This document shows positions 1 to 45,498 of a stretch of 45,498 nucleotides of DNA, piece by piece; the first letter of the stretch is position 1; each line of letters opens with the position of its first letter. The DNA comes from a virus. Location of the stretch: the IMG/VR virus record IMGVR_UViG_3300030339_000077, positions 1-45,498 of that record. One strand, given 5' to 3'. The notes beneath the pieces were generated by a model. It had not been told where the DNA came from. It searched no databases and worked only from the letters and a program-made list of their open reading frames with translations. The position numbers and the translations under genes are program-made.

Positions 1-34
1 CTTTCAGTATTACTGTGAATAATTTTATTTTTCC

Positions 35-70
35 GAAAGATAGAATTGGGAGGGGGCGGTATAAAGGACA
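35..70 (-). promoter_or_regulatory. Late-type promoter 1 (fibre unit)
   Basis: On the minus strand TGTCCTTT (63-70) is followed after exactly 20 nt by TATCTTTC (35-42), a match to the Bacteroidota -7 box TAnnTTTG. It fires towards position 1, that is off the window edge, and if the molecule is circular straight into the tail-fibre gene at the other end. It is one of seven copies of the same design in this window. Confidence 0.6.
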
Positions 71-118
71 GTTTTTGAGAGAGGGAGAAGGGGTGAGGGG
101 GAGAAGAGGTGAGGGGGC
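71..118. repeat. Polypurine (G-rich) dispersed tract
   Basis: A tract of GAGAGGGAGAAGGGGTGAG-type sequence on the plus strand, lying just upstream (in minus sense) of the TGTCCTTT box. Similar tracts occur at 6010-6078 and 24906-24978 behind the same promoter type, and inside two genes (about 10385-10440 and 21655-21722), always with purines on the plus strand. Confidence 0.7.
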
Positions 119-145
119 GAATTAGAATTTGACAGGATATAGAAA

Positions 146-177
146 GCCCTTCGAGCGTTCGCAGACCCTCGAAGGGC
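146..177 (-). terminator. Stem-loop CCCTTCGAG type, copy 1
   Basis: GCCCTTCGAG (146-155) pairs perfectly with CTCGAAGGGC (168-177) around a 12-nt loop, 8 nt beyond the stop of the small gene at 186-443. A short T-rich run follows on the minus strand. The same stem recurs at 9128-9161 and 43783-43819, each time directly after a minus-strand stop codon, so it may be a terminator or a REP-like element. Confidence 0.6.
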
Positions 178-185
178 AATGAAGA

Positions 186-443
186 TTACGCACGCAATTT
201 ATTAAGATCGTTGCGCAGGTGGCTAAGGTTATTGATGATCTCAGTCGCTTGCCGGTGATTCTCGCCTTCGAGCGTATCGAGCAAACTACCTATAAAGCAC
301 ACAATTCCGGCAAGTGTTTCGCTGGTTGCGATCAAATGTTCGTTATTGTCGGTTTGAAATGCACGGAGCATTTCGATTGCTGCAGGGGTTAGTATTATCC
401 CTTCGATCTCAAGGTTGGCTGTTGATATGGTATTTGGTTTCAT
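186..443 (-). CDS. Small conserved phage protein, paralogue of 6856-7113
   Basis: An 85-residue acidic helical protein of unknown function. It is clearly a paralogue of the 85-residue product at 6856-7113: both carry the pattern xIEG(I/V)(I/V)LT near residues 12-20, then an AIxxLxxFQ segment, NN, and a C-terminal AxEIxxxLSxLRxxLxK helix. It follows the tail gene with a 410-nt gap and ends just before stem-loop copy 1. No DNA-binding or membrane motif is visible. Duplication within one phage suggests a regulatory or host-interaction role, but nothing in the sequence shows which. Confidence 0.75.
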   Translation of the reverse strand: MKPNTISTANLEIEGIILTPAAIEMLRAFQTDNNEHLIATSETLAGIVCFIGSLLDTLEGENHRQATEIINNLSHLRNDLNKLRA

Positions 444-854
444 CTCATTATTTTTTATCGGTTTTTTTGATGGGTTTAAATGGGCAGATCGCCCTAACTA
501 AAAAGTTCGTGATTGTTTTTTTCGGGTGTTTTTCCCGACTTATCGACGAATATTGACGATAAATCGAAAAAAAGAGCACGCTTATGAAATAACTTGGATT
601 CCCCGGTTCCTCACTTGTCCGTGTGGGGGCTTACCGTATATCTAAAAAATCGGAGCCGGGATTTATACGACAGGAAAAAAGTCCGAAGCTGTATTTCAGA
701 ATTGAAGGATTTTTCAGAATGTGGAAAATAGTGAAAAGTTGCATAAGGTGGAAATTAAGGTTTGGCGATTGTTCAAAATTAATCAAACAATGATACGAAA
801 TCACTAAATATGTAATTTGTAATGATTTCAATTAAACATACTACTTAGCGCCAT
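444..854. other. Non-coding interval between tail gene and 85-aa gene
   Basis: I see no convincing gene here. A 66-codon minus-strand frame at 631-831 has no recognisable features and low-complexity composition. The interval contains a small palindrome GGGC-AGATC-GCCC (482-494) followed by TAAC, a worn copy of the GATCGCCCTTAC element found at gene ends elsewhere in the window. Confidence 0.5.
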
Positions 855-2633
855 TTAAACGGTAAATAGTTCTGATTCAACCAGTGAGATTCCGGATGGT
901 GTAATATCGAATTTCAACGAATTGACCAGGTAATTCACTGAGGCAATATTTTGTTTTTCTGCCCAATTAAAATTTGTATAATCAGTAACCGATAACCGGA
1001 AATATTGCCGTTTTTGTTTGCGCCGTATCTTCCAGTCAGCTTCATCTTTTACGAGCTGTGCAATAATGCTTCTTTCACCTATTGTGCGCATGCTGATTGT
1101 TCCTTTTGCGATTTCGGCACGGTCGTAAGCATCGCCCGATATAACGGGATACCTCACTGCTATACGTGCATCATCCTGATTTGTATAGACTTTGAGACCC
1201 CAGTTGAATAAAAAAGCAATTGGCGGATCTTCATATTTGCCGCCATTAAACCAAATATCGATGAAATTATTCATCTTTTGGTTTATTTCAGGCATTTCAA
1301 TATCGACATCCCAGGTTTTTGTTATTACATGATTGCCGGTATAATCATTAACCTGTATTGATTGAGTAACAGATCGTGTTTCTAATCGCTGTCCGACAAT
1401 TGTTATCTCAATTTCGTTTTCCCCTTCGCCTCCGCCCGAAATAAATGGTTGATATTTGCCAGTGTTTTCCCACGCGAAAACGTCCGGATCGTTTGTATTT
1501 TCTTTTGGTTGTAATATGGTTACAAAATAGCTGTCGGTTGATACGGTATGATATATATATTCCTGTGTTAATAAGGTTGCTTCCGGAATCTCGGCATAAT
1601 TGGCCACCGATACCAAAATTTTCGCACGGATAGATGTAAATATGGGTGATTCTATGATAGGTGACAAAAGGATATCTGCGGTTGCATCTTTATAACTGAC
1701 AGTATAGCCATCGGCAGGGATTGTCATTACCGGAATATCTTTTAACGCATGATCGTTTAATAAATGGCTAATTGATTGCGAATTAATGATATCTCGCACC
1801 AATTTTACGGATGCTGTTTTTAATTGATCGTTTGTTACGATTACAATTCCAAATTGACGTATTATTTTTAGGAAGTCTCTAACATTCATTTGGTTGAATG
1901 CATATTTGTAATTGCTGTTATAGGCTCCCCACATATTATTAAGCGACAATAAAAACCACTTCGACAGATCGGGGATTGTTGCCATATCGTCGTCGGCAAG
2001 TGTCAGTCCCAACAATTCAATGATGCGTTTTAAGATATACCTCACATAAAAACTGTAAGTTATTACATTCGATTGATTACCAACAACATTAATTAGTAAC
2101 CCGGTTACAGGATTATAGCCATTTATATAATCGGGTAGTTTCCATGTTCCTTCTGTATCGGTAAATGCTTTGTTGTTAAAAAACGGCGCACATACATAAT
2201 TGCATTCCGGATAATGGCTATTGAGTGTATAAGTTCGCATTGATAATACGTTGTCTGATGTCATATTATCAGTGTTCTCTGTTCCAAATTCCAGGTCCAT
2301 TAATTTTTTTGATTCGGCTATTTTTGCAAACGATGTTTTTGACGACTGCAGCGTAATCGGGAATTCCCCATTATCAACATCTCCAAGTGCGACGGCATCG
2401 CCAACCATCAACTGGATGCCGTCGACGATCAATATTGCATCCCACCTGAACGACCTGGTTACATTTTGTATTCTGGCTGCATGGTTAAGAATCTCCGCAT
2501 TGGGTTTATATGGTATCGTGAACGGGTACGAAAAAGCATTTATTTCGTTAAAATATGGGTTCATAGCTGTAATCCCTATTTTTGTGTCGGGGAAGAGCAC
2601 CGCCTGGTGACCGTTGAGATATAGTTTTATCAT
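855..2633 (-). CDS. Phage tail protein downstream of tape measure
   Basis: A 592-residue protein encoded 49 nt after the tape-measure stop, the position where distal-tail/hub proteins normally sit. The N-terminus (IKLYLNGHQAVLFPDT, then a segment around NAFSYPFTIPY) resembles the N-terminal beta domain of tail proteins of Bacteroidota phages. Cysteines are rare and there is no signal peptide or membrane segment, as expected for a structural protein. I infer a distal tail or baseplate hub component; a tail-associated receptor-binding or lytic activity cannot be excluded because no catalytic motif was found. Confidence 0.65.
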   Translation of the reverse strand: MIKLYLNGHQAVLFPDTKIGITAMNPYFNEINAFSYPFTIPYKPNAEILNHAARIQNVTRSFRWDAILIVDGIQLMVGDAVALGDVDNGEFPITLQSSKTSFAKIAESKKLMDLEFGTENTDNMTSDNVLSMRTYTLNSHYPECNYVCAPFFNNKAFTDTEGTWKLPDYINGYNPVTGLLINVVGNQSNVITYSFYVRYILKRIIELLGLTLADDDMATIPDLSKWFLLSLNNMWGAYNSNYKYAFNQMNVRDFLKIIRQFGIVIVTNDQLKTASVKLVRDIINSQSISHLLNDHALKDIPVMTIPADGYTVSYKDATADILLSPIIESPIFTSIRAKILVSVANYAEIPEATLLTQEYIYHTVSTDSYFVTILQPKENTNDPDVFAWENTGKYQPFISGGGEGENEIEITIVGQRLETRSVTQSIQVNDYTGNHVITKTWDVDIEMPEINQKMNNFIDIWFNGGKYEDPPIAFLFNWGLKVYTNQDDARIAVRYPVISGDAYDRAEIAKGTISMRTIGERSIIAQLVKDEADWKIRRKQKRQYFRLSVTDYTNFNWAEKQNIASVNYLVNSLKFDITPSGISLVESELFTV

Positions 2634-2657
2634 GATGAAGCTATTTATAAGATAATT

Positions 2658-2679
2658 GGGCGATCACAAAAGATCACCC
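2658..2679 (-). repeat. GGGCGATC palindromic element at tape-measure 3' end
   Basis: GGGCGATC (2658-2665), six nt, GATCACCC (2672-2679), directly followed by TTAC and the stop codon of the tape-measure gene (2683-2685). It is a close relative of the element at 11104-11125 and of the in-frame copy at 10621-10666. Stem position right after a stop fits a transcript-end structure. Confidence 0.6.
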
Positions 2680-2682
2680 TTA

Positions 2683-5600
2683 CTACTTTGTGAGGGCATT
2701 GAATTTGCTGATATCTTCGAGGCTTTCTTCAATCCCATTATGCCCGTATTTATTGATTTTTGCGGTAATGCCCGATTTTAGCATCTGTTTCAAATCTTTG
2801 ATAAGTGCTGTCAGCTCCGGATCCTGTAGCACCTGTACGCTCGTACTTCCTCCACCTTCTACAGATGATTGATAATTTGGCGAAGTTGCGTAACCACCAT
2901 CTGCATAACCTCCCGGTTTGGTCATAGATGCAACTCCAGTACGCAGATCGAGGCTGGAGAGTGTTTTATTTCTCCGTGCCTGCTCGAAAATGTCGATATA
3001 AGGTTGCAATCGTGGATTATTGACACCTTCCTGTGGGATTACATATTCGCCTGCATGGACAATTCCTGCCGGTTCGTATTTTCCGCCCGGGCGTGTGTAA
3101 CCACCATCGGCTTTACCCTTGTCTCCTCCAAGAATTAGTGCTTTAGCGGTGCCAAAGGCGGCTTTCATCAGTACAATTTTTGCCATTGCTGTAGCAATAC
3201 CCCAAAACCCCTTTGTTCCAATGTCAGTAATTGTTGTTTGTGCTATTTGTAATATCAGTATTTTTTCGAGTGCATCGAGCGCCATTACGATTGTATTGCG
3301 CAGAAATTGCCCGAAATCCTGCTCCTGGCCCATCAATGTATCGGCAAACGAATCGCCCACGGAAGCGGCAAGGTCGAGATACGAACGGGCACGGCTTTCG
3401 TTGATGTCGGCTTCCTTCTTTTGAATTTCTTTTAATTGCGCGATTGAATCGTCAACCATCGCAATTGTATCGTCGATTGATATTTTAATCTTCCCATCAT
3501 CGGCTGTGGCCATTTCGTCAATTACTTTCTGACCCTCTTCACGGATTTTAATTTTCGATTCGATGATTTGTAATTCGATATCGGAAGTATCTTTTCCTTG
3601 CTGTATAAGCAGCGCTTTTTGTGTTTCGAGGTAAGCCAGTTCGGCAATCTGCATTTTTACCTGGTACTCTTCTTTTGTAATTTGCTCGTCGTAATATGAT
3701 TTTTTAATAATTGTGAGCCGGTCGTTGTAAGCGCCTTGTAATTCTTCGTTGGCAGTTTTAGCGGCTAACTTTTCAGTTTTTGCTGCATCGCGTTCGGCTT
3801 TTTCACGGGCCTTCTTTTCTGCTTTTGTTTCAGTATCGGTACCACCCCCGCCAGTTCCTCCGGTCGATGATGCGCCTGCACTATTCCCTGATGCCACTTC
3901 CTGGTCGAGCATCCCTTGATATTTCTCTATCTGTATTTCTAACTCCTTGATTCGTTCGCTTGTATTTTTTGATTTAGATGCGGCATTTGCAGCGGCAAAC
4001 ATTGTCGGGCTTTTTACAAAATTCCATGCCTGGCGGAACATGCCCGGATCGCCACCTTCGCCGGCCTTCAGTTTGCCAATTTCCTTTTGCGCCTCCTTGA
4101 TGTTTTCGGTGGCAGCTTCGATGCGTGCTTTGTGCTCGAGCGCATCGATGTATTTTTTTGTGGCGGCGGTGGCAGCATCGGTATTGATGGTTTCGAGCGT
4201 TAAACCTCCCAAATATTGCGGAGAAAGCTGGTTTAGTTTTTCGATTGCTGCCTGCCGGGTGGCTTTTGTGAGCAGTTCGTTTTGTGCCACACGCAGCAGC
4301 TGTTCCATCTCCACCCTTTCGTCGATAATGCTTTGGCTTGCCTTTTGGTTTACATCGTCGAGGGCTTTTTGTGCGATCTGTGCCTCACTTAATTTTTGCG
4401 AATAGAAATACAATGCGGTACCAATGGCCATAATTGCCCCCACCAATAGACCGATCGGACTGACTTTTACAATCGAATTGAAAAGCCGCCATGCCTGTGC
4501 TGCACGGGTTACATTTCCGGTAAGGAGTGCCTGTGCGGCTGCCATCAACAACATGGCAGCGCGTTCGGTATTGTGCCATATTACGCGGACTTTTTGAAGT
4601 GCCAGCGAAATAACGCTCCCGGCATTATGTCGTTCGGTCCACATTGCCGATAATTTAACGGCTACGGTGTAACCGATGATGGCAGAAGTGGCAACAACGA
4701 TTGTCGAGCCGTATTTCTGGAAGAAATTAACCATTACCAGGGTAATAGAAAGCATTTTCCCAAACCACCCGGTAGCAAGTGTAAGCGCGGGGGTCAGTTT
4801 TTGCCCCAGTTCGATCGATATGATATTGATCCGGTTTTTAGCCTGTGCCAGCCGTGCGTTGTTATTCGCGGTATTGATGGCCGCTTGCTCCATCGCTACA
4901 TTGGTACCCGTGACCGCTTTTTCGTAGTTTTTAAGCTCGCCAATATTGGTCATTAATATCTGTGCGGTGGTGATATTTTCGGTGCCAAATAGCTTGAGCA
5001 GTTCGGTAACCGACAAGTTTTTTTTCGCAAGGTTTTCGAATGCTGCAGACATTCCTACAATGGCAGGGTTGGTATCGTCGGCACCTTTCTGCAGATCGAG
5101 TAAAACACCTTTAAGTGTGCGGCCTGCAATTTCGGGCGCTGAAATACGTGGTGCCAGGGTTTCGATGGTCGCGATTAATGTTTCGAGCGGAATACCTGCC
5201 TGTTTGGCTACGGTTCCTGACTTCTCGATGGCTTGCGTCAAATAAGGGATTTCGCCGGCACCTTCTTTAGAGCCTGCTCCCAATGCGTTGATGATGCGCC
5301 TGGCTTCGCTGGCCGGCACATTGTATTGGTTCATCACCATCGTAAGGGCTTCGATAGCTGGCTGCAGTTCCGTTTTTGCAGCGTTGGCAAGGATAATCGC
5401 GTTTTGTGTAACGTCGACCAGCGCTTCTTTATTCTTCAAAAGTTCGGGGCGTGCCGATCCGGTTTTTGTAAATGCATCGATAATTTCCTGCGCGCTTTGA
5501 GTAACCCGGATGCCTCCTTCGAGGGTGGCGGTGCTCATATCTTTCGCTTTTTGTGTTAGCCAGTCGAGCGATGCGCCTGCCAATCCGGTAAGTGCCGACA

Positions 5601-5958
5601 GATTACCAACCCGTTCCTCAAAATCGTTGAAGGTTTTCACGAGGTTTTTGAATCCCAATACCACACCCGTTACGGATGCAATACCCATCGTAATCATACC
5701 AAAATACCGGTTGATACCATCTGCCATGCCACGCAACGACCATGAAGAGGTGATAGCCGCTATTTGTTGCTGGTGTTGTGCCATTACACCACGTAACTGC
5801 TGAATTGCCCGGGCATGGCGGATGTATTCGTCCGATCCGATTGTCATACGGGCCTGCTCGTTAATAAGACGTGTCATTTCGGCGCGGATGCTGCGAACGT
5901 CGTTACTGACTTGCTGACCATTTATGTAAAGCGTTATTCGCCTGTCGTAACTTGCCAT
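2683..5958 (-). CDS. Phage tail tape measure protein (TP901 type)
   Basis: A 1091-residue protein that sets tail length and occupies the tail lumen before DNA ejection. The N-terminal 80 residues are a charged helical region; residues about 85-400 have the TP901 tape-measure core (FEERVGNLSALTGLAG, then repeated alanine-rich helices with VTQSAQEII and GAGEIPYLTQAIEKSG), followed by hydrophobic segments around 400-530 that fit membrane-interacting parts, a long EKKAREKAERDAAKTEK coiled coil, and a glycine-rich C-terminus with a YxxPGG-type motif. It is the longest gene here, as usual. It has its own late-type promoter 15 nt upstream of the start. Confidence 0.92.
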   Translation of the reverse strand: MASYDRRITLYINGQQVSNDVRSIRAEMTRLINEQARMTIGSDEYIRHARAIQQLRGVMAQHQQQIAAITSSWSLRGMADGINRYFGMITMGIASVTGVVLGFKNLVKTFNDFEERVGNLSALTGLAGASLDWLTQKAKDMSTATLEGGIRVTQSAQEIIDAFTKTGSARPELLKNKEALVDVTQNAIILANAAKTELQPAIEALTMVMNQYNVPASEARRIINALGAGSKEGAGEIPYLTQAIEKSGTVAKQAGIPLETLIATIETLAPRISAPEIAGRTLKGVLLDLQKGADDTNPAIVGMSAAFENLAKKNLSVTELLKLFGTENITTAQILMTNIGELKNYEKAVTGTNVAMEQAAINTANNNARLAQAKNRINIISIELGQKLTPALTLATGWFGKMLSITLVMVNFFQKYGSTIVVATSAIIGYTVAVKLSAMWTERHNAGSVISLALQKVRVIWHNTERAAMLLMAAAQALLTGNVTRAAQAWRLFNSIVKVSPIGLLVGAIMAIGTALYFYSQKLSEAQIAQKALDDVNQKASQSIIDERVEMEQLLRVAQNELLTKATRQAAIEKLNQLSPQYLGGLTLETINTDAATAATKKYIDALEHKARIEAATENIKEAQKEIGKLKAGEGGDPGMFRQAWNFVKSPTMFAAANAASKSKNTSERIKELEIQIEKYQGMLDQEVASGNSAGASSTGGTGGGGTDTETKAEKKAREKAERDAAKTEKLAAKTANEELQGAYNDRLTIIKKSYYDEQITKEEYQVKMQIAELAYLETQKALLIQQGKDTSDIELQIIESKIKIREEGQKVIDEMATADDGKIKISIDDTIAMVDDSIAQLKEIQKKEADINESRARSYLDLAASVGDSFADTLMGQEQDFGQFLRNTIVMALDALEKILILQIAQTTITDIGTKGFWGIATAMAKIVLMKAAFGTAKALILGGDKGKADGGYTRPGGKYEPAGIVHAGEYVIPQEGVNNPRLQPYIDIFEQARRNKTLSSLDLRTGVASMTKPGGYADGGYATSPNYQSSVEGGGSTSVQVLQDPELTALIKDLKQMLKSGITAKINKYGHNGIEESLEDISKFNALTK

Positions 5959-5973
5959 TTTGTTTGTTTTTGG

Positions 5974-6009
5974 CTAAGGTACGGGGAGGCATGGGGGCGG
6001 GAAAGGACA
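5974..6009 (-). promoter_or_regulatory. Late-type promoter 2 (tape measure)
   Basis: TGTCCTTT (minus strand, 6002-6009), 20 nt, TACCTTAG (5974-5981), then 15 A-rich nt to the tape-measure ATG. It shares both boxes and the exact spacing with six other sites. The promoter separates tail genes from the upstream non-structural islet. Confidence 0.65.
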
Positions 6010-6078
6010 GTTTTGAGAGGGGGTGAGGGTGAGAAGGGGTGAGGGGGAGAAAGGGAGAGAGGGAGAGGGGGTGAGGGT
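6010..6078. repeat. Polypurine tract behind promoter 2
   Basis: Plus-strand GTTTTGAGAGGGGGTGAGGG and further GGGTGAGGGGGAGA-type units directly upstream, in minus sense, of the tape-measure promoter. The joint AAAGGACAGTTTTGAGA is nearly the same at 63-79, so tract and promoter may have been copied together. Confidence 0.7.
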
Positions 6079-6121
6079 AGAGACGCACGGCCGTGCGTCT
6101 CTACAAATCGCACCCGGGGTT

Positions 6122-6376
6122 TTATTTGATTTTCAATAACCACACATACCCGGAACCATTATAATGCAGTTTGAAACCGTTCGTTTCCATCAGCGCGTTG
6201 ATTTCGAAGGGGAAAATGGAATCCTGGATCGGGTCCATCTCGTCAATCAACTCAAGGGTTGATTTTGTATCGTCGGCATCGGCGGGTGTGGAGCATGGTT
6301 CGTAAAAAGCAATGAGGGCTTCGATCAGTTTTGCGGCGATAGGCGTGGTTTGGGGTTGTTCTGTGTTTGTTTCCAT
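6122..6376 (-). CDS. Small acidic hypothetical protein
   Basis: An 84-residue acidic protein with no family I recognise. Its middle part (SKSTLEL-like acidic helix, then IDEMDPIQDSIFPFEINALME) and the C-terminal FKLHYNGSGYVWLLKIK look like a small folded alpha/beta domain. It is preceded by a remarkable structured leader with nested inverted repeats and 16-mer repeats (6377-6547), which suggests tight control. It is the last gene of the non-structural islet before the tape-measure promoter. Confidence 0.6.
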   Translation of the reverse strand: METNTEQPQTTPIAAKLIEALIAFYEPCSTPADADDTKSTLELIDEMDPIQDSIFPFEINALMETNGFKLHYNGSGYVWLLKIK

Positions 6377-6547
6377 GTTAAGGCGATTTTAAGGACCCGG
6401 CAGCGGGTCGCCAAACCATACATCCAGTTACACAAAGTAAGCAAGAAGTTGCTGCCGGGTAAGGCCTTAACTTATGCATTTGTGCAACTGAACTGAAATA
6501 TATGGTTTGGCGACCCAAAAGTAATAAAAAATATGGTTTGGCGACCC
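6377..6547 (-). promoter_or_regulatory. Nested inverted repeats and 16-mer operators
   Basis: Directly upstream of the 84-aa gene start: GTTAAGGC (6377-6384) pairs with GCCTTAAC (6464-6471), and inside it ACCCGGCAGC (6395-6404) pairs with GCTGCCGGGT (6451-6460). GGGTCGCCAAACCATA at 6405-6420 recurs inverted as TATGGTTTGGCGACCC at 6501-6516 and again at 6532-6547; the last two are 31 bp apart, about three helical turns. This could be a structured leader plus operator array. Confidence 0.65.
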
Positions 6548-6562
6548 GTGTGTTTTTAGAAA

Positions 6563-6841
6563 TTATTTTTTGTCACTGTATTTTTTCATTGCCACCATCA
6601 CTTCATGTGGATTGAAAAAGCATTTGCGAGCAACCTGTATATAAGGGATAATACCTTCGTTTTTGTACCGCTGCGCGGTGGCTATACTCACATGCAAAAA
6701 ATCGGAAAGTTCGCGGATGGAGTGAATCATTCGCGGTTCTGGATCTGGTGTCTCAATAGTTTTTATTCCATTTAGTCCTTCGATTACCGCTTGCCGAACG
6801 ACTTCGGCGAGTTTGTTTTCGTCAATTTGAATTGTCAACAT
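6563..6841 (-). CDS. DUF3853-like helix-turn-helix protein, copy 1
   Basis: A 92-residue protein with a MerR/excisionase-like winged HTH in its C-terminal half: IRELSDFLHVSIATAQRYKN, then IIPYIQVARKCFFNP and a final MKKYSDKK. It matches the pattern of DUF3853-type small DNA-binding proteins of Bacteroidota mobile elements. The product at 37992-38264 is a paralogue with the same core and the same terminal tail. The 16-mer repeats just downstream could be its targets (inference). It could serve as excisionase or as a local regulator. Confidence 0.8.
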   Translation of the reverse strand: MLTIQIDENKLAEVVRQAVIEGLNGIKTIETPDPEPRMIHSIRELSDFLHVSIATAQRYKNEGIIPYIQVARKCFFNPHEVMVAMKKYSDKK

Positions 6842-6855
6842 GGCTTAATATTTAA

Positions 6856-7113
6856 TTATGGTTTTTTGATTTTTTTGAGATAACCACGCAAAGCGCTAAG
6901 TGCCCTGCTAATTTCAATGGCATTTTTGAATTCAACCTTTTGGGTATCATCCATCGTGTCGTTGATGTAGCAAATAGCGTCGGCCAATACTTCCAAATTG
7001 CATTCTAAAAAATCGTTATTTGCATTCTGAAATCCTTTGAGTGTGTTGATTGCGTCTTCGGTTAAAACAACACCTTCGATAATCATTGCTGGTTTTGTTT
7101 CTGAATTTTTCAT
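6856..7113 (-). CDS. Small conserved phage protein, paralogue of 186-443
   Basis: An 85-residue product sharing length and pattern with the gene at 186-443: IIEGVVLTEDAINTLKGFQ near the N-terminus and EISRALSALRGYLKK near the C-terminus. Function unknown. It lies between the antirepressor and the HTH gene, with only 14 nt to the latter, so these are probably one operon. Confidence 0.75.
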   Translation of the reverse strand: MKNSETKPAMIIEGVVLTEDAINTLKGFQNANNDFLECNLEVLADAICYINDTMDDTQKVEFKNAIEISRALSALRGYLKKIKKP

Positions 7114-7158
7114 AACTTTGTACTGTTTTTGAATTTATAATCTGAATTTTTAAACTTG

Positions 7159-7192
7159 CCCCGGTTAGCGTTCTAGCGCTACCGGGGTTTTT
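7159..7192. terminator. Stem-loop at antirepressor stop
   Basis: CCCCGGTTAGCG (7159-7170) pairs with CGCTACCGGGG (7177-7187), with one bulge, overlapping the antirepressor stop codon. On the plus strand it is followed by TTTTT (7188-7192); on the minus strand by GCAAGTTTAAAAATT, so it may work in both directions. Confidence 0.6.
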
Positions 7193-7959
7193 GATTTATA
7201 TAGATCAACCAGTTTAAGGTTGATTTTTTCAATTTCTGCCTCACGCTCTTTGGTTCGAAGTTTCAATAGCTCTTTTTTGTAACCTTCTGGCATTGGGTTT
7301 TCTTCTGGTTGGCTCGCTTTACGCTGATAAAGAAGCAGGCATTTATACTTACTAATAGCAGACTGGTAGTTCTTTTTTAGGCGCAACAGATCGGTAATAT
7401 CGTTTGGTAATTCGGATGCGATTGCTTTTAGCCCATCGGCAACTTCGGGCATACGTTTTTCTTCAGTAAGGGTTGGTTTAATTTGTGCCCATTCGGTTGG
7501 TTCATAACTCAAACACAAATCGCGGTGACGTTTCTGCTCTGCAATATATTCCATTACCTGGTCTCTAATGCTTAATGCACTGTTGATATTTAGTGCATAT
7601 GTGCGAATGTCTTCGAGTTGCGAAATTTTTGACTCGTTTCCATTGTACAGGTAATTGAATATCGCAACCTGGTATTCAATAAATAATTTCTGCAAATGAG
7701 GGTGCACAATCTCGGCATTTATTATCTGTATCCACCGAATAAAACCCCTCCTACCCACACATAACCTTAATCTTTTGTCGCCAAAAGCTAACTCGTGGTA
7801 CTTTTTTGTACCCTCACTTTGCAAAATTGGATCTTCTAAAAATCTTCTTTTTTGACTTTTAAAATTAATTCCGAAAAATTTACATACCGGTTCAACAAAA
7901 ATACTTCCATCATCATTGATAATAAGTGTTCTTAATGCGCTTTCTATACTTTTTTCCAT
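7165..7959 (-). CDS. Phage antirepressor (P22_AR_N type)
   Basis: A 264-residue protein. Residues about 8-115 carry the P22 antirepressor N-terminal pattern: VEPVCKFFGINFKSQKRR, DPILQ, a basic strand RLRLCVGRRGFIRWI, and the helix around HPHLQKLFIEYQVAIFNYL. Such proteins inactivate phage repressors by binding them. The C-terminal third is a charged helix with NPMPEGYKK and REAEIEKI, a module also present at the end of the 306-residue product at 21121-22041. It is divergent from an RHH repressor gene across a 179-bp region with repeated AATACT sites, an arrangement like P22 immI (ant with arc/mnt). Confidence 0.85.
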   Translation of the reverse strand: MEKSIESALRTLIINDDGSIFVEPVCKFFGINFKSQKRRFLEDPILQSEGTKKYHELAFGDKRLRLCVGRRGFIRWIQIINAEIVHPHLQKLFIEYQVAIFNYLYNGNESKISQLEDIRTYALNINSALSIRDQVMEYIAEQKRHRDLCLSYEPTEWAQIKPTLTEEKRMPEVADGLKAIASELPNDITDLLRLKKNYQSAISKYKCLLLYQRKASQPEENPMPEGYKKELLKLRTKEREAEIEKINLKLVDLYKSKTPVALER

Positions 7960-7987
7960 AATCTAAATGAATAAATAAATTACAGTA

Positions 7988-8031
7988 CAAATATACAATA
8001 GTATTTCTAATAATGTCTAAGAAATACTATT
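7988..8031 (-). promoter_or_regulatory. Antirepressor promoter and operator
   Basis: On the minus strand TATATTTG (7988-7995) is a perfect Bacteroidota -7 box reading towards the antirepressor start. Immediately upstream lies a 12-bp inverted repeat, AATAGTATTTCT (7997-8008) and AGAAATACTATT (8020-8031), which occupies the -33 region and contains the AATACT core in both orientations. A repressor bound here would block transcription of the antirepressor. Confidence 0.65.
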
Positions 8032-8065
8032 TATTTTTAAAAAATAACAAAGATTTTTTTTTATG

Positions 8066-8124
8066 CTTTTAGAATGTATTTTTTAGATGTATATTTGTAA
8101 TACTTTATAATACTCAGAAATACT
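8066..8124 (+). promoter_or_regulatory. RHH repressor promoter with phased AATACT sites
   Basis: TATATTTG (8090-8097) is a perfect -7 box; CTTT (8066-8069) sits 20 nt upstream. Straight after it AATACT occurs three times at 8099, 8109 and 8119, spaced exactly 10 bp, covering the predicted start of transcription. Ribbon-helix-helix dimers typically bind such phased short direct repeats, so autorepression is likely. Confidence 0.7.
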
Positions 8125-8138
8125 TTTAAATATCAAAT

Positions 8139-8306
8139 ATGGTAAAAGAAGCAACAAGCCTAAAACTTGATAAGCATGTGATGGACAGGCTTAGACAAGA
8201 GGCAAAAAAACAAAATCGATCCATCAATAATTATATGGAGACTGTTCTGATTCAATATTTTGAGAAAATGGATCAAAAACAAGAAACAGAAAACCCTGGT
8301 GAATAA
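8139..8306 (+). CDS. Arc/Mnt-like ribbon-helix-helix repressor
   Basis: A 55-residue protein. MVKEATSLKLDKHVMDRLR gives a short N-terminal strand (TSLKL) followed by two helices (DKHVMDRLRQEAKKQNRS, then INNYMETVLIQYFEKM), the pattern of Arc/CopG-type ribbon-helix-helix DNA-binding proteins in which the strand inserts in the major groove. Length fits the family. It stands alone on the plus strand, divergent from the antirepressor, behind a promoter carrying three phased AATACT repeats. I infer it represses itself and the antirepressor. Confidence 0.8.
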   Translation: MVKEATSLKLDKHVMDRLRQEAKKQNRSINNYMETVLIQYFEKMDQKQETENPGE

Positions 8307-8323
8307 CCAGGGTTTTCTGTTTT
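8284..8323. terminator. Bidirectional terminator between convergent genes
   Basis: A 17-bp perfect stem (8284-8300 with 8306-8322) around a 5-nt loop. The centre is AACCCTGGT-GAATA-ACCAGGGTT, and both sides end in A/T-rich TTTTCTGTTT-type arms. It overlaps the stop codons of the RHH gene (+) and of the 37-aa membrane gene (-), so it closes both convergent units. Confidence 0.85.
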
Positions 8324-8435
8324 AAATAAGATTAAAGTATTTGAGCAAGGCAAATATTATCAGAAATATTGTGCCAACTACAATATTTGTAAGTATCCTG
8401 CGCTTAAAGCGTTTTTGCCAATTGTGTTGGTACAT
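8322..8435 (-). CDS. 37-aa single-pass membrane protein
   Basis: A short frame of 37 codons: basic N-terminus (MYQHNWQKRFKRR), then one hydrophobic segment (ILTNIVVGTIFLIIFALL) and a short tail. It starts 5 nt after the stop of the 201-residue membrane protein gene and ends within the convergent terminator, so it sits neatly in the transcript. The composition, positive N-terminus and hydrophobic core, makes it credible, but its short length limits confidence. Confidence 0.5.
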   Translation of the reverse strand: MYQHNWQKRFKRRILTNIVVGTIFLIIFALLKYFNLI

Positions 8436-8440
8436 ATAAC

Positions 8441-9046
8441 TCAGTTTTTTGTGATTACTCTTATTAATCTATTTCTTACTGAATTAGCTGTTTGCATCGC
8501 ATTACTACCCTCAAAAGAAAAAATAGTAGAGTGATTAAACCTTTCATTTGTCCATTGAATTGTTACAAAGGAAAGTTCATTTTTTTTCTTTTTTCTCCAT
8601 GCTAAAGCAAAAATACCCACTAAAAATACTCTTCCAAGCGTTACTTTATTTTCTATTGTGGCTGCATCTTCTATTAAAATTTCTTTAATAGAAATCAAGG
8701 GTATTGAGCCCTTATAAACAGGATATAAACTTTTACTTGAATCTGCAATGATTAAATCTTCATTCTTCTTATAAACCTTGCAATGTTGAATATTATTATC
8801 TATTGATGGATGTCCACCAACATATGCACCTACTTCAATAAAATTAGTAGAATCAATTCCTGCTTTTTTCATCCTTTCCTTATCCTTTTTATCTTTAGCG
8901 TTTCCACTAATAGTTAGATAAACAATGAGTAAGGTAAAAATGAGAAGGTAAAACCAAAATAGCCAAGTAGTATGGTAATCTCCTTGGGCATCTTCTTCAC
9001 ATGAATAAAGAAAAAATAGTAGAATAGTTGGAAGTAGTTTTTTCAT
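8441..9046 (-). CDS. Membrane-anchored putative lipoprotein (moron)
   Basis: A 201-residue protein with a hydrophobic N-terminus ending in LYSC, a possible lipobox, followed by a second hydrophobic segment (residues about 28-48, FWFYLLIFTLLIVYL) and a cytoplasmic or periplasmic beta-rich domain with another hydrophobic patch (GRVFLVGIFALAWRKKKKN). Function unknown. It is more AT-rich than the structural genes around it and belongs to a non-structural islet, so I read it as a moron, possibly acting at the envelope (inference). Confidence 0.65.
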   Translation of the reverse strand: MKKLLPTILLFFLYSCEEDAQGDYHTTWLFWFYLLIFTLLIVYLTISGNAKDKKDKERMKKAGIDSTNFIEVGAYVGGHPSIDNNIQHCKVYKKNEDLIIADSSKSLYPVYKGSIPLISIKEILIEDAATIENKVTLGRVFLVGIFALAWRKKKKNELSFVTIQWTNERFNHSTIFSFEGSNAMQTANSVRNRLIRVITKN

Positions 9047-9127
9047 AATAAATTTGGTTGATGATTTTACACCAAATTTACGAAAAAATAAATTGAAATA
9101 AAATACGTAAAAGTTACGACATATTAA

Positions 9128-9161
9128 AGCCCTTCGAGGGTCTTCGACCGCTCGAAGGGCT
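9128..9161 (-). terminator. Stem-loop CCCTTCGAG type, copy 2
   Basis: AGCCCTTCGAG (9128-9138) pairs with CTCGAAGGGCT (9151-9161); the loop itself can form GGTC-TTC-GACC. It lies 6 nt beyond the stop of the gene at 9168-9692. The loop sequence is nearly the same as at 43796-43807 and is the reverse complement type of copy 1. Confidence 0.65.
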
Positions 9162-9167
9162 GCGCGA

Positions 9168-9692
9168 TTATCTTATTAACATGCGGGTGGCATTGACAGC
9201 GGCATCGGCATTAATTTCGGCAAGTTTATCGGCCAACTCGGGAAGTGATTGCTCAATAACCGGGTTAAACCATTCGAATGGAACCCGGACTTTGCCCTGG
9301 TTATTGCTGAATATTGAGTCTTCGCGCGCTGTGCGGACGACCATTCCGCCCTGCATTTCGTAACCACGGCCTACACCTTTGTGAACAAATACACCATGAC
9401 GTTCGAACACAAACGATAAACCTGTGATTACGCCGTAGGTCAGGCGGGTACGGGTACGAATGCTGTTTTCGAGTTTGCGTTCTGTACGTCCGGGACGTTG
9501 TATGGTGCCTTCTTTTCCATGCTGCAGCATCACAGCGGCTCCGCGCATGTAGCGTTGAACCATCGATGCCCAGTTGTTGACGGCGTCGTTTTGGTCTTTA
9601 ATATTTGCTCCCGTTGATGATATTACAGGTGATGATCCGGAGCCGTTCAGCCCTGGTGCATAATTACCCGATGGATTATTTGCCTGATACAT
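9168..9692 (-). CDS. Head-tail joining / tail completion protein (gp10-like)
   Basis: A 174-residue protein. After a Gly/Ser/Asn-rich start, the core (VQRYMRGAAVMLQHGK, then GVFVHKGVGRGYEMQGG and VPFEWFNPVIEQSLPELADKL) resembles the HK97 gp10/tail-completion pattern in which a short beta barrel with an HKG turn is followed by a helix with a WFNPxxE motif. Five nt separate it from the preceding gene, typical of a structural operon. I infer a connector or tail-completion role; the exact position in the particle is not visible. Confidence 0.65.
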   Translation of the reverse strand: MYQANNPSGNYAPGLNGSGSSPVISSTGANIKDQNDAVNNWASMVQRYMRGAAVMLQHGKEGTIQRPGRTERKLENSIRTRTRLTYGVITGLSFVFERHGVFVHKGVGRGYEMQGGMVVRTAREDSIFSNNQGKVRVPFEWFNPVIEQSLPELADKLAEINADAAVNATRMLIR

Positions 9693-9697
9693 AGTAG

Positions 9698-10213
9698 TTA
9701 CGTTGGTATATCAACTTCGAGGTTCCATTTTAGCGGATCGACATCGGTTGTATAAGGTGAAACGATTGTATAGGTGCAGCGGATGCCATAATCCTGGCTA
9801 AAAGTGTTATTGATCAGGGCAATTTCTACCGTGTTCAGATCGAAATCGCGGACTGCCTTTGCCAACGGATTACGTTTGTCGTTCTTGATACGGGCAATCA
9901 TGTCATCACAAATCGACTCCATATTGTCCCAGATTGTGTTCATGGCGTCAAAATCGCCTGCATCACTTAGGTGATCAATCAATATAAATGCGCCTGTACG
10001 CTCCTTCAGAACATTATCGCTCAACTGATCTTTTAGTTTATATCGGTATCCTTCCAATATCAATGCCGGGTAATTGATATCTTTCAGGTTTGTAAGTACT
10101 TCTTCCAGTTCCATGCGGTAGAAATGTTTCTCGTTTGCGCTGTGGCCTATCGCATTGTGCTGCGCAGCCAGGGTGCGGAAATACTGTATTAAATCGGAGA
10201 ACTTAGATTGCAT
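9698..10213 (-). CDS. Putative head-tail connector / tail terminator protein
   Basis: A 171-residue protein encoded between the DUF6712-like/273-aa genes and the gp10-like gene. Its alternating strands (YPALILEGYRYKL, GAFILIDHL, VEIALINNTFSQDYGIRCTYTI) followed by a C-terminal NLEVDIPT resemble small tail-terminator type proteins. I do not recognise a named family with certainty. Position and size support a head-tail joining function. Confidence 0.55.
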   Translation of the reverse strand: MQSKFSDLIQYFRTLAAQHNAIGHSANEKHFYRMELEEVLTNLKDINYPALILEGYRYKLKDQLSDNVLKERTGAFILIDHLSDAGDFDAMNTIWDNMESICDDMIARIKNDKRNPLAKAVRDFDLNTVEIALINNTFSQDYGIRCTYTIVSPYTTDVDPLKWNLEVDIPT

Positions 10214-10260
10214 GATATTATATTTTAAAAAATTTCACGAATTAGAACGAATTAGACGAA

Positions 10261-11082
10261 TCAAGCCTTACGGGCATTTTCTTTGTATTTATTAGTCAGG
10301 TACCGGAAGACGGTATGCACCGACAGTTCGGCGTATTTATCCCTGTTTACCAGGTCATCACCTACCAGCGAATTGAATAGTTTTATCCAGGGGGAAGGGC
10401 GAGAGGGTGATTGAGAGACGGGGTGAGGGGGAGATGGGGTTTCGGTCGATGCCTGAAATATCAGCGGGTAGGCTTGTTGCAGCCACATTAGGATCAAACC
10501 ATAATTGAACGCAATCGCCTGCCGGGTTTCAATATCAATGTTAGCAATCGTCAATACCCGGGCGGAGGTGGTAGCATGGTCAAATTTTTCACCGGGTAAC
10601 ATATACAGTGTAGCAACGAGGTTATTGAGTAGGGGCGATCCTGCGTGATCGTCCTTACTCAATAACCTACCCGTCTGTTCGCCATTTTTACCCGTACGGG
10701 CGGTGGACATCCAATCATTGTAATACGAATCGGCAAAAATGAATTGGCCGAAGGTCATCCCTTCTAATTTTGGTTTTGGGCAAATGAATTTGGTGCCAGG
10801 CAGCTCGCGGATGATAAACGCGTTGTGCACATTGCCTGCCCTGGCCACAAACTCAATCCCTTCCGATAGTTTCAATAATTCGTAAGGAGATAGTTTTTTC
10901 AGCAGGCTTTGGTTAATGCCAGTAAGAACCGACAGAAACCGATCGTCGGGTTCGGCGCCATTGATCATTCGCGAGATGGCAATAAACTGGCGTTCGGTAA
11001 GCTCACCCCAGCTGGTGGGGGCTTTGCCGGTGGCGGTTCGTTTAAAGATCAGGAAGGGATATGTGATTGAGATATCTATCAT
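10261..11082 (-). CDS. Phage structural-operon protein with in-frame inserts
   Basis: A 273-residue protein of unknown precise function between the adaptor and connector genes. The N-terminus (SWGELTERQFIAISRMI, then LTGINQSLLKKLSPYELLKL) is conserved-looking and helical. Two insertions interrupt it: a 46-bp palindrome at 10621-10666 translated as about 15 residues including KDDHAGSP, and a polypurine tract (about 10385-10440) translated as a Ser/Pro-rich linker (TPSPPHPVSQSPSRPSPW). Frame is kept through both, so the gene is probably functional. A tail-assembly or connector role is inferred from place only. Confidence 0.6.
   Translation of the reverse strand: MIDISITYPFLIFKRTATGKAPTSWGELTERQFIAISRMINGAEPDDRFLSVLTGINQSLLKKLSPYELLKLSEGIEFVARAGNVHNAFIIRELPGTKFICPKPKLEGMTFGQFIFADSYYNDWMSTARTGKNGEQTGRLLSKDDHAGSPLLNNLVATLYMLPGEKFDHATTSARVLTIANIDIETRQAIAFNYGLILMWLQQAYPLIFQASTETPSPPHPVSQSPSRPSPWIKLFNSLVGDDLVNRDKYAELSVHTVFRYLTNKYKENARKA
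10621..10666. repeat. Palindromic element inserted in frame
   Basis: GTTATTGAGTA (10621-10631) pairs with TACTCAATAAC (10656-10666), enclosing GGGGCGATC-CTGCGT-GATCGTCC. The centre matches the GGGCGATC elements at 2658-2679 and 11104-11125. Here it lies inside the 273-residue gene without breaking its frame. Confidence 0.75.
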
Positions 11083-11103
11083 GATAAGGATTTTTTAAGA
11101 AAT

Positions 11104-11125
11104 GGGCGATCACGCAGGATCGCCC
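11104..11125 (-). repeat. GGGCGATC palindrome abutting a stop codon
   Basis: GGGCGATC (11104-11111), six nt, GATCGCCC (11118-11125), perfect 8-bp arms, immediately followed by the TTA (11126-11128) that is the stop codon of the adaptor gene. A half copy, ATCGCCC followed by the stop TTA, ends at 14455 at the next gene of this kind. Confidence 0.7.
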
Positions 11126-12124
11126 TTACGCCCAGAAGGTTTTTTTGTCTTTATTATCACGGCGTAGTACACGGCCGGTCGATGGTGTTACGTCGGGCCA
11201 GTCGGCGGCATGGGTGGTAAGGTAGGCACGCAGCGCGTCGAGGTAAGCATTGCCATACGAGCGGTTGCGCATTACCAGGATGGCGATACGGTCGGGAGCC
11301 GATGGGCCATTTTCGGTATCGTTGCCGGCAAATGCTTTTACCGACGAGAAATAAAGACCGTTGTCTTTCAGATCGGCGCCCGATTCTTCCATTAGCAGGG
11401 CCGACGATAACCAGGCGATGGGTTTTCGGATATATGGAAGCAGCGCAATTACTTTCGCATCGGGTTCATCTTTCACCATTTCAGCCTTTACAAAATCGAA
11501 AGCGACGGGACCAAGTACAGGTGCTATTTCGATTTCTTCGACGAGCTGCATGTGTGCTTTCATCCGCAGAAATGTTAACCGGCTTTTATTGATAAAAACA
11601 ATGTCATTGAAAACGTCGGTGGTGGGGATAAACGACGACCGGAAAAGCGTATTGACCGCTGATAATTTGAACTCTCCAAACGTGGCGAGGTTGGTTTCGA
11701 TGTATTTCAATACCGAATCGAGACCGTTAAACCCGTTTGTCCGGAAATAGTTTTTCAGGTTTTCTTCCTGGTATTTAAAGAGACCTTTCACCTCGGTTGA
11801 TTCGGTACGCTTGAACCCGGCATCGGTAATGTGTGCATTCAACAGATCGAAGCCGATCCAGTAAGCGAGATGAATAACCGATTGTTGCGAGAGTCGTAGC
11901 AGCTCAGCAGTTTTCTCCTGTGCTTCGGTGAGTGGATTTATAAACTCGGTGTCGTAAAACTCCTGAAGTTCGTCGTACATATCCTGACCAATTACGGGAA
12001 CCAGGTAATCGCGTTCGGCATTGGCAATATGTGGTGCAACCGTATCAAAGTTAGAGGCAGCGCTGACGGAAGCGAATTGTTTCACTTCCTGCATTTTTGG
12101 GTTTTTTTCTTTTGTGAAAAGCAT
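11126..12124 (-). CDS. DUF6712-like head-tail adaptor protein
   Basis: A 332-residue helical protein following the portal region. Features: an N-terminal FDTVAPHIANAERDYLVPVIGQDMYDEL-like segment, a second half around FVKAEMVKDEPDAKVIALLPYIRKPIAWLSSALLMEE, and a short C-terminal tail VLRRDNKDKKTFWA. This duplicated helical architecture matches what I know of the DUF6712 proteins of Bacteroidota phages, thought to be head-tail connectors. Gene order (portal, small genes, this gene, connector, tail completion, tape measure) supports it. Confidence 0.7.
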   Translation of the reverse strand: MLFTKEKNPKMQEVKQFASVSAASNFDTVAPHIANAERDYLVPVIGQDMYDELQEFYDTEFINPLTEAQEKTAELLRLSQQSVIHLAYWIGFDLLNAHITDAGFKRTESTEVKGLFKYQEENLKNYFRTNGFNGLDSVLKYIETNLATFGEFKLSAVNTLFRSSFIPTTDVFNDIVFINKSRLTFLRMKAHMQLVEEIEIAPVLGPVAFDFVKAEMVKDEPDAKVIALLPYIRKPIAWLSSALLMEESGADLKDNGLYFSSVKAFAGNDTENGPSAPDRIAILVMRNRSYGNAYLDALRAYLTTHAADWPDVTPSTGRVLRRDNKDKKTFWA

Positions 12125-12160
12125 ATTACACGAATTTTAGCGAATTACACGAATGTTATA
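12125..12160. repeat. CACGAATTA low-complexity repeat
   Basis: TTACACGAATTTTAGCGAAT and TACACGAATG units fill the gap between two genes. Related strings occur at 10231-10261 and 12371-12388, also between genes. Such CACGAATTA strings look like host-type intergenic repeats. Confidence 0.55.
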
Positions 12161-12166
12161 GAGCAT

Positions 12167-12355
12167 TTAAAAAACCAAATTTGGTTCTATATGATTTTCA
12201 TCATAATCTCCTTCACTACAATATATGACACCTTGATTGGAAGAATCGTTTCCATTTTGAATTATTAATCCAGTAACCTCGCCTTCATAGGCATAACAAG
12301 ATAGATTTTCATCAAACATTTCAAGTTTTTCTTTTAGTTTTTTTATTGTTATCAT
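12167..12355 (-). CDS. Small acidic hypothetical protein
   Basis: A 62-residue protein: a basic N-terminal helix (MITIKKLKEKLEMF) followed by short strands (CYAYEGEVTGLII, QGVIYCSEGD) and an acidic end. The compact strand pattern is common in small phage proteins of unknown role. It lies between the portal and the adaptor gene in the structural operon. No function can be assigned. Confidence 0.6.
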   Translation of the reverse strand: MITIKKLKEKLEMFDENLSCYAYEGEVTGLIIQNGNDSSNQGVIYCSEGDYDENHIEPNLVF

Positions 12356-12385
12356 TTTGACAGATTTAAAAACGGATTACACGAA

Positions 12386-12763
12386 TTATGATATCATTTC
12401 AATTATACTACTTTTTGTCATATTTAATGCCTCGTCAAGGAATGAAACAAACTTTTCTTTCGACACTTCAGTGATTCTTTGATCGTATATATCGATAAAC
12501 TTTAATTCATAGCTTTCGTATGGATCGACATTAATTCTTCCGGCATCATGGTTACCTCCCTGTATTTTTATGCATTCTACACTTACACCGTAATCATCAA
12601 CATACTCAATATGGATGATTTTAATAAAGCAGGTAGCAGCCAGGCAATAATACTTTCCAATTAAAAAGCTATAATCTTTTAAGCCTTCCTGTTCAAGTTG
12701 TGCCTTTAACGAACTGAGCTCATCTTCCTTTTTCTTGATTTGATTTAAAATTTCTTCAACCAT
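12386..12763 (-). CDS. Hypothetical protein with N-terminal coiled coil
   Basis: A 125-residue protein. Residues 1-27 (VEEILNQIKKKEDELSSLKA) form a heptad coiled coil; the rest is beta-rich (YYCLAATCFIKIIHIEYV, GVSVECIKIQGG) with a helical C-terminus. It sits just after the portal gene. No family recognised; a virion-assembly helper or accessory function is possible. Confidence 0.6.
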   Translation of the reverse strand: MVEEILNQIKKKEDELSSLKAQLEQEGLKDYSFLIGKYYCLAATCFIKIIHIEYVDDYGVSVECIKIQGGNHDAGRINVDPYESYELKFIDIYDQRITEVSKEKFVSFLDEALNMTKSSIIEMIS

Positions 12764-12784
12764 TGTATTTTGATTTTAAGGAAA

Positions 12785-14146
12785 TTACGAAAGCGTTTTT
12801 TTAGTACCAGCACCCGTGTCCAGGGTAGTCAGCACGGTATTACGGAAACGCCATTCAATATCTTCATCGGCGCCATTGTAGCGCGTCATCAGTTCGAGCG
12901 GGTCCATCAGATCCTGCCGGTCGAGCCAGCAGTTGGCAATGTTCACCAGGTATGCCTCGCGGATATTGCTGCCGCCCTGGTTACCGGCGTAGGTTCCTCC
13001 GGGCATACCTGCACCCAGCACGTTGGGATTGACCATAATCGAAAACATGATTTCGGAATTGGCAGCTGCCGAGGTAACGAGGTTCTGATCGTTCGATAAC
13101 TTATTTTCGAGCGGTTTGATAATCCATTGTTCTTCAGCACGGCCATTGTTCGGATTGATTTCGAAGAAAGTAAAAATAGGTTTATCGGCGCCCTCGGTTC
13201 CGCATAGGTTATCTTCGATGCTGTCCATGTAACTTTCGATGGCCTGTTTACGCAATTCGGTATCCGGATAGTCGGTTTTTGGAAATTGCTTGTCCCAGAA
13301 TGCATAAGGAATCTGGATATGCCACTTCCAGGTAATCTGGTTTTCGTAGGCTTTTTTCAGGAAGGCGGGTACCTTCTTTGCAATATCGATCCACCCTGCA
13401 AGGTAGGCTGCCCACCATATGGGGGAGCTGTAGTTTTCACCATTGCCCCAGCTGTCGCGGATAACTAAGATAAATGATTTCCCTTTTGTCTGATTTCCCC
13501 AACGGCGGCGTTGCAAATCGGCATAAGGATCGTACTCGTCGAGCGTATCAAAAACCTGGTATTCATCTTCGCTTGGTGTATCTGGCCATTTGCCCGAAAC
13601 AACACATCGGTTGTTGATGCCGGTTTTAGTATCGGGAAATTCAAGCCGGCAATATTTTGCATTAATGGTATTAATACCGACGATCTTGCTGCCATCAACA
13701 TTAAAAATGAGTTGCACAAAAGCACAACCAAATTTTAGGTAATCGCGCAGCGCTTTAGCCATATAACGGCGGACCATCCGCGAATTGGCAAAAGCAACAA
13801 GTGTTTTATCTTTTACTTTTTCGAGGATCTCGTTCCCATTTTCATCGAAATCAATCACTTTACAGGCGAAGATTCCCTGCCCCAGCGTGAAATTACGCGT
13901 AAACTTTAACCCTGTATTGAGCACACCCACACTGCCGATGATCGCATCTGCTTTGGTTGGGAAATCGTTATTCGGTCCCCACGATGATATCTTGATATCG
14001 CCAACAGATGTGTAATCATCCAATGGGTATTTGGGCTGCTGTACATTCTTTGGTTTGTCTGCAGGAGTACCGGTGGTGTTTGCCATGTAGCTTTTCCCGT
14101 ATGCCAGTAACGGGACGCCTTCGCGGTTGAATAGGATATCTGCCAT
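12785..14146 (-). CDS. Phage portal protein
   Basis: A 453-residue portal, the dodecameric ring through which DNA is packaged and ejected. Evidence: N-terminal SWGPNNDFPTKADAII and RNFTLGQGIFAC, a wing region with KFGCAFVQLIFN, FILVIRDSWGNGENYSSPIWWAAYLAG, and the late LVTSAAANSEIMFSIMVNPN then GGSNIREAY pattern typical of portal proteins that end in a helical crown domain. Its length is in the normal range. Its start overlaps the stop of the upstream 87-aa gene by one base (TAATG), indicating coupling. Confidence 0.85.
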   Translation of the reverse strand: MADILFNREGVPLLAYGKSYMANTTGTPADKPKNVQQPKYPLDDYTSVGDIKISSWGPNNDFPTKADAIIGSVGVLNTGLKFTRNFTLGQGIFACKVIDFDENGNEILEKVKDKTLVAFANSRMVRRYMAKALRDYLKFGCAFVQLIFNVDGSKIVGINTINAKYCRLEFPDTKTGINNRCVVSGKWPDTPSEDEYQVFDTLDEYDPYADLQRRRWGNQTKGKSFILVIRDSWGNGENYSSPIWWAAYLAGWIDIAKKVPAFLKKAYENQITWKWHIQIPYAFWDKQFPKTDYPDTELRKQAIESYMDSIEDNLCGTEGADKPIFTFFEINPNNGRAEEQWIIKPLENKLSNDQNLVTSAAANSEIMFSIMVNPNVLGAGMPGGTYAGNQGGSNIREAYLVNIANCWLDRQDLMDPLELMTRYNGADEDIEWRFRNTVLTTLDTGAGTKKTLS

Positions 14147-14409
14147 TACGATTTATGATTTACGATTTGGGATTTATGAATTGTAATGAAACCTTTCTTT
14201 TCTAATTCAAGTAATTCGAAATTATCCAGGTATGTACAACGATCGCCAACTGTTCCATAATTAGCAGCTTGTTGGTAAATTAATTGATGTTCTTTTCTGT
14301 GCGAAGGATTCTTCTTATCAAGGATAATCCTTGTTTTTGAACTTAATGGATACGGTTCGCGCCCTTCAAATTCAATTGCCTTTAGCTGTGTTACTGAAAA
14401 TATTCTCAT
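14146..14409 (-). CDS. Small hypothetical protein coupled to portal
   Basis: An 87-residue protein: IFSVTQLKAIEFEGREPYPLSS, then basic helical residues, and YLDNFELLELEKKGFITIHK. The last residues are encoded by GATTTATGATTTACGATTT-type sequence (14152-14184), a simple repeat that looks like intergenic material captured as a C-terminal tail. It ends exactly on the portal start. Function unknown. Confidence 0.6.
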   Translation of the reverse strand: MRIFSVTQLKAIEFEGREPYPLSSKTRIILDKKNPSHRKEHQLIYQQAANYGTVGDRCTYLDNFELLELEKKGFITIHKSQIVNHKS

Positions 14410-14455
14410 GTCTTTAATATAAAATCACAATAAAGTTAATCACATAGAATCGCCC

Positions 14456-14740
14456 TTACATCTTCACTTTTTTACCGTTCCATTCAATTATGCCGTCGAT
14501 ATGAACGGGGGTGACGTGGCCAATTGATTTGTTATCTGTATCAACCGCCAACACACCGCGCATACGGTTACCCTTCATATCGAAGCGCAATCCGGCCGCT
14601 ACGGCACGGGGTATAAAGATGATTTCGCCCCGCTTGGTCACAAATTTGATCGAGAAGGTTACCTGCCGGCCGTCGGGAGTCTCTTTGATCTCGTACTCTT
14701 TGAGTGCCAGGTTGCGACGAATGGTTTGAACAACTGTCAT
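14456..14740 (-). CDS. Small conserved hypothetical protein
   Basis: A 94-residue basic beta-rich protein (TFSIKFVTKRGEIIFIPRAVAAGL, then MKGNRMRGVLAVDTDNKSIGHVTPVHIDGIIEWNGKKV). It is the first gene behind a late-type promoter, 15 nt downstream of the -7 box, and starts the portal transcription unit. The stop codon abuts a half copy of the GATCGCCC element. A role in the head or in late regulation is possible; nothing specific is visible. Confidence 0.65.
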   Translation of the reverse strand: MTVVQTIRRNLALKEYEIKETPDGRQVTFSIKFVTKRGEIIFIPRAVAAGLRFDMKGNRMRGVLAVDTDNKSIGHVTPVHIDGIIEWNGKKVKM

Positions 14741-14755
14741 AATCTTGTTTTTGAG

Positions 14756-14791
14756 TAAAGATATAGGGAGGTGATGGGGAGGGAAAGGACA
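14756..14791 (-). promoter_or_regulatory. Late-type promoter 3 (portal unit)
   Basis: TGTCCTTT (minus strand, 14784-14791), 20 nt, TATCTTTA (14756-14763), then 15 nt to the ATG of the 94-residue gene. The spacer is pyrimidine-rich on the minus strand like that of copies 1 and 2. Confidence 0.65.
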
Positions 14792-14816
14792 AAAAAAGAT
14801 CAGAATTTTGGGAATT

Positions 14817-14842
14817 AAAAAAGCCCGGCGGTTAGCCGGGCT
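14817..14842 (-). terminator. Intrinsic terminator
   Basis: On the minus strand AGCCCGGC, TAACC, GCCGGGC is followed by a run of six T (14817-14822). Stem 14823-14829 with 14835-14841. It closes the regulatory operon at 14886-15615, just before late promoter 3. Confidence 0.85.
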
Positions 14843-14885
14843 GAGGATTGTGAAAATTGATTTTTATTGCTGCGTAATTTAGTAT

Positions 14886-15359
14886 TTATTCCTGAATACA
14901 ATTGATAATATTCTCAAGGTTATCAGCTGTCATATTCTGATTATTCAGGTAGTTGCTGATTGTTGCAGGGCGGATGCCAACTGCTTCTGCAATCTTTGCC
15001 TGCGTAAGTTTACGCGGGCTGAACTTTGCACGGCTGATCAGGTTTGAGAGTAACAATCGTAGGGAGATTTTGCCTTTGCCAGTTACGATGCAGAAAACAA
15101 AATCGTCGATTGTGTTGTCTGTTGAATGCATGTAAGCTGGCCATGGAGAATCGTCTTCTCCAGCTTCGAGCATATCGGGTGTCGGAATGGCCGTTTGCGC
15201 CTCTATAATGAAGGTACGGGCGATCAATTCATAACAGGCATTCAGTACCTGCAGCGATTCGAGACCTTCGGGTGTGATGTCGCCAAAATCACGCTGGGCT
15301 TCGAGTTGTTCAATGGCCGATGATACAGCGGTCATTGCTTCAATAATTGGTTCGTTCAT
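14886..15359 (-). CDS. XRE-type HTH regulator with C-terminal HTH
   Basis: A 157-residue protein. The first 100 residues are helical and of unknown family (EAMTAVSSAIEQLEAQRDFGDI, DDSPWPAYMHS). The last 45 residues form a helix-turn-helix: LTQAKIAEAVGIRPATISNY then LNNQNMTADNLENIINCI, an XRE-like arrangement. It follows a 79-residue gene and ends at a strong terminator. Two near-identical 15-mers upstream of that gene are candidate operators. It may regulate its own operon or the portal unit that begins 150 bp downstream. Confidence 0.7.
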   Translation of the reverse strand: MNEPIIEAMTAVSSAIEQLEAQRDFGDITPEGLESLQVLNACYELIARTFIIEAQTAIPTPDMLEAGEDDSPWPAYMHSTDNTIDDFVFCIVTGKGKISLRLLLSNLISRAKFSPRKLTQAKIAEAVGIRPATISNYLNNQNMTADNLENIINCIQE

Positions 15360-15375
15360 TTATAGTTAGTATTAA

Positions 15376-15615
15376 TTATTCTAATTTATAATTGTAATTT
15401 TCATTTACATAGTTGCGGATTTCATTTATATACTTCTCGGAATTTCCGTTTTCAAAATCAGTTATTTCTTCGTCTGTTAAATACCACAAATAACCCTGAT
15501 CTTCCGCTTCGTCATTCAGTAATATCCATTCGGCTACATTTCCCCCATTTTCCTTAATAAAAGAAGCATTGTCATGTACTAAGGAATCGATCATCGTTTT
15601 AATTGAATTTTTCAT
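15376..15615 (-). CDS. Small acidic protein upstream of HTH regulator
   Basis: A 79-residue acidic protein (start chosen at MKNSIKTMIDSLV; an upstream in-frame ATG at 15711 would run through the operator region and is less likely). It contains ENGGNVAEWILLNDEAEDQGYLWYLTDEE-like acidic helices, rich in D/E, W and Y. Such small acidic products next to a HTH gene may be DNA mimics or partners of the regulator, but this is only a suggestion. Seventeen nt separate it from the regulator gene. Confidence 0.55.
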   Translation of the reverse strand: MKNSIKTMIDSLVHDNASFIKENGGNVAEWILLNDEAEDQGYLWYLTDEEITDFENGNSEKYINEIRNYVNENYNYKLE

Positions 15616-15678
15616 TTCAGTAAATTTTAATTGTGAATAAAAATTCCCGGAGGGTGCGATTGAAATACATAGCGAATA

Positions 15679-15747
15679 TACGTTATAACGTAACGCAAAA
15701 CAAATTTTCAATGTTAATTAATTATTAATTGTTACGTTATATCGTAA
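15679..15747 (-). promoter_or_regulatory. Paired near-palindromic operators
   Basis: TACGTTATAACGTAA (15679-15693) and TACGTTATATCGTAA (15733-15747) differ at one base and are 54 bp apart. The first contains the perfect palindrome ACGTTATAACGT. They lie 65-130 bp upstream of the start of the 79-residue gene, where a promoter is expected. Confidence 0.65.
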
Positions 15748-15877
15748 TTAATAATTACAAATAATCTTTGAATGCTTTTTTGCAAGGCTCCACCAAATAA
15801 ATTAAGGAAAAGAAATAAACTTATAGATTGATTTTGATGAGAATGGAGGATGTTGTTGAAAGGAGGGGGAGTTGGCA

Positions 15878-16031
15878 AAAAATAAACAAACAAACCCGAT
15901 AGAGTGCCCGGGACCGCAGGTACAGCTTTTTGCAAAAAAGCCAGGCCGGTAACGGACTGGAGGCACGGAATTCCACTTTGCGGCGCGGCGGGATAGTACA
16001 AGACTATCCACCGGGAGTTGTTGGGTACAAC
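15878..16031 (-). ncRNA. Candidate structured RNA (GC islet)
   Basis: A GC-rich islet in an AT-rich 520-bp interval without a convincing gene. Hairpins: GTTGT/ACAAC (16017-16031), GGATAGT/ACTATCC (15991-16009), GCTTTTT-GC-AAAAAAGC (15925-15941), and CCCG/CGGG (15895-15912), followed on the minus strand by a T-rich run (15878-15894) like an intrinsic terminator. The frames through it translate to low-quality sequence. I call a minus-strand small RNA only tentatively. Confidence 0.4.
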
Positions 16032-16134
16032 ATCCAAACCTTTGTTTACTTTCAGATTAAGGGCGCATTCTCAAAGAAACAAGTAAGAAAACTAAGCCCG
16101 TGCACAAAAAAACTACATGTTATTTTTAATTAGT

Positions 16135-16548
16135 CTAAATTAATGATTCGTCAAGAGCGGGGGCGGTGCTGTGTTTGGCGTGCTCCTGCTCAGGTGGTGT
16201 GGCGTGCTCCGGTTTAAAAACCTGTGTATTGGCAAACAAATAACAGAGCGGCCAATATTTGTAATCTTCCGGCTCGGTTGCTCCCTCGGCTACCTGCGAA
16301 CCTTGGCGGGGTTGTCCCCAAATCAGAAAAGCCTTCGAACCGCGGGTAATTGTATAACCTGCATCTTTCCATTGCCAGAAAGTTCTGAATTCCGAAATGT
16401 TGGGATCTGCTTTTTCGTAGATCTCTTTCAATCCTTCGTTTACGCTGTCGATTGCTCCTGCCTTTACTAATATTCTGATTGCTGCGGATAACTGAATCAA
16501 AGCGGCGCGGTTGGCTTTGTATTGTTCCTTTTTACTATTTTTGTTCAT
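16135..16548 (-). CDS. ArdC-like N-terminal domain protein
   Basis: A 137-residue protein. Residues 1-50 are helical; then FRTFWQWKDAGYTITRGSKA and FLIWGQP reproduce the ArdC N-terminal pattern (TFxxWxxxGxxVxKGxxA), associated with ssDNA binding and anti-restriction in mobile elements. A shorter YKYWPLCYLFANTQVF stretch matches the following FNxxQ part. No C-terminal metalloprotease is present, so it is a stand-alone domain. The C-terminal tail is disordered. Anti-restriction is inferred from family only. Confidence 0.6.
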   Translation of the reverse strand: MNKNSKKEQYKANRAALIQLSAAIRILVKAGAIDSVNEGLKEIYEKADPNISEFRTFWQWKDAGYTITRGSKAFLIWGQPRQGSQVAEGATEPEDYKYWPLCYLFANTQVFKPEHATPPEQEHAKHSTAPALDESLI

Positions 16549-16562
16549 CGCTTAAATTATTT

Positions 16563-16611
16563 GAGTGGTAAAATTTGACTTGGGGGCAACTGGAGAGCTG
16601 CCCCCTTTTTT
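16563..16611 (-). promoter_or_regulatory. Leader repeat and stem-loop before ArdC-like gene
   Basis: On the minus strand AAGTCAAATTTTAC lies 19 nt upstream of the ArdC-like start; the same string lies 19 nt upstream of the next gene (17118-17131 region). Directly before it GGGGGCA (16582-16588) pairs with TGCCCCC (16599-16605); a run of T follows on the plus strand. The pair of leaders suggests shared regulation of the two genes. Confidence 0.5.
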
Positions 16612-16613
16612 GT

Positions 16614-17099
16614 TTATGCTTCAATCTGTGCGGCAATCTCCAGCCGTTTAGCATCAATGCGGTTCATCATAAAGGTGATAACCTCCGAAATGATAACCGG
16701 ATTTTTCAGCGTAAAAATTGAGGCTTTACGGTACCCACCTGTTCCACCTTCCACGCTCAAAATATAATCCTCATTCTCGAAATCGTTGGTTACTGCGATT
16801 TCGTGCAACTTCTGGGCGTGTCCTTCCAGTGCCTCGGCGTTACCGTTCAAAATAGCCAGGCGCCGGATGAGTTCCTTTTTCTCATTGAAATACTTAATCC
16901 GGTCGTCCAGATTTTGGGGAATGCCCGAAAGACGTTTTTTCAACGCTTCGACCTGGTTCTTTAATTCTTCCACGCTCTCGGGTTTTTGCTCCTGGGCGGT
17001 TGTGGGTTCGTTCGCGGCTGTTGTGTTTGCCGTCGCTTGTTCCTGTGGGTTCTTGCCCCCTTCTACCTTTACCAAGGTAGTTTGATTTTTTTCTTTCAT
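16614..17099 (-). CDS. Hypothetical coiled-coil protein
   Basis: A 161-residue protein with a disordered Ala/Thr/Glu-rich N-terminus (residues 1-45), a coiled coil (EELKNQVEALKKRLSG), a helical middle (DRIKYFNEKKELIRRLAILN) and a C-terminal helix (NPVIISEVITFMMNRIDAKR). Function unknown. It shares a leader motif with the ArdC-like gene downstream, so the two are probably co-regulated. Proteins of this form are common beside ArdC-like genes in Bacteroidota elements, in my recollection. Confidence 0.6.
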   Translation of the reverse strand: MKEKNQTTLVKVEGGKNPQEQATANTTAANEPTTAQEQKPESVEELKNQVEALKKRLSGIPQNLDDRIKYFNEKKELIRRLAILNGNAEALEGHAQKLHEIAVTNDFENEDYILSVEGGTGGYRKASIFTLKNPVIISEVITFMMNRIDAKRLEIAAQIEA

Positions 17100-17806
17100 T
17101 CTTAAAAAAAATTAGTGAGTAAAATTTGACTTTGAAATAATTGGTTTCCCTCTCATTTCTACCTAAAAGTAATAATTATAAACGACATACACAAACATTT
17201 AATTGATGTATAAAACTATAATTCAGTTAGTTGTGTGATTTTATAGCCTGCTTTTGCAACTGTATTTCGTAGGATCACGAAAAAATTATTTTTTAAAAAA
17301 AATGTATCCCCGATCTGAGATAATTCAAAATTTGCTTTCCTATTCTCCAATTTTTCGCAAAAAAAATAATTCACTAAAAATGTAATTTAGAATCATTCCA
17401 CATATAAAACTTATGCAGTTTATTTTTACATAAATATCTAAAAACTAAGGCGCAAGTTGTTGATTTTTGAAAAAAATCAACAACTGTGTCTCTATGAAGC
17501 CGAACTCGCCCTATCCTGAGGGCAGAAAAGAAAGTGATTTTTGCAGGATATATGTGCATGTTAACATAATATAGAACACAACAAAAGCGGTCGAAGGCAG
17601 TCCTACAGCCATCAACTATCACGATGGGCAGAAAGGTAGAAAGATTTACAATTGAATATCGGGATAGGTGATACCGCTTATATGTTACCAAACAGGGAGC
17701 AGGTCACATCTGTCCTATAGCAGCAACTCTTTGCGCTTTTGGGCGCAATGTGTTGATACCGCTGTGATCAATTCTGCTCATATGGAGTAACTGGCAGAAT
17801 TGATAT
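17100..17806. other. Non-coding interval after TerL
   Basis: About 700 bp with no credible gene; short frames on both strands look random. Two strong inverted repeats are visible: ATCAATTCTGC (17767-17777) with GCAGAATTGAT (17794-17804), 2 nt after the TerL stop, and AGTTGTTGATTTTT (17455-17468) with AAAAATCAACAACT (17472-17485). Either may end the terminase transcript. The part 17500-17800 is less AT-rich than the rest and could be remains of a lost gene. Confidence 0.5.
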
Positions 17807-19507
17807 TTACCAACGTGGTGATACGAATGTTGATTGATACATATGCAGCAAATGACCATACTTGGTCCACATGCGCTTATCGACTGCATCGCCAAAGTGT
17901 GTGGCTTCTTCAGGCAGGATGGTCTTCTTACGTTCAGATCCTTTGTCTTTCTCAAACTTACCATCCTTATCAATGACTTGGGTATTGTTCATTGATATTA
18001 ATGTATACTTGCACTTCCTTCCATTGATTATAAACTTAGGGTAACGAGGGTCCTTACCTTTGAGTATGTTCATCCACATCAAATACTTGTCGTGTTGTGG
18101 TGGCTCCATGCCTTTGTGCACACGTGCCTCTACTGTCCACCCGTTGCGTTGAAAGCGCTCAATAGCCTGCTCATTATAACTCTTTGAACTCTTAGCAGAT
18201 GGGTTCTTTGAATCGCCATATCTATCTCTGAAATAAATGATCTTTCGTGTAGGATGTGGCCCGTAATAGTTAGTCACCTTATCAACCAGGTCATCAATCA
18301 TTACGCCTGGTGTGTTTGGCTTGACAAAGAATTCATTGATTGTACAATCAACAGTTTCAACGATCTTTGTCACAAAGTTATAGTTGCGCTCCTGACCAAT
18401 TGAGAACAGCGCAATATGTGATCCCCAGTCGGGCACTATCTCCAGCGAACGGCTCGGATCACAATCTAAATCACATTTACAATTTTCATTCTCTAATTGT
18501 GCTACATCCCAATTGCTATCTTCTGCAACACCACGAATATAATCATCGTTATAGGCATCGTAATAGATATGCACCTGACTGTCTAAACTGTAATAGCAGT
18601 TCTCAATTTGGTCAATGATCCAGTTCAGGATCTCGACCATAAATGTGAGCAGCGTTTGTTTATCGTATTCCCGGATAATGTACGACATGCCCAAATTCTG
18701 GATATTGTCGAAAGCATTTGCCAATGTGAAAAGCAGCCCATCTTTCGAAACAAAAGGCGCTATTTTCTTCTTTAGCCTGACACATTCGTTCCAGATATCT
18801 TTGAAAAGACGCTTATCATCTGCCTTATAAGCTGCAATTAATTGCAACTGAAGTTTTACAATTCTATTCCAGGTATCGAACAAAGGAATACTTGCTTCCT
18901 CCATGTAATAATCGCCAAATTTGAGCAGCCATTTTTGTTCCTGGGTATAAGGCATCGACGAAACATACCTGAATCCGTGATGTTGTTTGATGCGTTTTTG
19001 CGATTTAAAACCAAAATGCTCTTCATTCCCGCGATTTGCCGGAGAAACCTCTTCGTCGTATCGTTTCTTATTCAGGGTTAATGCTTCGTCGACAATTTCA
19101 CGGTCGAGGTTAGGACCACGTGACGATCCCAATCTTTCCTGCGAGAGCAGCATAAACCCGGTTCCGTTCGAAAATGAAATGAAGTTTTCGAATTTCGTCA
19201 CCTTTTCGTAAGGCGAAATAAACGTTTTCAGCGGTTTTACTCCAATTACGTAGTCCTTGTCTTTTTCATAACCTAATTTTTCGAGGAGTTTTAAAGTTGA
19301 AGGTAAAGTCCTGGTTAATACCTGGCCATAAGTACGACCGGTAATTGAACTGATCGATCGCGGCATTGTGCGCACAATCTGGTTGATTTCCCACCCGATT
19401 TTGTACGATTTACCCGTACCGCGCCCCTCGATATCAACTTCGCTTTTGGCATCGTTGATAACTGACAGCTTCTGGGGTGCATTAAAATCGAGTATTTCGG
19501 TTATCAT
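17807..19507 (-). CDS. terL: Terminase large subunit
   Basis: A 566-residue packaging motor. Walker A is IEGRGTGKSYK (residues about 26-36), and a Walker B-like acidic motif follows near residue 135 (LDREIVDEA). The C-terminal half has the RNase H-like nuclease pattern, with LEIVPDWGSHIALFSIGQ and KIIYFRDRYGD and a final EEATHFGDAVDKR. Length is normal for this family. The start overlaps the TerS stop by 4 bases (ATGA), the usual coupling. The last part before the stop and the interval after it differ in texture from the rest, which could reflect recombination, but this is a visual impression. Confidence 0.92.
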   Translation of the reverse strand: MITEILDFNAPQKLSVINDAKSEVDIEGRGTGKSYKIGWEINQIVRTMPRSISSITGRTYGQVLTRTLPSTLKLLEKLGYEKDKDYVIGVKPLKTFISPYEKVTKFENFISFSNGTGFMLLSQERLGSSRGPNLDREIVDEALTLNKKRYDEEVSPANRGNEEHFGFKSQKRIKQHHGFRYVSSMPYTQEQKWLLKFGDYYMEEASIPLFDTWNRIVKLQLQLIAAYKADDKRLFKDIWNECVRLKKKIAPFVSKDGLLFTLANAFDNIQNLGMSYIIREYDKQTLLTFMVEILNWIIDQIENCYYSLDSQVHIYYDAYNDDYIRGVAEDSNWDVAQLENENCKCDLDCDPSRSLEIVPDWGSHIALFSIGQERNYNFVTKIVETVDCTINEFFVKPNTPGVMIDDLVDKVTNYYGPHPTRKIIYFRDRYGDSKNPSAKSSKSYNEQAIERFQRNGWTVEARVHKGMEPPQHDKYLMWMNILKGKDPRYPKFIINGRKCKYTLISMNNTQVIDKDGKFEKDKGSERKKTILPEEATHFGDAVDKRMWTKYGHLLHMYQSTFVSPRW

Positions 19508-20097
19508 GATTTCATCATTTCTTCTGCATCCGCTTCATTGATTTCGTTGCCTCCATAAATTGCGCGACTTAATTCCCTGAGTGCTGCTGTAGGCAGATTC
19601 TGAAGATTATTCAAATCAACTTTCACCTGCCGGTTATCGTTTTGAATCAAAATATAGAACTGGTGTTTTTCGGTACGGTTTGGATCAGGCAATTCTTCGG
19701 GTCTTTCGCCAATCACTTTCAATAAATTGGCATGTGCCATTTCAATCACAGCGCTATCTTTCACTGTATTCCGGTTACGGCATCTCAGGATATTTGCCAC
19801 AATGTCGTTGATTAGCCAGGTACGCCAGAAATCGTAATCGAAAGTATTCAGTGTATTGAATAACCTCACAGCCATGCGAAGATCTTCATAAGCCTGGCGC
19901 CGGCTGATATCGGGGTATTTTTGCTGGTGCAATGCTACCGCCTGTTTTTGGATCGGGTTTTTATCAAGCACTTTCGATGCTGAAATAATCCGCTCAAGCA
20001 TCTCCTGCTTTTCGGGCGAAAGCGGTGAATTGTCAGGATCAAGAATGTGCGCCTTGATCAGTTCATATTTGGTATCTTCAAGTGCTGTACGGCTCAT
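19504..20097 (-). CDS. terS: Terminase small subunit (candidate)
   Basis: A 197-residue helical protein directly upstream of, and overlapping, TerL. Residues about 50-85 (NPIQKQAVALHQQKYPDISR, then RQAYEDLRMAVRLFN) form a HTH-like DNA-binding segment, followed by an oligomerisation-type helical middle and an acidic C-terminal tail (EADAEEMMK) that could contact TerL. Sequence similarity between TerS families is low, so the call rests mainly on position, size and HTH. Confidence 0.75.
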   Translation of the reverse strand: MSRTALEDTKYELIKAHILDPDNSPLSPEKQEMLERIISASKVLDKNPIQKQAVALHQQKYPDISRRQAYEDLRMAVRLFNTLNTFDYDFWRTWLINDIVANILRCRNRNTVKDSAVIEMAHANLLKVIGERPEELPDPNRTEKHQFYILIQNDNRQVKVDLNNLQNLPTAALRELSRAIYGGNEINEADAEEMMKS

Positions 20098-20111
20098 AGT
20101 GATTTACGTAT

Positions 20112-20303
20112 TTATTTTGATCTTCGACATTCTCTGATATTCAATTTTAAGACTTTAATAATTTCAGATAGATAGACATGAATTCCACGTATCAGCATAA
20201 AATGAAAAGAGCAGCAAGATCCTGAAGCGCGTGTTCCATGTTTTTTTGAAATCACGCGCCAATCGTATCCCCACAAATAATTTTTTTCGATCAGGAGTTT
20301 CAT
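20112..20303 (-). CDS. Small hypothetical protein, coupled by ATGA
   Basis: A 63-residue basic protein (MKLLIEKNYLWGYDWRVISK, then a Cys-containing middle and a basic C-terminus NIRECRRSK). The start is chosen because its ATG overlaps the stop of the 96-residue gene as ATGA; a longer in-frame start at 20456 lies inside that gene. It fills the gap before TerS. The coding case is moderate. Confidence 0.45.
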   Translation of the reverse strand: MKLLIEKNYLWGYDWRVISKKHGTRASGSCCSFHFMLIRGIHVYLSEIIKVLKLNIRECRRSK

Positions 20304-20590
20304 TTTTTCGATTCCTTTAAAAAGTTCAACATCATTTGCTGCGACGGACTGCTTCCGTTCAATGCCGATTGTTTGATCGCTTTCCGCAATTCTATTTTTG
20401 ATTTTAGCCTTCCTGTATAATAAGCGGCCACAATCGGGTTTTTCATATTTTTGCATTCAATAGCAGCAATAAAATATTCAGTATCATCGTCATTTAATTC
20501 AAGGTTTACTGCAATTGTTTCTGCTGATAAAAACAGTCCTGCCATTTCCTCAATTTCCTTAAGTTGTTCCTCGCTGAAATTCATTTTCAA
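20300..20590 (-). CDS. Small helical protein, HTH-like, before TerS
   Basis: A 96-residue protein: FSEEQLKEIEEMAGLFLSAE and TIAVNLELNDDDTEYF look like a HTH followed by PIVAAYYTGRLKSKIELRKAI and a polar tail with SPSQQMMLNFLKES. The form (HTH, then a helix starting with GR, and an xxGxSPxQxMMxxFL end) is reminiscent of the N-terminal domain of small terminases. It could be a second DNA-recognition subunit for packaging, or an unrelated regulator. Confidence 0.6.
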   Translation of the reverse strand: MKMNFSEEQLKEIEEMAGLFLSAETIAVNLELNDDDTEYFIAAIECKNMKNPIVAAYYTGRLKSKIELRKAIKQSALNGSSPSQQMMLNFLKESKK

Positions 20591-21137
20591 GTACTTTTAA
20601 ATCAAAATTAAAGACTTCCTTGTCGGTGAAAATCGTTCCGCGCTCGAGCTTCGGATTGTCGGTGGCGTTCTGGCTCGTCACGATGCTGATTTTCCAATTG
20701 TCGTTCCAGAGCAGTGCCACTTTTGCATGTACCGACATGCAACGGTAATTGAAGCTCGTGGCAATCATCTGGAAGGGTTTTGGACTCATCACCCTTACAC
20801 GATTATCGAGTATCACCCTGAATGAAAGAATTTCGCCTTTGCTGATCCTGTTCTGGAGCTGCTCGATGCTTTTTGTGCTGAATGAATATGATGTCATCAG
20901 TACATTTACGGGTCCTGTTTGCTTTATCAGGTAGGAAATCAACCGTACCAGGTTAAAATTGCCCCAACTGTAATAATGATGCTCCCTTCCATTTTCGATC
21001 TGACCAATTGCTCTGGTAAGCGCTTTTTCGGTATCAGCAATAAAGAAGGGAGTACTACCACCCTTCTTTAAGCTGATATCTTCCACGTTGCCTTCACTTG
21101 ATGGAGAAACGGCAATATCTTTACTTCTTAGCAGCAT
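20559..21137 (-). CDS. Phospholipase D-like superfamily protein
   Basis: A 192-residue protein with one PLD-type half: SVHAKVALLWND places H137 and K139 of an HxK motif, followed by SQNATDNPKLERG with S155, N157 and E165, the usual second part of the motif. The N-terminal half has strands (VNVLMTSYSFS, SFRVILDNRV) that fit the first lobe without its HKD. Single-HKD members work as dimers and include nucleases. A palindrome is inserted near residues 20-35 (21032-21078). It overlaps the 306-residue gene by 17 bp. Nuclease or structural use near the terminase is inferred. Confidence 0.6.
   Translation of the reverse strand: MLLRSKDIAVSPSSEGNVEDISLKKGGSTPFFIADTEKALTRAIGQIENGREHHYYSWGNFNLVRLISYLIKQTGPVNVLMTSYSFSTKSIEQLQNRISKGEILSFRVILDNRVRVMSPKPFQMIATSFNYRCMSVHAKVALLWNDNWKISIVTSQNATDNPKLERGTIFTDKEVFNFDLKVLENEFQRGTT
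21032..21078. repeat. Palindromic element inserted in frame, second type
   Basis: TATCAGC-AA-TAAAGAAGGG (21032-21050) pairs with CCCTTCTTTA-A-GCTGATA (21061-21078) apart from a small bulge, around a 10-nt loop. It encodes part of the PLD-like protein (around SLKKGGSTPFFIAD) and keeps its frame. Confidence 0.7.
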
Positions 21138-22041
21138 TCAGCGCCGACAGTTTCAATAACAATTCTTCAATTTTCTCAATTTCAGCATTCCGCTCTGCCA
21201 TCCGCATTTCGATCTTTTTGCGCTTGGTACCTGCCGGCATCGGGTTTTTCTCGGGCAGACGTTTTTTAGCCTGGTAATCGAGAATTGTCTGATCTTTCGA
21301 ATTAGAGCTTTGCAGGTTTTTGATCTGCCTTTTCATCCCGGCTTCATCAAGTGGTTGTTCCGGTTCTGGCTTTACTTCGGCTGGAAATACCTCCTTTTCG
21401 TTGGGGACGATTCCTTTTTTGTCGAATGCTTCCTTCTTTTCGAACAGAAATTCAAGCCTTTCGGACAGCGCTTTGATCACATCAAAGATCTCGGCACGCT
21501 TGGTGCAAACTGCATCTGCATTCGATTCGGGCATTTCGGCCATTACCGCGTGCATTTTATTTCGCTCCTGGAACAATTGCGCATATTCGTGAATCACCCT
21601 GCGAATAACTGCCGGGTATTCGGTGAGCGGTTTTGTTGCGATCGATTCCGCAGGATCGAGGGGGAGATCGGGAGAGGGGGTGAGAGGGAGAAGGGGTGAC
21701 GGGGAGAGAGGGAGATCGGGAGCATTCATTAATGTTTTTCCAATTTCACGGGCAGATTCAACCAATTCAGATAATTCTTCACCTATATGATGAAGCTCTG
21801 GTTCCGTCACGGGTTCATCCTGTACATTGGAAATAAATGCCCGCCAGTTCGAAAAGTCTGCCACCTTTGCGGCTTTACATATTTCGTAGGACAGTTTATC
21901 ATGGTTGATTTTATTTTCCCTCGCCATAAATTGGGATGAAAAATAAGATTTGCCTGAAATTGCAACCAGTAAAGCGATTCCGTCTGCGTAAATCATCCCG
22001 GATCTGATCCAGTCGATTACTTTGTTTTGATTTTCATTCAT
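21121..22041 (-). CDS. Hypothetical protein sharing C-terminus with antirepressor
   Basis: A 306-residue protein. Residues 1-90 form a helical domain (DWIRSGMIYADGIALLVAISGKS, SYEICKAAKVADFSNWRAF). Residues about 108-135 are a Ser/Pro/Leu linker encoded by a polypurine tract. The rest is a long charged coiled coil ending in NPMPAGTKRKK, AERNAEIEKIEELLLK, which matches the end of the antirepressor at 7165-7959 (NPMPEGYKK, REAEIEKI). A partner-binding or oligomerisation tail shared by both proteins is a reasonable inference. Function unknown. Confidence 0.6.
   Translation of the reverse strand: MNENQNKVIDWIRSGMIYADGIALLVAISGKSYFSSQFMARENKINHDKLSYEICKAAKVADFSNWRAFISNVQDEPVTEPELHHIGEELSELVESAREIGKTLMNAPDLPLSPSPLLPLTPSPDLPLDPAESIATKPLTEYPAVIRRVIHEYAQLFQERNKMHAVMAEMPESNADAVCTKRAEIFDVIKALSERLEFLFEKKEAFDKKGIVPNEKEVFPAEVKPEPEQPLDEAGMKRQIKNLQSSNSKDQTILDYQAKKRLPEKNPMPAGTKRKKIEMRMAERNAEIEKIEELLLKLSALNAAKK
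21655..21722. repeat. Polypurine tract inside coding sequence
   Basis: Plus-strand GAGGGGGAGATCGGGAGAG and similar units, in frame within the 306-residue gene as a Ser/Pro/Leu linker. It has the same orientation as the four other tracts of this window. Confidence 0.7.
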
Positions 22042-22043
22042 AA

Positions 22044-22964
22044 TTACGTTATTAATTTTTTTAAATTATATTCCATTTTTTTGCGAAGTATTTCTGATTC
22101 CCCGCTTTTGAACATTGCAAGCAGGTTCGATCCGCTCAGGTATTTTTCGTACAATAAAACACCCTTTTGATAATTGCGTTCGCCTTCCACCCATTTCAGG
22201 ATGTCGATGTACAAGTCCTCAATATCGGTAGTTTCCCAGGGCGATTGTTCGGGGAAATGCTTGTACAGCCATATTTTCAGCGCTTTATTAACGCCCGTAT
22301 CACTGAACGATATATAAGCGCAATCGGTTAACCGGTCGTTCAGTTGCTCCAAAGTATAGTATTCGGCCACCATCTTTTTCTCGCCACACAGCAGCTTTGT
22401 ATTTTCTGGAGAAACACAATTTCCGTACAGGCTTTTCATTGTAAGTCCAGGTCCTTCGTCCATATCGAAACGTGCCATCACTTCGGGGAAATGGTATTTG
22501 TTAAAAATGATGGGTGTATGGCAATCGAAATGCAGCGCCGGAAGTCCTTGTTTTTGCAATGCTTCCCTGGTTCGCTTTAACCGCATACGCCAGTAATTCA
22601 ATGCAAAGTAGCTATCATCGAAGGTTGTCATATCTCCTTTGTGAAATGCCGGAATATCTTTTAAATCAACCTGTTTTAAAATCAGATGATCGTCGTTGAT
22701 AAACAGAAAATCGTCCGACAGCCTTTTATCTTTGCAAGCCTGCAGCACTTTGTGTGCGATATTGCCATCGGCATTTTGCATCGGGTTATAAATATCGTCG
22801 ACCGCGATATGGATCACTTCATTGCTCAGGAAAGCTGGCAGCATACCCACCACAAAGATCTTCCCCACACCAATACCATTCTTTGCAATGCTGCGGAGAC
22901 TAAACCGGATCTCGTTGTTGTTCCAGACAGAGCCGGTACCAAGTATGTAAACTACGTCGGTCAT
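22044..22964 (-). CDS. Stealth-like / GT-A glycosyl-phosphate transferase
   Basis: A 306-residue protein whose N-terminal half follows the Stealth-type order: DVVYILGTGS (CR1-like), NNEIRFSLRSIAKN and GKIFVVG (start of CR2), then DDFLFINDDHLILK, in which NDD is the metal-binding DxD-like motif, and later HFDCHTPIIFNKYHF and AYISFSDTGVNKALK. Stealth proteins transfer hexose-1-phosphate in capsule synthesis; related GT-A enzymes move sugars from nucleotide donors. It is 2 nt from the neighbouring methyltransferase gene, within a cassette that also has a second GT-A enzyme. Target (surface glycan, capsid or DNA) is unknown. Confidence 0.65.
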   Translation of the reverse strand: MTDVVYILGTGSVWNNNEIRFSLRSIAKNGIGVGKIFVVGMLPAFLSNEVIHIAVDDIYNPMQNADGNIAHKVLQACKDKRLSDDFLFINDDHLILKQVDLKDIPAFHKGDMTTFDDSYFALNYWRMRLKRTREALQKQGLPALHFDCHTPIIFNKYHFPEVMARFDMDEGPGLTMKSLYGNCVSPENTKLLCGEKKMVAEYYTLEQLNDRLTDCAYISFSDTGVNKALKIWLYKHFPEQSPWETTDIEDLYIDILKWVEGERNYQKGVLLYEKYLSGSNLLAMFKSGESEILRKKMEYNLKKLIT

Positions 22965-22965
22965 A

Positions 22966-23475
22966 TTATCGTTTTATTCCGGCAAACCGGATATCTGTAT
23001 TTGTATAAGAGATTTCGAACCAACTAAACAGATCGAGAGGCAGCGCTTCGGCAATCATCTGTGCTGTAACATTGCAGTAATAATCAAGCGTTTTGGGACT
23101 GTCATCCGGCAGATGTTCGGTTGTTCCGTGTTCAGCTCTTCCGGTACCTGCAGCGGTAAACAATAGCAGACCTTTGTGATTTGTCAGCAGATACATTTTA
23201 ACCAATGATAGGTTGTAATATCGATCGTGTTCAAGCATCTCTGTGCTGATCACCATATCAAAATTCCCATTAGCCTTGTATAATTGAACAGGTGTTACTA
23301 CATCAACATTTTTTCCTTTGCAAATATCTATGCCGGTGTAACTGCACTTTTCGAACAGGTACCTGTTATTGCCGTTAATATCGAGGCTTCCGCAATCGAG
23401 CACTGCTTTATTGGTAAAGTATTCGGGGAACCGTTGCTTTACGCTTTCACAATATTTTATAACTTCTGCATGCAT
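22966..23475 (-). CDS. Class I SAM-dependent methyltransferase
   Basis: A 169-residue Rossmann methyltransferase. Motif I is VLDCGSLDINGNNRYLF (residues about 25-41), an acidic end of strand 2 is YTGIDICKGKNVDVV, and motif IV is FDMVISTEMLEHD. The short form and the EMLEHD motif match small-molecule or glycan methyltransferases rather than DNA methyltransferases (no NPPY or PCQ). It lies between the Stealth-like gene and a kinase-like gene with short gaps, so sugar or lipid methylation is plausible. Confidence 0.8.
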   Translation of the reverse strand: MHAEVIKYCESVKQRFPEYFTNKAVLDCGSLDINGNNRYLFEKCSYTGIDICKGKNVDVVTPVQLYKANGNFDMVISTEMLEHDRYYNLSLVKMYLLTNHKGLLLFTAAGTGRAEHGTTEHLPDDSPKTLDYYCNVTAQMIAEALPLDLFSWFEISYTNTDIRFAGIKR

Positions 23476-23495
23476 GATTTTTCAATATTTATCTT

Positions 23496-23885
23496 TTAAG
23501 AACCATAGTCAATAGCAACTATCCTGTTATCGTAATAACCAAAACTATCTGGCTTATTTTCTACCGGGACATTTTGCATAGCGCGTTCACAGGTATTTTT
23601 AGGGTGATAATCCTCGGATTCATTAGGCCAGAATTTTGATTTATCCATACTCTCAAAAATATCCTCTGAAACTATATCGCATTTTGGCATAATTAATAGT
23701 AATCCAAATGGAAGGTAAGTCTTTACAGGGCAAAGTCGTTCGTCATGCGATTTGCTCATTGCAACCTCTTGCATATTAGACAGCATTCCCAGTAAGAAAT
23801 TTTTGTATTTTTTCAGTTGTGGAATCTTAACAGCATATCGCGCTGTCAAAATTACCATCCTTGTTCTGCCTTGTACTATTTTCAT
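23496..23885 (-). CDS. Kinase-like fold mini-protein
   Basis: A 129-residue protein that reads as a compressed protein-kinase-like fold: ARYAVKIP (Lys20, strand-3 lysine), NFLLGMLSNMQEV (helix C-like), GLLLIMPKCD (hinge, residues 61-70), and a final DSFGYYDNRIVAIDYG (113-128) comparable with the catalytic-loop Asn and metal-binding Asp. The HRD-type catalytic Asp is not obvious (ENKPDSFG). At half the normal size it may be a pseudokinase or a minimal phosphotransferase. It overlaps the preceding 86-aa gene by ATGA and belongs to the transferase cassette. Confidence 0.5.
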   Translation of the reverse strand: MKIVQGRTRMVILTARYAVKIPQLKKYKNFLLGMLSNMQEVAMSKSHDERLCPVKTYLPFGLLLIMPKCDIVSEDIFESMDKSKFWPNESEDYHPKNTCERAMQNVPVENKPDSFGYYDNRIVAIDYGS

Positions 23886-24142
23886 CTTCCGGGTCCGGGA
23901 GGATTACAAGGTCTGTTATAAATATGTCCGGGTCCTGTATTTCCTAAGTATTGAGGGGCAACATATTCCCGTTCAGCCAAAATTGAAAAAGATGGACCTC
24001 CATAAGATATTCCGTGAGCATCTTCTCCTGTTGATGGGGTTGATGTATTTGCAGTTGCAATAATTTTCCATCCATCTTTTCTGAGTTCTGCTATTTTATT
24101 CAACGCATTACTCGGATGTGTTTCAAATGTTTTTTGTTCCAT
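23882..24142 (-). CDS. Small hypothetical protein of the transferase cassette
   Basis: An 86-residue protein: N-terminal helix (ALNKIAELRKDGWKIIATAN), then Gly/Pro-rich sequence (ISYGGPSFSILAERE, NTGPGHIYNRPCNPPGPGR). It is 14 nt after the glycosyltransferase gene and overlaps the kinase-like gene by ATGA. No known family; the Gly/Pro-rich tail suggests a small scaffold or structural addition. Confidence 0.55.
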   Translation of the reverse strand: MEQKTFETHPSNALNKIAELRKDGWKIIATANTSTPSTGEDAHGISYGGPSFSILAEREYVAPQYLGNTGPGHIYNRPCNPPGPGR

Positions 24143-24156
24143 AATCTAATTTTAAA

Positions 24157-24849
24157 TTATTTTGTTTCAAAAACTCTCTCAGGTTGAAATTTCTTATAAA
24201 ACTCAAAACTCTCTTTCCGCACGTGCTTACTTAGCCATTCGCTGTTACTATCATCAGTCATATATTTCGCAGGTTTGCCGTTCACAAGACCATTGTGAAA
24301 ATTGCCAGGACAGAAGCCCTGTCCATGTTTAATGCCGACGGGACCATATCCATTAAAATTGATAAAGATCTTGCTGCACCAGTGTTGCCACAGGTGAACG
24401 TCGAAATAGAGCATTGTATCTTCCGGCCATGTGTATCTTTCGAGCGCCTTGGTTTTGAACCCGGTTAAAAACAGTGACGAACGCCCGGGGTGAACAGTTG
24501 TGCGGTGGCATCGCGACTGGAGGATATAAGTTGTAGTGTTGATCGACCCGACCATTGATGTATACTGAAGTCCTTCCATCATCCGCTCGATGTAATCATC
24601 CGGATAGTAATCGTCGTTCTCGATAATAAAGCAATATTCGAAACCCAGGTTCCGGGCCATCTCCACGCCCAGTTTAACACGCGGCACAATATCAACCACG
24701 CCAGCAATGGCAGGTTGGTCCATCACGAAATGCGCACATGCTCCAACAGTCTGTCTCTCCATCTGCCATTTACAGTGCGTAAGAAATTCCGGACGGTCGT
24801 TGCGATCGGGGGTAATCAGGCAAATCTTTTTATACAGGTCGGGTTTCAT
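24157..24849 (-). CDS. GT-A glycosyltransferase (family 2-like)
   Basis: A 230-residue transferase. The start KICLITPDRNDRPEFLTHC is the nucleotide-binding strand-loop of GT-A enzymes; GFEYCFIIENDDYYPDDYIERM has the DxD-type END-D-YYPDDYI motif, as in family 2; later segments (AGVVDIVPRVKLGVEMARNL, and H/D residues in MLYFDVHLWQHW, GIKHGQGFCPGN) may form the acceptor site. It has no membrane segment. It is the first gene after late-type promoter 4, so the cassette is expected to be transcribed with structural genes. Acceptor unknown. Confidence 0.75.
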   Translation of the reverse strand: MKPDLYKKICLITPDRNDRPEFLTHCKWQMERQTVGACAHFVMDQPAIAGVVDIVPRVKLGVEMARNLGFEYCFIIENDDYYPDDYIERMMEGLQYTSMVGSINTTTYILQSRCHRTTVHPGRSSLFLTGFKTKALERYTWPEDTMLYFDVHLWQHWCSKIFINFNGYGPVGIKHGQGFCPGNFHNGLVNGKPAKYMTDDSNSEWLSKHVRKESFEFYKKFQPERVFETK

Positions 24850-24869
24850 GTTCCATATTTATTTTGATG

Positions 24870-24905
24870 TGAAAGTAGATGGTAGAAAATTGGGCAGAAA
24901 GGACA
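24870..24905 (-). promoter_or_regulatory. Late-type promoter 4 (transferase cassette)
   Basis: TGTCCTTT (minus strand, 24898-24905), 20 nt, TACTTTCA (24870-24877), then 13 nt to the glycosyltransferase ATG. Upstream lies a polypurine tract and the terminator of the tail-tube unit, so a new transcript starts here. Confidence 0.65.
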
Positions 24906-24978
24906 GTTTGCGCGAAAAGGAGAGGGGGAGATTGAGAGAGGGGGAGAAAGGGAGAAAGGGTGATGGGGTGAGGGGGGG
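24906..24978. repeat. Polypurine tract behind promoter 4
   Basis: Plus-strand GGAGAGGGGGAGATTGAGAG followed by GGGAGAAAGGGTGATGGGGT and a GGGGGGG end. It has the same place and orientation relative to the promoter as copies at 71-118 and 6010-6078. Confidence 0.7.
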
Positions 24979-24981
24979 AAT

Positions 24982-25006
24982 AAAAAACCCGGCGATTAAA
25001 CCGGGC
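24982..25006 (-). terminator. Intrinsic terminator of tail-tube unit
   Basis: On the minus strand CCCGG (25001-25005 complement), TTTAATCG, CCGGG (24988-24992 complement), and six T (24982-24987). It lies 45 nt past the stop of the 74-residue gene and separates the capsid/tube genes from the transferase cassette. Confidence 0.8.
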
Positions 25007-25050
25007 TTTCAAATCAAAAATGAAAAAGTAAAATTGAGAAAGAAAGGATG

Positions 25051-25275
25051 CTAAATTTTTTTGCGTTTTGCTTTTGCTTCAGGTTTAATTCCGTACAGCT
25101 CTGCTTTTCCTTCGGCAGTAATTTCGAGGTAAGGAAAATCGTTTTCGTAAAGCTGCTGAATTTTTTCGAGCGGGAGATCATCCCGGCTAAAATCAAGCTC
25201 ACCAAAAAGGGCGGTGATCACCCTTCCTGGTCGTAGCTTTATGAATTTAAAATAACGTTTCCACATGGGATCCAA
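25051..25275 (-). CDS. Small protein after tail tube gene
   Basis: A 74-residue protein, start 2 nt after the tail-tube stop. It has a basic helical start (MWKRYFKFIKLRPGRVITAL), an acidic middle (ELDFSRDDLPLEKIQQLYEN) and a basic end (EAKAKRKKI). The tight spacing to the tube gene suggests a structural accessory; small LYE-motif proteins of this kind follow head or tail genes in many phages. No specific family assigned. Confidence 0.6.
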   Translation of the reverse strand: MDPMWKRYFKFIKLRPGRVITALFGELDFSRDDLPLEKIQQLYENDFPYLEITAEGKAELYGIKPEAKAKRKKI

Positions 25276-25277
25276 TT

Positions 25278-25826
25278 TTATATGCTTGGTTCTGTCAGCG
25301 GAACATTACCTGTGTATACAAACACGTTGGTTGTTTTGTAGGTAAATTCAAGCGACAGTCCTTTGCGGGCTGCAGTCGTTTTGCCAGTACCCATGCCGTC
25401 GGGCGAAGCAGCAAATACAGCAGGACGAAGTGCATCGCCCATCACATACATCTGTCCGTCGCTGTCGATCACTACGAAAACAAGGTTCTCGTTTTTTGCG
25501 GCATTGATAAAGCCCAGTATCCTTTTTTGCATTCCCGGGTGGAAGAGCGTTAGGTGAGCGACAAATGATTTGCCATCGGTTTCACCCACCGATTCAATTT
25601 TGTATTCTCCCGTGTCGTCCGTGAGGTACATTTCGAACATCCGTTTGCCGGTTTTCATTACCAGGTCACCCGTAAGGGTGGCCGAAGCTTCGAGCGTAAG
25701 TGGTGTTGCAGGTTTAGCGGGGAACGCAGCCACATCGGCCCAGTACCCAAAATAAACTTTCTGTGTCAACCCGCCCATATTCTCCCCGTTCGGGAGATTT
25801 TTATCGATATCTGTAAAATCTGTCAT
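25278..25826 (-). CDS. Tail tube-like protein A
   Basis: A 182-residue beta-rich protein without Cys, encoded straight after the major capsid gene. Pattern: NMGGLTQKVYFGYWADVAAFP at the start, then two strand blocks (TLTGDLVMKTGKRMFEMYLTDD, SFVAHLTLFHPGMQKRILGFI) and a strand pair VFVVIDSDGQMYVMG, with a late GKTTAARKGLSLEFTYKT. This is a form I associate with major tail (tube) or head-completion proteins in Bacteroidota phages. A second protein of parallel layout is encoded at 28325-28783. Confidence 0.6.
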   Translation of the reverse strand: MTDFTDIDKNLPNGENMGGLTQKVYFGYWADVAAFPAKPATPLTLEASATLTGDLVMKTGKRMFEMYLTDDTGEYKIESVGETDGKSFVAHLTLFHPGMQKRILGFINAAKNENLVFVVIDSDGQMYVMGDALRPAVFAASPDGMGTGKTTAARKGLSLEFTYKTTNVFVYTGNVPLTEPSI

Positions 25827-25884
25827 AGCAGTATTTTTTAATCATTGCTCCCTGCCAACTTTCGCGACAGGGAGGATGATAGTT

Positions 25885-26847
25885 TTAGTTTGAGCCCGTT
25901 GGGCGGATGTTTGTCCAGACAGCCTGATTGATGCCAAAACCTAAGCCTTCGCTCCAGTCGGCCATTACGGCAACAGCACGTTTGGCTTCTTCGAGTTTAT
26001 AGGTATTCTTGGTAATTGTTGCAGGCGAGATATGCAGGAAGTTTTCTTTCGGCGTACAGAATATATCATCTGTGCCTACCATACAGGCAAGCGGAACAAC
26101 ATCGAGTGGTGTAAAATCGATGCCCGATGTGATTTGCGAATCGGAAGTTTTATAGTAAAATCCCTGGGCGCGTTTATCTTGCATGTATTTTTTGAACCAT
26201 TTCCGGCTCATAAACACGTTCATCTTGATTCCCTGGTATACTTCAGCAATATCGTCTGTGAAAGCTTCGACCTGGTCGAATATGGTTGCTGTCTCTAATG
26301 GGCCAATGTGCGAATTCGAATTGATCGTACCGGCAACAACACCGTCGTGTAACAGTTTTTTCAAACCATTCATACCTGTGCCATTAGGACCAGGAGTACC
26401 TGCAACTGGTGTCGCATATACACCTTTGTAATACTCGTTCAGTTCCATGTCCTGGTCTGTCTGATTGGCATAGTAAACCTCGATCAGCCATTTTACAAAT
26501 GGCCAGGTCTTACGGTCAACTGATTGCTCTGTTAAGAATCCAAGCCAGGTGGCATACAATTCATCAGGCATAAACTCGTCATCAATTTTGAAACGAAATT
26601 GCCTGATTTCATTTGGCACGATAGTTACACCTCCTTTGGGAGTAAATGTTTTTTGGAACGGCTGAACCAAACTTTGGAAGGTTGCTTTTGCTAACCTGAA
26701 GATGGTGTCATCCGTTTTGATCGGGGTAGCAAAAGTTGTAAGCTCCCTCCCCTGGCTGAGTAATTGCAGAATCCGCTTTTTATTCTGCCCGGCATCCTGG
26801 TAGTATGCTCCATACTCGGCTACGATAGCGGTGGTTGTGATTGACAT
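25885..26847 (-). CDS. Major capsid protein
   Basis: A 320-residue coat protein following the protease gene, as expected for an HK97-type capsid module. Landmarks: IFRLAKATFQSLVQPFQKTF near the N-arm, FRFKIDDEFMPDELYATWLGFL, KMNVFMSRKWFKKYMQDKR in the A-domain-like part, and a C-terminal SGIDFTPLDVVPLACMVGTD segment, then DDIFCTPKENFLHI, characteristic of this coat family. It lacks a long N-terminal delta domain because the scaffold is carried by the protease gene upstream (inference). Confidence 0.8.
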   Translation of the reverse strand: MSITTTAIVAEYGAYYQDAGQNKKRILQLLSQGRELTTFATPIKTDDTIFRLAKATFQSLVQPFQKTFTPKGGVTIVPNEIRQFRFKIDDEFMPDELYATWLGFLTEQSVDRKTWPFVKWLIEVYYANQTDQDMELNEYYKGVYATPVAGTPGPNGTGMNGLKKLLHDGVVAGTINSNSHIGPLETATIFDQVEAFTDDIAEVYQGIKMNVFMSRKWFKKYMQDKRAQGFYYKTSDSQITSGIDFTPLDVVPLACMVGTDDIFCTPKENFLHISPATITKNTYKLEEAKRAVAVMADWSEGLGFGINQAVWTNIRPTGSN

Positions 26848-26861
26848 GGTATTTGAAAAAA

Positions 26862-28238
26862 TTAAAGATTTTCGTCAACAAGTTTGTTGTGAGGAAGATT
26901 ATTGATGGTTTCCCAGTCCGCTTCCGGATCGGTAACGATTTCATCCTGTCCACCCAGATTAAGGAGAGGGGTAGTACCAGGGCGCGCAGCGAGTAGACTA
27001 CGAACCGCTTCGGCTTTGGCTTCGGGGGTTTCGGCATTTGCAATGGTGGGGTCGATCGCGTTAAACGGATTGTAAGCCGCGGCAATGGTTGCCTGGGCAG
27101 TTGCCAACGATGCAGTTGCGGTGTCGCGTTCGGTGGTCGCATTTTGCGCCTCCACAACGAGCTGCTGATTTGCTTCGAGGCTTTCTTCAACCGATGCGAG
27201 TTGTTCTTCGTTCAGAAAAACACCTTCATCAGAAGCGATCAGCTCCGAAACATTCAGCACTTGATTTAAGTGTGCGAATTGTTTCATCTCTTTTTGGGGT
27301 TTATTTGTTTCCTGGGCGCCATCTTCGGTTGAAGTGGTCGCTTTAAAATTTGCAAGTGCGAGTACACGATCGATGGCTGTTCCAAAATCACCAATCGAAT
27401 CGATCAATGTTCCTACCACATCGCAGGCGAAATAAGTCCGGCCTTTGAGTTGTTCGGGTAATACCTGCGGGCGGTTGGCCATCACGTCGGCTTTGAATTT
27501 TTCGTTGAATGGATTTAAGATGCGTTCTTTGGCCAGTTTGAAATTGAAACTATTGATAGCTGTTTCGTACTCCTCGTTTTTCTCTTCGCTCCCATCGGCA
27601 TAGATGGTCACCGAAATTTCGCCATCCTCATTCGCGTCCGATTTTGATGAGCGACCTTCCCATACCATCATGGTACCAATGCAGCCAACCAGGTCCATTG
27701 CACGGCTGGCAATAATCTCTTTGGCATAGACGGCAATATATTCGGCTGCCGAGCAGGCCATCCCGTCAATCCAAACCACAATCGGCTTCGTGCATTTCTG
27801 CATGGCGTCCGTAAGTTCGACCGGTGCATTTGCCTGTCCGCCTCCCGACTCTATAATCATTATATGACCAATCACGCTTTCATCCTCGTCGGCCTTTAAT
27901 AGCCGGTTGCCCAATGTGCGGGTTCCGCGTGGACCGCACTCCTGGTCGTGTTTTAAAATGATACCGCGGATGGGGATTACATTGATGACTTTCTCGCGCG
28001 ATGGTTCGGCTTCGGGTTGATTGTCCTCTTCGGATAATGGTTCTTCGGGTGATGACCACATCCTGATATCGCGCGTGGTAGCCGATAGCTTAAAGGGTTT
28101 TTGATTTTCAGGCTCAGTTCCTTTCTCGATCTGAAGGCCATTGAACAACCCACGAAAAACAGGATAGAAGCTGTTTAGCGTCGTTGCTTCGATCTGCCAT
28201 GGTGATCCAATTAGATCTTTTATAAAGGAATAGTTCAT
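26862..28238 (-). CDS. Prohead protease fused to scaffold-like tail
   Basis: A 458-residue protein with start at ATG 28238 (a TTG 21 nt upstream also exists in frame). The first 300 residues are an S49/ClpP-like serine protease: GPRGTRTLGNRLLKADEDES, IMIIESGGGQANAPVELTDA, then WIDGMACSAAEYIAVYAKEI with the likely nucleophile Ser at about 158. The C-terminal third (residues about 320-400) is an Ala/Glu/Gln-rich coiled coil (EEQLASVEESLEANQQLVVE) typical of scaffolding. Protease and scaffold in one chain precedes the capsid gene by 14 nt, which fits capsid maturation. A stem-loop covers the region before the start. Confidence 0.85.
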   Translation of the reverse strand: MNYSFIKDLIGSPWQIEATTLNSFYPVFRGLFNGLQIEKGTEPENQKPFKLSATTRDIRMWSSPEEPLSEEDNQPEAEPSREKVINVIPIRGIILKHDQECGPRGTRTLGNRLLKADEDESVIGHIMIIESGGGQANAPVELTDAMQKCTKPIVVWIDGMACSAAEYIAVYAKEIIASRAMDLVGCIGTMMVWEGRSSKSDANEDGEISVTIYADGSEEKNEEYETAINSFNFKLAKERILNPFNEKFKADVMANRPQVLPEQLKGRTYFACDVVGTLIDSIGDFGTAIDRVLALANFKATTSTEDGAQETNKPQKEMKQFAHLNQVLNVSELIASDEGVFLNEEQLASVEESLEANQQLVVEAQNATTERDTATASLATAQATIAAAYNPFNAIDPTIANAETPEAKAEAVRSLLAARPGTTPLLNLGGQDEIVTDPEADWETINNLPHNKLVDENL

Positions 28239-28262
28239 AACTTGCCTGTTTTGTGGCAAGTT
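28239..28262 (-). promoter_or_regulatory. Stem-loop in leader of protease gene
   Basis: AACTTGCC (28239-28246) pairs with GGCAAGTT (28255-28262) around an 8-nt loop; the stem touches the ATG on its 3' side. In mRNA it would cover the ribosome-entry region, so it could tune protease/scaffold synthesis. The left part overlaps the -7 box of promoter 5. Confidence 0.55.
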
Positions 28263-28292
28263 TAGCGCATAAAAAAGCCGGTCGAAAGGACG
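28257..28292 (-). promoter_or_regulatory. Late-type promoter 5 (capsid unit) in terminator loop
   Basis: On the minus strand CGTCCTTT (28285-28292), exactly 20 nt, TAAACTTG (28257-28264), then 18 nt to the ATG of the protease. The -33-like box is the loop of the intrinsic terminator at 28271-28301; the hairpin T-run lies in the spacer. One base differs from TGTCCTTT. Confidence 0.55.
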
Positions 28293-28301
28293 GCGACCGG
28301 C
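28271..28301 (-). terminator. Intrinsic terminator before capsid unit
   Basis: GCCGGTCG (28277-28284) pairs with CGACCGGC (28294-28301), 9-nt loop AAAGGACGG, followed on the minus strand by six T (28271-28276). It ends the transcript of the gene at 28325-28783, 24 nt after its stop, and carries the next promoter's box in its loop. Confidence 0.8.
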
Positions 28302-28324
28302 GATACAAGCAGAAAATAAACGCT

Positions 28325-28783
28325 TTAAGCAAACGGGTTCTCAATAAACACCGCACGTTTGTGTTGAAGACCGGAAAACGACAATTCGTAATGACTTAAT
28401 GCCACAGCTCCCTGGCCGGTACTCGATTTTGATCCAAATCTCAAGGGAACCTTTGAAGTACCAGCAAGTTTATAAGCGCCATTACCATCGAGGTAAATCA
28501 CAATGTATTTGCTGCGACGTTCCATATCGGCTATCTGTGCGAGGGTTTCGGGGGTATCAGCCGGAACGATGGCCGCGATATCTACCTTATACGAAGAGCC
28601 TGCAAAACTTTTTACAAGCTCTTCGGTAAAGCTGGCAGAGTCCTCTTTGATATAAATATCGACCAGGTTGGTATCCGAAAGGATTGTCGCCTTTTTTCCG
28701 GCGATTGAAATATCGGCCGGTGGAATTGCCCACAACCTGATAACTCCACCCATGTTATCGGCCTGTTTGTTGATTGATTTCAT
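28325..28783 (-). CDS. Tail tube-like protein B
   Basis: A 152-residue protein whose layout parallels protein A at 25278-25826: NMGGVIRLWAIPPADIS near the start, a tail-tube-like set of strands (YKVDIAAIVPADTPETLAQI, SKYIVIYLDGNGAYKLAG) and a SKVPLRF/FSGLQHKRAVFI end. Sequence identity looks low, so the relation is a fold-level guess. It precedes the capsid genes as its own unit ended by a terminator. Alternative: minor capsid or decoration protein. Confidence 0.5.
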   Translation of the reverse strand: MKSINKQADNMGGVIRLWAIPPADISIAGKKATILSDTNLVDIYIKEDSASFTEELVKSFAGSSYKVDIAAIVPADTPETLAQIADMERRSKYIVIYLDGNGAYKLAGTSKVPLRFGSKSSTGQGAVALSHYELSFSGLQHKRAVFIENPFA

Positions 28784-28843
28784 ACTATTTTGGTTTTACC
28801 GCAAACAGTCCCGAAACGGGGACTACTTGCGCATATTTTTATT

Positions 28844-29407
28844 TTAAATTTGTGATTGTTTTTCGAGTGTTTTGGCTCCTAAATCGGAAATAACCCCAGC
28901 ATTGTTCATATTGATCCGGATCAGCCGTTCGAGATGCTGGTAAGCGTATTCGTTTAGCTCGATATCGTTGTTATCGCGGAAACGGTAAAAGTCTTTCTTG
29001 ATTGAATCGAACGACCAGTACTCCTCCTCCATTTTATATTGCGTTTGGAATTTGGCGATCGATTTATCGACGGCCATCCCGTGACAGACATACGTGGAAA
29101 CAACGGTGCGCATCAGCAGTTTTACATTTTTCTCGAAATGCTTCCCAAAACTCACAATATCGGTTTTCGACAGCTCCCAGCCATGGCGGTAAAAATCGCG
29201 GTCAGAGATCGTAATTTCAACCTCCGCGGTCTGACGTAAAAGTTCGTTTTTGTACATGTGATTAGCCTCGTTGCAAGGCTTTTTCAGCATGCGTTTAAAT
29301 AACTCGTTCTCGCGCGGATGATTGCGGAAATCGACCGGCGATCCGTAGTTGTTTTCAAGGTATCGTTTGATGTATGGCTTTACAGGAACTGTTACGATGA
29401 ATTTCAT
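28844..29407 (-). CDS. Conserved hypothetical phage protein
   Basis: A 187-residue basic helical protein: FIVTVPVKPYIKRYLENNYG, NEANHMYKNELLRQTAEVEI, and a C-terminal half with WSFDSIKKDFYRFRDNNDIEL. The helical, Arg/Tyr-rich second half could bind nucleic acid. It is the first gene of the head module. I recall similar proteins in Bacteroidota phages without an assigned function. Confidence 0.65.
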   Translation of the reverse strand: MKFIVTVPVKPYIKRYLENNYGSPVDFRNHPRENELFKRMLKKPCNEANHMYKNELLRQTAEVEITISDRDFYRHGWELSKTDIVSFGKHFEKNVKLLMRTVVSTYVCHGMAVDKSIAKFQTQYKMEEEYWSFDSIKKDFYRFRDNNDIELNEYAYQHLERLIRINMNNAGVISDLGAKTLEKQSQI

Positions 29408-29785
29408 GTGTTGGGGTTTAAGGTTAAACCCCCTGGCGGTGAGGACACGACAAATATAACTATTTATTTAGTCCGGCAAAATAAAAAAATCAGTTATTAC
29501 TTTTTTGCATGTAACCAAATTAGGATATATACGTTAAGCAGATAGTCATTATTTGTGGGTAATTACATTACAGTGTGTGTTGTTAACTATGGTTTTATTT
29601 TGACAGTTTTATATTCATCATATAAAATAGTTTTTCTTTTCCAATGTAATTTGTTTTTATATTAGTTTGAGATTAAATGAATTAGTTTTCAAATTTTTAA
29701 ATTAAATATTATGAATAAGATTAGATTTATTGTATTAATTCCTTTGATGTTAATATTTCAATGATGACAATAAAAATTTTAGACA
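29408..29785. other. AT-rich intergenic region before membrane moron
   Basis: No gene of usable length; a 16-codon frame with a hydrophobic start (29711-29761) is too short to call. A sigma70-like promoter is present on the plus strand: TTGACA (29600-29605), 17 nt, TAAAAT (29623-29628), pointing at the gene at 29786-30310. A GGTTTAA/TTAACC-like fold lies just before 29407. Confidence 0.5.
29600..29628 (+). promoter_or_regulatory. Sigma70-like promoter of the plus-strand moron
   Basis: TTGACA and TAAAAT separated by 17 nt, about 160 nt upstream of the gene start. This form is unlike the TAnnTTTG promoters of the rest of the window and may mark a gene acquired from elsewhere. Confidence 0.4.
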
Positions 29786-30310
29786 ATGAAAAAGCTAATT
29801 ACATTCTTGAACACAAAATTCGGACTTTGGTTGATTGGTATAATATTTGGGTTCGTAATATACCCCTTCGCACAATTTCTTCAGAACCAATTTAAAGATT
29901 CTAAAGAAAGGTCTGAAAGAATTGAATTAATTGACTCTGAGATGAAAGAACGGATTTTTCAGTTGGTTTCAAATATCATTCGAGCTCAAGACAGCATCAA
30001 TATAAATAACCCTGAGCGAGAAAAATATGAGATCAAATACATTTGGTTCGCTTTTAAATTGGCTCCTAGCGAAGTGAAAATTGGAACTAGAAGTTTTAAT
30101 TACGAACTCAAGGACCATAGTACACTTTCAATCCTAAATGAATTGAAAAAACTATTGAAAGAGCCAGTTGAGAAAGAGAGAATCAATCAAGTTATTGATC
30201 TAATTCAAACTGACGAAATAGTTCCCACCCAAAAGCTCTATGAAAAAAAGGATGTGGATCAACTTAAAATGAGTATTAACGATAAAATTAAAATAGAAAG
30301 GTGGCAATAA
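29786..30310 (+). CDS. Membrane-anchored hypothetical protein (moron)
   Basis: A 174-residue protein with one N-terminal transmembrane helix (residues about 12-32, FGLWLIGIIFGFVIYPFAQF) and a soluble charged helical domain containing KERIFQLVSNIIRAQDSIN and KYIWFAFKLAPSEVKIGTRS. It is one of few plus-strand genes, is AT-rich and has its own promoter, all signs of a moron. A role in superinfection exclusion or defence is possible but not shown by any motif. Confidence 0.65.
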   Translation: MKKLITFLNTKFGLWLIGIIFGFVIYPFAQFLQNQFKDSKERSERIELIDSEMKERIFQLVSNIIRAQDSININNPEREKYEIKYIWFAFKLAPSEVKIGTRSFNYELKDHSTLSILNELKKLLKEPVEKERINQVIDLIQTDEIVPTQKLYEKKDVDQLKMSINDKIKIERWQ

Positions 30311-30348
30311 ATTAGCCCCTTGCACAAACACAAAACTATTGTTGGATT

Positions 30349-30471
30349 TTATTTATTTTCCTTCCGCTCCCTGATGATCTTCTGCAGGTTCCTGATTTGT
30401 TCTGCCCGCTCTTTCGAAATTTCAACCTTCCCGATCCCTGGGAAGGTTGCTGTTACTGTTTGTTTTGGCAT
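30349..30471 (-). CDS. 40-aa basic helical protein
   Basis: A short gene of 40 codons: MPKQTVTATFPGIGKVEISK, then a basic helix (ERAEQIRNLQKIIRERKENK). It follows the 95-residue gene after 6 nt and ends the replication operon. Regular composition and tight spacing support it as a real small DNA- or protein-binding product. Confidence 0.55.
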   Translation of the reverse strand: MPKQTVTATFPGIGKVEISKERAEQIRNLQKIIRERKENK

Positions 30472-30477
30472 CTTGAT

Positions 30478-30765
30478 TTATAATTTATTAGCAATTAATT
30501 TTTTATGATATTTGTGTCGTTTCGGCTCCTGCCATTCCCCTATAATTTCGCTGAAACGCTCGATCCGTTTACCTCCAAACGAATGATTGATTTTCATATA
30601 GATCGGGGCTAGCTTGGCAGTAATAGCCGCATAAGTTTGCTTTTCAAACTCGGGGTGTGTAGCTGCCAGGTGTTGTTCCAGGGCGCACATCTGCACAAAC
30701 AGAAGGTCCAGCTGGATCTCTTCCGGGAGTACTCGCGTAATGTGGCAATAGGCAATTGCGTTCAT
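30478..30765 (-). CDS. Hypothetical protein of replication operon
   Basis: A 95-residue helical protein (VLPEEIQLDLLFVQMCALEQHL, EKQTYAAITAKLAPIYMK, RIERFSEIIGEW) with no family recognised. The start overlaps the stop of the upstream 83-residue frame by ATGA. It lies next to the iteron-like array and the primase gene, so a role in replication initiation is conceivable. Confidence 0.6.
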   Translation of the reverse strand: MNAIAYCHITRVLPEEIQLDLLFVQMCALEQHLAATHPEFEKQTYAAITAKLAPIYMKINHSFGGKRIERFSEIIGEWQEPKRHKYHKKLIANKL

Positions 30766-31013
30766 TTTATTAGATTTTTGATAAAATTTTTAATTTTTCC
30801 ACTCTTGGCACCCATTTTACTTACTTCGCTTACTTCGCTTACTTCGCTCGGGTTAACGGTTTGAAGTTCAAAACCGTAAAAGTCTAAAAACAGCGAAGTA
30901 AGAAATATCAATTGTTGTAAAATTTTAAAATCGAAGTAAGGCGAAGTAAGGCGAAGCCAAACGAAGTAAGGGGTTACTTCGGTGTTTTGTGAGGCTATTG
31001 CAGTATATATCAT
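30762..31013 (-). CDS. Doubtful 83-aa frame over the iteron array
   Basis: An 83-codon frame with an AT-rich hydrophobic part (ILQQLIFLTSLFLDFYGFE) and a run SEVSEVSEVSKMG produced by the tandem CTTACTTCG repeats. The ATGA overlap with the next gene supports coding, at least for a short leader; the repeat-derived composition argues against it. I give it as possible only. Confidence 0.3.
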   Translation of the reverse strand: MIYTAIASQNTEVTPYFVWLRLTSPYFDFKILQQLIFLTSLFLDFYGFELQTVNPSEVSEVSEVSKMGAKSGKIKNFIKNLIK

Positions 31014-31065
31014 TTATTTAAAGTTTATATATTTATTAAAAAAGTACCGAAGTAAGCGAAGTAAG
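30820..31065. repeat. Iteron-like array, candidate replication origin
   Basis: The 9-mer CGAAGTAAG occurs nine times without error: three tandem copies inverted (30820-30828, 30829-30837, 30838-30846) and six direct (30894, 30932, 30942, 30962, 31048, 31057), plus two imperfect copies (30952, 30973). Spacings of 9, 10 and 20 bp keep them on one face of the helix. The array is AT-rich between the repeats and adjoins the primase-helicase gene. Confidence 0.7.
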
Positions 31066-31146
31066 GGTTATAGGTGCTTTGTGTTAAAAATTTGATATTT
31101 TTTGCTCGATTTTTCAAAATTTTTCTCCTATCCGGGTTTTTATTAC

Positions 31147-31166
31147 GGGGGGTGCGGGGGGTTTGG
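31147..31166 (+). other. Double G6 run
   Basis: Two runs of six G separated by TGC, then TTTGG, on the plus strand 6 nt past the primase stop. Such a run could form a G-quadruplex next to the candidate origin, or act as a C-rich transcript end on the minus strand. Confidence 0.35.
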
Positions 31167-31171
31167 CAAAA

Positions 31172-34100
31172 TCAAAATGCCAGATTTGTTTCAGGTGAAT
31201 CTGAAGGGAAATTAATTACACCTCCGGCATCTGAATTTATTACACCTCCGGCAGTATCGGTTGTGCCAAACATCAGTCCTGTTTTCGATCCGTAGAATAC
31301 CAGCGCCGTGGTTGATGTCCGCTTCTTTTCACCCTTCTCGTTCTCTTCCTGCTGCCCTGTTTTTGGGTCGATTTTCTTGAACGAGAATTTCTTAGTCTCG
31401 CACACAAAAGCGGCTGAATTACGCAGGTAGTAGTCGATTGTCGAGTCTGGAAGCGGCTTTTCGCCTTCACGCAGGCATTGCGATTTGTAAAGCGAGTAAA
31501 CCCGGCTTGTGGTCATGAAAAAGAATTCGTAAGCCTTGTCGAATTTCTTTTCCTCGGTGCCCCACGCTCCGTTTTCGTAAAACACCCGCCTGAACGATTC
31601 GGTATATTCAACCTTGTAGTCACCATCCTCGTACAACATATTCGAACTGATCAGGTATTGAACCACTTTCCAGAAATTTCCCAGGTCGTCGTTTTTCTTC
31701 GTCTCTTTATTCTGTGCTATCATCAGCCGCACGGCAAGTTTGATGGTCTCGTGTTTGTCCCAAGGCAGTTCGAGGTGTGTTTCGAGTGTCGAGAATGCAG
31801 CGAGCGGAATCAGCCAGTTGTTGAAGATGCGCGCCTCCACCACATCGCTCTTGAGGAATTCACGCATTTTATCCTGCACCAATTTCACATTCTCCATGTA
31901 TTTTTCGATGAAAATGGCGCGCAACCTCAATATTTGATGTGTAATATGTGTGAGTCCCCGTTTTTCGATCTCTTTCAGTTTATCGAACTCTTCGATCTCT
32001 TTTTCGGTAAACTCGACCTGCGTAAAACTGAGGAATATAAACCGAGAGAACAGTGCAATATCGGCCGTCGCCATTTGCTGACCGGTGAGTACAATTGCCT
32101 GGTCGACCGATGTGGTTTCTTTTTTTTTATCCTTGTCCATGTTCATCCGGGTGCGACCCACGCCATCCCACATCCCTTTCAGGAATTCGCGTTTCTCCAT
32201 CTCTATGTCGTTTCGATATTCGTCGATGTGCGCGATGGCGTTGCAGCTGGTTGCCACGTGTTCGCCCAGGGCTGCTTTCGATGTGTTGTGGACGTTGGGC
32301 GCTTTGGCCAGCATCCCGAAAAACTGTACAAGGCTTTCGGCACACGCCGTTTTCCCGGCTCCCTTTGGTCCAAACATGTTCAGTATCGGGAAAATCCCGA
32401 ACCGGGCAACGATTACATCCCTAAACAGTGCTGCGAAGTAAAAACAGAGCGCGATTTTCGCATTGTCGCCAAACACTTTTACAAACTTCTGGGCATACTC
32501 TTTTAACGTGATGTTCGATTCCATGTGTTTAAATTTTCGTTCGAATTGAAATAAGTTATCTTCATTTTTATAAATGCTCGAAAATGCGGGGATGTAATAG
32601 TTTCGTTTGTCGTGTTTTACAATGCCGTAGCTATCAACTTTTGTAAATTCGGCGTTGAAAATGCCATTTCCCCACGCCCAGAAACCTTCCTTTTGCCACC
32701 CCAGTTGTACAATCTCTTTGCACGATTCAGTCTTTTCGAATAGCCAGCGTTTCAGCCTATTCAGGTCGGTTTCGGTACCATCGAACCAGCAGCGGGGTAA
32801 ACTCTCAAGGTGTAGCTTAAAAGCCGCAAGGCCGATCATGTCTTTTTGCGGGATTTCCACAACGCGCGTCATTCCCGAAGCGTTCGAAACTTCGTAAAGC
32901 CGCTTGGCATTAATGGTACTTTCGATGTGGAAAATAGGGGTCAAAATAAAATTACTGCGCTGTATAAAAGAATCTTTCGCTTTGAACCAGTAACAATTAT
33001 TGCTGATGTAAAACCCCAGATCATCAGCATCGGCCAGATCGATCCCGGCAGGAATCACGCGCCGTTTTTCAACAGGTGCCTTATCGGCAACGATGGTTTT
33101 AACGTAATCCTGCCACGCTTTTTTTGGTTTGATAATCTTTGTAAGCTCCTCCAGATAAACTTCGTGGATGCTTGGTTCATCGTAACGCGTAATCAGCGTA
33201 GCGATGTCTTTCATAAATTCCGATTTAAACGCCGGATTCTTGCATTTGTCAATTCCTTTTATTGCACGGTTGATAATGTAGTCGTTCTGGTGCTTCTCCT
33301 TGAATTCATCAAACTTCTCAAGCGTATCGAACAGCGAGTCGGGATCCTGACCCTCGGTGATTTCCATCACCATCACATGGCATTGTTCCTTTACAAGCAG
33401 CTCGCCGTTGCGTTCAATGGCTTTACTCCCGGCTTCGTCGCCATCGTAAATCAGCGTTACGTTTTTCGTATAATTCATTAGCAGGCGGATCTGCTCCACC
33501 GTTAACGCGGTACCACAGGGCGCCACCACATTAAATACACCAATCGTGTGCAGCCGCTTTACATCGAAATTACCTTCAACCAGGTAGGCGCGGTTTTCGA
33601 CCCTGATCTGTTGACGGGCTACATTGAGGCCATACAGTTCGTTTCCTTTGTGGAAAATCTCCGAATCCATCGAGTTGATGTACTTACCAACTCCTTTTTT
33701 ATCGTGTATGATACGCCCGGCGAACCCGATCACCTTGCCTGTTTTCTCGCAGATAGGGAACATGATACGGTCGCGGAAGAAATCGTAATCCTCACCTTTA
33801 TCGGCATTGGTGGCAATCAGCCCGGCTTCTTTCAATAACGAAACATTGATGCTGTTGGCCCTTGCCCACTGTAAAAGGGTGCTGCTGTTGGGTGCGTATC
33901 CGATCATCAGCAGGTCGTCATCCTGGATCTCATCAATTTTGAAATTACGGGTCGTGATATATTCTTTTGCAGTTTTGTTCTCGCGCAGGCATTGCTGGTA
34001 ATAGGCAGCCACCTTTCCGCAAAGGATCCTTAACGCTTCCTTGTGGTGATATTCTTCGGTATTGAACTCCTTTCGGTCTTCGTTCCAATCAACCTGTAGG

Positions 34101-34366
34101 TTTAGTTTTTTGGCGCCGATTTTTAAAGCGTCCATAAACTCAACCCTTTCGTGCTCCATAATAAAGGTAATCGAATCGCCCGCCTTTCCGCAACCGAAAC
34201 ATTTAAAGACCCCTTTTGCTTCCGAGACTTTAAACGAAGGGGTTTTCTCGTTGTGGAACGGACAACAACCCTCGTGCGTACGGCCTTTCGTTTCGAGCTC
34301 GACGTAATGACTTATTACATCGACGATCGATTCTTTCAGCCTGTCTATTACTTCTTTGATTTGCAT
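31172..34366 (-). CDS. DnaG-type primase fused to helicase-like ATPase
   Basis: A 1064-residue replication protein. The N-terminus has the CHC2 zinc finger (C35-PFH38, C56-FGC59, with GxAGD after it); a TOPRIM domain follows near residues 265-310 (VEGNFDV, then IYDGDEAG); the C-terminal part has Walker A FGPKGAGKT (about 664-672), Walker B IAHIDEYRND near 710, and an ALFSRFIFLSF arginine segment. This is a primase-helicase of the phage/plasmid type that can start replication at a phage-encoded origin. No DnaB-type domain was seen. The iteron array immediately downstream is a natural partner. Confidence 0.9.
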   Translation of the reverse strand: MQIKEVIDRLKESIVDVISHYVELETKGRTHEGCCPFHNEKTPSFKVSEAKGVFKCFGCGKAGDSITFIMEHERVEFMDALKIGAKKLNLQVDWNEDRKEFNTEEYHHKEALRILCGKVAAYYQQCLRENKTAKEYITTRNFKIDEIQDDDLLMIGYAPNSSTLLQWARANSINVSLLKEAGLIATNADKGEDYDFFRDRIMFPICEKTGKVIGFAGRIIHDKKGVGKYINSMDSEIFHKGNELYGLNVARQQIRVENRAYLVEGNFDVKRLHTIGVFNVVAPCGTALTVEQIRLLMNYTKNVTLIYDGDEAGSKAIERNGELLVKEQCHVMVMEITEGQDPDSLFDTLEKFDEFKEKHQNDYIINRAIKGIDKCKNPAFKSEFMKDIATLITRYDEPSIHEVYLEELTKIIKPKKAWQDYVKTIVADKAPVEKRRVIPAGIDLADADDLGFYISNNCYWFKAKDSFIQRSNFILTPIFHIESTINAKRLYEVSNASGMTRVVEIPQKDMIGLAAFKLHLESLPRCWFDGTETDLNRLKRWLFEKTESCKEIVQLGWQKEGFWAWGNGIFNAEFTKVDSYGIVKHDKRNYYIPAFSSIYKNEDNLFQFERKFKHMESNITLKEYAQKFVKVFGDNAKIALCFYFAALFRDVIVARFGIFPILNMFGPKGAGKTACAESLVQFFGMLAKAPNVHNTSKAALGEHVATSCNAIAHIDEYRNDIEMEKREFLKGMWDGVGRTRMNMDKDKKKETTSVDQAIVLTGQQMATADIALFSRFIFLSFTQVEFTEKEIEEFDKLKEIEKRGLTHITHQILRLRAIFIEKYMENVKLVQDKMREFLKSDVVEARIFNNWLIPLAAFSTLETHLELPWDKHETIKLAVRLMIAQNKETKKNDDLGNFWKVVQYLISSNMLYEDGDYKVEYTESFRRVFYENGAWGTEEKKFDKAYEFFFMTTSRVYSLYKSQCLREGEKPLPDSTIDYYLRNSAAFVCETKKFSFKKIDPKTGQQEENEKGEKKRTSTTALVFYGSKTGLMFGTTDTAGGVINSDAGGVINFPSDSPETNLAF

Positions 34367-34370
34367 AACG

Positions 34371-34712
34371 TTAAATCGTTTCTCTTATTAAGACCAATCG
34401 TGCCGATGGTTTTTCGAACTCAGGGTCTGAAAATATAAGCTTCGTACGAAGCGTTGCCGCCGAAATTCCATAAACCTCGAGCATTTTCACTTCGAGCCAT
34501 ACGGGTATTTCTTCCCATTCGAATGTCCAGAAATGAGGAGTCACAATACCCGTCGTGATTGCCTGCGTTTTTGGGTTCATACATTTTACCGGCTGACCGA
34601 CCGTTAATTCAACACCAGGTACCGGCTTGATAATATGAAAATAGGGTGAACGCGAACGTCCCTGATTGATCGTGATGATTTCTGGAGTTGTAGATGTGGT
34701 GGTGTCGGACAT
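34371..34712 (-). CDS. Small hypothetical protein before primase
   Basis: A 113-residue protein: a Ser/Thr-rich start, then TINQGRSRSPYFHIIKPVPG, VGQPVKCMNPKTQAITTGIV, FTFEWEEIPVWLEVKMLEVYG-like strands and SARLVLIRE. It has a beta-barrel look and could be a PUA-like or nucleic acid-binding domain, but I do not recognise the family. Four nt separate it from the primase. Confidence 0.55.
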   Translation of the reverse strand: MSDTTTSTTPEIITINQGRSRSPYFHIIKPVPGVELTVGQPVKCMNPKTQAITTGIVTPHFWTFEWEEIPVWLEVKMLEVYGISAATLRTKLIFSDPEFEKPSARLVLIRETI

Positions 34713-34723
34713 AGTGAGGTATT

Positions 34724-35017
34724 TTATTTGTTACCGGCAATTTTATACCATTTTACAAACCAAAGATTTATATCCTTTTCCTGCTCTTCGGTTAGCTTAT
34801 CATAAAATGCAATGATCATTAAATGCAGTCCGAGTTCAGCCCGCTGAATTAAGATATACATAAGAAACACTATGGAACCCAGAAGCAAACAGTCATATGC
34901 TTCCATAAACTTGCCCCAAAGCAGAATATTAATCACCAACAACATGACAATGGCCACCCTGGTTAATCGTTTAAGGATTACTAATTTCCTTTGTATTTTT
35001 TCTAATTGCTCTTTCAT
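34724..35017 (-). CDS. Two-helix membrane protein
   Basis: A 97-residue protein with two hydrophobic segments (VAIVMLLVINILLWGKF and CLLLGSIVFLMYILIQ) between a basic N-terminus and a polar C-terminal helix. The start overlaps the preceding stop by ATGA. Function unknown. Confidence 0.6.
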   Translation of the reverse strand: MKEQLEKIQRKLVILKRLTRVAIVMLLVINILLWGKFMEAYDCLLLGSIVFLMYILIQRAELGLHLMIIAFYDKLTEEQEKDINLWFVKWYKIAGNK

Positions 35018-35601
35018 TTGAATAATGGATTAATGATCTGTACACCATACTGGTAACGGCTTTGCAATTCGTTCACATGTTTGCTTTGCCTTGCTTTTTC
35101 AACCTCTTCTTGTGCAACTTCGATCGTCTTCAGGCATTTTGTCAGCTTGATGGTAAGGCCAATGTCTTTCGTGCGTTTGTGCAGGTAGTATTTTCTGCCA
35201 TAGGTAGTTGCCATCGTAATACGCTGACCGATGAAGGGGAATCCGTGGTTCTTGCGGAACCAATTCAGCATTGAAAAGGCATCGCGAAATCCATCTTTTT
35301 CTGCTAAAATTTCCATCTGATCCGACGTTAAATCCATTCCGTTGATTTTTAAGAAGCAAAATGGACCATCCTCATTAATATAAATATCTTCCACCTTCAT
35401 GCAAGCGCATTCGCCCAGGCGCTTTGGTCGCGTACGACTGCCATGAAATAGAAATAGCCGATCCCCTTTTTTAAATTTGCGTTTGCGCAACTTCCTGATG
35501 GTCGTTTTTTTTGGTTTCACCTTGTTGCGTTTGGCATAGTCCGGATCGAGCATTGCCATTACGCCGGGGACGAATTGTTGTTGAAATGATAGTGAGGGCA
35601 T
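35014..35601 (-). CDS. ASCH-domain (PUA-like) protein
   Basis: A 195-residue protein (start MPSLSFQQQFVPG; a longer frame overlaps the gene upstream). The ASCH signature is present: SFQQQFVPGVMAML, then KKTTIRKLRKRKFKKGDRLF and LFHGSRTRPKRLGECACMKV, which form the K-T-I-R and G-D-L-x-L elements. ASCH domains bind RNA or modified nucleotides. The C-terminal part (TIKLTKCLKTIEVAQEEVEK) is helical. Its presence close to a DNA methyltransferase is notable. Confidence 0.75.
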   Translation of the reverse strand: MPSLSFQQQFVPGVMAMLDPDYAKRNKVKPKKTTIRKLRKRKFKKGDRLFLFHGSRTRPKRLGECACMKVEDIYINEDGPFCFLKINGMDLTSDQMEILAEKDGFRDAFSMLNWFRKNHGFPFIGQRITMATTYGRKYYLHKRTKDIGLTIKLTKCLKTIEVAQEEVEKARQSKHVNELQSRYQYGVQIINPLFK

Positions 35602-35605
35602 CGAA

Positions 35606-35830
35606 TTATGAATTATAAATTGGAATTTCTTTAACCTTCTGTTCGAGCCATTCTTCAAATTCTCCCTTAATTGAAATTTTAGGGTAGCGCTGTGAACCTA
35701 TATTCACATCCGATACATCATCACGCCTGATGAGGTAATGTTCAGGCATAAATTCACATATAATCAGGTCAACTTCATTCTTCTGAACGTTTTTACCAGT
35801 CTCTGATTTGTATAAACTTTCTAAGTTCAT
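35606..35830 (-). CDS. Small hypothetical protein
   Basis: A 74-residue acidic protein (MNLESLYKSETGKNV, QKNEVDLIICEFMPEHYLI, GEFEEWLEQKVKEIPIY). Unknown family. Four nt separate it from the ASCH gene, part of the early operon. Confidence 0.55.
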   Translation of the reverse strand: MNLESLYKSETGKNVQKNEVDLIICEFMPEHYLIRRDDVSDVNIGSQRYPKISIKGEFEEWLEQKVKEIPIYNS

Positions 35831-35841
35831 GATTACAAAAT

Positions 35842-36312
35842 TTAAAACCCATTAAACTTGTCAATTTGATTAGCTACTAAATCAATTATGGATTGATATT
35901 TTGTAGACTCAAGTCTGTCATTTTCTGCCATATAAAAAGCGCCTGCAACAATGAGTTGACTAACAAAATCTTTCGATCTTACTTTATTTTCAAAATGCTT
36001 TATCCAGCCATCAGGCCACTTGCAAGCCTCCGTTTTACAACCAGTTGTCGAATTATATGCCTGCTCTCTGCAAAACTCAGCAGCTTGAATTAGTTGACCG
36101 TTTGAATAGTCTTTATCATGTTCAATTGACCATCCATGTTTCTCAATTTGTTCCTTTCTTTCTTGTGCAATTAATTCAATTCCCGTTTTGTTAAAATATT
36201 TACTCTCCGCATTTAGAGCTATTAATGCACCTTGATAAAAACCTGAATAAAAATCATTAGTGCAAGGTCTACATTGGTCAGCAATCATTTTTGCTTTTCC
36301 TTCGTTTTTCAT
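35842..36312 (-). CDS. ERxxQ-KHGW-type phage protein, NTP hydrolase-like
   Basis: A 156-residue helical protein. ELIAQERKEQIEKHGWSIEH followed by a Gly-x-Leu-xx-AA segment (GQLIQAAEFCRE), WPDGWIKHFENKVRSKDFVSQLIVAGAFYMAENDR repeats in short form the pattern ERxxQ-xxHGW-EHD-AA-WP-W-K-(L)VxAGA-xxAExxR of phage proteins that are often linked to nucleotide pyrophosphatases. The acidic residues needed for metal binding (E, E/D in EHD, E in AEN) are there. A role in cleaning nucleotide pools is a guess from family resemblance. Confidence 0.5.
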   Translation of the reverse strand: MKNEGKAKMIADQCRPCTNDFYSGFYQGALIALNAESKYFNKTGIELIAQERKEQIEKHGWSIEHDKDYSNGQLIQAAEFCREQAYNSTTGCKTEACKWPDGWIKHFENKVRSKDFVSQLIVAGAFYMAENDRLESTKYQSIIDLVANQIDKFNGF

Positions 36313-36331
36313 AATTAATTATGTATTTGAT

Positions 36332-37984
36332 TTATAAATAAACTTTCTCTTCAATAAATTGCTCTACACTCTTTTTCGTGGCTTCGATCAGCGCCCGGGC
36401 CATTTGTGTCGGGACCGCATTGCCTATCATTTTAGTCGCAACCTTGGCACTGTAGCCATCGAAATAATCTTCCGGGAATCCCATGATTGGACCCAGCTCA
36501 CTGTGTGCCGATAGAAACCGCATTTTGATATCGAAGTAGAACAGATCGCCGGTCGCCGATACCAGGGCTTTTTTATTACGGGCGGTAAGGATTGTATTCA
36601 TTGGTTTGTCGAGATCCTGATTTTGTGTTTCGGGATGGCCGCTCGAATTAAAGTAGGCCGATATAAACTGGATCTTCTCCTTTGTGGTGATAGCGCCCAA
36701 CGTCGAATCGAGCGATTGATTATAACCTGCTCCGTAATGATGACTGATAAAACTTGCTTCGGCGCTAATTACCTGGTTCTTTGGCTCGGTGGTCATTGCT
36801 CCCAAAGGTTCGTCAACCGATTGGTTATTTGCTTCGGGATGGCCATTGCTATTATATTGCTTGCTGATAAATTGGGCTTTTGCTGTTACAAGTCGTTTAG
36901 AATTGGCACATGTGATGGTGGATGTAGGTTTATCAAGTGACTGCGCGGTATCATCCCTGCCGTACGAATCATCCAGAAAACTACATTCAACAGTTGCCAG
37001 CTGCTTCATTTGCCGGGTTAATTGAGGATTCAATGGTTCGTCCGGATGATTATAATTGTCGGTGTGACAATGATCAGTAATGAATTGCATTTTTTCGAAC
37101 GAAACCAAAACTTTCGCTTCCACAGTCCCAATTGTGGCAATTGGCTGATTTATGGAGTGACAGTTGTGACCACTTCCGTGATAGGTCATCAGCATATACA
37201 TTTCGGGGGCAAAGCGTTTGATGCCACCGGCAATGCGTCGAAGTGTATTTACCGAAAGCGGTTTGCGGTGCTGCTTCCTGATCTGCTCGTTAAATTCACG
37301 GCCAAAGATCGATACACCCTCATTTTCAAGGTTTAGGTAATTCCTGCAGGATACCCATTTCTTTAAACCTTTTACACCATCTTTATTGTGTGTTTGTTCG
37401 GGCCATTTGATATCAACCCCTTCGGCTGCAAAAATTCCGAAATACCTAAGCCTTCTTGTCGGGCAACCATGATCAGCAGCATTCAGAAATCTGTGTTCAT
37501 AATTTGGATATCCAAGTGCTTTGATAGCTTCGATCCATCGGGTAAATTCTTCGCCTTTACGGCATTTAATCGGTTTACCATCATCGTCAACAGGTGCCCA
37601 TTCAACAAATTCAGATACATTTTCGATGTGTATCACCTTCGGTTTGCAATGAACGATGTAACGAAGGATTTCCCAGCCAAGCGTATAGCTGCCGATTTCC
37701 TTATCACCGCCACCTTTGGCCCTTGAATGCTGGGTGCACTCGGTCGATGCCCAAAGGATATCAACCTCTTCGAGTTCCGAAACGTCCTGCGTACGGATAT
37801 CGGCCTGGTAATGCTTCGTTTCGGGATGGTTTTTGGCATGGCATTCGATGGCTACTTTTGAGTGGTTAAGCGCCCAAACAACGTCAACATCTTCGACTGC
37901 CAATGCCCCGCTGGTTACACCTCCGCCACCTGCGAACAAATCGCCAAAGCGTAATTTTTTATTATTCTGAATGAGTCGGTGCAT
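36332..37984 (-). CDS. DNA cytosine-C5 methyltransferase
   Basis: A 550-residue methyltransferase. Motif I is FGDLFAGGGGVTSG (residues about 13-26), motif IV has the catalytic Cys in TECTQHS (Cys83, with E instead of the usual P before it), motif VI is IENVSEF (about 119-125), and motifs IX/X are near MGFPEDYF and KMIGNAVP at the C-terminus. The region between residues about 270 and 470, where target recognition lies, contains about five copies of a repeated block with xxFISxxYxxxGHPExxNQSVDxP and IxT ends. It could protect phage DNA from host restriction. It is followed by a DUF3853 gene. Confidence 0.9.
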   Translation of the reverse strand: MHRLIQNNKKLRFGDLFAGGGGVTSGALAVEDVDVVWALNHSKVAIECHAKNHPETKHYQADIRTQDVSELEEVDILWASTECTQHSRAKGGGDKEIGSYTLGWEILRYIVHCKPKVIHIENVSEFVEWAPVDDDGKPIKCRKGEEFTRWIEAIKALGYPNYEHRFLNAADHGCPTRRLRYFGIFAAEGVDIKWPEQTHNKDGVKGLKKWVSCRNYLNLENEGVSIFGREFNEQIRKQHRKPLSVNTLRRIAGGIKRFAPEMYMLMTYHGSGHNCHSINQPIATIGTVEAKVLVSFEKMQFITDHCHTDNYNHPDEPLNPQLTRQMKQLATVECSFLDDSYGRDDTAQSLDKPTSTITCANSKRLVTAKAQFISKQYNSNGHPEANNQSVDEPLGAMTTEPKNQVISAEASFISHHYGAGYNQSLDSTLGAITTKEKIQFISAYFNSSGHPETQNQDLDKPMNTILTARNKKALVSATGDLFYFDIKMRFLSAHSELGPIMGFPEDYFDGYSAKVATKMIGNAVPTQMARALIEATKKSVEQFIEEKVYL

Positions 37985-37991
37985 AAACTGG

Positions 37992-38264
37992 TTATTTATC
38001 GCTGTATTTTTTCATTGTCGTCATTACGTCGACCGTGTTAAACATGCACTTACGCCCAACCTGGATATAAGGAATGATATCATCGTTTTTGTAGCGCTGC
38101 GCGGTGGCAATACTTATATGCAGGAAATCGGCCAGTTCTTTAAGCGAATGCAGGTAGTTGTCTTTTTCGGGAGCTGCTACAGTTTTCTGAGCGGCCATCT
38201 CTTCGCGGATCACTTTCCGAAATCCTTCAGTTAATTGTTGAATGTCTTTTTCTTCTAAATTCAT
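37992..38264 (-). CDS. DUF3853-like helix-turn-helix protein, copy 2
   Basis: A 90-residue protein whose C-terminal half is the winged HTH LKELADFLHISIATAQRYKN, then IIPYIQVGRKCMFNT and a final MKKYSDK. It is the paralogue of the product at 6563-6841 with the same core and tail but a different N-terminus (IQQLTEGFRKVIREEMAAQK). The close link with the methyltransferase and small membrane genes suggests a regulator of the early operon or an excisionase. Confidence 0.8.
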   Translation of the reverse strand: MNLEEKDIQQLTEGFRKVIREEMAAQKTVAAPEKDNYLHSLKELADFLHISIATAQRYKNDDIIPYIQVGRKCMFNTVDVMTTMKKYSDK

Positions 38265-38283
38265 TTTCTAATATTTAAGTTGA

Positions 38284-38508
38284 TTAATTAAAAGTATGTG
38301 TCCTGTTGTATTCGTGCTGGTACCACCAGTCGAGAATTGCATTATCCTTTTCTTTGGGTATATATCCACCATACTTATCTTCCTTGGCATCGTTCATGCT
38401 AATTTTCTGCGCCCAGATAAATAGAGCCATGCATATGATAGCAATGCAAAAAACTATAAGGACCACAATACCCAGCCACCCAATTCGCAGCAATATGATT
38501 GTTAGCAT
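38284..38508 (-). CDS. Small single-pass membrane protein
   Basis: A 74-residue protein with a long hydrophobic N-terminus (ILLRIGWLGIVVLIVFCIAI, ICMALFIW) and a charged tail (YGGYIPKEKDNAILDWWYQH). The pattern suits a small inner-membrane protein. Function unknown. Confidence 0.6.
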   Translation of the reverse strand: MLTIILLRIGWLGIVVLIVFCIAIICMALFIWAQKISMNDAKEDKYGGYIPKEKDNAILDWWYQHEYNRTHTFN

Positions 38509-38520
38509 TATGAGGTGTGA

Positions 38521-38625
38521 TTAAGATTGTTTTTGTGCGATTTTCCTTACTTTTTCGATGATCAGGTACGCTTCGACAATTGGCCAGAAAAGTAGTGCGA
38601 GGCAGATCCAGAATAGTTCTTTCAT
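38521..38625 (-). CDS. 34-aa hydrophobic membrane peptide
   Basis: A frame of 34 codons: MKELFWICLALLFWPIVEAY, then LIIEKVRKIAQKQS: a hydrophobic helix with Trp residues at its ends, then a basic tail. It lies 12 nt upstream of the 74-residue membrane gene in the same operon and may be a small membrane-active peptide. Its size limits confidence. Confidence 0.45.
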   Translation of the reverse strand: MKELFWICLALLFWPIVEAYLIIEKVRKIAQKQS

Positions 38626-38638
38626 TGCAATCTGCTAT

Positions 38639-38959
38639 TTATCCTACGTAGGCGTTTTGCTTAAAGGGGATAATCTGTCCGTTGGATTCAAGCATCAACT
38701 CTTTGTTCAGGTGTTGCGCCTGGTGCAGATCAACCTTTGCATCGAGGTGATCGTTCCAGTCGGCGGCAACAACAACAAGGTGAGCGCTGTCGATGTCCTT
38801 ATACCTTGCATCGACTTCCTTTTTCCAGTTGCTCGTCTTATCTTTGCAGTGGCGCGACATATCAACCACATACTCATCGGGTTGTAAACTCCTTACAAGT
38901 GTTAGTAAATCCTTGTACTTTGGTGATTTATAATCACCGATAACTGCTATTCTGGTCAT
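38639..38959 (-). CDS. NDT-like (nucleoside 2-deoxyribosyltransferase-like) protein
   Basis: A 106-residue protein with a Rossmann-like start (TRIAVIGDYKSPKYKDLLTL), then VRSLQPDEYVVDMSRHCKD, IDSAHLVVVAADWNDHLDAK and LHQAQHLNKELM. The motif GD, the DSAHLVVV strand with DWN, and the following H/Q helix match the small nucleoside-deoxyribosyltransferase-like group. The start is set by the ATGA overlap with the upstream gene. Possibly nucleotide metabolism; not certain. Confidence 0.5.
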   Translation of the reverse strand: MTRIAVIGDYKSPKYKDLLTLVRSLQPDEYVVDMSRHCKDKTSNWKKEVDARYKDIDSAHLVVVAADWNDHLDAKVDLHQAQHLNKELMLESNGQIIPFKQNAYVG

Positions 38960-39291
38960 AACGTAAAAATTATAATTATTAAAATTCCTATTAATGCAAA
39001 AAATAGTGGCTTCGCGGCGTCGTTCTCTTTTTGATCGGGATGAACGAGGTCGTATTCTTTCATCCTTTCTCCTTTGTGATGGCATTCTCCATATTGGTTC
39101 CAGTTCACCTTGAGCAGTTCGCCCGACGATGCGGAAACATATCCGACAGCGCGTATTGGTTGCCTGGTATCATCGTCGTAGATAAAAAACGAAATGGAGA
39201 ATAGATTTTTTGATTTAGTCGTTGCATTTTCGACTTGTTCAGTCGTGAACCTCGGCGTCCAGAACGCTTTCCATGCTTTTCTTAAATTCAT
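38956..39291 (-). CDS. C-terminally membrane-anchored protein
   Basis: A 111-residue protein with a soluble basic/polar domain (FTTEQVENATTKSKNLFSIS, FFIYDDDTRQ, RAVGYVSASSGELLK) and a C-terminal hydrophobic segment (PLFFALIGILIIIIFTL). Tail-anchored form. Function unknown. It lies in the early operon and overlaps the next gene by ATGA. Confidence 0.6.
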   Translation of the reverse strand: MNLRKAWKAFWTPRFTTEQVENATTKSKNLFSISFFIYDDDTRQPIRAVGYVSASSGELLKVNWNQYGECHHKGERMKEYDLVHPDQKENDAAKPLFFALIGILIIIIFTL

Positions 39292-39302
39292 GGCGAATAG
39301 TT

Positions 39303-39554
39303 TTAATCGAGTATAAGATTTTTGCGTTCGACCAGGTCGTATAATTTTTGATCCGGTTCTGGCCGGTGTTTAAGCTTGTCGATCCGATCTTCGAGCTGCA
39401 TGATGGCGGTTACAATTTCATCTTTAATTTGAGGCGTCATTGATTTTGCTATTATCAGCTTTTCGTTATAAGCGCGCAACCCTGCACAAAGCAGCTCCGC
39501 TTCTTTGATGGTAAGCGTGCAGATAATGGTGGTATTGATTGCATTTACGCGCAT
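39303..39554 (-). CDS. Small helical protein
   Basis: An 83-residue helical protein (TIICTLTIKEAELLCAGLRA, KDEIVTAIMQLEDRIDKL), mostly charged coil. Function unknown. Its start overlaps the previous gene by 10 bp. Confidence 0.6.
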   Translation of the reverse strand: MRVNAINTTIICTLTIKEAELLCAGLRAYNEKLIIAKSMTPQIKDEIVTAIMQLEDRIDKLKHRPEPDQKLYDLVERKNLILD

Positions 39555-39961
39555 ACCGTCTGTTCTTGGGTGGTTTTAAAACACTCGGTTTGTGCTTGTT
39601 CGAGTGAAAATATCAGTTGGTCGACAAACGCACGATCGTCGATTGTTGTGCCGCTGATGTTAACCTTCGTAAGATAGTTGAGCGCTGTCTTAATATGAAA
39701 TGCTTCGCGGGGTGTCATACCCGGAATATCGATCAATCCGGATTTTGTATTGACAAGTATACCTTGCCATTCGCGTCTTTTCACCGCATTGGTTTGTGCT
39801 TCGTTGATATCCTGTATCAACTGGAAGCAAAAATGATTTTCCTCGTGAGATGTGATGAGGTTTTTACGCGACAAATTTACCTCTGCCATTTTAATTTGCT
39901 GGGCTTGGGTAGGGTTTAGCCCGATGATGCTGATCGTCGACTTCAAAATTTCTACTTTCAT
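39545..39961 (-). CDS. Small early protein of unknown function
   Basis: A 138-residue protein; start chosen at MKVEILKSTISIIGLNPTQA because the upstream in-frame ATG at 40057 lies in structured non-coding sequence. It contains two similar blocks, SIIGLNPTQAQQIKMAEVNL and LIDIPGMTPREAFHIKTALN, each followed by a helix beginning near VNLS/NYLTK and a FxFxLxQ-type end, so it is an internal duplication. The function is unknown. Confidence 0.6.
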   Translation of the reverse strand: MKVEILKSTISIIGLNPTQAQQIKMAEVNLSRKNLITSHEENHFCFQLIQDINEAQTNAVKRREWQGILVNTKSGLIDIPGMTPREAFHIKTALNYLTKVNISGTTIDDRAFVDQLIFSLEQAQTECFKTTQEQTVCA

Positions 39962-40287
39962 AGCCTTTTGATTTTTAATTGTTTGATAACTTAGGTTTTG
40001 CCTCAGGGGTGAAAGATTGCCGTCTTTCACCCCGAATGGCTTTTTTCCCACCGCCAAGTGGGGATTTTATTCACTAATAAGAATGAGATAAGAACGTCGG
40101 CCTTACCCTGCCGAAGGGTGTTTCAATCGAAACCGGAGGGGACTCGAACCCCGATGTGCAACTAAAACTTTTTTCGTGCTACCGTTGAAAGCTCCTTGCG
40201 CCGGTCGTGTGCTCCCGGGGACTAACCGGGAGCTGCTTAAACAAAAAATGAACTTTACTAAAACCGGGGAATGCTCCCCAAACTATC
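39962..40287 (-). other. Structured non-coding region with tRNA-like segment
   Basis: No gene. Hairpins: GGGGTGAAAGA with TCTTTCACCCC (40006-40033), CCCAC with GTGGG (about 40048-40062), ACCCT with AGGGT (40105-40119), GCTCCCGG with CCGGGAGC (40211-40233), GGGGA with TCCCC (40266-40279). Between them on the minus strand GGGGTTCGAGTCCCC (40138-40152) is an exact tRNA T-arm pattern, preceded by an ACGGTAGC D-arm-like string. No complete cloverleaf is formed. It is the leader of the gene at 39545-39961. Confidence 0.5.
40129..40210 (-). tRNA. tRNA relic (incomplete)
   Basis: T-arm GGGGTTCGAGTCCCC and an acceptor strand CCGGTTT that can pair six of seven positions with CGACCGG upstream, but the anticodon stem cannot form and the D region has extra bases. 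I take it as a pseudo-tRNA or a tRNA-derived attachment-site remnant, not as a working tRNA. Confidence 0.3.
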
Positions 40288-40482
40288 TTATTTAAAAATT
40301 GGCCTTTGCCGGTCGAAAAGCGGGTTGGTTGGCTCTCCGTTTTTCTTTGTAAAAGCTTCTCGTTTTGCCTTAACCTCATCACTTATTGGCCTCGGTTCTA
40401 ATGGCTGATTTTTCCATCTTTGCAAGGTTGCACACGAAGCAAGCAAGCAACCAAAAACGATTAATGCGATTAACTTTTTCAT
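40288..40482 (-). CDS. Small lipoprotein
   Basis: A 64-residue secreted protein with a signal peptide (MKKLIALIVFGCLLASC) that ends in the lipobox LASC, the lipidated Cys at residue 17, then a short polar/proline-rich mature part (TLQRWKNQPLEPRPISDEVK). Likely anchored to the envelope. Lipoproteins in this place of prophages often serve superinfection exclusion; this is inference. Confidence 0.7.
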   Translation of the reverse strand: MKKLIALIVFGCLLASCATLQRWKNQPLEPRPISDEVKAKREAFTKKNGEPTNPLFDRQRPIFK

Positions 40483-40500
40483 GATATTTGATATTGAAAT

Positions 40501-41034
40501 TTAAAGGATCCCTAATCTGTGCGCCCGCAGTGCTATTTCGATGCGGTTATTCACCTGGAGTTTTTCGTGGATACGGGCGAAGTAGGTGCGGCAGGTCGCT
40601 TTAGTAATATTCAGGGCTGTGCTGATTTCTTTATCGAGTTTACCTAAAGCGGTTAATTTCACTACCTGAAACTCTTTTGGGCTGAGATGATCGGGGAGGA
40701 GACACACTTTGCCGCAACCGGGGCAATGGTTGATAAAATCGCAGGCCGGAGCATCGGGGTAAGTTTTGTTGCCAACCAGGTCAGGTTTTTCGTTGATAGC
40801 GCCATAACGGCAGGCCACGAATTTAAGTTCCATTTCTTCGGGAAGGATATATCCCATTTGGCGGAGTTTTACAATAACCGAGTGGTCCTTGTTCATCTCA
40901 TCGCGGAAAATCTGGCGGGTTTCGGTAGGAAGTGCTGTGTAGTCGCTGGGGACTCCGCTTTTCAATACCCGAAGGTTATTTTTTGTATCGAGATAGATTT
41001 CGAATTTGTTCTCGAGAATTACTGAAATGTTCAT
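40501..41034 (-). CDS. LuxR-type HTH regulator with zinc-ribbon motif
   Basis: A 177-residue protein. The C-terminus (residues 116-177) is a LuxR-type HTH: HLSPKEFQVVKLTALGKLDK, then EISTALNITKATCRTYFARI and HEKLQVNNRIEIALR. Before it are Cys 98, 104, 107 and 111 (CPGCGKVC type), a possible zinc-binding centre. The N-terminal 90 residues do not match a receiver or autoinducer domain. A zinc-dependent or redox-sensing activator of phage genes is possible; it could be the factor for the TGTCCTTT promoters (speculative). Confidence 0.75.
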   Translation of the reverse strand: MNISVILENKFEIYLDTKNNLRVLKSGVPSDYTALPTETRQIFRDEMNKDHSVIVKLRQMGYILPEEMELKFVACRYGAINEKPDLVGNKTYPDAPACDFINHCPGCGKVCLLPDHLSPKEFQVVKLTALGKLDKEISTALNITKATCRTYFARIHEKLQVNNRIEIALRAHRLGIL

Positions 41035-41258
41035 AGCTGTTCAATTAATTGTGATAATTCACTCATCTTATTTTTATGGTTGGTTGCCATCAAGGCTGCT
41101 GCAGTTATTATCTCAATCGTCTTTATTGTTTCGCTATTCCTTCCAGATAAAGCTTTGTCAACCATTGAAATTGCGCACTTACAACTGCTTGCAAGTAGTT
41201 TTCGGTAGCCCGAGGGCAGGCTTTCTTTCAATTTATTTAGTTCATTTTTTGTCATCAT
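41031..41258 (-). CDS. Cro-like HTH protein
   Basis: A 75-residue protein (start chosen at MMTKNELNKLKESLPSGYRK; the upstream start at 41312 lies in the promoter region). LASSCKCAISMVDKALSGRN followed by SETIKTIEIITAAALMA resembles the HTH core of small XRE/Cro-like proteins of Bacteroidota phages. The gene is divergent from the CI-like gene at 41395 and overlaps the LuxR-type gene by 4 bp. Confidence 0.6.
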   Translation of the reverse strand: MMTKNELNKLKESLPSGYRKLLASSCKCAISMVDKALSGRNSETIKTIEIITAAALMATNHKNKMSELSQLIEQL

Positions 41259-41266
41259 TATTGCGT

Positions 41267-41345
41267 ATTGTTTCTGTGTTGTGTTTGTATTACATTTGTG
41301 ATGTTGATACAATACAAATGTATAGTATTATTACGCCACTTGTAT
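41267..41345. promoter_or_regulatory. Divergent switch region, face-to-face promoters
   Basis: TACATTTG on the plus strand (41291-41298) and the same string on the minus strand (41315-41322) are perfect -7 boxes pointing at each other, so their transcripts would overlap. TACATTTGT (41291-41299) pairs with ACAAATGTA (41314-41322). TTGTAT/ATACAA hexamers occur at 41285, 41307, 41312 and 41340 and could be repressor half-sites. Confidence 0.55.
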
Positions 41346-41394
41346 CGTAATATAAATATATTTCTATAATTTAAAATGAATCTAAATAAAGGTA

Positions 41395-41760
41395 ATGGAC
41401 ACGACTATGAATCAACGCCTTAAAGAATATCTTGAAGAGAAGAAAATTTCTGCTGTAGATATTTATTCGAAAATCGGGGTTTCACGCATGGTTTGGTCAC
41501 AATGGATGAATTCGGGCACGCCAATTCCGCTATCTAGATTAATCTCAATAGTCGAATTATTGCCTTTACTGAATGTGCGCTGGCTGATGACCGGCGAGAT
41601 TAAAAATGGTGAGGGAGAAATTGTAGAATCGCACCAGGGAGAGTGCGCTGCATGTGCAGCAAAACAACTTCAAATTGATGTACTGACAGATCACAATAAC
41701 ACATTAAAATTACGTACTGAAGACCTTCAAAGCATGATAAATTTGCTACAAAAAAAATGA
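41395..41760 (+). CDS. CI-like repressor (XRE-type HTH)
   Basis: A 121-residue protein with an N-terminal HTH: RLKEYLEEKKISAVDIYSKI, GVSRMVWSQWMNSGTPIPLS, RLISIVELLPLLNVRWLMTG, the standard five-helix XRE arrangement ending in the NxxWLLTG-type motif. A Cys-containing ECAACAAKQ and a C-terminal coiled coil (VLTDHNNTLKLRTEDLQSMI) follow; no LexA-like protease. It is probably the lysogeny repressor, divergent from the Cro-like gene, and precedes the integrase. Confidence 0.8.
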   Translation: MDTTMNQRLKEYLEEKKISAVDIYSKIGVSRMVWSQWMNSGTPIPLSRLISIVELLPLLNVRWLMTGEIKNGEGEIVESHQGECAACAAKQLQIDVLTDHNNTLKLRTEDLQSMINLLQKK

Positions 41761-41950
41761 AAGTGTATGTAAAAATGTATGGTTAATTTAGTATGTAATT
41801 GAATATTAATAAAATATAAATATTAATTTATTTTTGTAGCAAATATTTAATCATATAATCTAATGTTTAATCATTTTTTTTAAAAGTCTAAAACCCATTA
41901 TATATAATTAATTAACGAAATAGCATTGTAATATATTTTAATAGATAGAT

Positions 41951-41982
41951 TTTGATTTTCACCAAAACCGTACGTATTTTTT
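41951..41982 (+). promoter_or_regulatory. Integrase promoter
   Basis: TTTG (41951-41954), 20 nt, TATTTTTT (41975-41982): a near-canonical Bacteroidota promoter, 22 nt before the integrase start. It has the same 20-nt spacing as the late promoters but the normal TTTG box instead of TGTCCTTT. The rest of 41761-42004 is AT-rich with no gene. Confidence 0.55.
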
Positions 41983-42004
41983 AAAGTTACATACAGCCGC
42001 AAAG

Positions 42005-43240
42005 ATGAACTACTCAGTAAAATTTTATCCCGAAAAACGAAATGGCATTACCAAAAATGTGCCCGTAATATTATCGGTATCCTGGTCCGGTAACAGGCTT
42101 TTTTATTATACCGGCCGGCGGTGCAACATCGATGATGATCCGGCAAAAAGTCAATGGAATGCGGAGAAAAACGAATTGAAACGTAATCAGGTAGCGCACG
42201 ATGGCAAAACATCCGTACGTTTTAACAACGATTTAACGAAAATACGGGCAAGTGTAAATGATCTTTTTGAATTGTACAGTGTTTCAAAATTGACACCTTC
42301 AGTATCACAATTGCGCAACGATTTAAAACTTAAATTAGGAAAAGAGATAAAACCAAACCCCGCCTATGGTTTCTTCAAAAGTTTCGATCAATATATAACC
42401 GATGGCCGTCAAAGTGAGAATCGGAAAAAATGCATTCGCACAGTTTATAACTGCATGAAAATATACGCCCCGGATGTGACATTTGATAGTCTGAATGTGA
42501 AAGATTTTAAACAATACTTGATTGATCAGAAAATGAGCAGCAATTCGATTGTCGAATACCTTTCTAAACTCAGAGCATTTATCAATTGGGCAAATAAAGA
42601 AAAGCTAACAACTGTTAAATCTTTTGACGGTTTCGATGTCGGGAGCGGAATTTACGGTGAACCAGTTTATATCACCGTTGCAGAGCGCGATATATTATTT
42701 TATGCAAACATTGAAGACAAATTCTTTTCAGAAATTCGCGACATATTTGTATTACAATGCCTACTTGGTTGTCGATACGGCGATCTAATGCGGTTTCGCA
42801 AGTCAAATATTCTCGACGGATGTTTGCAATATATAAACGAAAAAACTAAAAAAGAACAAACACGCGTAATAAAAGTGCCTCTTTGTGACAAGGCAAAAAC
42901 AATTATTTCGCGTTATAATCTTCCGGATGATCGTTTGGTACCTTTTATATGGTTGTATTATTTTAATATTAATGTAAAAACACTTTTCAAAGATTTAAAA
43001 ATAAATCGAAAAGTCTCAATACGCGACAATGAAACTGGCTTGGAAGTACAAGTTGAAATCTGCGATATCGTGAGTTCCCACATGGCGCGTCGTTGTTTTA
43101 TCGGAGGCATGCATAAAAAGGGTGTACGAAATGAAATTATTGCATCAATGAGTGGACATGTTAAAGATAGTAAAGCATTTGTCCGGTATTATGCGATCGA
43201 CAATGAAGAGCAGGAAGCAGCCATGAAATTAATTGAGTAG
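42005..43240 (+). CDS. int: Tyrosine recombinase (phage integrase)
   Basis: A 411-residue integrase. The N-terminus (MNYSVKFYPEKRNGITKNVP) is the strand-rich arm-binding domain found in Bacteroidota integrases; residues about 110-200 form the SAM-like core-binding domain (YLIDQKMSSNSIVEYLSKLR); the catalytic part has Arg in LLGCRYGDLMRFR (about 255), SSHMARRCF (HxxR, about 357-361), SGHVKDS (His near 384) and the nucleophile Tyr in VRYYA (about 394). It integrates and excises the phage genome. It ends before a strong terminator. Confidence 0.93.
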   Translation: MNYSVKFYPEKRNGITKNVPVILSVSWSGNRLFYYTGRRCNIDDDPAKSQWNAEKNELKRNQVAHDGKTSVRFNNDLTKIRASVNDLFELYSVSKLTPSVSQLRNDLKLKLGKEIKPNPAYGFFKSFDQYITDGRQSENRKKCIRTVYNCMKIYAPDVTFDSLNVKDFKQYLIDQKMSSNSIVEYLSKLRAFINWANKEKLTTVKSFDGFDVGSGIYGEPVYITVAERDILFYANIEDKFFSEIRDIFVLQCLLGCRYGDLMRFRKSNILDGCLQYINEKTKKEQTRVIKVPLCDKAKTIISRYNLPDDRLVPFIWLYYFNINVKTLFKDLKINRKVSIRDNETGLEVQVEICDIVSSHMARRCFIGGMHKKGVRNEIIASMSGHVKDSKAFVRYYAIDNEEQEAAMKLIE

Positions 43241-43258
43241 ATCCACCGCCATAGATTG

Positions 43259-43285
43259 AAAAACCCCGGTTGCCGCCGGGGTTTT
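43259..43285. terminator. Terminator after integrase
   Basis: CCCCGG (43264-43269), loop TTGCCG, CCGGGG (43276-43281), TTTT after and AAAAA before it, so it can act in both directions and separate the integrase from the lysis genes read on the other strand. Confidence 0.85.
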
Positions 43286-43319
43286 GAACTAACTAATCAA
43301 ACTATGCAGAAAAAGAAAA

Positions 43320-43700
43320 CTACAATTTATCTCGGATCTGGAGGGTACCACCATTTTTCGATTTATCGGGGACGAACCAATTCAATAATTTATAAAGATT
43401 TCCGATAATACTGACGGTTTTCGATGTCGGGATCTTTCTGGCTAAAAATTCATATACCACCGCAACGATTCCAAATACTGCAGTCAATGTATTTTCATCC
43501 AGCCATTTTGTTGCCGGTGTATCCGGTGTTGGTACTACGGTTTCGTCAACAGCATAAATCAAATCAGCTTGCACCTGGTTCGCTGTCTGCACAAATTCGG
43601 TTTGGGTAGAAGCCGGTTGATGAGTTTTGTCGGGTGGCGAGCTGCAACTGATTGCAAACAACCCGATCAGAAAAATGAATGCTAAAATGAATCTTTTCAT
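43320..43700 (-). CDS. Membrane lipoprotein, spanin/holin-like
   Basis: A 126-residue protein with a signal peptide ending in the lipobox AISC (Cys near residue 19), a polar linker with many Thr/Gln/Pro, one hydrophobic segment (TAVFGIVAVVYEFLARK) and an amphipathic end (TVSIIGNLYKLLNWFVPDKS). A lipid-anchored protein at the end of a lysis operon suggests an outer spanin or a holin-type component. It has its own late-type promoter. Confidence 0.6.
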   Translation of the reverse strand: MKRFILAFIFLIGLFAISCSSPPDKTHQPASTQTEFVQTANQVQADLIYAVDETVVPTPDTPATKWLDENTLTAVFGIVAVVYEFLARKIPTSKTVSIIGNLYKLLNWFVPDKSKNGGTLQIRDKL

Positions 43701-43737
43701 AATCGTGAAATTTTATGGGTTTGTAATTAATACATGT

Positions 43738-43773
43738 CAAAGTTGGGGGTTTTCTTGCGTGTGCTAAAGGACA
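43738..43773 (-). promoter_or_regulatory. Late-type promoter 6 (lysis lipoprotein)
   Basis: TGTCCTTT (minus strand, 43766-43773), 20 nt, CAACTTTG (43738-43745), 38 nt before the ATG. The first base of the -7 box deviates (C for T); the spacing is unchanged. Confidence 0.5.
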
Positions 43774-43782
43774 AAAATCTAT

Positions 43783-43819
43783 AATCCGCTTCGAGGATCT
43801 TCGACCGCTCGAAGGGATT
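43783..43819 (-). terminator. Stem-loop CCCTTCGAG type, copy 3
   Basis: CTTCGAG (43789-43795) pairs with CTCGAAG (43808-43814); with one bulge the stem extends to AATCC/GGATT (43783-43787, 43815-43819). It touches the stop codon of the gene at 43820-44077. The loop GATCTTCGACCG matches that of copy 2. Confidence 0.6.
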
Positions 43820-44077
43820 TTAACCCTGGCGTTCCCTTCGTCGGGCAATACGTGCGTTTTTACGGATGGCGCGGTTCTCCTGTCGTATCTCCCTGGCTGT
43901 TGGTTGGAGGGAGTCACCTTTTTCAACAGTTGAATTGTTGCCCTCTCTGCGTTGTTTTAGTTTGCCGATGCGCTGATTATCGTTGATCACCTGGTCAGGA
44001 TCTTTCAGTTTTAGGAAAATCAGCAGACCGGCGATGATGCCGGCCAGTAATGTTGAAAGGTAGGTCCAGATCTTCAT
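43820..44077 (-). CDS. Small membrane protein of lysis module
   Basis: An 85-residue protein: one N-terminal transmembrane helix (IWTYLSTLLAGIIAGLLIFL) and a charged, Arg-rich helical tail (TAREIRQENRAIRKNARIAR). This is the form of an inner-membrane spanin (Rz-like), although no partner signature proves it. The start overlaps the endolysin stop by ATGA. Confidence 0.6.
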   Translation of the reverse strand: MKIWTYLSTLLAGIIAGLLIFLKLKDPDQVINDNQRIGKLKQRREGNNSTVEKGDSLQPTAREIRQENRAIRKNARIARRRERQG

Positions 44078-44430
44078 AATAGATTTCTTTGAAAATGAGG
44101 TGTGTCAACCGGATCTTTCCACCGTCCGCCCCACTTGTTCAATGGGTTCAACGATTCCCAAAAGTCGCCCATTGCTTTTGTATCGTCAACTTTGTAGGTG
44201 AGATTCAGTTTCCCAGATGCATCTCTTTTGAAAAAATTCAGGTCGATGGCCATACGGTCCTGGTGAATGCTGCGATCCACCTTCGATGCCCCGGTTTTCT
44301 GATAAAAATCCTGCTGATATTGGGTTCGATGCAGTTCGCCAGCTGTGACTACAAGGTCAAATTTATCAGCCTGCTGGATTAGTTTTGCCACGTCGGCCAG
44401 AAAGGCGGCCTGTTGTTCTACCATTGTCAT
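44074..44430 (-). CDS. M15-family peptidoglycan endopeptidase (endolysin)
   Basis: A 118-residue metallo-endolysin. H56 and D63 in SIHQDRMAIDLNF give the HxxxxxxD zinc ligands and H112 in DTPHFQRN the third, as in M15 L,D-endopeptidases; an Arg-Thr segment (ELHRTQYQQDFYQK) and GGRWKDPVD loops complete the small domain. It degrades the cell wall at lysis. Its start lies 65 bp inside the upstream coiled-coil gene. No signal peptide, so export depends on a holin. Confidence 0.82.
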   Translation of the reverse strand: MTMVEQQAAFLADVAKLIQQADKFDLVVTAGELHRTQYQQDFYQKTGASKVDRSIHQDRMAIDLNFFKRDASGKLNLTYKVDDTKAMGDFWESLNPLNKWGGRWKDPVDTPHFQRNLL

Positions 44431-44776
44431 TTGTAGGAGTTATTAAATTGTTAGCATTAAAAATTTTGAGCTGTTCTTGTAGCTTTTTATTCTCGCGCTG
44501 CAGTCCGCCCATTTGCTTTTTCAGCGTTTCGTTTTCGCGGCTTACCAGTTTAATCTGAGTTTCGAGATGGCAGTTTTCATTCCGCAATTCTTCAATTTCT
44601 AATCTTAAGCGATTCTCCATCTCGTCACTTAATTTGCGGACGCGATCCATTATCTTATTGGCATTGTCGATTTCCTTCGAAGTAATATCGGCCGCTCTTT
44701 TCCGCCTGTTGACAACCCAGGTGATGGCCGGCACAGCGATCGTGTAAATAATCAGGAGCAGGGTTTCTTCTTTCAT
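44366..44776 (-). CDS. Holin-like membrane coiled-coil protein
   Basis: A 136-residue protein with an N-terminal hydrophobic segment (LLLIIYTIAVPAITWVV), an arginine-rich joint (NRRKRAADIT) and a long heptad coiled coil (LRLEIEELRNENCHLETQIK). Similar one-helix, coiled-coil proteins precede endolysins in Bacteroidota prophages. I infer a holin or a signal-anchor helper; the alternative is an inner spanin. Its last residues (RTTGRLSGRRGKTNPAG) are encoded in the region shared with the endolysin start. Confidence 0.6.
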   Translation of the reverse strand: MKEETLLLIIYTIAVPAITWVVNRRKRAADITSKEIDNANKIMDRVRKLSDEMENRLRLEIEELRNENCHLETQIKLVSRENETLKKQMGGLQRENKKLQEQLKIFNANNLITPTNDNGRTTGRLSGRRGKTNPAG

Positions 44777-44788
44777 GGTGTTTTATTT

Positions 44789-44824
44789 CAAAAATAGAAG
44801 GCGAAGTACTTGAAGTAAAGGACA
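44789..44824 (-). promoter_or_regulatory. Late-type promoter 7 (lysis unit)
   Basis: TGTCCTTT (minus strand, 44817-44824), 20 nt, TATTTTTG (44789-44796), a perfect -7 box, 12 nt before the ATG of the coiled-coil lysis gene. It is the best-conserved copy of the seven. Confidence 0.7.
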
Positions 44825-44846
44825 AATATCAGAATGATCTGATCGC

Positions 44847-45498
44847 TTAAGGTAAATCAAGAATTGTCAATATAGCTTCTGACATACTGCTACCATATTG
44901 AAAAACATTTGTTCCACTGGTCTGCCACCTTATAGATATTGTGGTAGCAACATTAGGGGTGGTCGTTGCTAAATGTTGAAATGAAAGGTACTGAGTATTT
45001 GTATAGATATTCATTTTAGCTTTTCTTACTTTTACACCATCTTTAACTATCCATACAGTTACATCCTGAGCATTTGCTGTAACAGAAAAGGGAGCCGAAA
45101 ATTGAATCATTAAATGAGAACCACTCGGAACAAAATTGGCAGATATAAGTGATGATTCCGTAGTACTTCCTGTAACATTAGAAGAGTTTAGTGCTTCAAT
45201 ATGATTATTCGTCCAAGTAGGAGATTCTGCTGTAATTGATATATTAGAACTTCCATCAAATGCTACTCCGTTAATTGTTCGCGGAGTCTGTAAGGTTGTT
45301 GCAGTTGTAGCATTCCCCGATAATGCCCCTATAAAAGCTGGAGCCGTTATCGTCCCTACAAAATAGCCTACGCCTGCATTAATGGTTTGATAAGCTGAGG
45401 CAGCCTTATTTGTAAAGGAAAATGCTCCATCAGATACTACGTAGCCATTCGTTGTTGCTAAATGACCTGATGCCTCAATATTTCCATCTGCTGAAATA
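44847..45498 (-). CDS. Tail fibre protein, C-terminal part (open at window end)
   Basis: The frame is open from the stop at 44847 through the window end (at least 217 codons). It has the tail-fibre collar pattern LSGNATTATTLQTPRTINGV then AFDGSSNISI, upstream Ser/Thr/Asn/Gly-rich repeats (NTESISADGNIEASGHLATT-type text if joined to the window start), and a beta-rich C-terminal domain (MIQFSAPFSVTANAQDVTVW, TNTQYLSFQHLATTTPNVAT). Host recognition is likely. No start codon is in the window; if the molecule is circular the frame continues from position 2 to about 60 without a stop. Confidence 0.75.
   Translation of the reverse strand, partial: ISADGNIEASGHLATTNGYVVSDGAFSFTNKAASAYQTINAGVGYFVGTITAPAFIGALSGNATTATTLQTPRTINGVAFDGSSNISITAESPTWTNNHIEALNSSNVTGSTTESSLISANFVPSGSHLMIQFSAPFSVTANAQDVTVWIVKDGVKVRKAKMNIYTNTQYLSFQHLATTTPNVATTISIRWQTSGTNVFQYGSSMSEAILTILDLP

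Follow-up and report, generated by a model that had tools for sequence, protein, structure and literature searches.

The window, that is the whole 45.5-kb virus record analysed here, carries a tyrosine integrase gene (42005-43240) and, as the preliminary description of this DNA had stated, a ribbon-helix-helix (RHH) gene and a P22_AR_N-type antirepressor gene on opposite strands. The former (8139-8306, plus strand) encodes an Arc-like protein of 55 residues, the presumed local repressor, and the latter (7165-7959, minus strand) a divergent P22_AR_N protein of 264 residues, the presumed antirepressor, with 179 bp between the two genes. The RHH protein matches an Arc-like repressor in PHROG (E 3e-5), and phrog_582 is matched by 11 of the 12 members of the family assembled below. 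Its AlphaFold model (pLDDT 84.7) has as its best solved-structure match the Arc-operator complex 1par (probability 1.00, Foldseek E 0.056, TM 0.69/0.73), and model and match together give it the RHH fold of the Arc/Mnt repressors. The 264-residue protein scores under the cutoff against Pfam P22_AR_N (E 1.9e-6, 28.5 bits, cutoff 30.7). It also matches the PHROG family ‘anti-repressor Ant’ (E 3e-6), and a profile-profile comparison aligns its residues 14-107 with the classical P22_AR_N proteins found at related loci (probability 92%, E 6e-7); both comparisons support the P22_AR_N relationship, for which the Pfam score by itself stays below the cutoff. A P22_AR_C domain was not found in the antirepressors, which have no Pfam match past the N-domain, and the AlphaFold model of the window antirepressor (pLDDT 62.7) is too poor for a fold match. 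Elsewhere in the window a 306-residue protein (21121-22041, minus strand), for which neither a Pfam nor a PHROG family was found, has its C-terminal ~78 residues in common with this antirepressor (46% identity, E 7e-14), in a helix-rich stretch around an ENPMPxG turn.

Searches with the antirepressor and the RHH protein gave a comparison set of 12 non-redundant loci, 11 on viral contigs and one in a Prolixibacteraceae MAG. The divergent arrangement of an RHH gene and an antirepressor-type gene is kept in all 12. The partner is a divergent P22_AR_N protein in five (the window, L005, L006, L007 and L016), a classical P22_AR_N protein in three (L033 and L034, above the Pfam cutoff at E 1e-17 and 8e-19, and L047, so classed by inspection) and a KilA-N protein in four (L032 and L036, Pfam E 1e-18 and 1e-14, and L046 and the MAG locus L037, so classed by alignment with the L032 and L036 proteins). 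As the KilA-N proteins display no profile similarity to the window antirepressor, exchange of the one for the other is between unrelated proteins. The PHROG and Pfam annotations of the partners are those of antirepressors, and the P22 locus of the same layout makes one; we therefore predict that the partner is probably an antirepressor of a prophage repressor. It is unlikely that it is instead a DNA-binding or host-takeover protein, possibly lethal, which the RHH protein silences in the lysogen, even though the names KilA-N and P22_AR_N rest on few studied members and the slot accepts proteins as dissimilar as the KilA-N and window proteins.

The region between the divergent genes contains two identical octamers TATATTTG, one at 7988-7995 (minus strand) for the antirepressor promoter and one at 8090-8097 (plus strand) for the RHH promoter. 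Both have the form of the -7 element of Bacteroidota promoters, in which TAnnTTTG stands at -7 and TTTG near -33 (PMC7366714). The TAnnTTTG box is present on the antirepressor side in 12 of the 12 loci and on the RHH side in 11, and both boxes are in place in 10, compared with 0.007 expected from shuffling. The octamer taken alone occurs in the window about as often as chance would give (3 seen, 3.35 expected), so that it draws its weight from its conserved position. Directly after the RHH box lie three AATACT sites (8098-8127, plus strand) starting at 8099, 8109 and 8119, at steps of exactly 10 bp, a presumed autoregulatory operator. Just upstream of the antirepressor box is a 12-bp inverted repeat, AATAGTATTTCT-N11-AGAAATACTATT (7997-8031, arms at 7997-8008 and 8020-8031), the presumed antirepressor operator. 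All of this, the paired boxes, the exact 10-bp steps and the inverted repeat of the AATACT core, had been noted in the preliminary description and was found again here.

The five AATACT cores in a 182-bp stretch were matched in none of 20,000 mononucleotide shuffles, and any hexamer repeated three times at 10-bp steps occurred in 28 of 20,000; the perfect 12-bp inverted repeat by itself is weaker evidence (38 of 2,000). Within the window the tandem unit AATACTNNNNAATACT, allowing one mismatch at most, is restricted to the 8098-8127 region (2 matches, 0.17 expected). In related loci the RHH box is again followed directly by tandem repeats of 10 bp built on an AATACT-like core, and identity at a lag of 10 bp over five loci is 53/100 against 32.8 +/- 4.3 in shuffled sequence (0 of 20,000 shuffles); the sites are clear in L046 and L047 and poor in L033 and L034. 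The arm AATAGTATTTCT is kept in L032 (KilA-N) and L034 (classical P22_AR_N), beside a different antirepressor in each case, and on the antirepressor side of L034 three AGTATT/TGTATT units stand at 10-bp steps. Half-sites about one helical turn apart are present at both promoters and conserved across loci, as candidate operators.

Loci in which the partner differs bear on what recognises these sites. L006, L047 and L037 have RHH proteins that are 81-90% identical and operator DNA that is 86-96% identical, combined with three different antirepressors of 1-24% identity, namely two distantly related P22_AR_N types and an unrelated KilA-N protein. Conversely, the KilA-N genes of L036 and L046 are homologous, and their 5' leaders are nearly identical, but they stand with RHH proteins whose recognition strands differ (KAITVD and TSLKMD) and operators that differ too. 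Over the 12 loci a partial Mantel test associates the operator with the RHH protein given the antirepressor (r=0.45, p=0.0016) and not with the antirepressor given the RHH protein (r=-0.29, p=0.998). These comparisons support inheritance of the operator with the RHH gene and not with the antirepressor gene, part of which may come from the physical linkage of RHH gene and operator; since, in addition, operator and RHH correlate weakly in a plain Spearman test (0.155, p=0.21), co-inheritance supports rather than proves the reading of these sites as RHH targets. Given the fold, the site geometry and this co-inheritance, the RHH protein is likely the local repressor of both promoters. A trace of partner replacement itself is likely preserved in L036, where a 73-residue remnant of a divergent P22_AR_N protein (8239-8460, minus strand; E 2e-16) lies beyond the RHH gene and the working partner is KilA-N. 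That the antirepressor is exchangeable while the RHH gene and operator stay is the main point that goes beyond the preliminary description.

The RHH gene ends in a hairpin with a 17-bp stem and T-rich flanks (8284-8322) that is placed over its stop codon; 9 of the 12 loci have a GC hairpin in this position over the stop codon, where it would act as a terminator. This organisation bears on the proposal that the RHH protein is the antitoxin of a toxin-antitoxin pair, for which weak Pfam matches to ParD/CopG antitoxins and, by inspection, the apparent proximity of RelE-like genes to distant RHH relatives in Sphingobacterium could be cited. We regard that proposal as very improbable: the RHH gene is divergent, transcribed alone and has its own hairpin, all 12 loci pair it with a P22_AR_N or KilA-N gene, and neither RHH nor antirepressor has a PADLOC match. 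A type II toxin-antitoxin assignment was rejected on gene order, the RHH gene standing alone and divergent in all 12 loci and not in one operon with its partner.

Downstream of the antirepressor gene are a common companion of the module, an 85-residue gene (6856-7113, minus strand) with no Pfam match, HMM matches of which adjoin the module in L005, L036 and L046, and a 92-residue HTH gene (6563-6841, minus strand), DUF3853/HTH_17-like at scores below the Pfam cutoffs. Both small genes are paired in the window, the first by a second 85-residue protein (186-443) and the other by a further DUF3853-like HTH gene (37992-38264), the antirepressor operon holding one member of each pair. A 17-bp GGTCGCCAAACCATA-type repeat occurs three times at 6404-6548, twice in direct and once in inverted orientation, in the gap that separates two small genes downstream of the antirepressor, and has no other copy in the window; a G/A-rich 8-bp tandem array followed by a 28-bp perfect palindrome (5999-6104) lies just upstream of the tape-measure gene. 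On the other side, convergent with the RHH gene, is a gene for a 201-residue putative lipoprotein or membrane cargo protein (8441-9046, minus strand; by inspection), a homologue of which occupies the same place in L047; other loci have DUF4468 secreted proteins. A gene near the L047 module (9901-10881, minus strand) resembles a reverse transcriptase by eye.

In 11 of the 12 loci the module lies shortly before a gene of the tape-measure type, recognised either from homology or from length and position; the exception is L016, where it follows the terminase gene. It lies within the structural (late) gene block, in a region that varies between relatives, as does P22 immI. The preliminary description had treated this placement among tail genes as a peculiarity; it is not odd, because P22 immI also lies within a late operon. 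A survey of relatives found with the tail-completion and tape-measure proteins shows the junction between these two genes to be empty (6-152 bp) in L086, L092, L093, L103, L119, L120 and L127, and to hold 1.3-4.7 kb of unrelated cargo in others. Among this cargo are candidate defence genes: a KAP NTPase scores as the PADLOC candidate PDC-S49 (E 3.5e-224), and a HepT/nucleotidyltransferase pair is accompanied by a CAAX-protease-like gene. Alternative occupants (KAP NTPase, HepT pair and unassigned antisense genes) are seen in L068 (5238-7145), L070 (4764-6337), L069 (6714-8791), L112-L114 and L121. Empty and otherwise filled junctions indicate that the module is one occupant of a cargo hot spot. 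They also speak to whether the switch serves mainly to gate late genes, the hairpin stopping late transcripts and the RHH-controlled antirepressor promoter driving the tape-measure gene onward. The hairpin, which stands between the antirepressor and the tail genes upstream of it, and the position of 11 of 12 modules directly upstream of the tape-measure gene would suit such gating; it is nevertheless improbable, as related phages with an empty junction do not require it and the L016 module sits after the terminase gene.

The L037 locus in the Prolixibacteraceae MAG links the module to Bacteroidota, which are probably the hosts of the phage. Integrase matches in all six viral records of the set above 40 kb, plus one of 27.6 kb, indicate that the phages are probably temperate. 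A first scan of genome contigs found no relative, and an RHH scan found one clear relative, that in the MAG. In the class and order samples the RHH family is rare: apart from the MAG (E 5e-29) there were weak matches alone, in 2 of 395 genomes and in 6 of 295. Searching a phage collection by tblastn with the antirepressor and with an RHH consensus returned no match. Ant and KilA-N genes do occur in Leef_1, a cultured Polaribacter phage, but there they belong to the early region. A search of the literature outside most subscription journals found no account of such a module.

A second regulatory switch lies at 41 kb. It was over-read as a CI/Cro switch in the preliminary description: an XRE-type gene (41395-41760, plus strand) diverges not from a Cro gene but from a LuxR/GerE-type gene (40501-41034, minus strand; E 4.6e-12). 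TAnnTTTG boxes are found in this switch at 41291 (plus strand) and 41322 (minus strand). There is no second tandem operator in the window and none near the 41-kb switch, thus no sign that the RHH protein controls it. As an integrase gene, often together with an XRE gene, is present in related phages, immunity in two layers is plausible, and the co-occurrence of module and XRE gene makes the 41-kb XRE protein a possible target of the antirepressor.

Taking the architecture, its conservation, the partner exchange and the hot spot as read from the compared sequences, and predicting from them DNA binding, repression, termination, antirepression and the antirepressor's target, we favour the view that the module is a portable, immI-like ‘ant moron’. 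During lysogeny the RHH protein would bind the AATACT half-sites at both promoters: binding to the 10-bp tandem, which covers the start of its own promoter, would give autoregulation, and binding to the inverted pair that closely precedes the -7 box of the antirepressor would shut the antirepressor off. When the RHH protein is absent or titrated, during infection or after induction, the antirepressor would be made and would inactivate a prophage repressor, the likeliest candidates being the XRE-type repressor of the phage itself, that of a resident relative, or both, while the hairpin at the RHH stop codon would separate the module from the late transcript. RHH gene and operator make up the unchanging portion; the antirepressor behind them switches between P22_AR_N and KilA-N types, and the cassette is housed in the cargo junction upstream of the tape-measure gene. 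More tentatively, one Arc-like repressor with its operators and terminator-like hairpin might form an insulated cassette into which antirepressors are swapped close to the -7 box; related temperate phages might thereby possess a second immunity that evolves fast and can be directed at different resident or superinfecting prophages. The natural swap sets, L006/L047/L037 and L036/L046, make both operator recognition and antirepressor targeting directly testable, and the junction before the tape-measure gene is marked as a cargo and defence hot spot of these phages.

The best-known cases of immI-type secondary immunity are those of the P22-like phages that infect enterobacteria. In P22 immI, or the ‘ant moron’ (mnt, arc, ant, sar, sieA), an RHH repressor gene diverges from the antirepressor gene inside the late operon, in a variable moron-like region that an accessory membrane gene adjoins (PMC2629481, PMC8022706). 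The module of the window resembles it in having an Arc/Mnt-family RHH gene beside and divergent from a presumed antirepressor gene, inside the late genes and with a putative accessory membrane gene nearby. It differs in that a single RHH gene, where P22 has Mnt plus Arc, lies between the tail-completion and tape-measure genes, the antirepressor is without P22_AR_C, the promoters are of the Bacteroidota type, the site precedes the tape-measure gene in a different phage group, and KilA-N types replace the antirepressor behind the same RHH gene and operator. By analogy, the module would resemble P22 immI in its working; with neither a second RHH gene nor P22_AR_C, it is not a member. Of the immI-like switch first proposed, the core, an Arc/Mnt-like repressor and an antirepressor with shared operators, is well supported by conservation over 12 loci. 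As to the Arc/Mnt repressors themselves, the 55-residue RHH protein has Arc as its best fold match and its candidate half-sites are one helical turn apart, but about one quarter of its residues are identical to Arc in the structural alignment, and its candidate operator core is AATACT. P22_AR_N and KilA-N are both listed as members of a domain-swapping network (PMC10111431), and members of this ‘Bro network’ fill the antirepressor slot here, though in these loci the unit of exchange is the entire gene, the changeover falls close to the -7 box, and the repressor and operator in front remain constant. The Gifsy and Fels prophages likewise have an antirepressor gene outside the primary immunity region, one that is able to act across prophages (PMC3121763); those antirepressors are small proteins, LexA-controlled in Gifsy, whereas here control would be by a dedicated RHH repressor. 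What the present module adds is an immI-type arrangement in another phage group and at a different junction, in which the antirepressor is exchanged while repressor and operator stay.
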